Assembly: GCA_017642885.1 (NCBI GenBank)
Contig: JAEPOM010000008.1
Span: 93,716-157,715 of the forward strand
Reading direction: 5' to 3'
Length of the DNA: 64,000 nt
Source of the DNA: Henriciella sp.
GTDB taxonomy: Bacteria > Pseudomonadota > Alphaproteobacteria > Caulobacterales > Hyphomonadaceae
The notes under the pieces were generated by a model that was given only the letters and a program-made list of their open reading frames with translations, did no database searches and was not told the origin of the DNA. The position numbers and the translations under genes were made by a program. Numbering within the stretch: position 1 is the stretch's first letter; the number at the start of each line of letters is the position of its first letter. Shown in pieces: positions 1 through 64,000 of this stretch.

Positions 1-1
1 G

Positions 2-1642
2 CGGCTCAACACAGAAGACAGCCAGAACAACAATCACCGCATCCACCACAACTATTTCGGGCCGCGTCCGGTTTTTGGCTCCAATGGCGGAGAGACGCTG
101 CGCATCGGCACCAGTCACTACTCGCTGACGACGTCAGGCACGCTGGTGGAAAACAACTATTTCGATCGCTGCAGCGGCGAAGTTGAGATCATCTCAAACA
201 AGTCGGGCGAAAATATTTATCGCGGCAACACGTTCAATCAATCCCGTGGGACCCTGACACTCCGTCACGGCAATGACACGTTGGTTGAAAACAATCTCTT
301 CGATGGAAACAACGCGCCGTATACTGGCGGGGTGCGGGTGATCAATGCCCGCCAGACCGTACGGAACAATATGTTCCGGAACCTCAATGGCGAGCGTTTC
401 TCCGGAGCGCTGGTCGTCATGAACGGTGTGCCGAATTCGCCGATCAATCGGTATCATCAGGTGGATGGCGCAGTGATCGAGCAAAACAGTTTCGATCGCG
501 TCGGCACCATCGAGCTGGGCGAAGGGTCGGACACCGAACGCAGTGCTGTGCCGATTAATTCGGCGTTCCGGAACAATCTGGTGATGGGGAGTGGCGCTGA
601 GACGCCGTTCAATCTTTATGACGATATGAGCGGCATCGCTTTCGAAGGCAATGTCACGAACCTCGCGCCGCCGGAGGCTCTGGCTTCAGGATTTACGGTT
701 CTAAATGCGGACGAGCAGGCACCGAGTGGTGTAGGTGCTGCCGGGGCGTTCGGGGTGGAGCGATCCGAGACGGGTGTGTCTTGGTACCCCAAGCCAAGTT
801 CCGATTCTCCTTTCGGCACGGGCAAGACGATTGAGATTGAGCCTGGTGAAAACAAGATCGCCCAGGCGATGGCCACGGCAGAGGCGGGCGATGAGATTGT
901 ACTCGCACCAGGCGCCTACAATGAAGCCAAGTCCATCAACCTCCAAATCCCGTTGACCGTCCGCGCTGCTGAGGTCGGTACTGTGGATTTGAGTTTTGAG
1001 CGGCGCAATTTGTTCCTTCTGTCATCGACGGGTGGTCTAAAGCTATCAGGGTTGAACGTGACGGGTGGCGCAGCGCCAGATGCGGTCGGCAATAGCTTTA
1101 TCGCATCCACCGCCCGCGGCGGGACGGGCAATCATGTGGTGGAGCTCTCCGACATGGTGTTCACGGATTTCGTAGTGAACCGAGGGTTCTCTATTCTAAC
1201 CGCAGCAAAAGGCACATTTTTCGATCGCGTCGAAGTCCGGAATTCCAGCTTCAAGAACATTTCTGGTGTGGCCTTCAAGTTCGACGCAGAGACTGACGAT
1301 TATGGCATTTACAACGTTGAATATCTGATCGTCCGGGACAGTGAATTCGAAAACGTCCGAGGATCCATTGCGTCGATCTATCGGGGCGGCCGCGATGAAA
1401 GTACGTTCGGGCCGCACGCGTTTATTTCAGACTCAACATTTGTGAGTGTCGGGGCCGGCTCTGAGCCGCTCGCAGTCTTGCACGGCGTTCAGAACATGAG
1501 CCTTGAGGGCAATACACTCGAGCAAACGGAGGCAGCGCAGTTGGTCATCACGACGGGTAAGCCCAAAGTCGTTCTATCGAACAATACGAACGCCGCATCG
1601 GATGCGATAGATGCGCTCGTGACGAAGGACCTGCGGCAATGA
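2..1642 (+). CDS. Alginate lyase, polysaccharide lyase family 6 (chondroitinase-B-like), 5' end outside window
   Basis: Frame 2 is open from the window edge: RLNTEDSQNNNHRIHHNYFGPRPVFGSNGGETLRIGTSHYSL, a PL6 parallel beta-helix signature, followed by repeated N-rich coils (VENNLFDGN, VRNNMFRNL). The listed ORF start at 146 is an internal GTG. ATGA overlap with the next gene. Confidence 0.88.
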   Translation, partial: RLNTEDSQNNNHRIHHNYFGPRPVFGSNGGETLRIGTSHYSLTTSGTLVENNYFDRCSGEVEIISNKSGENIYRGNTFNQSRGTLTLRHGNDTLVENNLFDGNNAPYTGGVRVINARQTVRNNMFRNLNGERFSGALVVMNGVPNSPINRYHQVDGAVIEQNSFDRVGTIELGEGSDTERSAVPINSAFRNNLVMGSGAETPFNLYDDMSGIAFEGNVTNLAPPEALASGFTVLNADEQAPSGVGAAGAFGVERSETGVSWYPKPSSDSPFGTGKTIEIEPGENKIAQAMATAEAGDEIVLAPGAYNEAKSINLQIPLTVRAAEVGTVDLSFERRNLFLLSSTGGLKLSGLNVTGGAAPDAVGNSFIASTARGGTGNHVVELSDMVFTDFVVNRGFSILTAAKGTFFDRVEVRNSSFKNISGVAFKFDAETDDYGIYNVEYLIVRDSEFENVRGSIASIYRGGRDESTFGPHAFISDSTFVSVGAGSEPLAVLHGVQNMSLEGNTLEQTEAAQLVITTGKPKVVLSNNTNAASDAIDALVTKDLRQ

Positions 1643-3798
1643 GTAGATCGTCCCTTCTAACAGGAGCCTGTCTCGGGCTGATTGTCGGTTTCACGTCTCA
1701 GTGCGCGCCTGCTCAGGAGCAGGCAGGTAGCGCGGCCAATTCTGCGGACGCATCTGAGCTGGTAGGTTTCGACGCTGTCATGAGCGACTTGTCCGCAAGC
1801 ATCGACGCGCGATTAGAGGCTGGCATTCCGGTGCCGATTCCGCGCGATGCCGGCGGTGGTTACACGCATGAGCAGCATAAACAAAACGCCAAGACGATCT
1901 ACGAAGCGGGTATGCTCTACCAGTATGGCGGAGACCCAAAATATCGCGACGCAATTCGAGAAATCTTGTTTGATTACGCGGACTTATACCCGACGCTTGG
2001 AATTCACCCTGAGCAACGAAGCTCAAACAAGGGCAAGTTGTTTTGGCAGGGCCTGAATGAAGCATGGTGGTTGGTTTACGTAATCCAAGGCTATGAGACG
2101 GTGCGCGATGAGTTGAGCGAAACGGACCGCGCCCGAATTGACGATGGTGTAATTAATCCGATGGCGGACTTCCTCTCAACAGGATCTCCGCAAACCTTCG
2201 ATCGCATCCACAATCATGCGACTTGGGCCACCACAGCGGTTGGCATGACGGGGTATGTCTTGGGACAACCGGACCGCGTCGAGCAAGCGCTCTTCGGGCT
2301 CGATAAGTCGGGCGAAGCTGGCTTCCTGAAGCAGTTGGATGAGCTTTTTTCTCCTGACGGCTATTATGCGGAAGGTCCTTATTACCAGCGATATGCTCTC
2401 ATGCCGTTCGTTCTGTTCAGCCAGGCGATTGATCGCAATGAGCCTGAGCGCGGGATTTTCGATCATCGCGATGGGATCGTTCTGAAAGCTATTCGCTCCA
2501 CACTCGAGCAAAGTTATGCGGGCCGTTTCTTCCCAATCAATGATGCCATTCGCGAAAAAGGTATCAACACGGTTGAGCTCAAGTACGGACTTGCGATCGC
2601 ATACGAGCGCACCGAAGATCCGAGTTTTCTAGGCGCGATACAATTGCAGAATGGCGTTGTACCGACCTCTGGCGGTCAAGCGGCTCTCGAAGCGATTGAG
2701 GCTGGCAAAGCAAAGCCATTTGAGTTCACCTCTAAACAGTTTCGAGATGGCCGGTCAGGTGATCAAGGCGCGCTTTTGGTGCTGCGCTCGGGGCCCGAGG
2801 GCGATGACGCGGCAGTTGTGATGAAAGCAACAACGCAAGGGCTTGGTCACGGGCATCACGACAAGCTCGGTCTGCTTTATTACGATAATGGCGATGAAAT
2901 TGTCGCGGATTATGGCGCTGCGCGGTTCCTCAACGTCGAAGCCAAATATGGTGGACGCTATCTGCCGGAAAACGAGACTTGGGCCAAGCAAACCGTTGCG
3001 CACAATGCGCTAGTTGTGGATCAGACGAGCCACTTTGATGGCAACTGGCGTGAAGCGCAGAACCACGCCCCAGAGGTTCTCGCATTTGGCGACATGAACG
3101 GCATTGAGGTCGGGTTCGCTGAAATCGACACAGCCTATGATGGCGTCAATATGCAGCGCCTGATTGCCATAATGCCAAAGGCGGACGGTGGCGAATACAT
3201 CGTAGATATCATGCGTGGGCTAAGCAGCGCCACGCATACATACGACCTGCCGATCCACTTCAAAGGTCAGTTGATCGAAACGAGTTTCGACATGACGCAT
3301 TCAACCCAAATTATGACGCCGATGGGCGAGGACGATGGCTACCAGCATCTTTGGAAACGGAGCCAGTCCGAGCCCCTCAGCGATCTGCAAGACACGTCAT
3401 GGTTGCTCGGAGATCAGTTTTATACTTTGAGTTTCGAATCTGATCATGACGTGGAGGTATTCTTCACCGAACTTGGCGCAAATGATCCCGATCACAACTT
3501 ACGTCGCGAGCAGGCATTCATCCTGCGCACCGAAGGTGAGTCTGCGAATTTTGTTTCCGTCTATGAGCGGCACGGCCGTTATGATTCCGACGAAGAAGTA
3601 ACGGTGTTTGATGGGTCTTCCGTCGACAATATCGACATTGCGACCAACGAAGGCATCACATCAGTGACGATTATGCCCACGGATGGTGATGCAGTCACAT
3701 TTAAGTTTGCGGATAGCGCTGATGCGCGCGCTCCGCTCGAGATACTGCGTAACAGCACTCCAGATAAAACATTAGAGAATCCCGGGGAGGGAAATTGA
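1639..3798 (+). CDS. Alginate lyase, PL17-like (heparinase II/III superfamily), exported
   Basis: 719 aa; signal peptide with lipobox-like Cys (GFTSQCAPAQ); alginate_lyase/Hepar_II_III features (WQGLNEAWWLVYVIQGYE, HNHATWATTAVGMTGY, GHGHHDKLGLLYYDNGDEIVADYGAARF, TVAHNALVVDQTSHF). Confidence 0.9.
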   Translation: MSRSSLLTGACLGLIVGFTSQCAPAQEQAGSAANSADASELVGFDAVMSDLSASIDARLEAGIPVPIPRDAGGGYTHEQHKQNAKTIYEAGMLYQYGGDPKYRDAIREILFDYADLYPTLGIHPEQRSSNKGKLFWQGLNEAWWLVYVIQGYETVRDELSETDRARIDDGVINPMADFLSTGSPQTFDRIHNHATWATTAVGMTGYVLGQPDRVEQALFGLDKSGEAGFLKQLDELFSPDGYYAEGPYYQRYALMPFVLFSQAIDRNEPERGIFDHRDGIVLKAIRSTLEQSYAGRFFPINDAIREKGINTVELKYGLAIAYERTEDPSFLGAIQLQNGVVPTSGGQAALEAIEAGKAKPFEFTSKQFRDGRSGDQGALLVLRSGPEGDDAAVVMKATTQGLGHGHHDKLGLLYYDNGDEIVADYGAARFLNVEAKYGGRYLPENETWAKQTVAHNALVVDQTSHFDGNWREAQNHAPEVLAFGDMNGIEVGFAEIDTAYDGVNMQRLIAIMPKADGGEYIVDIMRGLSSATHTYDLPIHFKGQLIETSFDMTHSTQIMTPMGEDDGYQHLWKRSQSEPLSDLQDTSWLLGDQFYTLSFESDHDVEVFFTELGANDPDHNLRREQAFILRTEGESANFVSVYERHGRYDSDEEVTVFDGSSVDNIDIATNEGITSVTIMPTDGDAVTFKFADSADARAPLEILRNSTPDKTLENPGEGN

Positions 3799-4157
3799 TG
3801 AGCGATGTCATCACGCACGAGGACCTGTTTAAATACAGTCCGAAATCTCAGGCAGAGACGATTGGGCCTGGCTTGAAACGACTTTTGCTTGGACACGACG
3901 AGCATCTGATGCTGGTCAAGGTCTGGTTTGATAAGGGCGCGGTCGGTGAAGTGCATTCGCATCCACACTCTCAGGGTAGCTACGTCATTGAGGGCACGTT
4001 CGAGGTTCAAGTAGACGGCAAGACTCAAGTTCTGGGTCCTGGCGGATCATTTTTTGTGCCTTCTGGCGCAGACCACGGCGCGGTGTGTCTCGAAGAAGGC
4101 ATCCTGCTTGATGTGTTTAGCCCGGCGCGCCGCGACTTTCTCGAAGGGGAGGGCTAA
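3798..4157 (+). CDS. kdgF: Cupin domain protein, KdgF-like (unsaturated uronate linearisation)
   Basis: Small cupin HSHPHSQGSYVIEGTFEVQV...GGSFFVPSGADHGAVCLEEGILLDVFSPARRDFL; translationally coupled to the PL17 gene; GGAGGG upstream; context of alginate lyases. Confidence 0.8.
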   Translation: MSDVITHEDLFKYSPKSQAETIGPGLKRLLLGHDEHLMLVKVWFDKGAVGEVHSHPHSQGSYVIEGTFEVQVDGKTQVLGPGGSFFVPSGADHGAVCLEEGILLDVFSPARRDFLEGEG

Positions 4158-4160
4158 GCC

Positions 4161-5477
4161 ATGACTTTCAAGGGATTACGATGGTGGGTTGTGTCGCTCG
4201 TCGCTCTGGCAACGGTGATCAATTACATTGACCGACAGTCGCTAAACGTTCTTTGGCCGACAGCGTTTGCTGAACTGTTTCCAGACATGTCGTTTGACGA
4301 GCATAAGGAAATTTATGCCACCGTCTCGCTGGTTTTTATTCTCTCTTACGCTTTCGGTCAGGCGATTTTTGGCAAGATCTTTGACTGGATCGGAACCCGA
4401 ATGGGCTTCGTTCTGTCGATTGGTGTCTGGTCGCTTGCGACGGCCGCGCATGCTTTCGCGCGCGGACTGCTTTCATTCAGTATTTTTCGAGGTCTTTTGG
4501 GCGTCGCAGAGGCGGGTAACTGGCCGGGTGCAACCAAGGCCAATGCGGAATGGTTTCCCACAAAAGAACGCGCGCTCGCGCAAGGCATCTTCAATTCAGG
4601 TGCTGCGATAGGCGGCATCATTTCGATCCCGCTGATCGGTTTCCTGGCTGTATTTCTCAGCTGGCAAATGATCTTTGTGGTGATTGGCTTGATTGGATTG
4701 CTCTGGCTCGTGCCATGGCTGATCATCGTCAAAGGACCACCGAGTTCACACAGCTGGCTGTCGGCCGAGGAGAAGGACTACATTCTTTCCGGACAAGAGA
4801 ACCAGGATGTCGACGGCGACGGAAATCCAGACGACGGCTACAATCCCAGCACGATGGAAATCCTCTCTCGAAAAGAGAGCTGGGGTATCATCATCGCATC
4901 AGCAGCGATTGATCCAATCTGGTGGCTCTTCGTATTCTGGATCCCGAGCTATCTGATCGAAGTTTACCAGATGGATGTCAAAGGCATCGCGATCTACGGC
5001 TGGGTGCCGTATGTCGGTGCGATGTTTGGGGCGTGGTTTGGTGGACTGCTCGCTCAGAACCGACTGAGTTCTGGTTGGAGCGTCAATGCGACCCGCAAGC
5101 TGACCATCACACTTGGGTGCATGATCATGCTGCCGGCACTTCTGGCAATGGCAAATCCTGGAAATCCCACGATTGCCGTGTTGATCATGGCTGTGATCCT
5201 GTTTGGCTTCCAAACGGCGATCGGCAATGTGCAAACGCTGCCGAGCGACTTTTTCGGAGGCAAAAGCGTTGGAACACTGGCTGGATTTGCTGGAATGGCG
5301 GCCAAGCTCGGAGCGGCGGGTCTCTCAACTTATCTGATCCCGTGGCTGACGACGGGCGGCAATTACACGCCCGCTTTCGTCGTCGGAGCCGCCCTTGCCA
5401 TCATCGCAATGGCGAGTGTCTGGATCCTTTGCGGCAACATTGCACCGCTTAAACCACGCGCCGCGAAGGCGGCATAA
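4161..5477 (+). CDS. MFS transporter, hexuronate/ACS-type (probable DEH or uronate uptake)
   Basis: 438 aa; INYIDRQSLNVLWPT and GNWPGATKANAEWFPTKERALAQGIFNSGAAIGG are ACS-family MFS motifs; location in the alginate operon. Confidence 0.85.
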   Translation: MTFKGLRWWVVSLVALATVINYIDRQSLNVLWPTAFAELFPDMSFDEHKEIYATVSLVFILSYAFGQAIFGKIFDWIGTRMGFVLSIGVWSLATAAHAFARGLLSFSIFRGLLGVAEAGNWPGATKANAEWFPTKERALAQGIFNSGAAIGGIISIPLIGFLAVFLSWQMIFVVIGLIGLLWLVPWLIIVKGPPSSHSWLSAEEKDYILSGQENQDVDGDGNPDDGYNPSTMEILSRKESWGIIIASAAIDPIWWLFVFWIPSYLIEVYQMDVKGIAIYGWVPYVGAMFGAWFGGLLAQNRLSSGWSVNATRKLTITLGCMIMLPALLAMANPGNPTIAVLIMAVILFGFQTAIGNVQTLPSDFFGGKSVGTLAGFAGMAAKLGAAGLSTYLIPWLTTGGNYTPAFVVGAALAIIAMASVWILCGNIAPLKPRAAKAA

Positions 5478-5516
5478 TATCATCTTTGGAATTCGACTGA
5501 ATTAGGAGTCACGTAC

Positions 5517-6398
5517 ATGTCAAAACCAGTCATTGGTTTCATCGGCCTCGGGCTGATGGGGGGGAATATGGTCGAAAACCTGCAAAAGCGGGGATTTACG
5601 GTCAATGTCATGGACCTCAACAAGGAAGCAGTCGCTGCCGTACTCGCAAGAGGGAATGCCAGTGAAGCAAGTTCTGCGAAGGAGCTCGCGGAAAAAAGCG
5701 ATATCATTCAACTCTGCGTCACGACCTCGGAAGTGGTTGAATCGCTGGTCTACGGTGAGAATGGCATTCTTGCCGGAATCAAAGCTGGATCCGTCCTGAT
5801 CGACTTCGGGACCTCCATCCCGTCCTCCACACAAAAAATTGGGGCTGACCTGGCCAAAAAAGGCGCGGGCATGATTGATGCTCCGCTCGGCCGCACACCA
5901 GCGCATGCCAAGGATGGTCTGCTCAACATTATGGCTGCGGGCGACAAGGCGACGTTCGACAAGTATGAGCCGGTGCTGAAAGAGCAGGGGGAGAATGTTT
6001 TCTACCTTGGTCAACTCGGCGCAGGACATACGACCAAACTGATCAACAATTTCATGGGTATGACGACAGTTTGCGCAATGTCACAGGCGTTCGCAGCCGC
6101 GGAAATGGCTGGCGTGGATAGAGCACAACTCTATGACATCATGTCATCCGGGCCATCAAACTCGCCGTTCATGAAGTTCTGCAAAAATTATGCGGTCGAT
6201 GGCGTGAGCGATCTCGGATTCTCTATCAACAATGCCAATAAAGACCTTCGGTATTTTCGGCAGATGATGTCGGACCTCGGGTCCGGATCTTTGATTGCAG
6301 ATGGAACTTCTGCGAGCTTGAGTGCGGCAGTCGACCGAGGCATGGGGCACGGCAACGTACCGGAGATTTTCGACTATTTTGTCGACTTGAAATCGTAA
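5517..6398 (+). CDS. NAD(P)-dependent beta-hydroxyacid dehydrogenase family; probable DEH reductase
   Basis: GFIGLGLMGGNMVENLQKRGF Rossmann motif, DAPLGRTPAHAKDGLLNIMAAG, GAGHTTKLINNFM; operon context. Confidence 0.85.
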   Translation: MSKPVIGFIGLGLMGGNMVENLQKRGFTVNVMDLNKEAVAAVLARGNASEASSAKELAEKSDIIQLCVTTSEVVESLVYGENGILAGIKAGSVLIDFGTSIPSSTQKIGADLAKKGAGMIDAPLGRTPAHAKDGLLNIMAAGDKATFDKYEPVLKEQGENVFYLGQLGAGHTTKLINNFMGMTTVCAMSQAFAAAEMAGVDRAQLYDIMSSGPSNSPFMKFCKNYAVDGVSDLGFSINNANKDLRYFRQMMSDLGSGSLIADGTSASLSAAVDRGMGHGNVPEIFDYFVDLKS

Positions 6399-6547
6399 TT
6401 CGTCGGCGAGCCTCGCGCTGGCTGCTAAAGCAGAACGTGCGCCGGCGATGAGCCAAATTCAAGCATTAGTCCGGCGTAACGGTGCCGTATCGTTCGCCGG
6501 CGCTGCGGCTGATCATATTAACGTCTTTCCAGGAGGACCTTGGTCCG

Positions 6548-7180
6548 ATGACGGCACTAGAGCAAACACCCATTGTTCCTCTGATCCAATCTGAGGACCC
6601 CGAAATCGCCATACAGATCGCGGAAGCCTTGAAAGCTGGCGGTCTAACGACGCTGGAGGTGGTTTGGCGAACTGAGGCAGCAATGGACTGTTTAGAGGCT
6701 ATTCGCCGCGACGTTGTCGGCGTCAGTGTCGGTGCTGGTACCGTGCTCACACCATCGCAAGTTAAAGAGGCCCATGCGCGCGGTGCGGAGTTCATTGTCT
6801 CGCCTGGATTGCACACGGGCGTGGTCGAAGAATGCCAGAAATTGCGCCTGGACATCTATCCGGGGATCGCCACGCCGAGCGAAGTTCAGCTGGCGACCAA
6901 CCTCGGACTGAAAACGGTGAAATTTTTTCCCGCCGCACTAAATGGCGGCCCACCTATGCTGAAGGCGCTGGCTTCAGTCTTTCGCACAATGAAGTTTATG
7001 CCAACGGGCGGGGTCTCTGCCGCTAACTTGGCGTCCTATCTCGAGGTGCCATCTGTAATCGCCTGCGGTGGCAGTTGGTTGACTCCGAACAATGAGATCG
7101 ACGCAGGAAATTTTGATGCAATCACCAAGCTCGCTCAGGAAGCTGTTTCGATTGCGGGCACCATTCGACCAGGTAATTAG
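6548..7180 (+). CDS. eda: 2-dehydro-3-deoxyphosphogluconate (KDPG/KHG) aldolase
   Basis: [74 protein letters not shown] at 6548 preceded by AGGAGG; the ORF-track start at 6482 is upstream of this RBS. Confidence 0.9.
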
Positions 7181-7190
7181 GAGTACTCAA

Positions 7191-8219
7191 ATGTCGGAAT
7201 TTTTGTCTTTCGGTGAAATCATGTTGCGACTAAAAACCGTCGGCACAGAGCGGTTTTTTCAGTCTCCAGGTTTCGAGGCCACGTTTGGCGGCGGCGAAGC
7301 GAATGTGGCCGTTGCGCTCAGCAATTATGGATTCTCATCTGGGTTCATTTCAGCACTTCCTGACAATGACATAGGCCAATCCGCGATCCGCGAACTCAAC
7401 AAATTTGGGGTCGATACGACGCGCGTTCGCCGCAGCGGCGACAGGGTGGGCATCTATTACCTCGAAGCTGGTGCCAATCAGCGTCCGTCCAAAGTTGTCT
7501 ATGACAGAGCGCATTCCGCGATCAGCGAATGTGGTCCTGGTGATTTTGATTGGAATTCAGTTTTAGCCGGCGCCAAATGGCTACACATTACGGGTATCAC
7601 GCCCGCGCTTAGCCAGTCCGCCGCTGACCTTAGCATCGAATGTGTAAAAAAGGCGCAAGAACTTGGCGTGACGGTGTCTTGCGATTTCAATTTCCGTGGC
7701 AAGCTATGGAAGTATGGCAAAACGGCACCAGAGGTTATGACCGATTTGGTGAAATATGTTGATGTCGGGATCGCCAATGAAGAAGACTGTCAAAAGTCAC
7801 TCGGAGTCAGCGTCGATGTGGATGTTGAGGCCGGACACTTGGATACGGTCAAATATGAAGTTTTGTCGGAAAAAATGCTAGACCTGTATCCAGGCATGTC
7901 GACCATTGCGATTACGCTTCGAGAGAGCATCAGCGCCTCACACAATGGTTGGTCTGCGTGCTTGCGGGACAAGAACGGATTTAAGCTCAGCCGACGTTAC
8001 GAGATCACACATATTGTTGATCGCGTCGGCGGCGGTGATAGTTTCGCCTCGGCGTTGATCTATGGATTAAACGCGTATGAAGACCGTCAACAGTCGCTGG
8101 AATTTGCCGTAGCAGCATCGTGTTTGAAACATTCCATTCTGGGCGACTTTAATCGTGTCAGTGTCGATGAGGTCGAAAAGCTCATGTCCGGTGATGGGTC
8201 TGGGCGGGTTCAGAGGTAG
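7191..8219 (+). CDS. kdgK: 2-keto-3-deoxygluconate kinase (PfkB/ribokinase family)
   Basis: [14 protein letters not shown]...[16 protein letters not shown]-terminal [23 protein letters not shown] at 7191 after GGAG; the track start at 7092 overlaps eda. Confidence 0.88.
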
Positions 8220-8248
8220 TAGTCCGCCCGTCATCGAGGCGCGCGCCT

Positions 8249-8332
8249 GTCGACAAAGGCATGGGCGTGGGTATTGTGAGGGAGATATTCGATTACTTTG
8301 TTGAGCTGAAGAAAGAATACGCTCGTTTCTGA
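8249..8332 (+). pseudogene. C-terminal remnant of a second DEH-reductase-like gene
   Basis: Frame from 8249 reads VDKGMGVGIVREIFDYFVELKKEYARF*, matching the end of the gene at 5517 (VDRGMGHGNVPEIFDYFVDLKS*). No upstream coding part is present. Confidence 0.8.
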
Positions 8333-8369
8333 TTTGAGCAGCCAGCTTTAGAGTCTGAAGGAATTGGTT

Positions 8370-9389
8370 ATGGCCTTAGCGGTAGCAACACTCGGCGAAC
8401 TGATGATGCGTTTGAAGCCGCCAGGCAAGTTACGGCTGAGACAAGCCAGTGGCTTTGAAATTTGCCATGGGGGCGCGGAATCCAACGTGGCGGTAAGTCT
8501 GGCGCAGTTCGGATTGACCAGTCGCTTCATCTCCGCACTTCCTTAGACGGAACTTGGCGAACAGGCCCTGATGGCGATCCGCGCGGCCGGCGTCGATGCT
8601 ACTCACGTGGCGAGACTGCCCGGGCGTATGGGATTGTATTTTCTCGAAGAAGGCGCCGACCTGCGATCAGGCTGTGTCGTTTACGACCGGCAAGACACGG
8701 CCTTCTGCGCGCTCGAAGCCGAACGCGTCGATTGGGACGCCGCGTTTGACGGTGTCTCCTGGTTTCATGTTAGCGGCATCACTCCGGCGATCGCGCCATC
8801 GACGCGGGATCTGACGCAGCACGCACTGCAAGAAGCGAAAGCACGGGGTGTCCACATTTCGATCGATCTGAATCATCGCGAACGCCTGTGGCAATACGGG
8901 CAAAGCGCGACCGACATCATGCCAGCTCTTGTGGAGCTTGCGGACACGCTGATGGCGGGGCGCGGAGATTGTGCAGCGTGCCTTGGGTTTTCGCCCGACG
9001 GTGATGGCAGCTCGAATGACTGGTATGAGGAACTGTCGGCGGATGTCCTCTGTCGGTTTCCCAATATATCGCGTGTGGCTGTGACCATCCGCAATTCAAG
9101 CTCGGCGGATCATCATCGATGGGCGGCGCATTTTCGATCCTCAGAAGGATCATTCTTCTCCCGGACATACGACCTGCACAATGTCGTCGACCGGGTTGGC
9201 ACGGGTGATGGGTTCTCGGCCGGCCTGATTTTTGGACTCATCAACAAGATGGCTGGCGCGGACGCGCTCGAATTTGGCGCTGCGGCGAACGCGCTCAAGC
9301 ACTCGATTGCGGGTGATGCAAATATGGTCACGGCCGACGAAGTGCATGCCATGATTGAGAGTGGCGGCACCGGACGTCTTCGAAGGTAA
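8370..9389 (+). pseudogene. Second KDG-kinase-like PfkB gene interrupted by one in-frame amber codon
   Basis: ORFs 8364..8546 and 8571..9389 are in the same frame, separated only by TAG at 8544-8546 (FISALP*TELGEQAL). The body aligns end to end with the intact kinase at 7191, including HNVVDRVGTGDGFSAGLIFGL. Confidence 0.88.
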
Positions 9390-9441
9390 GCATCCAAACA
9401 TTTGAATGGCCCAGTATGGCCGCTCAAGAAAGGAATACTCT

Positions 9442-9458
9442 AATTGGTCGGACCAATT
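9442..9458. promoter_or_regulatory. Candidate GntR/FadR-type operator, site 1, upstream of the TBDR
   Basis: Perfect palindrome AATTGGTC-G-GACCAATT, matching the TGGT-N-ACCA core common to FadR-subfamily GntR operators. Confidence 0.65.
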
Positions 9459-9545
9459 GGGGTGTTTCTTGCTGCGCACCCGATCCAAAAAATGCAACAC
9501 AAGGAGCGGGTGTAGCAAAAATGGCACAAATCCCTTCATAATGCC

Positions 9546-9573
9546 CAATGGTCCTACCAATTAGTGCTATAAT
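9546..9573 (+). promoter_or_regulatory. Candidate operator site 2 overlapping a promoter (-10 TATAAT at 9568-9573)
   Basis: CAATGGTCCTACCAATT repeats the TGGT...ACCA core; a consensus TATAAT follows directly. A further ATTGGT half-site lies at 9583-9588. Confidence 0.55.
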
Positions 9574-9671
9574 GAGGGGTAAATTGGTTGACAAAGTGAT
9601 TGGTTCTGAGATGCTTTGGTATGCTTCGCGATTAGACGAAGTTTCTGACATACCCACGGGAGGAACTCGGT

Positions 9672-12600
9672 ATGCACTTAAAACCTAACTCAGAATCCAA
9701 ACGCTCGAATGGGCTAAAGCTTTGGCGCGCAGCGCTCTTGGCTGGCGTCGCTCTGCCGCTTGGTCTGTCTGCCACTGCACAGGATGCGAGTGACACCGAT
9801 GAGGAAGAGGCAAGGCAGGACGTGATCGTCGTGCAGGGCATTCGGTCATCCCTCGCGAGCGCGCTTAACGAGAAACGAAACGCGGATAACTTAGTAGAAA
9901 TTATTCGGGCAGAGGACATTGGTAAACTACCAGACCAAAACCTCGCTGAAGTTTTGGAGAACGTCACAGGCGTTCAAATTACTCGGACAGCCGGCGTCGG
10001 CACGGGTGTTCAAATTCGCGGTACAAATGCTAACCGCGTCGAAGTCAACGGCGTATCGAGCGTCGGCTCAGGCGATGGCCGTAACGGCATCGGATTTGAA
10101 GATGTGAACCCGGCAATCATTGCCGCCGTTGAGGTCACCAAAGCCTCTGAAGCGAAGACCATCGAAGGGTCAGTTGGCGGTACAGTGAACCTGAGAACAA
10201 TTCGTCCTCTGGAACTGAGCGACATGTTGCTCAATGTTCGCATTCAGGGCGAAGATAACAGCCTGAGCACCGAAGGCATCACGCCTAGATACTCGGCCGC
10301 GTTTGGCGACAATTGGTCGTCAAGTGCTGGCGAGTTCGGTTTTGTGATTACAGGCAGCTACACAGAACAAGAAGCGGTTTCATTCCGTCCACGTACCGAC
10401 CGCGATAACCTTGCCTCAGCACCCGGGGCCGCGCATCCGGTGTATCAGGGCATTCAGTTCCTGGTTCAGGAGCAAGAGAACGATGACTACGAGACGCTCA
10501 ATATCGCGTCGTCGTTTGAGTGGGCCCCGAATGATGAGCTTACTCTGAGCTTCGATGCGATCATCAACGAGCAAGAGCGGAGCCGAGACCAGTACCGCTT
10601 GCAGGCCTCAGGCATCAGTAACCTTAGGAACTTCCCTGTGAACGCGCCGACCGCGTTTGAAACCCTCGACTATAGCGCTGTCGGAGGCCCAATTTTGCAG
10701 GGTGCTCTTGCTGGTCTCGTCGAGCCGGATATTACGATTGATGATGATGATGGCAACCTGCGTTTCACGACGGAGACAGGATCTCGTGTCACAGACAGTC
10801 AGATTTTCTCGCTTGGTGGTGAGTGGACCCGTGACAACTGGACCGTCAGCACAGAACTTGCGACGTCGAAATCAGACACACGCAACCCGACTCTGAACAC
10901 GACTGTGAACTTCATCAACCCAAACTGCCCGCTTGATGGCGCGCCGACGGGTGATCCAAGCACCAGTAACGATAACTGTGTTCCGTTCATCTATGATTTG
11001 TCAGGTGACTCGCTTGCGTTCGGCATTAACTTCAATTCGCCGTTTGCACCGACACCTCAACAGCTCCTGGATCCTGCGAACGTTGTCCTCGATCAAGTCG
11101 ATGTCGGTCGTAACACGACTGAAAATCAGGAAGATGCGTTCCGAATTGACGTTTCATACGACTTTACCGACAGCTTGTTCGGCGACTATTTGACGTCGGT
11201 AGATGCCGGTTTCCGGTTCAACAAGTCTTCGCACGTCTTTGACGACATTGATGACCGGATTGGCGGGTTCAGCAGACTGGAAGACAGTCCGAGCGGTTCG
11301 CTGTTCTCGGAACTTCTGGTGCCTGGTCCAACAAATTACGGCGATGCCGATGGCCGTAGCCTGTTCATCAGCAACTTCCTGCTGATTGATCCAGACCGGT
11401 CTTTCTCTGACCCGAACGGCGTCATCAGCATCTTGGAAGCAGCGCTTGCAGCCCACCGGGTTAACGAACCGCAAGCCGACGGTGACTTGACGCTTAATCT
11501 GTCATCAGACCAGAACGCGTTCCGGGACATTTCAGAAGAAACCAGCGCTCTTTATGCGCAGGCAAACTTTGAATCCGGAATCTTCCGCGGCAATATCGGT
11601 GTTCGCTATATCGAGACAGAAATCGACTCGATCGGTTTTGGTCCAGAGGTGAATGGGACACGGTCGCTACAATCAACGACTGGCTCTTACGACTTCGTGC
11701 TACCACGTTTCAACTTGGTCGCTCAGCCTTCCGAAGACGTCATCCTGCGTCTGGCTTATGGGTCAGATATCCGACGTCCCAACTTCACAAGCTTGAGCAC
11801 CGGCTTCACATTTGATCAGAGTGAGAACGCCCAAGTGTCACTCGGCAATCCTGGCCTAGAGCCGGAGGAAGTGACGTCAATTGATGTGTCGGCAGAGTGG
11901 TACTTTGCCCCATCCGCGCTGGTCAGCGTTGGTTGGTTCACAAAGGATCGCACAAATATCTTCGGATCTGATTTCGAAGGGGCTCTGTTGATCGATGACG
12001 GCATGGGCGGTTTCCTTCGCGAAACTGATCCAACTTGCCCAGGCGGCGGTATCTTCAACCCGGATGTTATTCCAAATGTCCTGGGCGATCCGAACACGAC
12101 CGGACTTTGCGTAGACTTCTCACGGCCCGGTAATGACCCTGCGACGACGACACAGTCTGGTTGGGAATTTGCCTTCCAATACGATCTCTCAAGCTTTGAG
12201 GACCGCCTCGGTTGGGCATCCGGCTTTGGTGTTGTCGCGAATTACACCAAGCAAGAGTTTGAGGGTGGATCAGTTGTCGATACGACGTCTGGCCGTGGCT
12301 TGACCGTTCTCGGAGATCTCAGCATTCCACGTGGCCTGCTGGACTTCTCAGAAAACGCCTATAACGCAACGCTTTACTACGAAAAGTACGGCCTCTCGGC
12401 TCGCGCACGATACACATGGCGTGAAGGCTTCCGAACACAAGACTTCGGTGGCGGTGCAAACACCAGCGGTAGCAGTACGCTTAGCTTCCCGGTTCACACT
12501 CTGGACCGCGGGCAATTGAATGCTAGCGTCAACTACGCTGTGACGGACAATTTCAGCATTGGACTTGAAGCCGTCAACCTCACCGAGGAGCGGATCGTGC

Positions 12601-12686
12601 AGAAATGCGTAACCGAAGCTGGCCCAACTTGCTTCGTCGGATACCCAGACCGACGGATCACATTCGGTGGCAGCTACACGTTCTAA
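9672..12686 (+). CDS. TonB-dependent receptor (probable alginate-oligosaccharide uptake)
   Basis: 1004 aa; signal peptide; plug IRSSLASALNEKRNADNLVEIIRAEDIGKLPDQNLAEVLENVTGVQITR; C-terminal aromatic GGSYTF. Confidence 0.92.
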   Translation: MHLKPNSESKRSNGLKLWRAALLAGVALPLGLSATAQDASDTDEEEARQDVIVVQGIRSSLASALNEKRNADNLVEIIRAEDIGKLPDQNLAEVLENVTGVQITRTAGVGTGVQIRGTNANRVEVNGVSSVGSGDGRNGIGFEDVNPAIIAAVEVTKASEAKTIEGSVGGTVNLRTIRPLELSDMLLNVRIQGEDNSLSTEGITPRYSAAFGDNWSSSAGEFGFVITGSYTEQEAVSFRPRTDRDNLASAPGAAHPVYQGIQFLVQEQENDDYETLNIASSFEWAPNDELTLSFDAIINEQERSRDQYRLQASGISNLRNFPVNAPTAFETLDYSAVGGPILQGALAGLVEPDITIDDDDGNLRFTTETGSRVTDSQIFSLGGEWTRDNWTVSTELATSKSDTRNPTLNTTVNFINPNCPLDGAPTGDPSTSNDNCVPFIYDLSGDSLAFGINFNSPFAPTPQQLLDPANVVLDQVDVGRNTTENQEDAFRIDVSYDFTDSLFGDYLTSVDAGFRFNKSSHVFDDIDDRIGGFSRLEDSPSGSLFSELLVPGPTNYGDADGRSLFISNFLLIDPDRSFSDPNGVISILEAALAAHRVNEPQADGDLTLNLSSDQNAFRDISEETSALYAQANFESGIFRGNIGVRYIETEIDSIGFGPEVNGTRSLQSTTGSYDFVLPRFNLVAQPSEDVILRLAYGSDIRRPNFTSLSTGFTFDQSENAQVSLGNPGLEPEEVTSIDVSAEWYFAPSALVSVGWFTKDRTNIFGSDFEGALLIDDGMGGFLRETDPTCPGGGIFNPDVIPNVLGDPNTTGLCVDFSRPGNDPATTTQSGWEFAFQYDLSSFEDRLGWASGFGVVANYTKQEFEGGSVVDTTSGRGLTVLGDLSIPRGLLDFSENAYNATLYYEKYGLSARARYTWREGFRTQDFGGGANTSGSSTLSFPVHTLDRGQLNASVNYAVTDNFSIGLEAVNLTEERIVQKCVTEAGPTCFVGYPDRRITFGGSYTF

Positions 12687-12734
12687 TGCCAATCCGAATT
12701 AGCTAAAACAGACCAATTTGAGGTCCTTCAAACT

Positions 12735-12770
12735 GCGCGGTTCGTATCATGCGAACCGCGCTTTTTTTTT
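12735..12770 (+). terminator. Rho-independent terminator
   Basis: Perfect 10-bp stem GCGCGGTTCG / CGAACCGCGC followed by a run of T (12762-12770), shortly after the TBDR stop. Confidence 0.92.
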
Positions 12771-13027
12771 GGGACGAGAGAGTCGACTTCACGTCTGGGA
12801 AATTGAGCCCTCGGATTGGAATGATGTTTGCCATTCAATTAGTTGGAGATCGTCGGCTTCGACTTTGGATGGAGAGTCGACTGACTGAACATCCAGAAGG
12901 ACCCGAACTGAGCGAACTCTGGATCCAGAGCTGTCAAAGGCGAAGTTCTATGTAAATTGCGAATTGGCTATGATAGATTGAGCGAAATGAGATTTTATCA
13001 ACCACATTTAGTAAGTGGGATTATCGC

Positions 13028-14083
13028 TTGAAGCGCGCGTCATTTGTCACCGGTCTCCAATTGGAAAACCTATTGAACGAGGCAGAACGTTCGGGAGTCA
13101 ACGCGCTCCAGGTATTGAATAGCCTTGGATACCATCACTTGAGCGATGAAAACGTTCGTGCGCAATCGTCGATCGATTTGGCAGACTTCTTCCGGATTGA
13201 AGGTGAAATCGCGCGCCAGCTCGATGATCTCACGGCGCACTTATCTGAGCGAAAACTAACCTATGAAACCGGAGCGTTTATTACGTCTCAGATGAAGAGG
13301 TCCACGACCTTGAGCGAAGCGCTGAATCACCTCGCTCAATATTTCAACATGATGCACGGGGAGCACTATAACACCGTGCGCACAACGGGCCGGACGGTTT
13401 CGCTGATTATCGATGACACGTCTTTTCCCTACACGATGAAAGACGATCCGGAGATGGTCCATTTCGTCGGCGAGTGTGTTCTGATCAAAGTCCAGTGCCT
13501 GCTGGATAGCTTGAGCGATGGTTTGGCGGCAACAGCGCTTCGTCGAGTCGTGGTGAAGCGTGCTCAAGCCAAAAGCTTGCCGTCACATCTGGAGTTTTGG
13601 CCGGTCCCGGTTTCGTTCGGACAAACAAGTTACGAGCTATGTTTCGATCACGATCTCGCGCACTCGCACATGCCGCCGCCGAGTGAAATCGATCTGAGTG
13701 CCGAGGGTGTTTTTAGTCGCGTCATCGCCTACCTCGATCAAATCGGATCGGCGCCGAAGAATCTAACTTACAGGACAATGGTACTCGATCTGATCCGGAA
13801 CCATTGCACTCAACAAGATCTGGTGGCTCACCGCCTTTCTATGAGCGTTGCGACCTTGCGGCGACGCTTGGAACAAGAAGGGACAAGTTTCCGAGAATTG
13901 TTGAGCGACCACTTCATGGAGGAAGCTACAAAACTTTTGAAGAAGGGACATTCCGTCTCACATGTGAGTGAGGTCCTGAACTATTCCGATGTTCGCGCGT
14001 TTAATCGTGCGTTCAAACGCCTGACGGGCGAAACTCCAGCGCAATACTCCCGCAGAAAGACAGGTCTGATAGAAAACGTGTGA
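13028..14083 (+). CDS. AraC family regulator (arabinose-binding-domain/OruR-like N-terminus)
   Basis: C-terminal HTH LSMSVATLRRRLEQEGTSFRELLSDHFMEEATKLLKKGHSVSHVSEVLNYSDVRAFNRAFKRLTGETPAQYSRR; TTG start proposed. Confidence 0.85.
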   Translation: MKRASFVTGLQLENLLNEAERSGVNALQVLNSLGYHHLSDENVRAQSSIDLADFFRIEGEIARQLDDLTAHLSERKLTYETGAFITSQMKRSTTLSEALNHLAQYFNMMHGEHYNTVRTTGRTVSLIIDDTSFPYTMKDDPEMVHFVGECVLIKVQCLLDSLSDGLAATALRRVVVKRAQAKSLPSHLEFWPVPVSFGQTSYELCFDHDLAHSHMPPPSEIDLSAEGVFSRVIAYLDQIGSAPKNLTYRTMVLDLIRNHCTQQDLVAHRLSMSVATLRRRLEQEGTSFRELLSDHFMEEATKLLKKGHSVSHVSEVLNYSDVRAFNRAFKRLTGETPAQYSRRKTGLIENV

Positions 14084-14181
14084 GCGAAAGTGTTCACTCC
14101 GCAAAAGCTATTAGGTCATAGGCGCGAGGCGCCGCACCTCCCTAGTGCTCTCAACAAAGAACAAATCCGTGGGAGGATATT

Positions 14182-16473
14182 ATGGCTATTTCCATCAAGA
14201 ATCTTTTGAACCTGAGCGTGGCGTCGACGCTCGCACTGAGCCTTGGGCATGGATTGGCGTCGGCTCAGGACGCTGAAACTGGTGATGAAGAAGCGCGCCG
14301 GTTTGGAACCGTAACGGTTACGGCGCAGCGCCGCGAAGAGAGCGCCTTGGATGTTCCGCTGTCCGTCTCTGCGTTCAGCGCCGAAGATCTCGAAGTTACG
14401 GGCGCTGTCGATATCACGTCCATTCAGCGTGCGACGCCTAACGCGACGATCGAAGTCGCCCGCGGATCCAATTCGACACTGATCGCGTTCATTCGCGGCG
14501 TCGGTCAACAAGATCCTCTCTGGGGGTTTGAGCCCGGCGTTGGATTGTATGTGGACGATGTCTACATCGCCCGCCCACAAGGCGCGATCCTGGACATTTT
14601 TGATATTGATCGCATCGAAGTATTGCGGGGCCCGCAAGGCACTCTCTACGGACGCAACACTATCGGTGGCGCGATCAAATATGTGACAAGCCGGATCGGA
14701 GATGAGCCGGATCTGAAAGCAAAAGTGAATGTCGGCACCTTCAATCAAGCCGACCTGATCGTCTCTGGATCCGCCCCTCTCAGCGACACGTTTGCTGTCA
14801 GCGGCGCTGTCGCAAAATACACTCGCGACGGATACGGAACCAATCTCAATACAGGTGCGGAACACTATGACAAAGACGTGCTCGCCTATCGTGTGAGCGC
14901 GGAATGGACACCCACCGATAACCTGTTCTTCCGCGCTTCTTATGATCGCTCCGAAGATGATTCCAACGCCAAGCACGGACACCGCTTGATCCCGAGCGCC
15001 GACGGCACGCTGCCAGTTACGTCCAATGTTTTCGACACACGTGCCGGATTGGGCGACGATAACTCGGTCGAGACAGAGGGCTATTCTCTAACTGGGGAAT
15101 GGACTGTGAATGACTCTGTTACGCTGAAATCGATCACGGCGTACCGCGAAGGTGAAACCACGACACCGATCGATTTCGACGCCCTGCCGCAGCCGGACTT
15201 CGATGTTCCTGCCGTTTATATGGACGATCAATTCAGCCAGGAGTTCCAACTCCTTTACAGCGGAGATCGCCTCAACGGTGTTGCTGGCATCTACTATCTC
15301 GACGGCAACGCTAGCGGTGCATTCGACGTCATTCTCGGCGGCCTCGGGCTGACCGTATTCCAAGGTGGCGATCAGCAAAAAGAGAACTTCTCCGTCTATG
15401 GCGACTTCACCTACGACTTTGATGAGCAATGGGCACTGACGGTTGGCGGTCGCTACACCAAGGACGAGACGACCGCTGATGTTCTGCGTGAGCTCTGGCT
15501 GGGACTTGGATCCGGGTCGTTCGACGCCAGCAATACAAGCTCGGCATTCTTCGTGACGCAGACCGACTTCCAAAACCTCACGCGCTCTGACGAGGAATTC
15601 ACGCCGCGAGTTTCGTTGTCCTACAAGCCAAACGAAAATCTCAATTTGTACGCGACTTATGCTCAGGGCTTCAAAGCGGGCGGTTTCGATCCTCGCGCCC
15701 GCGCTGACCTCGATCCACTGGGCTTGTCTCAGGAAGGGTTCGGTCCAGAATTTGTCGACAGCTATGAGATCGGCGCCAAAGGATCTTTCTTTGACAATGC
15801 GCTGAACTTGAACGCTGCGATCTTTTTCGCCGAGTATACGGACCAGCAGATTACCGTTCAAAGCGGCGCGGACTCCGACAATGACGGCGTGAACGACACA
15901 TTCGTCTCTTCCGTCTTCAATGCAGGTGCGTCGGAGTATACTGGCTTCGAACTCGAGGGGACATGGTTTATCAACGACCTGTTCACGCTGTCCGGCAACC
16001 TTGGCATCATTGACGCCGAGATCACGGAGATCCTTTCAGCCGGCACCAACATCGCCAGTCAGTTCGAGACCCAGAACACGCCTGAGCTGCAAGGCCAGGT
16101 CTCTCTGAATTACACCAATGATCTTGGCCAGAATGGCGAGCTGTCTATTACCGGCGCGCTGTCCTATCGCGATGAATACTTCCTATTCAATGTCGCAAAT
16201 CCGGGCTTCGATGCGGGGACCAATGTGCTCTTCCCGAATGGCGGACCGGCGCTTGATCCAGACGCATACACGCTCGCGGACCTCAGCATAGTCTGGACGT
16301 CACCGAGCGAGAAATATCGTCTCGGTCTTCACGGTCGAAACCTGACAGACGAAGAGTACCGGGTTGCAGCGTACAATTTTGTCACCCCAAGCCAGCTCGG
16401 CGTGGATAGTGCTTACTCAGCATTCTACGGCGCACCATCCACCGTGACGGCGTCGCTGTCGGTGGATTTCTAA
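14182..16473 (+). CDS. TonB-dependent receptor
   Basis: TVTAQRREESALDVPLSVSAFSAEDLE, IEVLRGPQGTLYGRNTIGGAIKYVT, terminal LSVDF. Confidence 0.93.
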   Translation: MAISIKNLLNLSVASTLALSLGHGLASAQDAETGDEEARRFGTVTVTAQRREESALDVPLSVSAFSAEDLEVTGAVDITSIQRATPNATIEVARGSNSTLIAFIRGVGQQDPLWGFEPGVGLYVDDVYIARPQGAILDIFDIDRIEVLRGPQGTLYGRNTIGGAIKYVTSRIGDEPDLKAKVNVGTFNQADLIVSGSAPLSDTFAVSGAVAKYTRDGYGTNLNTGAEHYDKDVLAYRVSAEWTPTDNLFFRASYDRSEDDSNAKHGHRLIPSADGTLPVTSNVFDTRAGLGDDNSVETEGYSLTGEWTVNDSVTLKSITAYREGETTTPIDFDALPQPDFDVPAVYMDDQFSQEFQLLYSGDRLNGVAGIYYLDGNASGAFDVILGGLGLTVFQGGDQQKENFSVYGDFTYDFDEQWALTVGGRYTKDETTADVLRELWLGLGSGSFDASNTSSAFFVTQTDFQNLTRSDEEFTPRVSLSYKPNENLNLYATYAQGFKAGGFDPRARADLDPLGLSQEGFGPEFVDSYEIGAKGSFFDNALNLNAAIFFAEYTDQQITVQSGADSDNDGVNDTFVSSVFNAGASEYTGFELEGTWFINDLFTLSGNLGIIDAEITEILSAGTNIASQFETQNTPELQGQVSLNYTNDLGQNGELSITGALSYRDEYFLFNVANPGFDAGTNVLFPNGGPALDPDAYTLADLSIVWTSPSEKYRLGLHGRNLTDEEYRVAAYNFVTPSQLGVDSAYSAFYGAPSTVTASLSVDF

Positions 16474-16489
16474 GCTCACGAGACGGAAA

Positions 16490-17782
16490 ATGACCGCGGT
16501 GAGTTCCTCCCAGAGTGGGGGTCAGTTTGGTGGGCGAGCTTATGTGCTCGCCATTCTGACCCTCGTCTACACGTTCAATCACATTGACCGGCAGATTCTG
16601 CTAATCCTGATCGAGCCGATCAAAGCCGAACTCCAAATCAGCGATGGCCAAATCGGCTTGCTCACCGGCTTCGCATTCGCTGTCTTCTATGCCACGTTCG
16701 GGATTCCCATCGCGATGTGGGCGGACCGTGGTAGCCGCAAGAAAATTCTCTCCCTTTCGCTCGCGACCTGGTCAGGGATGACCGCGCTTTCTGGGTTTGC
16801 CCAGAACTTCTGGCATCTATTGATTGCGCGTATGGGGGTCGGGATTGGTGAAGCGGGCGGCACACCGCCTGCGACTTCGATGATTTCCGATCTCTACGCG
16901 CCGAAAGAACGAGCCTTCGCCCTCGGAATCTACACTTCCGGTATTGGGCTCGGTATTCTCGCAGGGTTTGTCATCGGAGGCTTCGTTTATCAGGCGTTCG
17001 GGTGGAGGGTGGCCTTCTTCGTCGCCGGCATTCCAGGCCTGCTGCTCGCGCTCGCGGTGTGGCTGACAGTCTCCGAACCAACTCGCGGCGCCGTTGAAGC
17101 GCGCGAGATCAACGCAAAAGCGTCGAGCATTGGTGAAACAATGGCGTTTATCGCCAAGCAGAGCTCATTTCTTTGGTTGCTGGCAGGATGTTGTTTGATT
17201 TGCATCTCGGCGAACGCGTTCTTGGCTTGGACGCCGAGCCATCTCCAACGAACCTATGAGGTGGGACCAGCTGACATCGCGATCCCCTTGGGTCTTTTGA
17301 TCGGCGGCGTGGGAAGCGTTGGGGCAATCCTGTTGGGCCGAGTTTGCGACAGGCTTTCGAGCCGTAGCTTGGCATGGCGCCCGCTAATCATAGCAATCTG
17401 CGCCGCGATTGCGCTTCCCTTCGCCTGGATGTTTCTCCAGGCAAATACAATCAACGCGGCCTATGCGTGGAACCTGATTCCGAGCTTTATTGGCCTGATC
17501 TATGCCAGTATTGCCTATACCGCGTCGCAGGAGCTGGTGGGATTACGCATGCGAGCTTTTGCGTCGGCGTTCATGCTGTTCTGTCTGACCTTGATTGGGA
17601 TCGGGGGTGGTCCAACCATAGTTGGTTGGCTAAGCGATTCATTCACCAATTCTGGAGGTCCCACGCCGCTCAAATCCGCGCTGGAAATCATGCTTGTCTT
17701 AAATCTCCTAAGCGTTTTTGCTTTGCTAATGTCTGCACGTACTTATGAACGGGACGTAGCTCGCGCTGCGCAGGTGAATTGA
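16490..17782 (+). CDS. MFS transporter, spinster-like
   Basis: LTLVYTFNHIDRQILLILIEPIKAELQISDGQIGLLTGFAFAVFYATFGIPIAMWADR; ARMGVGIGEAGGTPPATSMISDLY. Confidence 0.88.
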   Translation: MTAVSSSQSGGQFGGRAYVLAILTLVYTFNHIDRQILLILIEPIKAELQISDGQIGLLTGFAFAVFYATFGIPIAMWADRGSRKKILSLSLATWSGMTALSGFAQNFWHLLIARMGVGIGEAGGTPPATSMISDLYAPKERAFALGIYTSGIGLGILAGFVIGGFVYQAFGWRVAFFVAGIPGLLLALAVWLTVSEPTRGAVEAREINAKASSIGETMAFIAKQSSFLWLLAGCCLICISANAFLAWTPSHLQRTYEVGPADIAIPLGLLIGGVGSVGAILLGRVCDRLSSRSLAWRPLIIAICAAIALPFAWMFLQANTINAAYAWNLIPSFIGLIYASIAYTASQELVGLRMRAFASAFMLFCLTLIGIGGGPTIVGWLSDSFTNSGGPTPLKSALEIMLVLNLLSVFALLMSARTYERDVARAAQVN

Positions 17783-18688
17783 TTGCTTAAATCCATAGGT
17801 CTTACAGTTTCCGTTGGCTTGCTGGGACTCGGTTCTTGTTCCGACGCTCCGGTAAGAACCGAGGTCTCATCTGCGACGATTACCGAGTTTGAGAATCCGT
17901 ATTTCTCGGTCGAGGTCACAGGTAGCGGACCGGATATCATTCTAATGCCGGGTCTCGCATCCAGCCGCGCCGTTTGGGACGGCACGGTCGACGTCCTAAA
18001 AGACCGATACACGCTGCACGCCATTCAAGTGAACGGCTTTGCCGGGGCACCCACGCTCGGAAACGCTGGCAACGAGAACATACTCGATGATCTGGCGGAT
18101 GGGATCGCTGCTTATTCGAGTGAGTTGGAATCCTCCTCGGTCTTGGTCGGGCATTCCCTGGGTGGGCTCGTCGCGATGAAGACGGCGCTGGAGCCCGATG
18201 CAAATCTTCGTCAGCTCATTATCGTAGACGTGTTGCCATTCTTCTCGGTTCTAATGGATCCAGCGGCCACCGCAGACAGCATGGCCCCCGTCGCAGCCAT
18301 GATGAAAGCCACCCTGATCTCGCAGCCTGATGATCTGTTTGCGCTTAGGCAATCAGAAGCCCTGAAAGACTTGGTCAAAGGTGAAAGTGATCTGAACTTG
18401 GCACTGAAATGGTCCGTTGAAAGTGACAGAGCGGTGATGGCTCAAGCAATGTCTGAAGTGCTTGTCACCGATCTACGAGAGCAGGTCGCGAACATCGCCG
18501 TGCCGACCCTCGTAATCTATGCGCGCGACAGTGCGATCCCAAACTTGGAAGGGATCGAGCGGTTCTATGAAACTTTGTATTCCCGTATTCCGGACCACCG
18601 GCTGATAGCGATCGATGATGCCTTTCACTTCGTGATGCTGGATCAGCCAGACGCCTTCCTTGCCGCCCTTCAGACGGCGCTAAATTAG
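17783..18688 (+). CDS. Alpha/beta hydrolase, probable lipoprotein
   Basis: VGLLGLGSCSD lipobox-like; GHSLGG nucleophile elbow; terminal DDAFHFVMLDQPDAF. TTG start, abuts the MFS gene. Confidence 0.8.
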   Translation: MLKSIGLTVSVGLLGLGSCSDAPVRTEVSSATITEFENPYFSVEVTGSGPDIILMPGLASSRAVWDGTVDVLKDRYTLHAIQVNGFAGAPTLGNAGNENILDDLADGIAAYSSELESSSVLVGHSLGGLVAMKTALEPDANLRQLIIVDVLPFFSVLMDPAATADSMAPVAAMMKATLISQPDDLFALRQSEALKDLVKGESDLNLALKWSVESDRAVMAQAMSEVLVTDLREQVANIAVPTLVIYARDSAIPNLEGIERFYETLYSRIPDHRLIAIDDAFHFVMLDQPDAFLAALQTALN

Positions 18689-18882
18689 TGCAAAATTGGT
18701 CCATCGGCCGAGGGTAGGACACTGATGAACCGCTCCCGCAGCTAATGCTGGAGTTTCGTTATCTGCGACTTGTTCAAATCAATTTTCGTCGTGATTGACT
18801 CTTTGTGAATCCGACCTCAACCATGTCGACCATGCCCTCAGGAATCGTTGCCTAATGGGTGCCTCATCGCAAAGGAACGCAC

Positions 18883-19659
18883 ATGAAAAACCCAATTATC
18901 GCCGCCGCTCTGGCTTTGGGACTCACAGCCTGTGTGGCGAATCCTGCAGGGAGTGCTCCGGCGCCTGTACCTGAAATCTCGGTGGCGCCGATGATTACGA
19001 TTTACCATCTTGAGGGGCGACGGTCAGAGCGAGTTGTTTGGCTTATGGAAGAGTTAGGCTTGCCATATGATCTGAAATACAAGCGCGGCGACTTGCGCGG
19101 ATCGATGGCCATGGTGCATGCCCTAGGTCACGAAATGCCGATGGTTCCGACTGTGGTTATCGAAGACCAAATCCTAGTCGAATCCGGTGCGATAATTGAG
19201 ACTATTCTAACGCGATACGCCCCTGGCGAACTAACACCCGAAATATCGAGCGATGACTATCCGGTCCATCTGATGTGGACGCACTATGCTGAAGGCTCGC
19301 TTGCCGCTCGATTGTTCAGCGACTATCGCGCTTGGCGGACAAATCCGCCGACTGAGCGCTCGATGTTCGTAGACAGCGAAGCTGTGGTTCAGTTTGCGGA
19401 AAATCATCTGAAGGCCAAGCCCTGGTTCGGTGGACAGGAGTTCTCGTCGGCAGACATCATGATGTTCTTCCCACTCAATGTCGCAACCGGTCTGAACCTG
19501 GTTGATGAGACGAAGTTCCCTTCCATCGCCTCCTGGAAGGAGAAAGTCCAATCGCGTCCTGCCTATCAACGTATGTTGGCGGTGGCACGACCAGATGGAA
19601 TGATCGGAAGTCTGCCACCTATCGAAGTGAGGCCACCATCAGAGCGCAACCCACGCTGA
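18883..19659 (+). CDS. Glutathione S-transferase family protein with N-terminal lipoprotein signal
   Basis: MKNPIIAAALALGLTACVANPAG (lipobox LTAC) followed by GST N-domain ITIYHLEGRRSERVVWLMEELGLPYDLKYKRG...PTVVIEDQILVESGAIIETIL. Confidence 0.78.
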   Translation: MKNPIIAAALALGLTACVANPAGSAPAPVPEISVAPMITIYHLEGRRSERVVWLMEELGLPYDLKYKRGDLRGSMAMVHALGHEMPMVPTVVIEDQILVESGAIIETILTRYAPGELTPEISSDDYPVHLMWTHYAEGSLAARLFSDYRAWRTNPPTERSMFVDSEAVVQFAENHLKAKPWFGGQEFSSADIMMFFPLNVATGLNLVDETKFPSIASWKEKVQSRPAYQRMLAVARPDGMIGSLPPIEVRPPSERNPR

Positions 19660-19715
19660 TCGCGAACCGTCTCGACAGCGGTTACGATCTTTTCAAATCG
19701 ATCGGGCGTTCGATG

Positions 19716-20969
19716 TCATGAATCGCTTGTGCGGAGTTTAGCGTTTTTCGTCGCTATCTGTCCGTTATCAGTGAGTAGGTTAAGCGAGACCGCCTGGATG
19801 CTCGTTGGAACCGACAAGTTCCCACATCTTGGATAATCGACAACTTTTACACTGTTGAGCCAGTGCTGAATTCTATCGTCAGTCACGACGATACGGACGC
19901 GGTTCCAGCGCCCGTCTGCATACACCCGCTTGGGACGGCCGGGCTCAGATAGATTGATGGCTTCATGTGTGTCGGGGGAGCTGCCCATCAGGTGCGATGC
20001 CGGACGGGTCTCACCAAGGGCGGCGTCATTTAGTATGGCGTAACGACCTTCGCAGGCGTTTCCGTCGTATTCGAACGAATAATCCAGATAACCTTCGGCG
20101 GCATCGTCCATCTGCATATCGATCACAAATTCAAAGCCATCTGATGCGACGTCGACGGTCGCCGCACCATCCAAAAATTCGAAGGCTTTCCAGCCCTTCT
20201 CAATCTCGATTTCGCTGACCTGATTATCCAGCCATCCTTCAACCAGGGCTCCTCGTTGGGCCTGCATAAGATCACTGGGTTGTGGATCTGTCAGAACTCG
20301 CAGATTACGCCATTCAGTGAAGCTACCGAGATACTTTTCTTCCTGTCCAATGGCATGGACTTGAAGGGCGACAAAGCCGGTGGCGTGATGATCTCCCGTC
20401 ATATGCGCGCACGGCACGCCATTGACCCAAGTGGCTATGACTGACCCAATGGCTTCAATCCGATAGGCGTTCCATTCGCCGTGCTGGTAAGCGGCCTGGC
20501 AATCGGGATTGCGCGCCATGGAGTGACGCCAGATATGGACACCTTCATGGTAGATGCCGCCGGTCCAGCGACGCTCGCTTGGATCAATGTCCAATTGGTA
20601 ACCAACCACGCCGCTCCATGTGCCGGGGGCCAGTTCGGTTCTAAACTGCACGCCAGAATTAGCATCGCCGATTGATCGGGATTCAAACTCGAGCATGAAA
20701 TCGGAATACTCTTCGTCGGTCGCGAGAAAGCTGTTGGGCGTATCGAATATATTGGTGCCGCGAATGACGCCGTCTACAGATTCGTATGGAGCCTCGCCAT
20801 TGACCTGGTTCCATCCCTCCAGGCTTTGACCATCGAACAGTTCAACCCAGCCAGTCTGTTCTTCTGTGGGGGTAGTCACGTGCCCACAACCCGCCAGCAT
20901 GACGACACATATCAGAGCGCCAATTGTGCCCTGAACGATAGAGGAATTCGCAGACTTATCGTTCATCAT
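19716..20969 (-). CDS. DUF1080 (3-keto-disaccharide hydrolase-like) lipoprotein
   Basis: VMLAGCGH lipobox; GWVELFDGQSLEGWNQVNGEAPYESVDGVIRGTN; GVQFRTE; terminal second DUF1080-like unit. Confidence 0.8.
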   Translation of the reverse strand: MMNDKSANSSIVQGTIGALICVVMLAGCGHVTTPTEEQTGWVELFDGQSLEGWNQVNGEAPYESVDGVIRGTNIFDTPNSFLATDEEYSDFMLEFESRSIGDANSGVQFRTELAPGTWSGVVGYQLDIDPSERRWTGGIYHEGVHIWRHSMARNPDCQAAYQHGEWNAYRIEAIGSVIATWVNGVPCAHMTGDHHATGFVALQVHAIGQEEKYLGSFTEWRNLRVLTDPQPSDLMQAQRGALVEGWLDNQVSEIEIEKGWKAFEFLDGAATVDVASDGFEFVIDMQMDDAAEGYLDYSFEYDGNACEGRYAILNDAALGETRPASHLMGSSPDTHEAINLSEPGRPKRVYADGRWNRVRIVVTDDRIQHWLNSVKVVDYPRCGNLSVPTSIQAVSLNLLTDNGQIATKNAKLRTSDS

Positions 20970-22681
20970 AGCTGGCCTTCTTTGAGTAGTTCAACAGCAT
21001 GACGCGCCGCTCTCGCCGTAAGCGCCATGTACGTCAGAGACGGGTTTGCGGTTCCGCACGAGGACATGCACGCTCCGTCCGTGACAAACAAATTCGCCGC
21101 ATCATGAGTCTGGTTCCAAGCGTTGAGGACCGATGTAGACGGATCATGTCCCATACACGCACCGCCCATTTCATGCGTCTTTCCACCAACCAAAACGTGC
21201 TCATCGTCCGGCGTTCTGGCGGACGCAATATTGGTGCATCCTCCTGCCGTTAGCAGTTCGACCGCGTCGATCTCGGCTTGCCGGATCATTTTTCGTTCAT
21301 TCTCCCGGATATGGCAATCGAGATGCGCGAGCGGAATGCCCCAAGCGTCAGTTTTTGTCGGGTGCAGCCGGACCGTATTATCGGCATAGGGCAGCATCTC
21401 TCCAAACATTCCGATGCCGAAGCTCCAGGTTTGCCAGTCGCCCACTCCGGATTTCGCCTCCGCGCCGATTCCTGCCCTCGTGCCTGAATGAGTTGACCGA
21501 GACCGTCGCGCCCCGCCTTGGAACCCAAACCCGCGATGAAAACCCTGTTCTTCGCGGCGGTCATGCCGATAGTTCGGGATGTAGATCCCCGTTGGCTTTC
21601 GACCAAACTCGAATCGATCGTCAAAACCGGGTACTGTCCCATTCGCGCCCGCATGACCAAAATGATCCATGATGTAATTACCCAGCTGACCAGACGAATT
21701 AGCGAGGCCATTCGGAGTGGTTTCTGAGCGTGAGTTGAGAAGAATATGGGTCGACGCAATTGCCGATGCGTTCAGGAAGATGACCCGCGCCGAGAACAAT
21801 CGCTCCTCTTTGGTGTGATAGTCGATAACCTTCACATGCGTTGCCCGTTTCGTCTCCGGATCGAAGACCACTTCGCTGACAATCGCATCTGCCATGACGG
21901 TCAAATTTCCGGTGCGCTCTGCTGCTGGCAGAGTCGCGGAAAGCGATGAGAAGTAAGCGCCATAAGAACATCCGCGCATACAGTAATTGCGTGACTGACA
22001 GGTGCCTCGCCCGAGTGATGTGTGAACGTCTCGGGTCTCGCTGAGATTGGCACAGCGACCGATAATCATGTGACGATCGTCAAAGTTCTGATTAATGTTT
22101 GCGGACACAAAGTCCTCTGCGCAGCTCATCTCCCATGGCTTCAAGAAGTCGCCATCTGGCAGATCGGGTAAGCCATCTTGCGCTCCAGAAATCCCTGCGA
22201 AAGCTTCTACGTGATCATACCATGGAGCGAGATCATCATATCGAATAGGCCAGTCGACGCCGTGTCCATCTTTAGCGTTCGCTTCAAAATCTTTTGGGCC
22301 CCAGCGGTAGGATTGGCGCGCCCATGTCAGCGAGCGCCCGCCAAGTTGATAGCCCCTTGTCCACATGAAAGGACGATCTTCAGGGTAGGAGTAAGGATGA
22401 TCTTTTTCGTCGACAAAAAATTGGATGAACTCATTGCGATAGGTCCATCCTTTGCGCTTCAGCATTAGATAGCGACCTTGCTCATCATATAATTCCGGCA
22501 CCATGCCGCGGTGTTCCATATCCCACGGTGCCTGGAAGTCGGTATACTCTGAACTCGGATGATCCAAATGGCGACCGCGTTCCAGTACCAGGGTTTTCAA
22601 GCCCTGTTCGCAGAGCTCCTTTGCAGCCCATCCACCCGAAATACCGGACCCCACAACAATGGCATCAAAGTCTGTGCTCAT
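20966..22681 (-). CDS. GMC family oxidoreductase (gluconate 2-dehydrogenase-like large subunit)
   Basis: MSTDFDAIVVGSGISGGWAAKELCEQGLKTLVLERG FAD motif; MGGACMGHDPSTSVLNAWNQTHDAANLFVTDGACMSSCGTANPSLTYMALTARAARHA. Confidence 0.88.
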   Translation of the reverse strand: MSTDFDAIVVGSGISGGWAAKELCEQGLKTLVLERGRHLDHPSSEYTDFQAPWDMEHRGMVPELYDEQGRYLMLKRKGWTYRNEFIQFFVDEKDHPYSYPEDRPFMWTRGYQLGGRSLTWARQSYRWGPKDFEANAKDGHGVDWPIRYDDLAPWYDHVEAFAGISGAQDGLPDLPDGDFLKPWEMSCAEDFVSANINQNFDDRHMIIGRCANLSETRDVHTSLGRGTCQSRNYCMRGCSYGAYFSSLSATLPAAERTGNLTVMADAIVSEVVFDPETKRATHVKVIDYHTKEERLFSARVIFLNASAIASTHILLNSRSETTPNGLANSSGQLGNYIMDHFGHAGANGTVPGFDDRFEFGRKPTGIYIPNYRHDRREEQGFHRGFGFQGGARRSRSTHSGTRAGIGAEAKSGVGDWQTWSFGIGMFGEMLPYADNTVRLHPTKTDAWGIPLAHLDCHIRENERKMIRQAEIDAVELLTAGGCTNIASARTPDDEHVLVGGKTHEMGGACMGHDPSTSVLNAWNQTHDAANLFVTDGACMSSCGTANPSLTYMALTARAARHAVELLKEGQL

Positions 22682-22691
22682 CGTACGCCCC

Positions 22692-23270
22692 TCAGTACCG
22701 GTTCTCATCAACCAAGGCCAAATAATCGGCCTCAGAGACATTTCCCGTGTACTGACCGGGGATGAGCACAAAATCTGGATTTGCGGCTTCGCTCGTATAG
22801 TGGATGTGAAAAATGAGCCACTTCACGCGACGATAGGATTTGACCGGCACAGTATCCAAATTTTCTGAGAAACTTGCTGCATCTATTTCTTGCAAGAATT
22901 CCTTCCGCTTGTCCTCCGGCATGTTTAGATAATTAGATTGATACCTCGCCAAAGCTTCGGCCTCCAGGCTGTCGATAAAGTCTTCGATTTCGAGCTTTGT
23001 CCTTTCACCCGCCCATTTCAGCATCAGCTGATCGAGATAGAGGATGGTTTCGGTGTCTGCGGCGCCAACCGTCTCGGTCTGAGGGATCAGCATGTCCGCG
23101 ACGTCGGACAAGATGGCGGCCTGATGGGGCGGGAAGTATTCGAACGACGTTCCGAGAGTGGTTTCAAGAGGCAAGTCTTCGCCTCGACCGCACGCTGATA
23201 GAACGATCCCTGCGGTCGCCAACACGCCGGCATTCAAAACCAACCTTCTCGTAAACTTTGCGTCTGTCAC
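22692..23270 (-). CDS. Gluconate 2-dehydrogenase subunit 3 family protein
   Basis: Twin-Arg-like/lipobox N-terminus TRRLVLNAGVLATAGIVLSACG; FFPPHQAAILSDVADMLIPQTETVGAAD (read as EYFPPHQAAILSDVADMLIPQTETVGAAD in the ORF); adjacent to the GMC subunit. Confidence 0.8.
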   Translation of the reverse strand: MTDAKFTRRLVLNAGVLATAGIVLSACGRGEDLPLETTLGTSFEYFPPHQAAILSDVADMLIPQTETVGAADTETILYLDQLMLKWAGERTKLEIEDFIDSLEAEALARYQSNYLNMPEDKRKEFLQEIDAASFSENLDTVPVKSYRRVKWLIFHIHYTSEAANPDFVLIPGQYTGNVSEADYLALVDENRY

Positions 23271-23361
23271 GATTTGCCCCTACCGACCCAATGCCAGGAC
23301 GATGACCAAAACCGCCACCTAAATCAAGAGATTGTCGATTTAGCTAGGAGCTCCATAAGAA

Positions 23362-23841
23362 CTAAGGTCGTTCGTCCAGTGCGCCAACATCCAGGATGGG
23401 GGCAGCTTCCAAGTCTTCTGCGTCGAGAAGAGCTGCGACGCGCTCCAGCGACGAAACCAGCATCGCCTGGTGCCAGTCGGGGAGGGATTCAAAGCGCGTT
23501 TGAAACGTGTCCTGCAGCAGGTCCGGGGAGGAGGTGATGACGCTTTGTCCTTCAGGCATAAGGGTGAGCCAGACCCGGCGGCGGTCTTCCTCGCAACGGC
23601 GACGCATAAGAAGACCGCGCGCAACGAGCTTATCGACCAGGCTGGTAATCGTCGCGTGCTTGAGTTGCGTGAGTTTCGAGACGTCGCCAGCGGAGATCTC
23701 CCCACGCTCGGCGAGAATCTGCATGACCAGGAGCTGCGATGGCGTCAGCTTGACCTGAGCGGCGAGCATCTTGGAGGCTTGTTCCGTTTTGCGCTGGATT
23801 TGTCTCAGCGCGATCAGGGCATCTTCAGATCGGATACTCAT
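23362..23841 (-). CDS. MarR family transcriptional regulator
   Basis: LTPSQLLVMQILAERGEISAGDVSKLTQLKHATITSLVDKLVARGLLMRRRCEEDRRRVWLTLMPEGQ wHTH. Confidence 0.88.
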   Translation of the reverse strand: MSIRSEDALIALRQIQRKTEQASKMLAAQVKLTPSQLLVMQILAERGEISAGDVSKLTQLKHATITSLVDKLVARGLLMRRRCEEDRRRVWLTLMPEGQSVITSSPDLLQDTFQTRFESLPDWHQAMLVSSLERVAALLDAEDLEAAPILDVGALDERP

Positions 23842-23860
23842 GCGTAGGACCCTTCCTCAT

Positions 23861-25861
23861 TCAACTGTGTTCCCCAAGCGCTGCTTTTAGCGGGGCGAGA
23901 TAAAGCTCGAACGGCCGCCACTGTTCTTGGCCTGCACGCGTGATTGGTTGGCGTACTTGCTCGGAACTGGCGGTTCGAACGGCGCGATCGGTTTTATGAA
24001 AGTCTACGCACGCCGCCTCAAAGGGCAACTCACAATAATCGAGCAGGCGGCGTATCTGTTCCTCGAGGTTTTCCAGAACATCTTCATGTTGCACTCGAAG
24101 GATGCGGCCTTCGGGTAGAACGCTATCCCAGTGCGCCATGAGGTCGACATAGCCGCGATAGTACTTTCCGATCTCGTCCAGGCCGTAAGTAAATTCCTGT
24201 CCCTCGGCAAAGAGCTGTTTGTACCCCGACCAGCAACAATCCAGCGGCGCGCGCCGTGCGTCGATGATTTTGGCATTCGGCAGGATCAGATGGATCAGTC
24301 CGATGTGGCGGAAATTGTTCGGCATTTTGTCGGTAAAGAACGGCGCGCTGCGGCGATGTACTCGCGTGTTTTCGATATAGTCTTCGCCGAGCGCGTGAAG
24401 CTCATCTGCGGAGAGCTCGGCCAATACGCGCGGATAGCGATCGCGATCGGTCGCCAGATTACGGCCGCGCAATCGATGCGCCAGAGACAGGATATTAGGT
24501 AACTCTAGCGTACCGTCCACCTGGCTGTGAGAGGCGAGGATTTGTTCGATCAGGGTTGAGCCAGCTCGTGGCAGTCCGACAATAAAGATAGGATCCGGCG
24601 CCGGGCAGCCTTTGCCGCTTTGCGTGCTAATCATCTCAGGCGTACAAAAGGTCTTCTGGGCTTCAAATTCATCCTGCATTTGTGGGGTCGTGTAGCGGGT
24701 CTGTTTCTGTTTTAGCGCGTTCCCGAGCTGATAGTTCTGAAAGGCCTGCTCGTGATTGCTGCGATCCTCAAAAGCTTTGCCGAGGGCAAACGCGATATGG
24801 ATCTGAGACATGGTTGTCAGGTAAGCCCGTTCTTGCATGGCCTCCATCTCGCGCACCTCATCATCGGAGAAGCGATAGGTCTTGAGGTTGGCCAGCGCGT
24901 ACCAGGCATCTCCGTAATGCGGGGCCGTACGCAGCGCGGCTTGGTAGGACACAATCGCCTCGTCGGAGCGGCCACAGGTTTTCAGCGCATGGCCGCGTGA
25001 GGTCAGCGTGGCAGGATCGTTCGGTAGTTTGGCGAGCACTTTTTCGAACGCGTCCAGCGCCGTGTCATAGTCGCCCGCCTGCATGCTCTCGATCGCGAAC
25101 AGTGACTGGAAAACCGGGCTTTCAGGATCGCGCGCCAGCAGGGATTTGGCTTGCTCAAGCGCTGCAGTAAATTTCTGACGCTTGCGCAAAACCTGGATGT
25201 GATCGATCCGCAGCTGGATATTGTCCGGGTCGAGTGCGATGGCGGTCTCGAGCAAGAAGTCGGCATCTTCGTGTACGCCAAGGCGAGAGCCGATATCGGC
25301 AAGCAGGCGCATGCCTTCGATATTCTGCGGCTCCTTGCGCAGGAAGGTCCGCGCAATCTCCTCGGCGCGTAGAATGCGTCCCTCGTGCAAGTGATTGGTT
25401 ATAGCGAGCAATTCACGCGGAAGGGCTTTGATCCGTTGCAATTGAGCGAGAGCCTGATCCGCCTCGGCGGTATTGCCAGCAGCATGAAGCAGATCAGCTT
25501 GCGCTCGCCAACTGGCGGTGAGCGCCGGATTGCATCGCGTCGCATTCTGGTACGCGAGGAGGGCGCTTTGATTATCGCCCGTCGCTTTGCTCAAGTGACC
25601 TTCTTCCTGGAAAGCTCGACCATAGTCGGGGGCCACTTGCTTCAAGGCTGCCAGATGAGCGCGGGCCTGGTCGATATTGCCAAGATAGCGCGCGGCCACC
25701 GCCGCCATGTAGAGACCATCCTGATCGTTACTCTCAGCTGCAAGAAGATCTGCCGCGAGCTTTGACGCCTCGACAAAGTTTCCCGCCTGCATGGCAGCTT
25801 GCGCCCGCTTGAGGCGCTCAGCACGAGAGGCAGCAGCGTTAGAGTCCATCGGTTGGTCCAT
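23861..25861 (-). CDS. Tetratricopeptide-repeat sulfotransferase family protein
   Basis: N-terminal TPR array; C-terminal PIFIVGLPRAGSTLIEQILASHSQVDGTLELPNI PAPS-binding loop and FFTDKMPNNFRHIGLI. Confidence 0.9.
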   Translation of the reverse strand: MDQPMDSNAAASRAERLKRAQAAMQAGNFVEASKLAADLLAAESNDQDGLYMAAVAARYLGNIDQARAHLAALKQVAPDYGRAFQEEGHLSKATGDNQSALLAYQNATRCNPALTASWRAQADLLHAAGNTAEADQALAQLQRIKALPRELLAITNHLHEGRILRAEEIARTFLRKEPQNIEGMRLLADIGSRLGVHEDADFLLETAIALDPDNIQLRIDHIQVLRKRQKFTAALEQAKSLLARDPESPVFQSLFAIESMQAGDYDTALDAFEKVLAKLPNDPATLTSRGHALKTCGRSDEAIVSYQAALRTAPHYGDAWYALANLKTYRFSDDEVREMEAMQERAYLTTMSQIHIAFALGKAFEDRSNHEQAFQNYQLGNALKQKQTRYTTPQMQDEFEAQKTFCTPEMISTQSGKGCPAPDPIFIVGLPRAGSTLIEQILASHSQVDGTLELPNILSLAHRLRGRNLATDRDRYPRVLAELSADELHALGEDYIENTRVHRRSAPFFTDKMPNNFRHIGLIHLILPNAKIIDARRAPLDCCWSGYKQLFAEGQEFTYGLDEIGKYYRGYVDLMAHWDSVLPEGRILRVQHEDVLENLEEQIRRLLDYCELPFEAACVDFHKTDRAVRTASSEQVRQPITRAGQEQWRPFELYLAPLKAALGEHS

Positions 25862-25867
25862 ACAAAG

Positions 25868-25895
25868 GCAGCGTTCTGACGGATCAGAACGCTGC
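25868..25895 (-). terminator. Intercistronic hairpin (terminator/attenuator-like)
   Basis: Perfect 12-bp stem GCAGCGTTCTGA / TCAGAACGCTGC with 4-nt loop, between the TBDR stop and the TPR-sulfotransferase start; only a short T run follows. Confidence 0.6.
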
Positions 25896-25920
25896 GCTTC
25901 TTATCTAAATGAGGGTGGCT

Positions 25921-28491
25921 TTAGAAGTCATAACCGACTCGGACACCAATCGTGCGCGGACGCAGCGGCGTCACACGTTCGCGGTCGAACACGAAATTGT
26001 TGCTGAGTTCAGCGTACTCGTTGGTCAGATTCGTCGCGAACAATTCCGCCGACCACTGATCCGCCGTGACACCAAGCGTACCGCCGAGCGTGACATAGCC
26101 ATCGATGTCGGCCTTGTTGATCTCGATAATATCGCTGACTGAATCATCAGAGAAAACCAATTGCGGCATCACGTGCGCGGTGAGGTCTGATCCGGCGATT
26201 TGTGTCTCCAGATCCCACTCGTAACGCGCGCGGAGGTTGCCCTGCCAGGCTGGCGCGAAGGCGAGGTCTGATCCAGCCAGCACGTCATTGGTTGGTGTCA
26301 GCACGTCCGTGACTTCCGTGTCGAGAAGAGAGAACGCGCCCGCAATGGTCAGACCCTCAACGGCATATGGCGCCCAGGTGAAATCGCCTTCGATGCCCTG
26401 GATCTCAGCGTTCGCAGCGTTATCAGAGAAGAACAGATTGACGATGGACGGATCAAAGATCGTCGTCTGCAGGCCTTCGACTTTCACAAAGAACGCAGAA
26501 CCGTTGAAACGCAGTGAGTTGTCGAACAGCTCTGTTTTCCAGCCGAATTCATAGTTCTGGACGTCATCGGTATCGACCGCGAACGGCACGGTGTAGCCGT
26601 TCGGTCCTGCTGCGCCACCAGGGCGGTTCAGCAGGCCTGGGCGGAAGCCTTCAGAATATGTCGCGTAGAACAACAGATCGCTGTTCGGCGTCCAGGTGCC
26701 GGTCAGCTTGTAGATTGCGCCGTCTGTCGCGGCTTTGTCTGGCGCCCCGACCGTATTGTTTGGAGCGAACTGTGCGGAGATGTTGGTTCCGAACGCCTGA
26801 GCGTCTGTCGCCGATCCAAGGTTGAAGAATGAGGAATTGGCGGAGCCTTCAAGATCCACTTCAATGTCATACCATCGAGCGCCGACAGTGACGGCAAACT
26901 GATCGGTCAGGTCAAACGTCGTTTCACCGAACAGACCTAATTGCTCATCTGTGCGCAACACATCATTCCGGAAGATCACGCCGGTTGGGAAAGGACCCGG
27001 ATTACTGAAATAGCCGGGTGCAGCATTACCAATCTGGCCTGTCACAGCCGTGTTCGTCAGCGGGTAATTTGGAGCGAAACCGGTGGTTACCCCGTCAAAA
27101 CCGACTGCGAATTCTGAACCCGGATAGGTGAAGTCGTTCAACTCCGTGAGTTCAAGATCGGAATAAAACGCTCCAAATGTCGCGCGCCATCTGTTCTCAC
27201 GAGGCGTGTTAAATCGAAGTTCGTGGGTTTGAACTTTGGTCTCTGTAGAAGAGTTCACGAACAAGTTTGGTGCCTGACAGGTACCTGCGGGTCCCCCGGC
27301 GCCGGGATAAGTCACCGAACCATCGCAGATATAATAAGGTAGGTACTGACCCACGAAGAGATAATCGGAATAGTCGACTGTCTGATCGGTTGTTCGCTCG
27401 GTGTAGGCGCCTGTGTACAGCGCTTCGAGCATGCCGAGACGGCCTTCCAGCGTCCAGCTCGTATTGTGGAAGCTGTCTTCTAGATCATCGTCCGAAAACC
27501 GCTCGATGTCATAATCATCAAGCTCCGGATCAGCGAAAAAGACGCCTTCGCTGTCAAGCTGCTGCTGCGCATGCGAGACGAGCAGGCTCCAATCGGAGTT
27601 GAAGTCATACTTACCCGCCACGCGGAACCCGGCATAAGTCGTGTCATTGAAGTCGTTCTCGACCCGGCTGGAATTGTTAGCCGAGAGGAAGGTCACACCA
27701 GACAGGTCAGCGCCCGCCTGAAAGCCGCCCCGGTTCGCCGAGACAGGGACGCCATTGTCGCGAACCGTGCCGGCTGCGCGGAAACGACCTGACTCAGCCG
27801 TGCTGCGCGTGCCGCCCACATTATCGATATAGCCGCCCTGTCGGTCGGTATAGACGACGCCCCGAAGTGCAAACTTGTCGGTCACGGGCACGTTGAGCAT
27901 GACCTCAACGCTGTTGCTCATTTCTCCGCCTTCAGTGAAGGACGTCGATGCTTTTAAGGACGCGTCAAATCCGCTGAAATCTGGCTTGTTGGTAATAAGG
28001 CGAACCGTGCCCGCTTGTGAGCTCGCGCCAAACAGGGTGCCTTGTGGGCCCGAAAGGACTTCGACGCGTTCCAGGTCAGCTGCATACACATCCAGATTTC
28101 GTCCGGGCTGCGCAAGCGGTTGTTCGTCGAGATAGAAAGCAACGTTCGGTGCAAGACCGGCAACGCCCGCGGTTGTCAGGTTTGGCGTGGTTGAAGCCAG
28201 CCCGCGGATATAGATCGTGTTCTGACCTGGACCTGAGCCGCCGGCGGTGACGCCTGGCAATTGAATGAGGTAGTCCGTGAAATTCTTCACTCCGAGAGAC
28301 TCAAGCTCTTGCTCGCCAAGCGCGTTGACTGCGACTGGAATGCTCTGCGCGCTTTCTGAACGTTTTGTGGCGGTCACGGTGACCGTTTTCAGACGGCGTG
28401 AGTCGGCTTCGTCGGCATCCTGGGCTACGGCGCTCATGCCAAATAGACTCGTCATGGCGATCAGTGAGACGCCACTCATTAGTCGAAACAT
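25921..28491 (-). CDS. TonB-dependent receptor
   Basis: TVTVTATKRSESAQSIPVAVNALGEQELESLGVKNFTDYLIQLPGV; VEVLSGPQGTLFGASSQAGTVRLITNKP; terminal RVGYDF. Start placed at MFRLMSGVSLIAM. Confidence 0.92.
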   Translation of the reverse strand: MFRLMSGVSLIAMTSLFGMSAVAQDADEADSRRLKTVTVTATKRSESAQSIPVAVNALGEQELESLGVKNFTDYLIQLPGVTAGGSGPGQNTIYIRGLASTTPNLTTAGVAGLAPNVAFYLDEQPLAQPGRNLDVYAADLERVEVLSGPQGTLFGASSQAGTVRLITNKPDFSGFDASLKASTSFTEGGEMSNSVEVMLNVPVTDKFALRGVVYTDRQGGYIDNVGGTRSTAESGRFRAAGTVRDNGVPVSANRGGFQAGADLSGVTFLSANNSSRVENDFNDTTYAGFRVAGKYDFNSDWSLLVSHAQQQLDSEGVFFADPELDDYDIERFSDDDLEDSFHNTSWTLEGRLGMLEALYTGAYTERTTDQTVDYSDYLFVGQYLPYYICDGSVTYPGAGGPAGTCQAPNLFVNSSTETKVQTHELRFNTPRENRWRATFGAFYSDLELTELNDFTYPGSEFAVGFDGVTTGFAPNYPLTNTAVTGQIGNAAPGYFSNPGPFPTGVIFRNDVLRTDEQLGLFGETTFDLTDQFAVTVGARWYDIEVDLEGSANSSFFNLGSATDAQAFGTNISAQFAPNNTVGAPDKAATDGAIYKLTGTWTPNSDLLFYATYSEGFRPGLLNRPGGAAGPNGYTVPFAVDTDDVQNYEFGWKTELFDNSLRFNGSAFFVKVEGLQTTIFDPSIVNLFFSDNAANAEIQGIEGDFTWAPYAVEGLTIAGAFSLLDTEVTDVLTPTNDVLAGSDLAFAPAWQGNLRARYEWDLETQIAGSDLTAHVMPQLVFSDDSVSDIIEINKADIDGYVTLGGTLGVTADQWSAELFATNLTNEYAELSNNFVFDRERVTPLRPRTIGVRVGYDF

Positions 28492-28782
28492 ATTAAATCC
28501 CTCGGGGGTTGCTACGATCGCGCAGGCCAACGCCTAATTACGCAGGGCACACAAGAATCGCGATCGGTCGATGGTGTCAGCTCCCTATCAAATAGTTCGA
28601 AGATAGAAAGAATGGGCGCTGCTATTCATGTGCTATTTGTTAGATTCTAGAGCCCAATGTGCCAAATTTGCCGCAGTTACGGGCCGTAAAGCCAGGAAAT
28701 CGGTAGAGCCGTGTGCGCCTGATGCTTTGAGGATCGACATAATTCGTGCATGACAAACCCGAACAAACATCACGAGTGACAA

Positions 28783-30378
28783 ATGCCGGACACTGAACAC
28801 GTTACGACCGGACTCAGCCCGTATGAAACCGAGCATGAAGTCGGTCAGGACAATGTCGAAGTTCTGGGACTCAATGTGCACAACCCGGTCTTCTTTCTGG
28901 CGGCAACGCTTGTCCTGCTGTTTAGCGGCCTGACGCTGGTTTTTCCTGAAGCATCTGGTGCGATGCTTAGCGAGACGCGGGCTCGCACGCTTCAGTCGTT
29001 CGATTGGTTGTTCGCTGTCACGCCTGTGCTTGTTTTCACGTTTTGCATGGTGCTCGCTGTTTCGCCATTGGGTCGCATTCGTTTAGGCGGGCAGGGCGCT
29101 GAGCCTGATTATAAGATTCATTCCTGGATCGCGATGCTGTTCGCTGCAGGTGTCGGGATTGGCTTCATGTTCTGGGGGGCGGCGGAGCCTCTCGCTTATC
29201 ACACCGACTGGTTCGGCATGCCTCTCGGCGCCGAGCCAGGAACGCCCGACGCCAATCGCCTGGCGTTTAGCGCGACGCTGTTCCACTGGGGGATCGCGCC
29301 CTGGGCGATCTATGCCGTGGTCGGATTGGCACTGGGTTTCTTCGCGCACAACAAGGGCCTGCCACTTTCGTTTCGATCGGCCTTCTACCCCTTGCTGGGC
29401 GAGCGCGTTTGGGGCTGGGCAGGCCATCTGATCGACTTGTTCGCGGTGGTCTCTACCATTTTTGGATTGGCGACGACGATCGGCCTTGGCGGCACGCAGG
29501 CGGCGAGTGGCCTCGGGTATATTTTTGACTTTGAGCCCAATGTCTGGGTTCAGATCGGGTTAATCGCTGCGATGACAGGTTTAGCGGTCATCTCTGTTCT
29601 GCGCGGCATGGATGGCGGGGTAAAGCTGCTCAGCAATATCAACATGGTCGTGGCGTTCGGCCTACTGGTTTTCGTGATAATTGCCGGACCTACTGTGCTG
29701 ATTTTCACCGGCATGGGCGAGAATCTCGTCGCCTACCTCATGGACACACCGGCCCTGACAAATTGGGTCGGACGCGAAGACATTGGTTGGTTCCATGACT
29801 GGACGATTTTCTACTGGGCCTGGTGGATTTCCTGGTCGCCTTTTGTCGGCATGTTCATTGCTCGCATCTCCCGCGGTCGTACCGTGCGGGAATATTTCGC
29901 GGTCGTGCTGCTCGCCCCATTTGCGATCTGCGTGGTCTGGTTCTCCGCGTTCGGGGAAACCGCGGTCTTTCAATATGAAAACGGAATAGGCGATCTCTCT
30001 GGCGGTATCGTGAACTCTGCGACGGTTTTGTTTCAGATGCTCTCAGCGATGCCTGGCGCGACGATTACGTCCATCATCGCGATTGCGTTGTTGATTGTGT
30101 TTATCGTCACCTCGGCGGATTCCGGCGCTCTCGTGGTTGATACGATCACATCTGGCGGCAAGACGGACGCCCCGGTCACACAGCGTGTCTTCTGGGCCTG
30201 CATGCTGGGGCTGACAGCCTCGGCGCTTTTGTATGGCGGCGGTACGTCGGCGCTCGAGTCGCTGCAAGCGGGAACGATCGCGGCGGCACTGCCGTTCACC
30301 GTGGTATTGCTGGTCTGCTGCCTGAGCCTCTATCTGGGTATGCGCGACGAGCTGCAGACGTCGGTGGCAGACGAATAA
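28783..30378 (+). CDS. BCCT family betaine/carnitine/choline transporter
   Basis: WIAMLFAAGVGIGFMFWGAAEPLAY; TIFYWAWWISWSPFVGMFIARISRGRTVREYFAVVLLAPFAICVVWFSAFG. Confidence 0.92.
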   Translation: MPDTEHVTTGLSPYETEHEVGQDNVEVLGLNVHNPVFFLAATLVLLFSGLTLVFPEASGAMLSETRARTLQSFDWLFAVTPVLVFTFCMVLAVSPLGRIRLGGQGAEPDYKIHSWIAMLFAAGVGIGFMFWGAAEPLAYHTDWFGMPLGAEPGTPDANRLAFSATLFHWGIAPWAIYAVVGLALGFFAHNKGLPLSFRSAFYPLLGERVWGWAGHLIDLFAVVSTIFGLATTIGLGGTQAASGLGYIFDFEPNVWVQIGLIAAMTGLAVISVLRGMDGGVKLLSNINMVVAFGLLVFVIIAGPTVLIFTGMGENLVAYLMDTPALTNWVGREDIGWFHDWTIFYWAWWISWSPFVGMFIARISRGRTVREYFAVVLLAPFAICVVWFSAFGETAVFQYENGIGDLSGGIVNSATVLFQMLSAMPGATITSIIAIALLIVFIVTSADSGALVVDTITSGGKTDAPVTQRVFWACMLGLTASALLYGGGTSALESLQAGTIAAALPFTVVLLVCCLSLYLGMRDELQTSVADE

Positions 30379-30385
30379 CGCGCCG

Positions 30386-31528
30386 ATGAATACCGTCCTC
30401 TCGATCGCAATTTTTATTACGCTGTTTACATCGGTGATCCTGGTGATCCGCTTTCGGAGCGTCCGCCTGAATGGGAGTGATCCACTACCGCTGATGGCCT
30501 TCATAGCGATCTTGTTCACGTCGGGTCTCGATGTCGGATTGATTATGTTTCCGCTCACAGAATTCCCAGTCTATGAGACTGAAACGGTTTACGGGTTCAC
30601 AAATGCGCTCGCGATTGAATTTGGGTTTTGGGGCTTTTTGGTATGGGGCTTCTACTTTCTGACGACGTTCTATTTTTGCGTCGTCGAGCCGAAGCTGAAA
30701 CTGTTCGAGATTGGCTGGGTCAAGCTGATCAACAGTGCGGTCATCATCGCGACGTGTGCGTTTACCGGATTCTTGTTCCTCAGTTACTTGCCGACCTATA
30801 TTGAAGGGATCAGTCCGCCGTTTCGGTACGGACTGGTCGCGGTTGTGGTCCTTGGCGCGGTTCTTTCGAGCACTGATATTCGCTACGTAAAATGGCTTGG
30901 ATTGGGCTCCAGTGCAGTCTTTTTTGGTTTGATCGGATTGCTCTGGCTGAACAGCGGGGCGGGTTTTATCGGGCTCGCTGAAAGCGCGGCGAACATTGGC
31001 GGCTATTTCGCGAACTTGCCGAAATTCACCCAGCCGCTTTCGGACTATCACGCCTTCTATCTGTTCTGGTGGTTTGCCTGGAGTATCATGATCGGCCAGT
31101 TCGTGGCGCGCTTCGTGGGGGGATTGCGCGTTTATCAATTGATGCTCGCCTTGCTGATCCTGCCATCCATCCCGATCGCACTATGGTTTTCGGTGCTCTA
31201 TTTCTATCACACAGAGGCAATCGCGCTGGCGGGCGGCCTACAGCTCAGCATGGTCGTGGTGGGCGTTGTTTTTGTGGTCAATTCGCTCGACTCGCTGACG
31301 CGGCTTTATTCCGAAAATCTCGGGCTGACGGTGAAGCGCCTGGGTGGACCGGGATACGTGGCGGCTCATTGGTCGCTCCTGTTCGGTTTGATCCTCCTCT
31401 ACCAATTCACGCCCCTGAAAATTGAATGGATTGGTCTTGTCGTGATTGGCATCTATTGCGCCATCTATGCGCTGACCTTTATCAGGCGCGAGAAGCTGCG
31501 ATCCCCAGCGGACATGCAAACGGACTAA
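30386..31528 (+). CDS. Divergent, reduced BCCT-like integral membrane protein
   Basis: 380 aa, strongly hydrophobic; [54 protein letters not shown] aligns by eye with the BCCT signature of the preceding gene; starts 8 nt after it. Confidence 0.65.
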
Positions 31529-31529
31529 G

Positions 31530-33200
31530 ATGAACAAGACTTTCGACTATATCATTGTCGGCGCTGGCTCAGCGGGCTGTGTGCTGGCAAATCGGCTATC
31601 AGCGGATGGTAAGCACTCCGTGCTTCTTCTTGAGGCGGGTGGAAGTGACCGCAACATCCTGATCGCGATGCCGACGGCTCTGTCCTATCCTATGGCGTCC
31701 AAGACCTATAACTGGGGCTATGAGTCCGATCCGGAGCCCCATGTCGATAATCGCCGCATCACGTGTCCACGTGGCAAAGGCTTGGGCGGCACCTCATCGA
31801 TAAATGGCATGGTCTATGTGCGCGGCCATGCATGTGATTTCGACGAGTGGGAAGCCGCCGGCGCGACGGGGTGGGGTTACGCCGATTGTCTGCCTTACTT
31901 CAAGCGCGCTGAGACGTGGCAAGGCGGCGAAGGTGACTATCGAGGCGGGTCAGGACCGCTGGGCGTCACTGGTGGCAATAATATGGAGCGCAATCCGCTC
32001 TATCAGGCGTTCGTGGATGCAGGTGTCGAAGCCGGATATCCCCGCACCGACGACTATAACGGGTATTGCGGTGAAGGCTTTGGCCCGATGCATATGACTG
32101 TGTCTCGCGGCGTCCGCGAGTCGACGTCGCGCGCCTATTTACGGCCCGCCCAAAAACGTTCCAACCTGACCGTCCTGAAACATGTTCTGGTCGACCAACT
32201 CATACTGGATGGCAAACGCGTCACAGGGGTATCAGGCACGCACAAAGGTAAGCCCATTCAGTTGAGTGCTGGCAAAGAAGTCATTCTAAGCGCCGGGTCG
32301 ATCGCTTCACCTATGATTTTGCAACGCAGCGGCATCGGGCCCGCCGCACTCCTTTCGCGTCTCGGCATTCCGGTGCGCCATGATCTAGGTGGCGTGGGAG
32401 AGAACTTGCAGGATCATATGGAGGTCTATTTCCAGTTCCATTGCACACAGCCTGTCAGTCTCAACAGCAAACTCAACCTGTTCAGCAAGTTCTTCATCGG
32501 CGCGCGTTGGTTCTTCTTCAAATCCGGCCTCGGCGCGACCAACCATTTTGAGTCTTGCGCATTTATCCGATCTCGTTCCGGCCTCAAGTCTCCGGACATT
32601 CAGTATCATTTCCTGCCCGCCGCGATGCGCTATGATGGAACGCCGTCCATTGCAGGGCATGGATTTCAAGTCCATGTCGGCCCGAACAAACCCAAAAGCC
32701 GCGGACGGGTCGAAATCACATCCGCCGATCCAGCCGCGCATCCGAGCATTCTGTTCAACTATCTACAGCACGAAGACGACATCGCTGCTTGGAGGCAATG
32801 TATTCGTCTCACCCGAGAGATTATCGACCAGCCCGCCCTGGATGCGTATCGCGGCGCCGAGCTTCAACCCGGTCTCGATGTGTCCTCAGATGACGAGATC
32901 GACACCTGGGTTCGGCAGAATGTGGAAAGCGCCTACCACCCCTGCGGCACCGCGCGCATGGGGCAGGGCGACGACGCCGATGCAGTGGTCGACACCGCCT
33001 GCCGCGTTCGCGGACTCGAAGGCGTGCGCATCGTCGACGCCTCCGTTTTTCCGACCGTCCCTTATGGCAATATCAACGCACCCACGATCATGGTTGCGGA
33101 GAAAGCCGCGGACCTGATCCTCGGCAAACCGGCCCTCTCGCCGCTCTCAGTCCCGATCTGGATTGATGAGAAATGGCAGGGTCGACAGCGTCCGCGCTGA
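31530..33200 (+). CDS. betA: GMC oxidoreductase, choline dehydrogenase-like
   Basis: [94 protein letters not shown]; immediately downstream of the BCCT genes. Confidence 0.85.
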
Positions 33201-33402
33201 TGGCGCCGCGGAGCGGTTGATCTATGACGAACCCGTGATTGGTTCCCCCGACCGAGCAGCACTGAGATTTGCCGAGTTGGTTTGTCTGATCGATTTACAA
33301 ATATTGATTATCGCCGTTCATTGCTCATCAGGAAGCTGCCCAATGTGCACGCCTCGTACATTGCGTTCACTGGCCGTACTCCCGGCGTACACGGAGACGT
33401 AT

Positions 33403-33951
33403 TTACTCCGAGGTGACAATGGAGAGATCCACTTCGCTCCGCTGCCCTCCACTGACGATGCGGGGCCAACTCCCCGGTTTGCCTCTATCTCTTCGTCTCT
33501 CATAAAGAATTTCATACTGTTCCGCGTCAGTATTCTCGAACTGGAAGACCCGCTTTGGATTGTCTGGATTCACGCGGCAAAACTTAGGCACGATCGTCGG
33601 TGCCTTGTATCTGAAAGTGCCGAACACCAGGATTTTGCGCTCTAGATGGTTCACACCGACCATCAAATCATCATCCAGAGGCTCCCTCAGGCCTCCGACG
33701 CAATTTGAGAGACTGAGGGCCACCGTCATCGTTTTCGTTTCCAGATCGCGAGTGACCGATGCGGTTGGTGCTATTAGTAAGAATTCGCTTCTTGCGGGCG
33801 GTTTAGGCGGTCCGAAGTTGATTTCTCGCTTGGTCATCGGGCCCCGGGCTTGTTCAGGGGCAGCCTCTGTCTGTCCCTCCACCTTTAAACAGGCCGCTAT
33901 AAAGACAGTTGCGACGAAGAGAATTGCACTCAGCGGGATCCGACGTTTCAT
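33403..33951 (-). CDS. Hypothetical lipoprotein
   Basis: MKRRIPLSAILFVATVFIAACLKVEG lipobox; no family recognised. Confidence 0.55.
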   Translation of the reverse strand: MKRRIPLSAILFVATVFIAACLKVEGQTEAAPEQARGPMTKREINFGPPKPPARSEFLLIAPTASVTRDLETKTMTVALSLSNCVGGLREPLDDDLMVGVNHLERKILVFGTFRYKAPTIVPKFCRVNPDNPKRVFQFENTDAEQYEILYERRRDRGKPGSWPRIVSGGQRSEVDLSIVTSE

Positions 33952-33977
33952 CTTTTACACCTCAGGAGCGCCGTCGC

Positions 33978-34568
33978 CTAATCGAGGCAGATCAGTTCGC
34001 CGCTGTTTGGGTCGATGTCGAGATTTTGGCAGTCTGGATCAACCGTGGGCGGTTCGTCTCCGCCCGGTGCCGGTGCCGGTGCTGTGCTGCCTTCGGCGGG
34101 GATCAGGAAATAGCTATAGGGCGGGATGCTCGCCACGTTCACGGCGATGCGGCCATCTGGCTGCACTTTCATTGTTGCCGTTCCCAGCAGAGGCAAGTCC
34201 TGACTCGTATACTCTGTGGCGCTAATCTGCCGAAAATCCTTCCCTATCACCATATTCGGACGGATCTTTAGCGTCATGGCATGCGTCCAAGGGTCGAGCG
34301 CATAGCTACGTCCACGGTCGATCCGAATGCGTTTCCCGAGCGTGGAGATTGTATAATCACCATCGATTGGAAGCGCCTGGGTCGGTGCAACCTGCGTTTC
34401 ATATGGAAGGAAAGCATCCATCTGGGGGATGCCCGCAGCAGCCGCGAATGCATCGCCCATCGCACCGGCCGCAATGGCTTCGGTGCCCGCACATCCGGCA
34501 GTCGCGAGCAGGCCGGCGGCGGCGATTCCGGCATACAGTCTCGGGGTCAGATTCGTTTTTGCGCTCAT
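33978..34568 (-). CDS. Hypothetical lipoprotein
   Basis: AGIAAAGLLATAGCAGTEA lipobox; Pro-rich C-terminus APAPAPGGDEPP. Confidence 0.6.
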   Translation of the reverse strand: MSAKTNLTPRLYAGIAAAGLLATAGCAGTEAIAAGAMGDAFAAAAGIPQMDAFLPYETQVAPTQALPIDGDYTISTLGKRIRIDRGRSYALDPWTHAMTLKIRPNMVIGKDFRQISATEYTSQDLPLLGTATMKVQPDGRIAVNVASIPPYSYFLIPAEGSTAPAPAPGGDEPPTVDPDCQNLDIDPNSGELICLD

Positions 34569-34640
34569 GATAGAGTCTCCCTCAGCATTATGTGTCTGAG
34601 GAGAGATTACGAGTTCGACGCGGGAGGGATATGGGGGCGA

Positions 34641-36680
34641 CTACCCAATCTCTGAGGTGTGTTGCACTGGGATATGGCACCGTGCTGTCGTGCCAGCGCC
34701 AGGCGTCGAGATTAGCTCAAACGAGCCGCCCAACTCGTCCAGAGCATCTTGAACGATTGAGAGCCCCAGGCCGGATCCATTAGATTGTGCGCCGCTAACA
34801 CCGCACTGCATAACCTGTTCGATTTGCTGGCGCGACAGGCCTGGACCCGTATCACTAACTTCAATTGTGACAGCGCCGTTGCTCTTCTCAGCGGACACAG
34901 TCACCGCGCCATCAGATGTGTAGCGAATAGCGTTGGCAACAAGATTGCTGACAGCGCGCATCAGCAAAACAGGGTCTGCGGAAATCGTATCATCAAGGTC
35001 GAGGTGGCGATTCAGATCGATGCCCTTGGCGGCGGCCTCGCTAACGAACATCGCGACCACGGCATCCAGTACCAACGTAATCGGCGTTTCATTTTCTTGG
35101 TCTTGTGAGCCTGCAGCTCGTTTCGCGGCCGGCAAGTTTTCGTTTGCGAGGGCCTGCAGATACTCAAACGCTTCTGATAAAGGTTTCCGCGCTGCGCTGT
35201 CTGCTGGCAGGTTTTCATTCAACGCCGCCTTCAATGAGCTGAGTGGTTGCAGAATGTCATGGCTCACAGATTGTAGACGATTGCGGTAGTCAAACGCCCT
35301 TAACCGAGCCCGTTCATAAGCAGTTTGGCTGTCCCGTAATGCCTCGTTCAATCGAAGCTTTTCGCGGGTCGCTCGAAGATCCGCCACCAGTGCGGCGTCT
35401 CGCTCATATCGGATCGCAGCGACATTCTGAGCAATTGCGATGGCGAAGGCGATGGTCTCGATCGTCACCAAAATGCGCATCGTGCCGGGAATTCCACCCT
35501 GCTGAAATCCAAATGTATCGATGAAGACTGTAAAGGCCGCAGCCATGGTCAAGAGCACAGCGCTCGCTGTAAAGATCGTCCCCCCCTTTTCATTGTTGGC
35601 GACGGCCCAGATTCCAACCACAGCGTAGAGCGCAACGCTCGAAACGCGTGCTGAAAAAGACATCACGACAATGCTGTCGCGCGGAAAGATCCCGAACAGC
35701 AGATGCAAAATTGAGACAAGAAAGATGAAGTTGATCGCACCGATCATGATTCGATCGATGATGGGGGCATTGGGTTTTAGATCGAAGATATTACGGCTGA
35801 GAAGCAGAAGTCCTGCATAATTCCAGAGATAGACCGCGTCCGTGAGATGCGCTGTGACCTGGTTTTTTGTCGGCACCAGGAATTGATCAATATAGCCCTC
35901 AACCGACCAGACCGATAACAGGCTAACGGTTAGAAAGACGCCGAGACTGACACTCAGCCGCCATCCCGTCAGAGACCATGTCAGGATAGTGAGAAAGAAC
36001 GCCGCCAGCATGAAGCCATAGAACAGCGCCGACCAAACGAGTTCATACTTGTCGGCCAGCTCAAAGCTACTGGGCGCCGCCACGCGGATCGGCAGCATCG
36101 AAATGTAGAGCCCTTCATAGTGAACATAGAGTTCTGTTTGTTCACCGGGCTGCAAAACCACATCCGCGACCAGGATGCGGTGATTAACGGGTCTGTTCGA
36201 GAAGGGGGCGTCGTAGGAATAATCGAGAAACTGATTGACCGTTCGCCCCCCATCGGGGGTGAGGTAAAGCTTCATCCACTTGAAGGCGACCCGTCGGGTG
36301 TCCACTCGAACGGTGATTGGTTCGTTTTTGATGTTGTGCAATTTCACGCGCAGCCAGGCTGGATCAGCGAGAGAGCCAAAACTGACATACCGGGTCTGCA
36401 GTTTCTGCCAGTCATCGCTCCCGCTAACGTCCAGGATGGTTGCGTCTGCGTCGGCCGGGTACAGCGCTTCACCATATTCTCCCAGGAAGGCGCTGGAGAA
36501 CCCTTCCAATGGTAATGTGATGACGCCATCATTTGGCGGAATGACGCCCTCGCGCGTTGATAAAAGCGAGCAGATGAATAGCGAAATCACAGTCACCAGG
36601 ACCAGCGTCACCGGGACTCTAAAAACGGGCGCGCGAAAGTCAGACCATGACCGGGGCAAAAAAAGTAGACGCTCTACCAT
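34641..36680 (-). CDS. Sensor histidine kinase with 7TMR-DISM-like extracytoplasmic/TM region
   Basis: N-terminal SFGSLADPAWLRVKLHNIKNEPITVRVDTRRVAFKWMKLYLT (DISM-like), multiple TMs, H-box SVSHDILQPLSSLKAAL, ATPase NLVANAIRYTSDGAVTV...DTGPGL...GSGLGLSIV. Confidence 0.87.
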   Translation of the reverse strand: MVERLLFLPRSWSDFRAPVFRVPVTLVLVTVISLFICSLLSTREGVIPPNDGVITLPLEGFSSAFLGEYGEALYPADADATILDVSGSDDWQKLQTRYVSFGSLADPAWLRVKLHNIKNEPITVRVDTRRVAFKWMKLYLTPDGGRTVNQFLDYSYDAPFSNRPVNHRILVADVVLQPGEQTELYVHYEGLYISMLPIRVAAPSSFELADKYELVWSALFYGFMLAAFFLTILTWSLTGWRLSVSLGVFLTVSLLSVWSVEGYIDQFLVPTKNQVTAHLTDAVYLWNYAGLLLLSRNIFDLKPNAPIIDRIMIGAINFIFLVSILHLLFGIFPRDSIVVMSFSARVSSVALYAVVGIWAVANNEKGGTIFTASAVLLTMAAAFTVFIDTFGFQQGGIPGTMRILVTIETIAFAIAIAQNVAAIRYERDAALVADLRATREKLRLNEALRDSQTAYERARLRAFDYRNRLQSVSHDILQPLSSLKAALNENLPADSAARKPLSEAFEYLQALANENLPAAKRAAGSQDQENETPITLVLDAVVAMFVSEAAAKGIDLNRHLDLDDTISADPVLLMRAVSNLVANAIRYTSDGAVTVSAEKSNGAVTIEVSDTGPGLSRQQIEQVMQCGVSGAQSNGSGLGLSIVQDALDELGGSFELISTPGAGTTARCHIPVQHTSEIG

Positions 36681-36744
36681 GCTGCAATCTGATCAAAGCG
36701 CGAGCAAGCTGTCATGGGGGAGGATACCCAATTTTGCAATTCAA

Positions 36745-37380
36745 TCACAATTGAGTCTGCTCTGCGATCAGGCCTTCCCTGAGCGCATAAGCGATGAGTT
36801 CTGCGAGCGAGCTGACGCCGACTTTTTCCATCAGACTCGCACGATGCTTTTCGACCGTGCGCGGGCTAATGCTCAAGCGTTCGCCAATACCCGAATTTTG
36901 ATACCCCATTGCGATTAAGGACAGCACTTCACGCTCTCGGCTTGTCAGCGCCGTCTTGCCTGTTGTTTCTTCCAGGATGGTGAGAGCATCTCGCGCGAAA
37001 TAGCGGCCACCTTGCAGCAGAGTTTCGAAACAAGTTTTCATCTCAGTTGGACAACACGATTTGAGCAGAATGCCCTCAACTTCAGCGTCGAGCCAGCTGG
37101 CGAGGACACCGGCTGACGTGAACCCGGTCAAGAGAACGACTGACGTCTGTTTGCTCCAGCGCCGAGCTTCCGCCAGTACTTCGATGCCCTTTGCGTGGGG
37201 CATTGCCGAATCCAGGACAAGCAGGTCCGGCTGGTGCTGTTTGACCGCGCTGATCGCGCTCAAACCATCGGCAACTTCCGCCGCGATGGTGATCTGACCG
37301 ATCTCAGCCAGCACATTCTTCACGCCTTCACGAACGATAGCATGATCGTCAGCAAGAACTGCACGATAAGCACTCGTCAT
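36745..37380 (-). CDS. NarL/LuxR-family response regulator
   Basis: YRAVLADDHAIVREGVKNVL; LLVLDSAMPHAKGIEVL; LTSREREVLSLIAMGYQNSGIGERLSISPRTVEKHRASLMEKVGVSSLAELIAYALREGL. Confidence 0.9.
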   Translation of the reverse strand: MTSAYRAVLADDHAIVREGVKNVLAEIGQITIAAEVADGLSAISAVKQHQPDLLVLDSAMPHAKGIEVLAEARRWSKQTSVVLLTGFTSAGVLASWLDAEVEGILLKSCCPTEMKTCFETLLQGGRYFARDALTILEETTGKTALTSREREVLSLIAMGYQNSGIGERLSISPRTVEKHRASLMEKVGVSSLAELIAYALREGLIAEQTQL

Positions 37381-37477
37381 CGCCACAATAACCTCATCCC
37401 TCTTCAAATCACGATTGCAGGTTTCTCTTGAGAAAACAACAGAATACGATTTCTGAAATGATCGGCGGCAGCAAAAT

Positions 37478-37493
37478 TGGGTAGTGCTACCCA
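37478..37493. promoter_or_regulatory. Candidate operator in the divergent RR / Cys-repeat-protein intergenic region
   Basis: Perfect 7-bp-arm inverted repeat TGGGTAG-TG-CTACCCA. Confidence 0.45.
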
Positions 37494-37562
37494 TTTTGTT
37501 TCCCCCACTTTACCGGCATCGTGTGAGTCTAGAAATGGCTTATTCTGGAGGGTCAGAACGAT

Positions 37563-39794
37563 ATGCGTATGCCGGTATTCCTACTAATCATCTTTAAAGT
37601 GCTAGCTTTGGCTTTTGTCTTTAGCGCCCTGCAAGAACAGTCAGCTTACGCAGATCGCGGCCTGAACGAGACGCCAAGAAGTTCATGGGGTTTTGAATGC
37701 GAAAAGGGACTCGCGCCCGGAACGTACGACGGGAAACGAGCCTGCGTTAAATGCGGTGGTCGAAATCAACCCGCCTGCGAGCCTCGGCGAGTTGGAAAAC
37801 AGTGCACAGCTTCATACACGCAAAAAAATAGCGCCGGCATTTGTGAACCCAGAGGCGGCAACAACCAACCCAAGCTGAAGGGCATCGGCTATGATTGTCG
37901 GCCCGGTTACAATGTCGATTCAAATGGCAAATGCCAAACCTGCGGCGGAGTAGGCCAGGTTGCCTGCGAGTCGACGCGTCCAGGCGATCGCTGCACGGCA
38001 GCTTATACGCAGAAGAATAGCGACGGCATTTGCGAAGCCAGAGGCGGCAATAATCAGCCCAAGCTGAGAGGCATCGGGTATGATTGTCGCCCCGGTTACA
38101 ATGTCGGTTCAAATGGCAAATGCCAAACCTGCGGCGGCGTGGATCAAGTTGCCTGCGAAACTACGCGTCCAGGCGATCGCTGCACGGCAGCTTATACACA
38201 GAAGAATAGCGCCGGCATTTGCGAAGCCAGAGGCGGCGAAGGTCAGCCCATCATGACGGGTATCGGATTTGATTGCCGGCCGGGGTTCAACTGGCAGAGA
38301 AATTCAGACGGCGACAAGTACTGCACGGCGTGCGGTGGCGCCGGCCAGGTAGCTTGCGAAACTACCCGTCCCGGAGAACGATGCACAGCGGCTTACACTC
38401 AGAAAAACAGTGAAGGAATTTGCGAGGCTAGAGGCGGAAATGGACAGCCAACATTGACGGGATTGGGATTCGAATGCCGTCCTGATTTCAATTGGCGGAA
38501 ACACGGAGATGGCGCGAAGCGTTGCGAGCCGTGCGGTGCTCAGGGCCAACCTAAATGTGAAGAGTTTCGTGATGGTCCAAAATGCGGATCAGGTTTGAAG
38601 GTCGATTCCAGACCGGGTCGGAATTATTGCGTGGCTGATGAGCCAGATGAATTCGATTTGGTCTACGAGGCGTCCAAAGACAAGTTGCGCGAGGTTGGCG
38701 ACAATATCTTCGACGCGATTGTTCCGATGGCGTTTGAGATTCACAACGATCAGGACACCCTGGAGGACATAAATGACAATGACGAAGATGCAGCGGGTGA
38801 TCTTGAAGACGACAGCCGCTCATTTTCGGAACTTGTAGACTTTAAGACCTTGTCTGTTGGCGCGACGGCAGAGGCCAACTTCATTATTGGAGTTGGTGTA
38901 GAAGGCGGCGTCGCTTTTGACATCACCGACCAAGAAAAGGCGATGAAATGGTATTCCTCGTTCGCTGTCAGCAATCAACTCGGATATGGCAGCTCATACG
39001 GCGCCGTCCTCGGGATCTGGAACGTGCAAAACAATCAGTTGGGTGCTCCAGTTTCTGAAGGTGGTGCGAAGTCGGTCGGAGTCATTTTCGATGTAAGGAC
39101 GTGGCTCGAATTTGCCGGAAAGAAATCGACGTTTTTAACGGACATAGGAACACAGAGCAGCACAGCTACCCTATTGATCGGTGTCTGGTTTGAACGAGAC
39201 GAAGATGTCACTGAATATGAGGATCTGAAATTCACCGGCTTTACATTATCTCCCGTACTGGGTGTCGGGCAAAATGTTGCCGGGACGACTTACGTAGAGG
39301 CTACGACGTTCCAATCGCGTGCCCCGGTGACGAATGAGACGGAGTTGAACAATCTGTCTTCGTGGAAATTGGCTGGCGGCGGTGACCTTCAGCGGTGCTA
39401 TGGACAATGTTGGGTGGACGGTCTCGGCCGCGAGCGTCCTGACTATTTGCAGACCTATCCGGTTATCGACGATCCAAGTCTGCTCAACGTTTCGACTTCC
39501 GGGACCCGCGCCCGGACGCCCTCCGCGAATTCTTCATCCGATGTTCGGTTGGCTGGTTCCCTTTGGATGTTCGAGGTGCAGGGCAACAAATTCTATCTCA
39601 AAGTCGTTGATGCCGCCTCTGGTAAGATCGTCATCCAGAACGTGAATTCGACAAATCGAGTTACGTATACTCAAACCAGCTCTGGTGAATATGTCGCCAA
39701 TTCTGGCCAACGCCTGTCATTTGAGAGTGCATCAGCGGGCGAATGGATTGCCGCAGACGGTTCGCGAAAGTACCCAATGTCTCGTGTGAACTAG
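37563..39794 (+). CDS. Exported Cys-rich tandem-repeat protein of unknown function
   Basis: Signal peptide ...FSALQEQSAYA; ~4.5 repeats of CxxCGGxxQxACxxxRPGDRCTAAYTQKNSxGICEARGGxxQPxLxGIGYDCRPGYN; separate Gly/Val-rich C-terminal region. Confidence 0.85.
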   Translation: MRMPVFLLIIFKVLALAFVFSALQEQSAYADRGLNETPRSSWGFECEKGLAPGTYDGKRACVKCGGRNQPACEPRRVGKQCTASYTQKNSAGICEPRGGNNQPKLKGIGYDCRPGYNVDSNGKCQTCGGVGQVACESTRPGDRCTAAYTQKNSDGICEARGGNNQPKLRGIGYDCRPGYNVGSNGKCQTCGGVDQVACETTRPGDRCTAAYTQKNSAGICEARGGEGQPIMTGIGFDCRPGFNWQRNSDGDKYCTACGGAGQVACETTRPGERCTAAYTQKNSEGICEARGGNGQPTLTGLGFECRPDFNWRKHGDGAKRCEPCGAQGQPKCEEFRDGPKCGSGLKVDSRPGRNYCVADEPDEFDLVYEASKDKLREVGDNIFDAIVPMAFEIHNDQDTLEDINDNDEDAAGDLEDDSRSFSELVDFKTLSVGATAEANFIIGVGVEGGVAFDITDQEKAMKWYSSFAVSNQLGYGSSYGAVLGIWNVQNNQLGAPVSEGGAKSVGVIFDVRTWLEFAGKKSTFLTDIGTQSSTATLLIGVWFERDEDVTEYEDLKFTGFTLSPVLGVGQNVAGTTYVEATTFQSRAPVTNETELNNLSSWKLAGGGDLQRCYGQCWVDGLGRERPDYLQTYPVIDDPSLLNVSTSGTRARTPSANSSSDVRLAGSLWMFEVQGNKFYLKVVDAASGKIVIQNVNSTNRVTYTQTSSGEYVANSGQRLSFESASAGEWIAADGSRKYPMSRVN
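37743..38630 (+). repeat. In-gene tandem repeat, unit 189-201 bp
   Basis: Unit starts (TGC) at 37743, 37932, 38121, 38322 and 38523: spacings 189, 189, 201, 201 nt, then a partial unit. Confidence 0.9.
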
Positions 39795-39876
39795 GCAAGG
39801 CGCCAGCGAAGCGACGGTATGCTGCAAAAAAACACGCTGACGGGCATATCGCAGCGGAGGCGCCTCTAAGGTCAGA

Positions 39877-39908
39877 AAGGAGATCTGGATATCAATCCAG
39901 GTCTCCTT
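39877..39908 (+). terminator. Strong hairpin after the Cys-repeat gene (terminator-like)
   Basis: AAGGAGATCTGGAT-ATCA-ATCCAGGTCTCCTT, 14-bp stem with one G-U pair; no long U tract. Confidence 0.5.
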
Positions 39909-39985
39909 GCTTGGTGTCTTCCTTGCTTGTTCAGCATCGATCTCATACGCTTCCAATCAAAGCTTGATGTGGAAGGAAGATACAA

Positions 39986-41167
39986 ATGGTTTATGCCCCC
40001 GCAAACAGAGCCATTTATGATGCTGACAGTCACATCATGGAGTTGCCGGACTTCCTGAAAAAGTATGCTGATCCAGATGTTCGAGACGACATTCCGGAAG
40101 TGAACTATTCGGCATCCCTTGTCACCGATGAAGAAGTTGCGGTGATAATGGATCAAGGCGGGCAACATTCCGACGAACATATCGCTGAGCAAATCGCCAT
40201 GGGCGACACGTTGATCTCAAAATCGAAAGAAATTCAGGCGCTGGGGGCTTTCAACGCGAGCGATCGCTCCAAGGCGATGGACTTATTGGGCTTTAAAAAG
40301 CAACTCGTGTTCGCAACCCATTCGGTTGTGCTTCCGTTCCATCCGAGCTCGAAAACCGACCCGAAACTTCGCTACGCTGCGACGCGCGCCCATAATCGCC
40401 ACATGTCTGACTTTTGCGCGGATGACCCGCGACTCATGGGGGTCGGTATTGTCCCGCTCGACACGCCCGAGCTGGCGATCAAGGAACTCGACTTCGCGAT
40501 CGAAAATGGCATGCAGGCCATCTGGGTACCGCATCGCGCGCCGATCGGGTTTGCACCCGGGCACGTGGATCTCGAGCCGTTCTGGGCAAGACTGGCCGAA
40601 GCCGGTGTGCCTTTCGTTCTGCATGTTGGCGGTTCGCCGCTTCAGGCGTTGAAGTCTTGGAGCAATAATGGCCGCGCCGCCGTTCGCGACTGGATGGGGG
40701 GCGGCGAGAACGTTCGAACAAAAGATGCCGCGGTCTTGCACCAGCCGGTAGAAGCGTTCCTCTCAATGATGTTGATCGATGGGCTGTTCGAGCGCCATCC
40801 AAATTTGCGAGGCGCCGCGGTCGAACTTGGCGCAGGCTGGGTACCCGAATTGCTGCGTCGGCTTGATTGGGTCACGCGGGTCTACGGGCGCGTTGACGAA
40901 ACCCTGCGGTTTTCTCGGCGACCGTCAGAGCAAATCACCATGCAAATGGGCTTCACGCCGTTTCCGGTTGAGGATGTCGGTAACTTGATCGAGCAATCAT
41001 CGCCCGACCTGTACCTGTTCTCGTCTGACTATCCTCACGTTGAGGGTGGGCGCGACCCGATCGGAAAGTTTGAAGGCTATCTCACAGAAGCCGATGAGGT
41101 GGTGAAAACCAAGTTTTATACAGAGAACTTCCTTCGGCTTTGGCCGGATGCACGCGTTCACGCTTAG
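39986..41167 (+). CDS. Amidohydrolase 2-like metal-dependent hydrolase
   Basis: YDADSHIMELPDFLKKYAD; FVLHVGGSPL; ERHPNLRGAAVELGAGWVPELLRRLDWV; YLFSSDYPHVEGGRDPIGKFE. Confidence 0.85.
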   Translation: MVYAPANRAIYDADSHIMELPDFLKKYADPDVRDDIPEVNYSASLVTDEEVAVIMDQGGQHSDEHIAEQIAMGDTLISKSKEIQALGAFNASDRSKAMDLLGFKKQLVFATHSVVLPFHPSSKTDPKLRYAATRAHNRHMSDFCADDPRLMGVGIVPLDTPELAIKELDFAIENGMQAIWVPHRAPIGFAPGHVDLEPFWARLAEAGVPFVLHVGGSPLQALKSWSNNGRAAVRDWMGGGENVRTKDAAVLHQPVEAFLSMMLIDGLFERHPNLRGAAVELGAGWVPELLRRLDWVTRVYGRVDETLRFSRRPSEQITMQMGFTPFPVEDVGNLIEQSSPDLYLFSSDYPHVEGGRDPIGKFEGYLTEADEVVKTKFYTENFLRLWPDARVHA

Positions 41168-41435
41168 TCTTTGTCCGCTCTCTGTGATGACCAACGCTCG
41201 TTTGTGGTGAGGTTCTCCATCCGATCAGGCGCGGAACGGATTATTCGAACGACATGCTCGACAGAATCGATGCCATGCGTGTTCAGCGCATGAATTCGCA
41301 GGGCCCGCCACCACCAGAGCCGGAATAAGACGCGGCGCGCCTTTTGGAACCCGACAAGCCCCACTCCTAAAAAAACCGCGAGTGTTCCATCGAGGCTCGT
41401 GCTAACACGGGCATAAATCAACGAGTGGAGTGGTG

Positions 41436-42500
41436 ATGCGGATCAAAATTGCGGCCATTGTAATGGCCACGCTTACCGCGACGGGGTGTTCAGGCAGCAA
41501 TGATGCGAGTTCTGACAACGCACCCAAACCGCGTCCCGCCAAACTGATCGAGGTTCAAGCTTCGTCAAATCAGCGGGATTTGTCGTTTCCTGCCGTCATT
41601 CGGGCCGCGCAATCGGCGGACCTGACATTTCAGGTCGCGGGCGAGATTCGTGAAATCAACGTTCTGGAGGGGGATGAGGTCGAAGCCGGAAAGGTCATCG
41701 CTCGGCTGGACCAACGCGATGCCTTGAACAGATTGGCGCAGGCTAAAGCCGAGTTTGACAATGCCATCACAGAATTTGAACGAGCCGAGCGCCTTGCAGC
41801 ACAAGATGCGATCTCTCGAAGCGTGCTAGAGACGCGCAAAACCCAAAGAGATGTCGCCGACGCCGCTTATCGAACCGCGCAAAAATCGGTCGGTGACACC
41901 GTACTGAAAACCCCGTTTTCGGGATTCATATCGACGGTTTCTGGTCGCCAGTTTCAGAATGTGCAAGCCAAGGAATCGATTGCGGTTCTTCAAAGCGAAG
42001 AAGTTGAGGCGGTGATCAATATACCCGGCACCATCATTGCGAGATTGCCGCAACTCGAACCTGTCGGTGTGCGGGTGAAATTGGATGCGGCTCCAGATGT
42101 GGAGATTGTCGCCAGTTTTAAAGAGGCGTCGGGCGAGGCTGATCCAAATACACAGACCTACGAGGTGAGCTTCTCATTCTTGCCACCCGAAGACCTGTTC
42201 ATCCTGCCGGGCATGACGGCCACGGTTGAATCGTCGTTCCTGTTTAGCGGCGCTCTGGATATTGTCGCGGAGGGAATATCCGTTCCGCTGGCTGCTGTTC
42301 TGGCGGAAGGAGACGAACTGTTCGTATGGGTTGTCGATCTCGAGACCATGACAATCGCCAAGCGGCCCATCGTGGCGCAGTCGGATGCCGGAACGTATAT
42401 GACCGTGACCGAAGGCCTCAGCGGCGGTGAAACCATCATTGGCGCCGGCGTCTCGTTTTTCCATGATGGCATGACGGTCCGCCGTTGGGTTCCGGAGTAG
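41436..42500 (+). CDS. RND efflux membrane-fusion protein (HlyD/AcrA family)
   Basis: Lipobox TATGCSG; FQVAGEIREINVLEGDEVEAGKVIARLDQRDALNRLAQAKAEFDNA; operon with RND pump. Confidence 0.9.
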   Translation: MRIKIAAIVMATLTATGCSGSNDASSDNAPKPRPAKLIEVQASSNQRDLSFPAVIRAAQSADLTFQVAGEIREINVLEGDEVEAGKVIARLDQRDALNRLAQAKAEFDNAITEFERAERLAAQDAISRSVLETRKTQRDVADAAYRTAQKSVGDTVLKTPFSGFISTVSGRQFQNVQAKESIAVLQSEEVEAVINIPGTIIARLPQLEPVGVRVKLDAAPDVEIVASFKEASGEADPNTQTYEVSFSFLPPEDLFILPGMTATVESSFLFSGALDIVAEGISVPLAAVLAEGDELFVWVVDLETMTIAKRPIVAQSDAGTYMTVTEGLSGGETIIGAGVSFFHDGMTVRRWVPE

Positions 42501-42507
42501 GTCAACC

Positions 42508-45500
42508 ATGAACAGCGCGATCTGGTCGATCAAGAACCCGTTGCTTTGTTGCATCGCGATGATCATCGCGCTGGTTGGCGGCTGGTTGGCATTCGAGAAT
42601 ATGTCACGATTTGAGGACCCTGAATTTACGATTCGAGTTGCCAAAGTCTTCACCCAGTACCCTGGCGCAAGCCCGCAAGAAGTCATGGATGAAGTGACCG
42701 AGCCGCTTGAGACGGCCTTGCAACAATTGCCGGAAGTGGAGTCTGTTGAGTCTATATCTTCCGCAGGATTGTCGGATATCAGCGTCGAGATCCGGTACGA
42801 ATATTCGAGATCAAAGTCTGATCTTCAGGTCGTCTGGACCAAGGTGCGTAACAAGGTCAATGACGCTCAACGCAGTCTGCCTCCAGGGGCTGGTCCAACG
42901 ATCGTCGAGGACGATTTTGGCGACGTGTATGGTGTATATTATCTGCTTACCGGCGAGGGGTATTCGCCAGCTGAAATGCTGAGTTATGCCAAATCATTGC
43001 GGCGCGAATTGCTGCTCGTGGATGGCGTGGCGAAAGTCGGAATCATTGGCGAACAGGAAGAGGTGATTTACGTCGAGGTTTCGCGTGATCGCGCTGCGGC
43101 GTTGGGGGTTTCCCTTAATCAAGTATACGACACGCTGGCGCAGCAAAATACCGTCGCTTCGGCGGGAGATATTTTGCTTGGGGACAATCGGGTCGAGATC
43201 AGTCCAACTGGCGAAATTTCTTCGGTAGACGCGATTAAGGCGTTGCTGATTGGTGGCACCAATGGCGGCGCCGTTACCCGGCTGGGCGCGATCGCAGATG
43301 TCACGCGCGGATATCGTGAACCGGTCGAGCGATATATCAGATATGACGGGGAGCCAGCGCTCGGAATTGGAGTTTCCAATCTCTCCGGAGTCAACGTCGT
43401 GAAGATGGGCGAAGCGATCGAGGCCAAGCTCGCCGAACTCGACAGTCAACGCCCGATTGGGATGACGCTGCATGAATATTATCATCAAGGCAAAGTCGTC
43501 GATGAGTCGATAGAGGCGTTCGCAATGAACGTTTTGTCCGCGTTGGCAATCGTCTTCGTCACACTGCTGGTGTTTATGGGATTTCGGTCCGGTCTCGTCA
43601 TGGGCGCGACAGTGTTGCTGACCATGGCGGCAACCCTTCTGATCATGTGGGTTGCGGGCATTCCTATGCACCGGATTTCGCTGGGGGCTCTGGTCATCTC
43701 CTTGGGGATGCTGGTCGACAATGGTGTCGTAATCACGGACGGCATCCTCGTCGGTGTCCAGAAAGGTCGCAAGAAACTCCAGGTCGCCCGAGAGGTTGCT
43801 GCGAAGAACTTGAAGCCGTTACTCGGCGGGACCTTGGTGGGGATTATCGCATTTGCGCCGATCGGCTTCGCACCTGGTGACACGGCAGAATTCACTAATT
43901 CCCTGTTTTGGGTTGTCCTGATCGCGCTTGGCTTGAGCTGGGTGCTGGCATTCACGATCACGCCATTATTTTGCTATTGGGCGTTTCCCGAGGCTGCAGA
44001 CGGCGCAGTGGTGACGGACGCGCCGGACGGACGTTTCATGCGGCTTTACAAGAGCGTGATACGCGGTGCGCTAACTCACAAACCCCTAACGCTCGGTGCT
44101 ACGGTTGGCGTGTTCGCTCTGTCGATATTTGGGTTCCGGTTTGTTCAGTCGGGTTTCTTCCCCGCCTCGACATCCCCGCAAATCGTGATTGATTACTTTT
44201 TACCTGAAGGCACGGACATCGAGCGCACAAACGCCGACATGGAGCGTTTCGAACGCCATGTCGCTCAAATCGAGGGTGTCGAACACGTACAGACTTTGGT
44301 CGGGGGCGGCGCGCTGCGCTACATGCTCACCTACGATGCGGGGCCGGACAATGCAGCGTTTGGGCAAATACTCGCCAGAACGACCAACTATCGTGACAAT
44401 GATCGATTGATCCGAGAGATCCAGGATTATGCCGACGATCAATTTCCCGACGCGCAAGCCAAAGTCTGGAAGTTTCGTCTGGGGCCGGGCGGTGGGTCCA
44501 AGATCGAAGCTGTCTTCACCGGTCCCGATCCGAAGATTCTCAGACAATTGGCCAATCAAGCCAAGGAGGTCATGGCAAACGATGGGGACGCCATTCTAAT
44601 CAAGGATGATTGGCGGCGTCCGGTTCCTGTGCTCGAGCCTATCTATTCCGAGAATAAGGGCGAGCGGGTAGGTATCACTCGCAAGGACGTCGCCGAGGCC
44701 CTGGAAGAAAATTTTTCTGGGCGTGACCGCGGTGTTTATCGCGAGGGGGATCGCTTGATCCCGATCATCTCGCGATCGCCTGTGGCCGACACCGCCGATG
44801 CCTGGGGCATGGCGTCGATACAAATCATAAGTCCAACGACCCAGCAACCAGTGCCGTTGGCGCAAGTTATCGATGACGCCGATCTGGTTTGGCGCGACGG
44901 TAAATTGCTGCGAACCGATCGCGTTTTGACCATCAAAGCCCAATGCGATCCAAAGACGGGTGTCCTCGCAAGCGATCTGCAAGGCCGCATCCGTCCGCTG
45001 ATTGATGCGATCCCGATTCCGGATGGATATGCTCTGAAATGGGAAGGGGAGGCGGGCGACTCCGCCGACGCGAACAGTTCGCTCGCCAGCACCATTCCGC
45101 TCGGATTGTTGGCGATGATTTTGGTGGTCGTCGTTCTGTTCAACGCCGTGCGGCAACCGATCGTGATCTGGTCAATCGTTCCATTGGCCATCGTAGGCGT
45201 AGTTGTAGGATTGGTTCTGACGCAAACCCCGCTTGAGTTCATGGGAATTCTCGGACTTCTATCATTGTCTGGATTGCTGATTCAAAACTCGCTGGTGCTG
45301 GTCGACTCCACTGATGAGATGATCGCGTCTGGAATGCCGAGATTTGATGCGCTCGTAGAGTCGGCTGCGAGCCGTTTAAGACCAGTCACAATGGGCGCGT
45401 TTACGACGGTCCTCGGAATATTGCCGCTCTATTTTGATGCATTCTTCAAGTCGATGACGGTGGTGCTCGCCTTTGGACTGACGTTTGCCACCTTGATCAC

Positions 45501-45621
45501 GTTGCTTGTCACGCCGGTGATCTATGCGCTGTTGTTCCGGATATCCAGCGACGAGACGGCAATCCCACCTGCGCCGTCTCCCAATGACGACATCTCTGAA
45601 GAGAACGGAGTTCTGACATGA
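42508..45621 (+). CDS. RND efflux transporter permease (AcrB/MexF-like)
   Basis: 1037 aa; FTQYPGASPQEVMDEVTEPLETALQQLPEVESVESISSAG; LGALVISLGMLVDNGVVITDGI; GLLSLSGLLIQNSLVLVDSTDE. Confidence 0.94.
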   Translation: MNSAIWSIKNPLLCCIAMIIALVGGWLAFENMSRFEDPEFTIRVAKVFTQYPGASPQEVMDEVTEPLETALQQLPEVESVESISSAGLSDISVEIRYEYSRSKSDLQVVWTKVRNKVNDAQRSLPPGAGPTIVEDDFGDVYGVYYLLTGEGYSPAEMLSYAKSLRRELLLVDGVAKVGIIGEQEEVIYVEVSRDRAAALGVSLNQVYDTLAQQNTVASAGDILLGDNRVEISPTGEISSVDAIKALLIGGTNGGAVTRLGAIADVTRGYREPVERYIRYDGEPALGIGVSNLSGVNVVKMGEAIEAKLAELDSQRPIGMTLHEYYHQGKVVDESIEAFAMNVLSALAIVFVTLLVFMGFRSGLVMGATVLLTMAATLLIMWVAGIPMHRISLGALVISLGMLVDNGVVITDGILVGVQKGRKKLQVAREVAAKNLKPLLGGTLVGIIAFAPIGFAPGDTAEFTNSLFWVVLIALGLSWVLAFTITPLFCYWAFPEAADGAVVTDAPDGRFMRLYKSVIRGALTHKPLTLGATVGVFALSIFGFRFVQSGFFPASTSPQIVIDYFLPEGTDIERTNADMERFERHVAQIEGVEHVQTLVGGGALRYMLTYDAGPDNAAFGQILARTTNYRDNDRLIREIQDYADDQFPDAQAKVWKFRLGPGGGSKIEAVFTGPDPKILRQLANQAKEVMANDGDAILIKDDWRRPVPVLEPIYSENKGERVGITRKDVAEALEENFSGRDRGVYREGDRLIPIISRSPVADTADAWGMASIQIISPTTQQPVPLAQVIDDADLVWRDGKLLRTDRVLTIKAQCDPKTGVLASDLQGRIRPLIDAIPIPDGYALKWEGEAGDSADANSSLASTIPLGLLAMILVVVVLFNAVRQPIVIWSIVPLAIVGVVVGLVLTQTPLEFMGILGLLSLSGLLIQNSLVLVDSTDEMIASGMPRFDALVESAASRLRPVTMGAFTTVLGILPLYFDAFFKSMTVVLAFGLTFATLITLLVTPVIYALLFRISSDETAIPPAPSPNDDISEENGVLT

Positions 45622-46991
45622 TCAGATGGCTCGCCCTCGCAATTTCGGTCAGCGCTCTCGGTGCGTGCGCCAGTATCACTTCCCCAGGCGAGGCGGGCGC
45701 TATTGCGCGCGGCTCACTGCCGGATGCGCCTAATGCATGGGCCATGGCGAGCGAGCGGGTCGGTCCGGTTGAAGCGGGATGGATTGAAAAGCTCGGCGAT
45801 CCTGTTCTGGTCAGTTTAGTCGAAGAGGCTCAGGCAAATAACCGAAACATGCAGGCGGCGGCAGCCAACGTAGAGAGATCCTGGGCGCTGGCTGGACAAG
45901 CCGGCGCCGCGCTGTCTCCGGTGGTCAGTCTCAATTCCAGCGGCGGTCGCGGGGGCTCTGTGGATGGGCCGAGCGCGGAGACGTTCAGCCTCGGATTTCA
46001 AGCCAGTTGGGAAGCCGACATCTGGGGACGAATTCGCGCTGGGGAACAAGCCGCTGTTCTGAGCGCTCAATCTGCTGAAGCTGATTACATCTACAGCCAG
46101 TACTCCTTGGCCGCCGCAGTGGCCCGGTCTTATTTTCTCGCGATCGAAGCAGGCTTGCAGGCGGATGTGGCTCAGAAGACTCTCGATGCGCTTACCGAAA
46201 CAGACCGCATTGTCGGGGTTCAACAAGAGTTCGGGCTAGCAACCTCACAAGATGTCGCCCTGTCAAAGTCTGACTTAGCGCGCACTCGTGCGTCGCGAAT
46301 TGCCGCCCAGGGCGCCCAGCGGGATGCCTTGCGCGCGCTCGAGGTGCTGCTGGGTCGCTATCCCGCGGCAGAACTCGATGTCCGGGACGGGTTGCCGGAA
46401 ATGCCGCCACAGCCAAGTCCGGGTATCCCATCTTCAATCCTCGAACGGCGTCCTGATATCGTCGCAGCAGAACGTAGCGTCGCGGCGGCTTTTAACAGCC
46501 TGGACCAAGCCAAAGCGGCGCGTATGCCGTCGGTCAGTCTTACCGGATCACTTGGCGGATCTTCGCCAGACCTGAGCAGTTTCCTCAACCCAACAAACAT
46601 TGCCTGGCAAGCGGCCACCAGCCTGGTTGCGCCCTTGATTGATGGTGGGTTGCGCGAGTCGCAAGTGCGTCAGGCCACAGCAGATCAGTCACAAGCCATT
46701 GCCGGTTATGCGCAAGCCGCTCTGGAAGCATTCCAGGAAGTGGAAACCGGTCTTGATCAAAGTGTGGTGCTCCGCGATCGTTCAGCTTCGCTCAAAATCG
46801 CCGCTGATGAGGCCAATAAGGCCTTGCGTATAGCAAGACTGAGATACGATGAAGGCGAGACTGATCTGCTTGATGTTCTGACGATTCAGCAGCGCGTGTT
46901 TTCTTCAGATGCTGATCTCGTCTCAATTGAGCGGAGTCGCCTTGACGCCTGGGTGAATCTCAACCTCGCCCTTGGTGGCGACTGGGAGTAG
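45618..46991 (+). CDS. Outer-membrane efflux lipoprotein, NodT/OprM-like (TolC family)
   Basis: LGACASI lipobox; NRNMQAAAANVERSWA; GIPSSILERRPDIVAAERSVAAA; ATGA overlap with RND gene. Confidence 0.9.
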   Translation: MIRWLALAISVSALGACASITSPGEAGAIARGSLPDAPNAWAMASERVGPVEAGWIEKLGDPVLVSLVEEAQANNRNMQAAAANVERSWALAGQAGAALSPVVSLNSSGGRGGSVDGPSAETFSLGFQASWEADIWGRIRAGEQAAVLSAQSAEADYIYSQYSLAAAVARSYFLAIEAGLQADVAQKTLDALTETDRIVGVQQEFGLATSQDVALSKSDLARTRASRIAAQGAQRDALRALEVLLGRYPAAELDVRDGLPEMPPQPSPGIPSSILERRPDIVAAERSVAAAFNSLDQAKAARMPSVSLTGSLGGSSPDLSSFLNPTNIAWQAATSLVAPLIDGGLRESQVRQATADQSQAIAGYAQAALEAFQEVETGLDQSVVLRDRSASLKIAADEANKALRIARLRYDEGETDLLDVLTIQQRVFSSDADLVSIERSRLDAWVNLNLALGGDWE

Positions 46992-47000
46992 GCCAAGCTT

Positions 47001-47423
47001 ATGATCATTCAGCTTTTGATCGGCATTGCGATGACGGCGCTAACCATCATCATTGGATCGCTGATCATCGTGTATTGCTCGGAGCGCCTGCAAAAACACC
47101 GAAACTGGCTCAGCGACCAACATCTCCTGGTGCGGCACGTCACGGCACTAACCTTGATGACGACCTGGTTAGTGGTTGGCTTGTTGGTTGTCATGATACT
47201 CTGGGCATTGGCGCTGTACGGCCTCGGAATTTTTGCCGATTTCGAAGCGTCGCTCTACTTTTCGATGATCTCGTTTACGACACTCGGATTCGGCGATGTC
47301 ATCCTACCGGACAATTGGCGCCTGCTTTCAGGCTTCATTGCCACCGATGGCTTTATACTTTTTGGCCTCAACACCGCTTTTCTGTTCGAGGTTCTGAGAC
47401 GGCTACGAGAGGAGCCGCGTTAG
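47001..47423 (+). CDS. Small K+-channel-like (Ion_trans_2) membrane protein
   Basis: Pore helix/filter SMISFTTLGFGDVILPDNWRLLSGF flanked by TM segments; starts 9 nt after the OprM-like gene. Confidence 0.78.
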   Translation: MIIQLLIGIAMTALTIIIGSLIIVYCSERLQKHRNWLSDQHLLVRHVTALTLMTTWLVVGLLVVMILWALALYGLGIFADFEASLYFSMISFTTLGFGDVILPDNWRLLSGFIATDGFILFGLNTAFLFEVLRRLREEPR

Positions 47424-47706
47424 GCTTTTTGAGCCTGCAACGGCCTCCGTTTGCGCGAACTTGGGGGGTGTACCCCAGGCACTATTCGGACGAATTGCCT
47501 GTCCGGTTTGGCCGCGAAAATTCTAACAGATAAAACGAACGAAGATGAGTCGCATTTCTGCCTTGGCTATGCAGCGGAAAATGGTCACGCCATTTCTCAA
47601 AAACGAGTTGAGTTCAGTCCACTCCGGCCAACAGAATATTTAGCTCACCCGGACCAATCATTGCCCCATTGTGTTTGTGGAGTAAGGCGCTACACCCCGG
47701 GCGATC

Positions 47707-49635
47707 ATGCTGACCATTTCGAACCTCGACTTTCGCGTAGAAGCGCGGCCGCTCTTTGAGGGGGCGTCAGCGACCATATCCAAGGGTTGGAAAGTCGGTC
47801 TGGTTGGCCGCAACGGCACTGGTAAATCGACGCTTTTGAGACTGATCAGAGAAGACGTTGAGAACCCGAGCGCTGACAGTTCCATTCGTTTGGGCACCGG
47901 GGCACGACTCGGTTGGGTGGCACAAGAGGTAGCGCCGGGCGACGAGACGATCCTGGATATCGTCCTTGCGTGCGATGAAGAGCGCGCGGCGTTGATGGTG
48001 GAAGCTGATACGGCAACCGACCCGAACCGGATTGCTGACATTCATACTCGTTTGATCGATATTGATGCCTGGTCGGCAGAGGCGCGCGCCGCGGAAGTTC
48101 TGATGGGATTGGGGTTTAAGCATGACGACCTAGCGCGTCAGACCCGGGAGTTCTCTGGCGGCTGGCGGATGCGGGCGGCGATTGCCGGCGTCCTGTTCTC
48201 ACAACCCGACCTTTTGCTACTCGACGAGCCGACCAACTATCTCGATCTTGAGGGCGCAGCCTGGCTTGAAACCTATATCAAACGCTATCCCCACACGGTG
48301 ATCATTGTTTCGCACGACCGGGAATTGCTGAACCGATGCGTTACGCACACCATGGCCCTGGAGCATAGACAGCTATCCATCTGTCCCGGTGGATATGATG
48401 ACTGGCTCAAGTTACGCGCTGCCAAAGCTGCGCAATTGGAAAGCCAACGCGCCAAGCAGGAAGCTGACCGTGCGCACTTGCAGGCCTTCGTAGACAGGTT
48501 CCGCGCCAAAGCTTCGAAGGCGCGTCAGGCACAGTCCCGGGTCAAGATGCTCGAGCGGATGCAAGACATCACCGTGCCGATCAGTGAGCGAACCACGCCG
48601 TTTTCGTTTGCTACTCCAGAGGGCAAGCTCGCACCGCCAATGCTTGAGCTGCAGGGAGCGACCCTCGGTTATGGCGATGAGGCGATCATTCTGGACGACG
48701 TGAACCTGCGTCTCGATCCGGATGACCGAATTGCGATTGTTGGCACCAACGGACAAGGCAAGACGACACTCGTGAAATCGATTGCGGAACGCCTTCCTTT
48801 GATGGGTGGAAAACGCGTCGTTCCCAAGGCTGTCAGCATTGGATATTTCTCGCAAGATCAAATGGACGAGCTGACCCTTGGAGAAACCGTCCTGGATCAT
48901 GTGCGGCGCGCGCTGCCTCGCGACACCAGCATTGCCCGCCAACGCGCGATCGCAGCTGGCATGGGGTTTTCTCACGAGAAAGTCGAAACCAAAGTCGACA
49001 AGCTCTCAGGCGGCGAGAAAGTTCGGTTATTGCTTGGCCTGATGGCCATCGAACAGCCGCACGTCTTGATCCTGGATGAGCCGACCTCCCACCTCGATAT
49101 TGATAGCCGCGAAGCGCTGATCTATGCGCTGAACGACTTCCAGGGTGCCGTATTGCTGATCACTCACGATGTCTATCTCGCAGAGGCCACCGCCGATCAG
49201 CTATGGCTCGTCAAAGACGGGAAGGCGACGCGTTATGATGGCGATTTGCAGGACTATCGCGCCCTGGTGCTTCGTGCTGATCGAGATGAAGCTCAGCCAA
49301 AAGCCAAGAAAAACAAAACCAAAAAGCCTGCGAGCGCAGGTGTGGTGACGCCCGCTGCCGGTCTCGACAAAGCTGAGCAAAGGCGGCGCACCTCCGAAGC
49401 TCGTAAGGCTGCGCTACCTTTCAAGGAACGAGCGAAACAGGCTGAGCGACGAATGACGAAGGCGTCCAAGCGTATTGAAGACATAGACAGCGATCTCGCG
49501 ACACCCGGACTATCGTCGGAAACACTGCAGGACCTGATGCGCGACCGCGCAGCGCTGGTAGACGACTTGGAGCAAGCCGAGATCGACTGGCTCGAAGCGA
49601 CGGAAGCCTATGAGGCAATGGTCAGCGACGCATAA
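47707..49635 (+). CDS. ABC-F family ATPase
   Basis: Two Walker A (GRNGTGKST, GTNGQGKTT) and two signature motifs (FSGGWRMR, LSGGEKVR); no TM; C-terminal coiled coil. Confidence 0.93.
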   Translation: MLTISNLDFRVEARPLFEGASATISKGWKVGLVGRNGTGKSTLLRLIREDVENPSADSSIRLGTGARLGWVAQEVAPGDETILDIVLACDEERAALMVEADTATDPNRIADIHTRLIDIDAWSAEARAAEVLMGLGFKHDDLARQTREFSGGWRMRAAIAGVLFSQPDLLLLDEPTNYLDLEGAAWLETYIKRYPHTVIIVSHDRELLNRCVTHTMALEHRQLSICPGGYDDWLKLRAAKAAQLESQRAKQEADRAHLQAFVDRFRAKASKARQAQSRVKMLERMQDITVPISERTTPFSFATPEGKLAPPMLELQGATLGYGDEAIILDDVNLRLDPDDRIAIVGTNGQGKTTLVKSIAERLPLMGGKRVVPKAVSIGYFSQDQMDELTLGETVLDHVRRALPRDTSIARQRAIAAGMGFSHEKVETKVDKLSGGEKVRLLLGLMAIEQPHVLILDEPTSHLDIDSREALIYALNDFQGAVLLITHDVYLAEATADQLWLVKDGKATRYDGDLQDYRALVLRADRDEAQPKAKKNKTKKPASAGVVTPAAGLDKAEQRRRTSEARKAALPFKERAKQAERRMTKASKRIEDIDSDLATPGLSSETLQDLMRDRAALVDDLEQAEIDWLEATEAYEAMVSDA

Positions 49636-49714
49636 AATGCCGTCGGTCTGACGTCGGTATTTGCGGGAAATGTCAGCTAATATTTGACTGATACCACCAC
49701 CAAACGCTGCTGTT

Positions 49715-50743
49715 TCAGGATCGTCTGAGGTCAGTTTTCAACTTCCCTGGGCTATGACCGGTCCATCTTTTGAATGCGCGGGAAAACGAACTTGGGTCTG
49801 AAAACCCAACTAGGTAGGCCGTTTCATTCACGGAGACTTTTTCGCCTTCCAAGTAATGCCGTGCCATTCGATGACGTAGCTCATCGAGAGTAGACTCAAA
49901 TGTTGCGTTTTCGGATTTGAGCTTCCGATAGAGCGTTTGCCGAGAGACCTTCATTACATCCGCGATTGACTGCATCTGAATGTCACCCGTGTGCAGGATC
50001 GGTAACAAATGCTCTTCCACTTTTGAGCGAACTGTAGCGTTCGTTTTCAGCTCAGACAGTAGGCGCTCCGCATGTTTGCTGAGTACGCCGAATACGTAAC
50101 GGGGTTTAGGCCAAAGCTGCAATGTGGCCCAAGCGTCGTCCACCAACATCGCGTTTCGGGTTGAGTCGAATACAACCGGACATTCCAGTATGCGTTCATA
50201 TTCATCCGCATAACTTGGTTTAGCGTGTGTGACATGAGCGCTTTTGACCAGTCGTAAATCGCTAAAGTTTCGATTGTAGCCACAGATGAAACGCCCCAAC
50301 GTGGACTCCGTGAGTTCCGGAAAGTCATTTGGGTTTTTCCGCGTATCTTCAATCCACAAACCATCGCTTCGCCGGACGAGTTTGAAGCGGTCTTCTCCCT
50401 CGGAGACGCCTTCGACTTCTATGACCAATCGGTGATAGCGGTTCATTTGCTCGAACGCTTCTAACATCGTGGTCGCTGCGTGAGCCACTAGTCCGACAAT
50501 AGAGAGCTCTTCAAACTTCACTACAGCGCCAAATTCGAGCGCCAACGAGGGTGTGCTTGAGAGCTTCTTACCCGACCGCATCAATTGCTTGAAAACGGGG
50601 AAAGGCACGCGTCGCTCAGGGTCGCTCAGATCAGAGGTTTGCAATCCGGCGCATCGCATCAATTCGGTTCGGTCCGCGCCGAAAGAGACGGCGAGCTCAA
50701 TTAGAGCAGCCGCGTATCCTGCAGATACCGTTGCATGACGCAT
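49715..50743 (-). CDS. AraC family regulator (OruR-like)
   Basis: IADVMKVSRQTLYRKLKSENATFESTLDELRHRMARHYLEGEKVSVNETAYLVGFSDPSSFSRAFKRWTGHSPGKLK. Confidence 0.88.
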   Translation of the reverse strand: MRHATVSAGYAAALIELAVSFGADRTELMRCAGLQTSDLSDPERRVPFPVFKQLMRSGKKLSSTPSLALEFGAVVKFEELSIVGLVAHAATTMLEAFEQMNRYHRLVIEVEGVSEGEDRFKLVRRSDGLWIEDTRKNPNDFPELTESTLGRFICGYNRNFSDLRLVKSAHVTHAKPSYADEYERILECPVVFDSTRNAMLVDDAWATLQLWPKPRYVFGVLSKHAERLLSELKTNATVRSKVEEHLLPILHTGDIQMQSIADVMKVSRQTLYRKLKSENATFESTLDELRHRMARHYLEGEKVSVNETAYLVGFSDPSSFSRAFKRWTGHSPGKLKTDLRRS

Positions 50744-50883
50744 CTAAGGTGGACCTTTCAAAATGTACTTGGTGCCAACATGTTACCAGAAGTCATGTCT
50801 TTGATGGAAGGCGTCATGCCCACTCGATTTCGAGGTCGATAAGTTGCGCTTGGAGAGAGCCCTCGAAATCAAAGCTAGGACAA

Positions 50884-51711
50884 ATGACAGATCTCACCAT
50901 GAACCCGGGAAACACTCAATTGTATTCCCCTCGCCAAATGCTGGCTCACTCAGCCCGCTTCTGGTTCTTCATAACCGCAATGGGCCAAATGGCTTTTGTC
51001 ATCTACATCGCCGCGTTTTATGGTGGGTCCGCTCTACGCGGCGATTATGATGCCTGGGACGGTCGTATGTTCAATGGGTTCATTTCTGGCGATTTGCTAG
51101 GCAATCTCAACATCTTGCTTCACATCGTCTTTGCCTTCGTCATCACGGCTAGCGGACCCATCCAGTTCATTCCGGCCGTTCGCAATAGGTTTCGCACTTT
51201 TCACCGATGGAATGGGCGGATCTACGCCAGCAGCGCCGTTCTGATCAGTATTGGCGCTCTTTATTTGACCTGGACCCGCAACGGCATTGGTGCGCCAATC
51301 CTTGACATTGGAATTTCTCTCAATGCGGTTGCAATAATCAGCTTTGCGGTTTTGTCGGCGCGCAGCGCGATGAAGCGGAATTTCCGGTCTCATCACCGCT
51401 GGACGCTACGTTTGTTTCTGGCTGTAAGCGGAGTTTGGTATATGCGCCTCGGATTTGGTCTGTACGCGTTTTTGACCGGCGGGCAGATGCCCGGTTCGAC
51501 CCAGATGCTTGACGGCCCATTCGATATTTCTTTGAACTTCGCGATTACATTGGTTCCTCTGGCGCTTTTGGAGCTCTACTTCCGCGCTATCGACAGCAAA
51601 AATGGCCTAGCTCAGTCGTTGATGAGTGCGGTGGTTTGTGTGTTGGCTGTGGCCACGGCAATTGGCTCCTTCATGGCCGCTCAAATCTTCTGGCTCTCAA
51701 GTTTTAGCTGA
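50884..51711 (+). CDS. DUF2306-like membrane protein
   Basis: Multiple TM; HIVFAFVITASGPIQFIPAVRNRFRTFHRWNGRIY and RSHHRWTLRLFLAVSGVWYMRLGF. Confidence 0.7.
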   Translation: MTDLTMNPGNTQLYSPRQMLAHSARFWFFITAMGQMAFVIYIAAFYGGSALRGDYDAWDGRMFNGFISGDLLGNLNILLHIVFAFVITASGPIQFIPAVRNRFRTFHRWNGRIYASSAVLISIGALYLTWTRNGIGAPILDIGISLNAVAIISFAVLSARSAMKRNFRSHHRWTLRLFLAVSGVWYMRLGFGLYAFLTGGQMPGSTQMLDGPFDISLNFAITLVPLALLELYFRAIDSKNGLAQSLMSAVVCVLAVATAIGSFMAAQIFWLSSFS

Positions 51712-51766
51712 TGTGTCCCGATGGACGGCGGGCGCGCGAGCTCACTCAAACCATCGTCGTGATCCG

Positions 51767-52759
51767 TTAATCGATGAGCTCGCGCTCGGTCGGAGGTCCG
51801 AACACCCCTGCGATCTGCATGCGCTCGTCGATCGCGGGCTGACTGACACTCCAATGGTCCAGAGTTTCGCGATCCGTCATACCGCGATCGGCTGCGAGCG
51901 CGGAAATGCGACCCATTCCGGAGAACAGCGTTTCGGGGAGTTCTAACGCAATCGGATCGGCGAACGCCGTGTCGGGATGGACGATCACCCAGCCTTCTGC
52001 GCGCAGCGCTACCACCAAATCGGTGGTAAAACTGGCGGCTAAATCGTTTTCGTGCAGCAACAACACTTGAACTGGCCGACGCTCAAGAACATCAATCGCC
52101 AGGGCGTCATAATGCGCCGCTGCATCGACAACCATATCGACATAAACACGCGATAAAGACTCCATATTCACTTGCTTCCCGTCGCGAACCGCTTTGGCCC
52201 AGAGCGCATCTATATGCCAGTCGTAGGTGTCGACGGTTACATACCCGCTTAGCAAACGTCGGTGTTCAAGTGCATCACGCAGGGCATCACGTTTTTCAAC
52301 GCTTTGCGCGTCGGAAAATGATCCACCTTCATCCAGGTATGGAAACCGAAACCAGGGGCGCCGGTTGACGAAGGCATTGAGCCGCGTTTCGGCTCGGTCA
52401 ATGTCAGAGATATAATCTTCGGTTGAAGATAAGCTCGCGCGAACGTGCTGGTCGCTGTGATTGGCGATCAAATGCCCCGCCGCTGCATAGTCCGCAATGC
52501 GGTTGGCGCCATCAGCCTGGTCTAATCCACGAGTGGTCACATAAAACGCCACCGGTCCCGCCTTTGCTTCAGCCAGCTGAGAGATCAACGCATCAGTTCG
52601 CTCGCGCCCCGAATAGCGTGGACCGCTTCCAAGCGGACCGTCGTCATAAGTCAGCGTTATCATTTTCGTCGAAGAAATTGGCAACGACGCATCGGATTCA
52701 GCGTTCGAACATCCGCACAGAAAAGTGAGCGCGATCGCCAAAGAGATTCGAAAGAGCAT
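51767..52759 (-). CDS. Polysaccharide deacetylase family lipoprotein
   Basis: LTFLCGCSN lipobox; MITLTYDDGPLGSG NodB motif; HLIANHSDQH; WFRFPYLDEGG. Confidence 0.83.
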   Translation of the reverse strand: MLFRISLAIALTFLCGCSNAESDASLPISSTKMITLTYDDGPLGSGPRYSGRERTDALISQLAEAKAGPVAFYVTTRGLDQADGANRIADYAAAGHLIANHSDQHVRASLSSTEDYISDIDRAETRLNAFVNRRPWFRFPYLDEGGSFSDAQSVEKRDALRDALEHRRLLSGYVTVDTYDWHIDALWAKAVRDGKQVNMESLSRVYVDMVVDAAAHYDALAIDVLERRPVQVLLLHENDLAASFTTDLVVALRAEGWVIVHPDTAFADPIALELPETLFSGMGRISALAADRGMTDRETLDHWSVSQPAIDERMQIAGVFGPPTERELID

Positions 52760-53026
52760 GACCTAGGCCCTCTCCGAAAGAACGAACTGCTTCGGCGGCA
52801 TATTGCCTAGTATTTGATCTATCTTGTACCGCTGTTGTTCGGGTGGAGCCGTATTCAGCGTCATTCGGATTACCCTTTGGCATGTATCTTGATTTCAATC
52901 CAACCATGACGGTAGGAAAGACATAGGTTCCGATATTAGGAAAGCAGGTCAATACCGACCGGAGACATCCTCGGTAAGTTACAATTGCTTTCTAGTTCGC
53001 GATCCTATGGCGGGGAAACATCACTG

Positions 53027-54004
53027 ATGAAAACGATAAGCGTAGTATCACCGTGCTATATGGAAGAAGCAAATGTTGAGAATTGCTATCGGACGGTGAA
53101 GGCGATTTTCGAAGAGCATCTTCCAGAGTATCGGCTCGAACACATATTTGTCGACAATTGCTCGACTGACGAAACCGTGAATATTCTTCGTGAGCTGGCT
53201 CAGAATGACACAGGCGTAAAAGTCGTGGTCAATTCTCGCAATTTCGGATCTTATCGGTCCGCGTTCAACGGTCTAAAATTTGCCACCGGCGATGCAATTG
53301 TCGTTCTATTGCCAGTGGACCTCCAAGACCCGCCGGAACTTATTCCCGAGTTTGTCAAACACTGGGAAAACGGAATTGAGGTCGTCGCAGGATCACGTGG
53401 AGAGCGCGAAGAAGGGTTCTTCTTGAGAAACGCGCGCAGGGTTTTCTATCGAATAGTCAATGGATTGTCCGCGTTCGAGATCCCGTCTGACGTCGGCGAG
53501 TTTCAGCTTGTCGATCGTAAAGTTCTGGATGCGATGCTGCGTTATAACGATCACTACCCTTATATTCGCGGCATAATCGCGTCCTGCGGATTCAAGCGCT
53601 TGATCATCCCTTATGTCTGGGTGACTCGAAAGCGAGGGATTTCCAGTTCCAATTTGCCCATCATGATTGATCAGGCATTGAATGGAATCTTTTCATTCAC
53701 AAACGTGCCTATGCGGTTGTGCACATTGGTCGGCTTCGCGATTTCGATCCTTTGCGTCGTGTTTTCGCTATTCGTGATGGCGAGCTACTTCTTCGCGCCT
53801 GATCTCATCCCTCGCGGTACAACCACCATCATCGTCGCTGTCGTTCTCCTGTCCGGCATTCAGCTTATTTTTACCGGAATGCTGGGCGAATACGTAACCT
53901 CAATTCATCAGCAAGTCCGAGGTGGACCATTGGTGATTGAACGCGAGACGATCAATATTGAGCCCGCAATCAACGCGCCGCAAAACAGTGGACCGGTAGG
54001 TTGA
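53027..54004 (+). CDS. Glycosyltransferase family 2 (DPM synthase/ArnC-like)
   Basis: MKTISVVSPCYMEEANVENCYRTVKAIF; VDNCSTDETVNILRELA; VVLLPVDLQDPPELIPEFVKHWENG; two C-terminal TMs. Confidence 0.9.
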   Translation: MKTISVVSPCYMEEANVENCYRTVKAIFEEHLPEYRLEHIFVDNCSTDETVNILRELAQNDTGVKVVVNSRNFGSYRSAFNGLKFATGDAIVVLLPVDLQDPPELIPEFVKHWENGIEVVAGSRGEREEGFFLRNARRVFYRIVNGLSAFEIPSDVGEFQLVDRKVLDAMLRYNDHYPYIRGIIASCGFKRLIIPYVWVTRKRGISSSNLPIMIDQALNGIFSFTNVPMRLCTLVGFAISILCVVFSLFVMASYFFAPDLIPRGTTTIIVAVVLLSGIQLIFTGMLGEYVTSIHQQVRGGPLVIERETINIEPAINAPQNSGPVG

Positions 54005-54086
54005 GCTACGGGATTCGTTGTCGAAAAATGAAGGCGCAAGATCCATCGGCTGCAGTCGACAAGCGCGAGGTTTCAATCAGAATCTC

Positions 54087-56285
54087 ATGACACATCAATC
54101 AGAAACGTACGGTAGGATCGCGATTGGCGCTTGCGCGATTGCAACGCTGATTTTCGCACTCATTGAGTGGTTCAATCCTAATGTTCTCCTTCCCATCGAG
54201 AGTTGGTGGATGATGATGGCGAGCTTTGGGGTCGGTTTGATCGGCGTCTCTCTGCTGTCTGATTGGCGGTCGGCTGGCCTTATTGCGGCGAGTATGGTGT
54301 TTGGAATATCGGCGCAGCTTGCTCACAAGTCTCCATTTTGGTTTCAAAGTCTGAATCTGGAGCCGTCATCTTCGATCTCTATTGCGTTGCTCTGTGCGAT
54401 TGCATTTCAGGCAGCAGTGGGGATGTTTTTTGTCTGTCGTCCAAAAATATTGGGCAGCATTATTGCGATGCTTGCGAAGCTCGGTTGGCTACGAGTCGCC
54501 ATGTTGGGCGGCATTTTGGGCATCAGCAGCGCAACCATGATGCAGGGAATTGGTCAAAACGACCTGCGCTCGATCTTAAAGCAATATGCGTACGCTGGCG
54601 GTTTCGTCGGCATCAATTTACTAAGTGTGATCGCGTTCTCGATATCCCTTCCCAAGGAGAGTTTGACGCGGTGGTTTGATGGCCTGCCGAGGTGGTTAAG
54701 CCTCCCGGGACAAGGAAACGCCGTGGGCCGTTTAGATCAAGCTTTGCCGATTTGGACGGCGAGCTTTGTGTTATTGGCGTCCGGGCTGCTGAGCTATTTT
54801 GCATTTCAACACACACCGCATGTTGAAGACGAAGTGGTGTATCTCGTTCAGGCTAAATACTTAGCTCAAGGGATGCTGTCGGTGCCTGAGCCGCCGTCGG
54901 TTGAATCTTTTGAGTTCTATTTGATGGATACTCACAACGGCAAATGGTTCTCCACCACGTTTCCTGGATGGCCGTTAATGTTGGCGCTGGGCACAAAATT
55001 TAATGCCACATGGTTAGTGAATCCGCTTTTGGCAGCGTCCAGCATTTTACTGGCGCACAGTCTGTTCAAGTCGCTTTGGAATCGCGGATCCTCCAACATG
55101 ATCATTTTGTTGATGGCATGCTCCCCGTGGTTCTTGTTGATGTCGGCCTCGTTGATGGTCCACACGCTCACGATCACGTTGATTTTGGGAGCCTGGGTGC
55201 TTCTTGTGAGAGCGCGGCAGCGCGCCAGCGCAATCGCTGCTTTCGCGGCTGGGTGCTTGCTGGGATATTTGTTCCTGACGCGCCCTATGGAAGGATTGCT
55301 GATTGGAACCTTAACCGGAATTTGGGCGCTCAGTTTTTCGTTAAGCTGGTCAAGATTCAAGAACGTCGTCGCATTCGGAGTTGGCTGTATTCTTATTGGA
55401 TGCGGATTGTTCTATTTTAATGCCTATTTGACTGGAGACCCGCTCAGCACACCCTTGAACGTCTATGTATCCGAAATTTGGGGTGAAGGTCGCAACGGAT
55501 ATGGGTTCAGAGAAAATGTTGGCCCCCCGAATTGGGGCGGGGTCGATTTGTATCCCGGGCATAATCCACTGGAAGCCGTCATTCACTTGCAGAACAATTT
55601 TTACTTTCTGAATTCTGAGTTCTTGGGCTGGGGAATTGGCTCGCTTTGGCTCGCCTCTATCTTCCTGCTTTGGGGAAAGTGGACTCGCTTACAAACATAT
55701 CTCGCAGCCATCGTGGCCACCACGCTCACGCTTTATTCGTTGTACTGGTTCGCTGGAAGCTTTTACATCGGTCCGCGATATTGGTTCCTGATGTTTGTCC
55801 CTCTGGTGGTTTTCTCGGTGGCGGGTTTGGAAACCTTACGGTTCAGAATGGAAACCATCTCGCCGAATGCGCTAGTTTCTCAACGCGCGTATGCGACTTT
55901 CGGTCTGCTGTGCGTATGTTCAGCGCTCATTTTCACGACGTGGCTGGGGTTGAACAAGTATCCAGACATGCGTGGTTATCATGGCGACTATATTGAGATG
56001 AGCCACTCTAAGCAGTTCCAAAACGCGCTGGTTTTTGTACACGCTGAAGGTGAACCTGAATATGGGAGCGCGCTCGCTAATATCGACCCCACATTCAAAT
56101 CTGTGAGACCGATATTTGCACTTGATCTTGGTCGGGATGTAAACGCACGCTTGGTTCAGGCGTTTCCAGACAGAAGCATATTCTTTGTAAATGGACGAAA
56201 TGGGCGATCAGATAAGGTTGAAATCGTTCGGGGGCCTCTGACGCGAAACGATTTTCTTCTGGACCAGCCCGAAACGGCTAACTAG
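54087..56285 (+). CDS. Polytopic membrane protein, GT39/PMT-like glycosyltransferase
   Basis: Many TMs; HTPHVEDEVVYLVQAKYLAQGML resembles the D/E-containing first loop of ArnT/PMT-type GT-C enzymes; follows a DPM-synthase-like gene. Confidence 0.65.
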   Translation: MTHQSETYGRIAIGACAIATLIFALIEWFNPNVLLPIESWWMMMASFGVGLIGVSLLSDWRSAGLIAASMVFGISAQLAHKSPFWFQSLNLEPSSSISIALLCAIAFQAAVGMFFVCRPKILGSIIAMLAKLGWLRVAMLGGILGISSATMMQGIGQNDLRSILKQYAYAGGFVGINLLSVIAFSISLPKESLTRWFDGLPRWLSLPGQGNAVGRLDQALPIWTASFVLLASGLLSYFAFQHTPHVEDEVVYLVQAKYLAQGMLSVPEPPSVESFEFYLMDTHNGKWFSTTFPGWPLMLALGTKFNATWLVNPLLAASSILLAHSLFKSLWNRGSSNMIILLMACSPWFLLMSASLMVHTLTITLILGAWVLLVRARQRASAIAAFAAGCLLGYLFLTRPMEGLLIGTLTGIWALSFSLSWSRFKNVVAFGVGCILIGCGLFYFNAYLTGDPLSTPLNVYVSEIWGEGRNGYGFRENVGPPNWGGVDLYPGHNPLEAVIHLQNNFYFLNSEFLGWGIGSLWLASIFLLWGKWTRLQTYLAAIVATTLTLYSLYWFAGSFYIGPRYWFLMFVPLVVFSVAGLETLRFRMETISPNALVSQRAYATFGLLCVCSALIFTTWLGLNKYPDMRGYHGDYIEMSHSKQFQNALVFVHAEGEPEYGSALANIDPTFKSVRPIFALDLGRDVNARLVQAFPDRSIFFVNGRNGRSDKVEIVRGPLTRNDFLLDQPETAN

Positions 56286-56377
56286 GCTTCGACCGCGTTA
56301 GGTCCCGGTGTGGTTTCTGGCGTAGTAATTGCATCCTCTAAGGGGTTGCAGAATTGTGATTTTGGGGACGAGTCGGA

Positions 56378-57499
56378 ATGTTCGAACTATCACTGCAGGA
56401 CATGAGTGTGAGCAGCCTGGAGCAAGCGGCTGCGTTCTACGCTGAAAATGGATTTGTTGCTGTCACGGATACAGACGTTGATTTGCTTCCCATATTAGAA
56501 GGCGTTCTTGACCAAGAGCTCGCATGTGCTGGGTTGAATCTGCCGGACATTCTGGACGGAACGACGCCGCTTTATGCATTCAGTCAGGAGCAGCGTAAGG
56601 CGCTATCTCAAATCGACACGAGCGATCAATTGCAGTCACAATTGGTGACATTGCTCGAGCCCGTTTTGTTAAGCCTCCTGGGCCCTTTGGTGCATGTGAG
56701 CAGCAACTTCCATGCACAGTTCAAGGGGGCCGATCTCGTAGCGCCGCCAGTTGATCATGGCGGATATCCAAGCGACTCGACGTTTCTTGAGCCGTTCGGT
56801 CAGTACTTGTTGCACCAGGATTTTACTGGTGCGCGCCTGCCGACCAGCCCTGGCGGAATGACCTTGTGGGTGCCTTCAACCACGGGAGAAAACTGGGGAT
56901 TGCGGCTTTATCCGGGAAGCCACAGGCAAGGCATATTGTGTCATGACTGGATAGACCTCGATGATGATCGATTGAGTTTCTTGGGTGAGCCGATCGATAT
57001 CCTACCCGAACGTGGTCGCGCCTTGCTGTTTCACAGCCTCATATTGCACTCGTCCGTTTCTCCAGGGCCATCGCGCCGCGTCAGTTCTGACATTCGCTTC
57101 TTTCCGCTCTGCGGCTACTTACCCTCACCGATTTGGGTGCTCGGAGATGATCCGGAAGCAAGTCTGGCAGAAGCCGAACACCAGGACGAAATTTTGGCCG
57201 CCTCGCGATACGAAACTCAGGTCTACCTGGGGCGAGAAACCGGGCCACTGGATCTAAAGGACCACTCGGTCCTGAATTGGGCCGCTTATGTTCAGGCTAT
57301 GCGAAACGGTGAAAGCGATCAGGCGATCAGTCTGATGCAACGATTCACGAATGTTGGGCTGACAGGTGAAACACACGAAACGTATGTCGACAAATATCTC
57401 GATTATCCGATGAATTCCGAAACGATGAAGCGCGCTGGATATGCAATCCGAGGCGAAACGAAAAAGGGCAAGCCATATGCCGGCCGAATCCAATACTAA
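56378..57499 (+). CDS. Phytanoyl-CoA dioxygenase-like Fe(II)/2OG enzyme
   Basis: QYLLHQDFTGARLPTSPGGMTLWVPSTTGENWGLRLYPGSHRQG ... ALLFHSLILHSSVSPGPSRRVSSDIRFF. Confidence 0.68.
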   Translation: MFELSLQDMSVSSLEQAAAFYAENGFVAVTDTDVDLLPILEGVLDQELACAGLNLPDILDGTTPLYAFSQEQRKALSQIDTSDQLQSQLVTLLEPVLLSLLGPLVHVSSNFHAQFKGADLVAPPVDHGGYPSDSTFLEPFGQYLLHQDFTGARLPTSPGGMTLWVPSTTGENWGLRLYPGSHRQGILCHDWIDLDDDRLSFLGEPIDILPERGRALLFHSLILHSSVSPGPSRRVSSDIRFFPLCGYLPSPIWVLGDDPEASLAEAEHQDEILAASRYETQVYLGRETGPLDLKDHSVLNWAAYVQAMRNGESDQAISLMQRFTNVGLTGETHETYVDKYLDYPMNSETMKRAGYAIRGETKKGKPYAGRIQY

Positions 57500-58472
57500 A
57501 ACCAATCGACCAAACCCGTTTGCCGGTGATCGCTGGATCGGATATGCGGCCGGTGGTGCTTTTCAAAATATTGTTCTGAATGGAATTTTGCCGGACAATT
57601 GCGCCTTTGTTGTCGATCAGTATTTTGAAGGGGACGCGTTCGAGACGATCCCTGTCAAACGCCCCGAAGCTCTCGAGAGTGAAGATCGTGAAACACCCAT
57701 CATTCTCTTCACGATGTCTAGTAAACTGTTTTCGACCCTGCGTGAGATGTTGATCGATCGCGGGTTCAAAAAAGACAAAATCCACTATTATGGCGACGTT
57801 TTCTTCCCGTTGATGCGCGAACGGATTGGCGAGTTTGGCTTGCAGATGAGTGCAGACCATTATGAGTTTATCAAGAACACCAACGCTCTGCTCGGCATCG
57901 ATAATCACTCGTCCGCTATGGGCAGCGCGTTATTGCTCTCGATGCAGGAATCTACCGATTCCATCGGAGGTGCGTTCGTTGAATTGGGCGTCTTCCGAGG
58001 AGGAAACGCATTTTCTGTCTGTTTGGCCAATACATTGCTCGGCGAAAAGCGGCCATACTATTTGATCGACAGCTTCGAGGGGTTTCCTGAACTCTCAGCT
58101 CACGATCCAAGTGCTTCCGCTGGGATGTTTAAAGACACCTCATACGACGACATAAGAACGACATTTGGTCATTTCCCATCAGCGACTGTGATGAAGGGGT
58201 ACGTACCGGAGATTTTGACCGACTTACCAGAACAGCGGTACGCCGTGGTCTACTATGATTGTGATCTGCACGATCCGGCGAGGGATTCCCTAGAGTATTT
58301 TTGGCCGAAGCTTGTCGTCAACGGATACGTTCTCATCCACGATTATCTTCCCAAGTTAAACGGATTTGACGGCGTTCGCCTCGCTGTCGATGAGTTTCTG
58401 AAGGGGCGGTCGGATTTTGTGCAAATGACCGTACCTGAGACCACTCATTTGATCCTCAAAAAGATAAGCTGA
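57477..58472 (+). CDS. TylF/MycF-like methyltransferase with N-terminal extension
   Basis: GGAFVELGVFRGGNAFSVCLANTLL; YYLIDSFEGFPELSAHDP; AVVYYDCDLHDPARDSLEYFWPKLVVNGYVLIHDY. Overlaps the end of the dioxygenase gene. Confidence 0.8.
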   Translation: MPAESNTKTNRPNPFAGDRWIGYAAGGAFQNIVLNGILPDNCAFVVDQYFEGDAFETIPVKRPEALESEDRETPIILFTMSSKLFSTLREMLIDRGFKKDKIHYYGDVFFPLMRERIGEFGLQMSADHYEFIKNTNALLGIDNHSSAMGSALLLSMQESTDSIGGAFVELGVFRGGNAFSVCLANTLLGEKRPYYLIDSFEGFPELSAHDPSASAGMFKDTSYDDIRTTFGHFPSATVMKGYVPEILTDLPEQRYAVVYYDCDLHDPARDSLEYFWPKLVVNGYVLIHDYLPKLNGFDGVRLAVDEFLKGRSDFVQMTVPETTHLILKKIS

Positions 58473-58712
58473 GCCGGACCCGGCGGTTCGTCTATTGCGA
58501 CACGGTCTCGTTTAATCAATTTCAGCTCAGTTTTCAGATAGCCAGAACGTCACGCTAATCAATGAAAGTGGTGTGTCCACGATCGCTATTTCAGGACCGC
58601 GACCGATGTTTGAATTTCCGAACTGGGCTTAACCCATCAAGACCTTGCAGAGCAGTGTCGTTGAGGCTTACGTCCGCCGAAAATTCTTGCCGAGTGCGAT
58701 TCACGCATGAGA

Positions 58713-60353
58713 TCAAAATCCCTTTTCCGTGAATGATTGGCAAGTTTCGTGAGGTTTTCCTTCCAGCGGAATTAGCTTCAGAACAACAATGTAATTTATG
58801 CCGGTATCGTATCTCTCATAGCAAAAATTCTCACCCAGTGTTGATCTAACGGCATTGTCCTGATCGTAGATGTGGTAGCCACGCAGAATGATCCATCTGT
58901 CCAAACCGCTGATTTCTCTCGGGTGCATCATCGCATTTTCTATCATCTCAGCATTGATGCCGGGCACGCCGGGCACACCAGTTGGATAGGTGTAAGTCTG
59001 GTCAATTGCTGGAAATGCTTCTGGAATTGGATGTGCTCGGACATTAGCGCCCAGCTTATCGATGTAGAATTCTAAGGGTAGAGCTGATGAATTTGGCACG
59101 GTGTAGACGATCGCACCATTGCCAGATCGCGCGCTGATTACGCTCACGAGATCGTCCCAGGGCTCGCTTCTATTGTCCATCAAAAAGTAATTTATGCTGG
59201 ATGTACCAAACAAAAGAACAACGGTGGCAGCACCTACCAAACGCCGCCAATCCGCGAAAATTGAATAGGCCCCAAACGCGACCAAAAGCACCCAAATCAC
59301 GAACATTGGATGCAGAATTCGTAGCAAGAATATGGGTCTGATCGCCTCGGAAACCGCAATGAATAAGATCATCGGGGCGGCGATGGTCAGAACAAAGAAG
59401 AAGAATTGCCACCTTCGTTGCGCGCGCCACAATCGCAAAAGTCCAGACATGGAAAAAGCGATTATGGGTAAACTCAAAATCATCGCTACCTTGTTGGGAA
59501 AGGGCGTGAAATTTGTGACGCCAAACGCCAAGAAGTTTTTTTCGATCAAGGATTTGAGTGTTAGATCCGGTATCCAATAATTGTCGGCTACGTTCGACGT
59601 TTGACTCATCAACGCCCCCACGTTTGGTGACCAAATAATTAGCGAAATAATCCCACAAATCACAAAAACGATCATAGATGCGTAGTTGGTTCGATCCTGG
59701 AGGACGAGCAGTGCTGCCAAGGTGGCGCCGGTCGTGGCCGCGTAAATCAACCCGACATTGTGGCTCCAGGCGAGCGCAGAAAATCCCGCGATTGTGATCA
59801 AGCAAGCTTTTATAATTTCAGGATCTCGCGACAGTTGATTGAACGGCGCGGCGAAACGCGATTGGTGCCTTAGGAAGCAGGTTCCTCCATAGGCGGACAA
59901 AGACATCGCAAACACCATCAACGCATATGGTCGAGCTATCTGAGCAACAGAGATCTGATTGGCTGATACAGCAAAAAGTAAGGCGGCAAACAGGCCAGCA
60001 ATTTTTCCTGCTCTTCCATCGAACAAATTGATCGCAAGACCGAATAGGACCGGAATGGTTGCCAAGCTGAGCAAAACCGATGGAATACGTAGAACGCTTT
60101 CCCCGTCCGTCATAAACAAACCGCGGAACACTTTGACGATTCCGTAGTACAGCGGAGGATGGACGTCGGTTTCTGCAACTTCCTGTCGAAATGACGACCA
60201 CGGATATTCTGAAAACTTGTGTGTAAAGGCTTCGTCCAGCCCAAATGGCTCGGCACCTAGTTGGAACAGCCGCAACACCGCCGCAAATGTGAGAATGATG
60301 AAAAGGACAACTCCGGGGCGTGCCAAACACTTTTTCGCGAAAGCTTCGAGCAT
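58713..60353 (-). CDS. Membrane glycosyltransferase, GT39-like
   Basis: LFQLGAEPFGLDEAFTHKFSEYPWSSFRQEVAETDVHPPLYYGIVKVFRGLF (GT-C first loop, DE and DxHPP-like) plus multiple TMs. Confidence 0.75.
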   Translation of the reverse strand: MLEAFAKKCLARPGVVLFIILTFAAVLRLFQLGAEPFGLDEAFTHKFSEYPWSSFRQEVAETDVHPPLYYGIVKVFRGLFMTDGESVLRIPSVLLSLATIPVLFGLAINLFDGRAGKIAGLFAALLFAVSANQISVAQIARPYALMVFAMSLSAYGGTCFLRHQSRFAAPFNQLSRDPEIIKACLITIAGFSALAWSHNVGLIYAATTGATLAALLVLQDRTNYASMIVFVICGIISLIIWSPNVGALMSQTSNVADNYWIPDLTLKSLIEKNFLAFGVTNFTPFPNKVAMILSLPIIAFSMSGLLRLWRAQRRWQFFFFVLTIAAPMILFIAVSEAIRPIFLLRILHPMFVIWVLLVAFGAYSIFADWRRLVGAATVVLLFGTSSINYFLMDNRSEPWDDLVSVISARSGNGAIVYTVPNSSALPLEFYIDKLGANVRAHPIPEAFPAIDQTYTYPTGVPGVPGINAEMIENAMMHPREISGLDRWIILRGYHIYDQDNAVRSTLGENFCYERYDTGINYIVVLKLIPLEGKPHETCQSFTEKGF

Positions 60354-60657
60354 AAATCGTTCCCCCATACCGTACCGCTAAATGGCCGATAAAGCGCCAA
60401 AGCCGCGTTGTCAAAAAACGCCGCGACCACTTCTACACGGTCTCGCTTACACAACTTGAGACTCGACGAGTCGTGGTCATGCAGAGCGAAACCTAGTGAT
60501 AAAAAAGATGAATATCAAAGCACTACATGGCGAAAAGTTTAGGCGTACGAGGTGCCTCTCATGCTTGATGTCGCAAGTGCTATGATTAATGATCCTAGAA
60601 ATCGAATGTTTTGGCATTGGAAGATGAGACTGGTTGGAGTCCGGAATGGGAACGCAA

Positions 60658-62274
60658 ATGAAATTCAACTTGTTCATGGTATCCGCTGCGGCCGCCGCGC
60701 TGACCGTTCTTGCCGCTTGCTCAGGCGGCTCCAGCGGCGACTTGCCTGCGGCCAGCTCTGGTTCGCCACCACCTCCGCCGCCTCCGCCTCCTCCTCCTCC
60801 GCCACCGCCTCCTCCGCCACCGCCCCCGAGCGGGGGGACTATATCGCTACAAGCCCTGGGGTTGTTGGATGGAAATTCTGGGGCAGGACAAGAAATATCG
60901 CGCGGCGTAGCTGTGGATGCTAGCGGTGCTGTCTACGTCGCAGGCGGGACATCCTCGCCTGACTTTCCAGCCAATGTTGGAGACACGTCCGTTGCCACCG
61001 GTGGCAGCACGCTTGGTAGTGAGGGACCGTTGGATGCATTCGTCGCGAAAATAGATACAAATGGTCAATTGGAATGGGCGACCATCATTGGAGGCCCCAA
61101 CTATGATCGTGCTTATGGAATTTCAGTAGATTCTACGGGGATTTACATTGCGGGCCGCGCCGGTGACGGGTTTCCAACCACAAGCGGTGCGCTGCAAGAA
61201 AACTTCGGAGGCGATAACGTTGCCAACAGCAGGTATGGCCAGCAAGACGGATTCGTAGCTAAGCTGTCGCTCGATGGAACGAGCGTTCTTTGGTCAACTT
61301 ACTTTGGCGGACCTGGCGCTGGTGTTATTCGCGAACTCGATGTGGATGATCAGGGGCGCCCGTATATCGGTTTTAGCTCCGAAGGGGGCAATCCTCACAT
61401 TACGGCCGATGCACATAGATCAACACGACTGGGTATAACTGACGCCGGGTTTGCCGTTCTTTCCGCGGATGGGCAAAGCACCGAGTATGCGACATATCTC
61501 GGCGGAACGAGTGTGAATGCGAGTTTCGGAATGTTTGGTTCGGCGCCATCAATTAGGGTGGCACCGGACGGCGGGACGTTCCTGGCATTCTTTGACAGTG
61601 CACCGGATGTTCCGGTTACCGCTGGCGTATACCAGCCAACCCTGGCGGGTGAACTAGATATGGTGGTGGCGCGGTTTACCCCGCAAAGAACGCTGGATTG
61701 GATGACCTATTTGGGCGGTAGCGGCAATGAGCTTAACGAAACTCACAGCTTGACGATCGACGACCAAGGCCGCCCCGTCGTGTCTGGTGAAACCGATTCA
61801 TCGGACTTTCCAGTGACATCCGGTGCCTATCAGAGCGGGCAGGGCGGCAGAGGAGATGGATTCGTTTCAATTCTGAGCGCTTCGGGGGAGAGTTTGGTCG
61901 CGTCGACGTATTTCGGTGGTTCGCGTTTCGACAGCTTTGAGGGAATCGCTACCGCTCCAGACGGGTCTATAATTTTGACTGGAGCCACTGATTCGACCAG
62001 TTTTCCAGCCTCAACGGACGCCGCGCAAACTTTTAATGCTGGCGCCAGAGATGGCCTAATTGTTCGGTTCTCGAGCGATTTGTCATCGGTTTTATACTTT
62101 ACGTATCTGGGCGGTAGCCGAAACGAGTACACGCATGACATCGATGTGAACCAAGCTGGGATTATAGGAATCGTCGGAAACTCAAATTCCAACGACTTCC
62201 CTGCTGTAAATTCGAGCGACACATCCGTGCAAGGCGACTATGGCGCAATATATGGTCGGCTCACTTCAAACTGA
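60658..62274 (+). CDS. SBBP-repeat beta-propeller lipoprotein with polyproline linker
   Basis: LTVLAACSGG lipobox; 21 consecutive Pro; repeats such as LDWMTYLGGSGNELNETHSLTIDDQGRPVVSGETDSSDFPVTSGAYQ. Confidence 0.83.
   Translation: MKFNLFMVSAAAAALTVLAACSGGSSGDLPAASSGSPPPPPPPPPPPPPPPPPPPPPSGGTISLQALGLLDGNSGAGQEISRGVAVDASGAVYVAGGTSSPDFPANVGDTSVATGGSTLGSEGPLDAFVAKIDTNGQLEWATIIGGPNYDRAYGISVDSTGIYIAGRAGDGFPTTSGALQENFGGDNVANSRYGQQDGFVAKLSLDGTSVLWSTYFGGPGAGVIRELDVDDQGRPYIGFSSEGGNPHITADAHRSTRLGITDAGFAVLSADGQSTEYATYLGGTSVNASFGMFGSAPSIRVAPDGGTFLAFFDSAPDVPVTAGVYQPTLAGELDMVVARFTPQRTLDWMTYLGGSGNELNETHSLTIDDQGRPVVSGETDSSDFPVTSGAYQSGQGGRGDGFVSILSASGESLVASTYFGGSRFDSFEGIATAPDGSIILTGATDSTSFPASTDAAQTFNAGARDGLIVRFSSDLSSVLYFTYLGGSRNEYTHDIDVNQAGIIGIVGNSNSNDFPAVNSSDTSVQGDYGAIYGRLTSN
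60766..60828 (+). repeat. (CCN)21 polyproline tract
   Basis: 63 nt of CCA/CCT/CCG/CCC codons, pyrimidine-biased low complexity. Confidence 0.95.
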
Positions 62275-62390
62275 AGGCGCTGTCAGAAAATTTGTACCAG
62301 TCATGAGCCACGTTGTCGGCGAGTAAGCTGACAGTCGGTTGAATAGGCGATCTATGTCTTGTTGGCGAAACGCGGGCTGAGGGTAACATC

Positions 62391-62804
62391 ATGAACTGGA
62401 TCGAGATTATCGGAACAGTCAGCGGGGCGCTATGCGTCTGGTTGTTGATCCAGCGGAATATCTGGAACTTTCCGGCGGGCATTTTGAGTTGCACAATGTT
62501 TCTCATGCTGTTCGCCCGTTCGGGGCTCTACGCAGATGCCGGATTGCAAGTGGTGTTTATTGCACTGAATGCCTTGGGGTTGTTCTGGTGGCTGCGGGGT
62601 GGAGCTGATCAAGATGGCGTTCGGATTGCGTCGCTCAGCCCGGCTCAGTTGGTCGGTTGTCTCGCCGCGGTAGCGGTGATCGCCGGCGCTATTCACTTTG
62701 GATTGACCAGATGGACTGATTCAACCGTTGCTAGTTGGGATGCGATCACAACTTCACTGAGCCTCGTTGCGCAGTTCATGTTGGCGCGGGTGCTGTCAGT
62801 CTAA
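62391..62804 (+). pseudogene. pnuC: PnuC-like nicotinamide mononucleotide transporter, 3' truncated by an IS6-family element
   Basis: MNWIEIIGTVSGALCVWLLIQRNIWNFPAGILSCTMFLMLFARSGLYADAGLQVVFIALNALGLFWW is PnuC-like; the ORF stops at TAA inside the left IR of the adjacent IS. Confidence 0.75.
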
Positions 62805-63606
62805 TGCGAACCAGTCTCCAGCATCCAATTTCGTATCTGTGACTTAGGCAGCGAGAAGCCCGCGCCACTCAACCAGAGCGGCGTGTCGGAGATCTTTAAA
62901 CCTGGTTCTGCGCTCGATGTTTCTCTGATGGTTGAAGTGGTTGTGGACGGACGAATGGACCGAGACGAATTTCTGCAGAGTTCGCATTTGTCGAAATCTG
63001 AGCATGGCACGCTCTCGCCTTCGAAACGGCAGATGAGAGTTTTCTGCTCGGTTGTTTGCCCACCTCGCGGCTTCCTGTCGATCTTCGTTTCCAATCACTT
63101 TCATCGCGGCTCGATATGAAGCCAAGCGATCCGTTACGATCACTTCGGGATTGCCATATCGCTTCATCGCTTTCTTCAGAAACGTAAGCGCAGCCTTGCG
63201 ATCCCGCCGTTTGGTGACGAAACACTCCAGGACTTCACCCTCGTGATCGACGGCGCGCCAAAGGTAATGCTGCTTGCCATTGATCTTCACGAAGACCTCG
63301 TCCAGATGCCATCTCCACTGCGGACTTTGGCGCATGCTCTGCGAACGTTTCTTCCTGATCTCAGACGCGAACATAGGGCCAAATCGGTTCCACCAATGGC
63401 GAACACTTTCATGACAAACATCGATCCCGCGTTCGTGGAGCAGGTCTTCGACGTTGCGAAGTGAGAGCGGAAAACGAACATACATCATCACCGCGAGCCG
63501 AATGATTTCGGGTGACGTGTTGAAGTAGCGAAATGGATTTTTGGACATGCCACCGAGACTAAAGTCAGAGTAGGGGCGTCTCAATCGATTTTAGTCTGAC
63601 AGCACC
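62789..63606 (-). mobile_element. IS6-family insertion sequence, ~818 bp
   Basis: Terminal inverted repeats GGTGCTGTCAGTCTAA (62789-62804) and TTAGTCTGACAGCACC (63591-63606), one mismatch, flank a single transposase gene. Confidence 0.88.
62844..63548 (-). CDS. IS6-family DDE transposase
   Basis: MSKNPFRYFNTSPEIIRLAVMMYVRFPLSLRNVEDLLHERGIDVCHESVRHWWNRFGP; WHLDEVFVKINGKQHYLWRAVDHEGEVLECFVTKRRDRKAALTFLKKAMKRYG; VTDRLASY; NNRAENSHLPFRRRERAMLRFR. Confidence 0.93.
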   Translation of the reverse strand: MSKNPFRYFNTSPEIIRLAVMMYVRFPLSLRNVEDLLHERGIDVCHESVRHWWNRFGPMFASEIRKKRSQSMRQSPQWRWHLDEVFVKINGKQHYLWRAVDHEGEVLECFVTKRRDRKAALTFLKKAMKRYGNPEVIVTDRLASYRAAMKVIGNEDRQEAARWANNRAENSHLPFRRRERAMLRFRQMRTLQKFVSVHSSVHNHFNHQRNIERRTRFKDLRHAALVEWRGLLAA

Positions 63607-63620
63607 TCAGAGAGGATGAA

Positions 63621-63805
63621 ATGAAAACGAAGATGAGCATCATCATGCGCACAATCAGACTAAGAAAAGCGCTGTTTTGTCTCTTGTGTCTCGCGGGCTG
63701 AATCATACCTATCCCTTGCCCAAGCCCACCAAAGAAGATCGCAAAAACACATCTGAATCAAGCGTGGGAGGGAAAGATGTCTGGTTGCCAAGGCGATTTA
63801 GTTAG
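63621..63805 (+). pseudogene. Possible short lipoprotein gene with a 1-nt deletion at the lipobox Cys codon
   Basis: Frame from 63621: MKTKMSIIMRTIRLRKALFCLLCLAG* (TGA 63699-63701). Adding one nt after TG gives LCLAG-C-NHTYPLPKPTKEDRKNTSESSVGGKDVWLPRRFS* ending 63805. Confidence 0.35.
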
Positions 63806-64000
63806 CGCTTGGCATGGGTAGGCCGTATTCGAACCAGTGGTCAGGTTTCCCATATTGGGGAATTATCGAATAAATGAGCGAGTTCTAATGTCTGCTTTGG
63901 GTCAGGAGCGGACATTCGCCGAGCGATTGTCCCGGGGCGAGCATACGGCGGCTCAATTGATCCGCGTCGTGAGGGCGTCCAAGGTTTGCCGCGTTTCCAA

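Follow-up and report, generated by a model that had tools for sequence, protein, structure and literature searches.

Several described systems resemble parts of the locus analyzed here. Regulons of the NarL, UhpA and RcsB type likewise combine a receiver and GerE regulator with an inverted element near the presumed -35 region; in the case of NarL the arrangement is 7-2-7, unlike the 7-4-7 element of our cassette. The recognition helices of LuxR-type regulators are generally alike. Small repeated cysteine modules in exported proteins are familiar from Ephrin_rec_like (PF07699) and growth-factor-receptor-type modules. The DISMED2, 7TM and HATPase domains of our kinase connect it with 7TMR-DISM kinases of the RetS/LadS type and with proteins such as NicD, and calcium or carbohydrates have been reported as ligands of the 7TMR-DISM domains of Pseudomonas (PMC7695008, PMC8544897). 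Polymorphic toxin systems (PMC3482391) are similar in that a modular protein is exported and a variable domain is exchanged between relatives.

The window is a 64,000-nucleotide stretch of Henriciella sp. DNA. It contains a gene for a modular cysteine-rich protein, present in one copy in the window genome (3.66 Mb, 71 contigs), which a first-pass annotation had described on its own. The cassette surrounding this gene (kinase, regulator, lipoprotein and a shared promoter element) and the swapping of its middle domain are new beyond that annotation, and a literature search found no paper on this cassette. The cassette comprises the following genes:

33403-33951, minus strand: small exported cassette protein of no known family (sequence comparison)
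33978-34568, minus strand: conserved lipoprotein of no known family, the cassette marker (lipobox ..LLATAGC read by eye)
34641-36680, minus strand: sensor histidine kinase with 7TMR-DISMED2, 7TMR-DISM_7TM and HATPase_c domains (Pfam)
36745-37494, minus strand: LuxR/NarL-type response regulator with Response_reg and GerE domains (Pfam), divergent from the exported gene
37563-39794, plus strand: exported modular cysteine-rich protein, 743 aa with 32 Cys, ATG start

The kinase matched DISMED2 with 55.5 bits (cut-off 22) and DISM_7TM with 33.9 bits (cut-off 29), and it adjoins a regulator with receiver and output domains, the composition of a two-component system. Given the reported sensing of calcium or carbohydrates by DISMED2 domains in Pseudomonas, the kinase is likely to respond to an environmental cue. 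PADLOC, searched for anti-phage defence, gave only a generic match to the ATPase part of the kinase. The listed ATG of the regulator falls inside the promoter element, so that the true start is probably at 37380.

Linkage of these genes is close. Of 105 Hyphomonadaceae genomes, nine encode the lipoprotein, each with the gene of the exported protein close by. Eight of these nine also have a kinase/regulator pair within the cluster; in G015 none was seen in the 18 kb read there. In G095, which belongs to another genus, these four genes recur in a rearranged order; the kinase of this genome (L055 12382-14416) appears as two overlapping open reading frames, possibly owing to a frameshift or an assembly error. 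Identity of the lipoprotein to the window copy amounts to 82-88% in five genomes, while that of the exported proteins is 29-39% except for G011 (67%). One relative, G003 (L025/L024), has a lipoprotein 83% identical to that of the window, a regulator with a receiver of only about 42% identity and a different gene order. This cassette looks as if kinase, regulator and exported protein had been replaced together, the promoter element staying. The product of 33403-33951 lacks about 90 internal residues which are found in the orthologues of G015, G016 and G026, and by eye it shows a distant likeness to a neighbouring protein of about 290 aa in relatives. Homology of the lipoprotein domain to the C-terminal domain of the exported protein was considered and rejected (hhalign probability 1.4%).

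The starting comparison of sequences upstream of the exported genes revealed TGGG-N8-CCCA at a similar position. Five upstream regions yielded the 18-bp consensus TTGGGTA-N4-YMCCCAT, located in intergenic gaps of the cassette. The window contains three copies in the cassette:

37477-37494: 18-bp element TTGGGTAGTGCTACCCAT, between the regulator and exported genes, 68 bp before the ATG of the exported gene
36714-36731: 18-bp element, 33 bp before the ATG of the histidine kinase gene
34631-34648: 18-bp element, 62 bp before the ATG of the lipoprotein gene

A scan of the cassettes with the consensus found the element in further intergenic gaps as well; it was missing from four homologous loci without the lipoprotein. 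Since the consensus came from five promoters, independent support is provided by the remaining sites, the spacing and the comparison with the background. Genome-wide, the nine cassette genomes contain 27 sites with the full pattern, 24 in the cassette and 3 elsewhere, and the 96 family genomes without cassette contain 30 scattered sites, a background of about 0.3 per genome. The looser pattern TGGGT-N7-CCCA occurs at four places in the window (three in the cassette and one at 49793), compared with 0.16 expected. The distance between the 3' edge of the element and the ATG is 33-34 bp for most kinase genes and 61-63 bp for most genes of exported proteins and lipoproteins. A -10-like box resembling GCTANNAT, better than in 500 of 500 shuffles, is located 17-19 bp past the element. 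Such an arrangement is in keeping with an activator site that overlaps the -35 region. Among the cassette regulators, identity is 87-100% in the recognition helix and as low as 38-42% in the receivers; because such helices are similar among LuxR-type regulators in general, this test is modest and supporting only. An upstream element shared at fixed spacing and enriched over background is what we found for a candidate regulon of the adjacent regulator. Regulation by the adjacent two-component system is the best supported step of our proposal and appears well supported by sequence; binding of the regulator to the element and phosphotransfer are presumed steps within it.

A repeated mobile or structural sequence travelling with the cassette could also produce sites that cluster there and are rare elsewhere. 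We consider this highly improbable, since conservation is limited to the half-sites while the centre varies, the distances to the start codons and to the -10-like box are fixed, and all 21 of 21 aligned sites have the same polarity toward the genes, with TGGGTA distal and CCCAT proximal. In addition, a site precedes an unlinked lipoprotein gene by 33 bp in two genomes. In the window genome this is the one site outside the cassette, situated before the gene of a 167-aa lipoprotein (here the distal lipoprotein), and in G016, a genome of the same genus, a site lies at the same distance from its orthologue; the outside site of G056 falls within a coding gene. As the number of outside sites equals background, the case for a distal target rests on the shared gene and spacing. 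The distal lipoprotein adjoins a 666-aa exported protein which by eye is heme-peroxidase-like (L081 5943-8563, G000:C33:208000-224000), and the same pair is present in G016 (L082). The distal lipoprotein was rejected as a marker of the cassette, because weak relatives are also encoded in genomes without it.

The exported protein has the following layout, all on the plus strand:

37563-37655: signal sequence, aa 1-31 (...SAYA/DRG), read by eye
37686-37751: N-terminal half-module with the C3/C4 pair only (Cys 46 and 61), from the sequence and alignment with relatives
37752-37940: unit 1, 189 nt, a 4-Cys module (37752-37850) and a 2-Cys module (37851-37940)
37941-38129: unit 2, 189 nt, a 4-Cys module (37941-38039) and a 2-Cys module (38040-38129)
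38130-38330: unit 3, 201 nt, a 4-Cys module (38130-38228) and a 2-Cys module with a 4-codon expansion (38229-38330)
38331-38531: unit 4, 201 nt, a 4-Cys module (38331-38429) and a 2-Cys module with a 4-codon expansion (38430-38531)
38532-38636: last 4-Cys module (partial unit), 105 nt, followed by the middle domain
38637-39338: middle domain A, about 230 aa, an N-terminal helix and then a Gly-rich beta-like pattern
39546-39791: small C-terminal beta-rich domain, 82 aa

The first-pass annotation had proposed an exported protein whose successive units measure 189, 189, 201 and 201 nt and end in a partial one, with six cysteines per unit, GGxxQ in both halves and a distinct C-terminal part. We recovered each of these features: reading by eye revealed a hydrophobic N-terminal signal sequence ending in ...QSAYA/DRG, the units start at 37752, 37941, 38130, 38331 and 38532 with cysteines and motifs as described, and a middle and a C-terminal domain follow the array. 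Independently of that reading, Tandem Repeats Finder reported a period of 189 with 2.2 copies and 90% match at 37818-38237. The repeat region contains the pattern C-x7-C-x8-C-x10-14-C five times, whereas 2000 residue shuffles gave 0.07 on average and at most 2. The 63-67-aa unit is a true repeat, but not the basic one: alignment with relatives demonstrated that each unit is a pair of modules of about 32 aa, an alpha module with four and a beta module with two cysteines, and that an extra C3-C4 half-module sits N-terminal of unit 1.

Eight genomes supplied 60 distinct modules, of which 43 contain four cysteines and 17 lack exactly C1 and C2; any other set was found in none. All modules of G056 have four cysteines, alternate modules are without C1 and C2 in the window genome, G011, G016 and G026 (G011 departs from this once, at its start), and a single module of this kind is present in each of G003, G015 and G020. 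As C1 and C2 are lost together, the simplest reading is that disulfides form within each module, C1 with C2 and C3 with C4; a bond from C4 to the C1 that follows is unlikely because the module preceding each C1-less module retains its C4. A cysteine pairing can in this way be predicted from the sequence alone. The C4-x-x-C1 pairs at the module junctions do form CxxC motifs, as would be expected if the cysteines bound metal or performed redox chemistry instead of forming structural disulfides. We regard this as very unlikely, given that C2 disappears whenever C1 does although the preceding C4 stays, that the cysteine number is even in 60 of 60 distinct modules, and that exported proteins meet an oxidising compartment. 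The 2-Cys modules belong to two sequence types (WG..N.KAWP..RIGF.C and RGG.GQ...GIGYDC), which makes it probable that C1 and C2 were lost jointly on more than one occasion. An AlphaFold model of three modules, calculated from the window and L021 sequences only, was weak (mean pLDDT 63), and a Foldseek search with this low-confidence model gave no match at E <= 0.001.

Recent unit duplication had also been proposed, with the 4-codon expansion shared by the last two full units as its sign. One recent event is evident, but in another register and not between these two units. It joins beta1-alpha2 (37851-38039) and beta2-alpha3 (38040-38228), 189 nt with 90-91% nucleotide identity per half, compared with 71-75% per half and 73% overall between units 3 and 4. 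The expansion is indeed present in both units but is older than supposed, as the last unit of G011, G016 and G026 also carries it; the unit 4 protein sequence is nearest to the last unit of G011 (82%). Copy number, suggested as a check, does differ, with four full units in the window genome and three in G011. Elsewhere in the window, at 60764-60828, we noticed a short 15/21-bp tandem repeat (CGCCTCCGCCACCGC) which possibly encodes a proline-rich stretch.

The family of the exported protein had not been recognised from the sequence, and database searches agree: Pfam, NCBIfam and PADLOC contained no curated family match, and PDB yielded neither a sequence nor a profile match to a solved structure. 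For Ephrin_rec_like (PF07699) the window protein gave no match above the Pfam gathering cut-off; two distant homologues of domain A, L007 (E 0.018, 15.3 bits, cut-off 23.1) and L010 (E 0.28), also remained below it. The CGGxxQxxC...C...C module with joint C1/C2 loss was absent from other genomes in an even sample of 385 genomes of the class. None of the proteins tried had a homologue on viral contigs, phages or plasmids; a Streptomyces plasmid gave one weak match, to the Cys region of L010.

Homologues of the exported protein were present in 12 of the 200 genomes searched, the window's own included. The profile of middle domain A matched 10 of 105 family genomes, G095 among them, and just a few distant sequences in the class and phylum samples. 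In G016, G026 and G056 the Cys modules are kept and the middle domain is an unrelated domain B; homology of A and B was rejected by profile comparison (probability 0.5%). The exchange of A for B occurs between flanking parts common to both types of protein, and G016 and G026 retain the C-terminal domain beside B. This C-terminal domain is shared with G011, G016 and G026 and distantly with G003, G015, G020 and G095. In G095 the exported protein has no Cys modules; its domain A precedes three segments similar to the C-terminal domain. The absence of modules here indicates that the Cys stalk is dispensable. Given that the middle domain is A or B and the Cys array is variable or absent among relatives, the protein is a mosaic. 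Outside the family, distant homologues show other combinations: in G449 (L035) a single CGGxGQxxC motif is joined to an A-like region and to LysM, and in G665 (L036) and G424 (L033) Ephrin-receptor-like Cys modules accompany domain A.

An exported protein that is modular, has a swapped domain, diverges strongly (29-39% identity in most pairs) and is encoded beside a conserved lipoprotein could be an antagonistic effector of the polymorphic-toxin type with the Cys array as delivery stalk and the lipoprotein as immunity partner. An immunity protein, however, should change together with the toxin domain, and the lipoprotein is 86% identical between the window genome (G000, domain A) and G016 (domain B); this constancy beside swapped domains weakens the toxin reading. 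Moreover, the swapped domain is not C-terminal, no toxin family was above cut-off for A or B (the best Pfam hint was Ntox25 with E 0.21 in one member) and PADLOC gave no hit. In our view a toxin function is distinctly unlikely. We judge it unlikely, too, that the exported protein is a periplasmic, signal-binding co-receptor which modulates the kinase by binding to its DISMED2 sensor domain. The close linkage of the exported protein and kinase genes and their apparent co-regulation would fit, as would the situation in G003, where the kinase/regulator pair and the exported protein are both divergent beside the conserved lipoprotein; but the homologues of G040, G046 and G049 have no linked kinase, regulator or element, and the middle domain has been replaced wholesale in G016 although the kinase is 71% identical.

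Taken together, we lean slightly towards the exported protein being the main product of an envelope cassette under two-component control, a stalk presenting an exchangeable binding domain. According to this model, the 7TMR-DISM kinase would sense an extracellular cue, a sugar or an ion, and phosphorylate the adjacent LuxR-type regulator, which would bind TTGGGTA-N4-YMCCCAT just upstream of the -10 box and turn on the genes of the exported protein, the lipoprotein and the kinase as well as its own. The exported protein would leave via Sec, and C1-C2 and C3-C4 disulfides would staple each module of about 32 aa, resulting in a stable extended stalk. Carried by the stalk, the middle domain (A in the window, B in relatives) would bind a ligand on the cell surface or in the matrix, and the lipoprotein would serve as envelope partner. 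A disulfide-stapled stalk acting outside the cytoplasm is the most likely function, and the earlier rod or adhesin interpretation is plausible; the sign of export is the signal sequence read by eye, and passage beyond the periplasm to a surface location is presumed. Two observations count against the model: the exported protein of the G095 cassette has no Cys modules, and the homologues of G040, G046 and G049 have no linked kinase, regulator or element. Ligand binding is a guess, because the family and PDB searches detected nothing of known function related to the middle domain, which, together with the C-terminal domain, was poorly modelled by AlphaFold (mean pLDDT 35, a weak model from the window and L021 sequences only).

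With this analysis, a repeat protein that had been anonymous becomes part of a testable system with a defined regulator and DNA element and a short list of targets without known family. The near-constant lipoprotein beside an outright-exchanged middle domain suggests that what the cell displays to its environment is under changing pressure. The chances are about even that the locus represents a previously undescribed surface system with patchy distribution in the Hyphomonadaceae, which combines a dedicated sensor and regulator, a near-constant lipoprotein, a fast-diverging exported protein with disulfide-stapled modules and exchangeable middle domains, and one 18-bp promoter element. It differs from the polymorphic toxin systems in that the variable domain is internal and matches no toxin family and the lipoprotein does not co-vary. 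Compared with Ephrin_rec_like modules, the CGGxxQxxC...C...C module of the window is a separate type. Unlike those of NarL/UhpA/RcsB-type regulons, the targets are envelope proteins without known family and the element is polar, and in contrast to RetS, LadS and NicD the kinase is coupled to a LuxR-type regulator and an exported-protein cassette.
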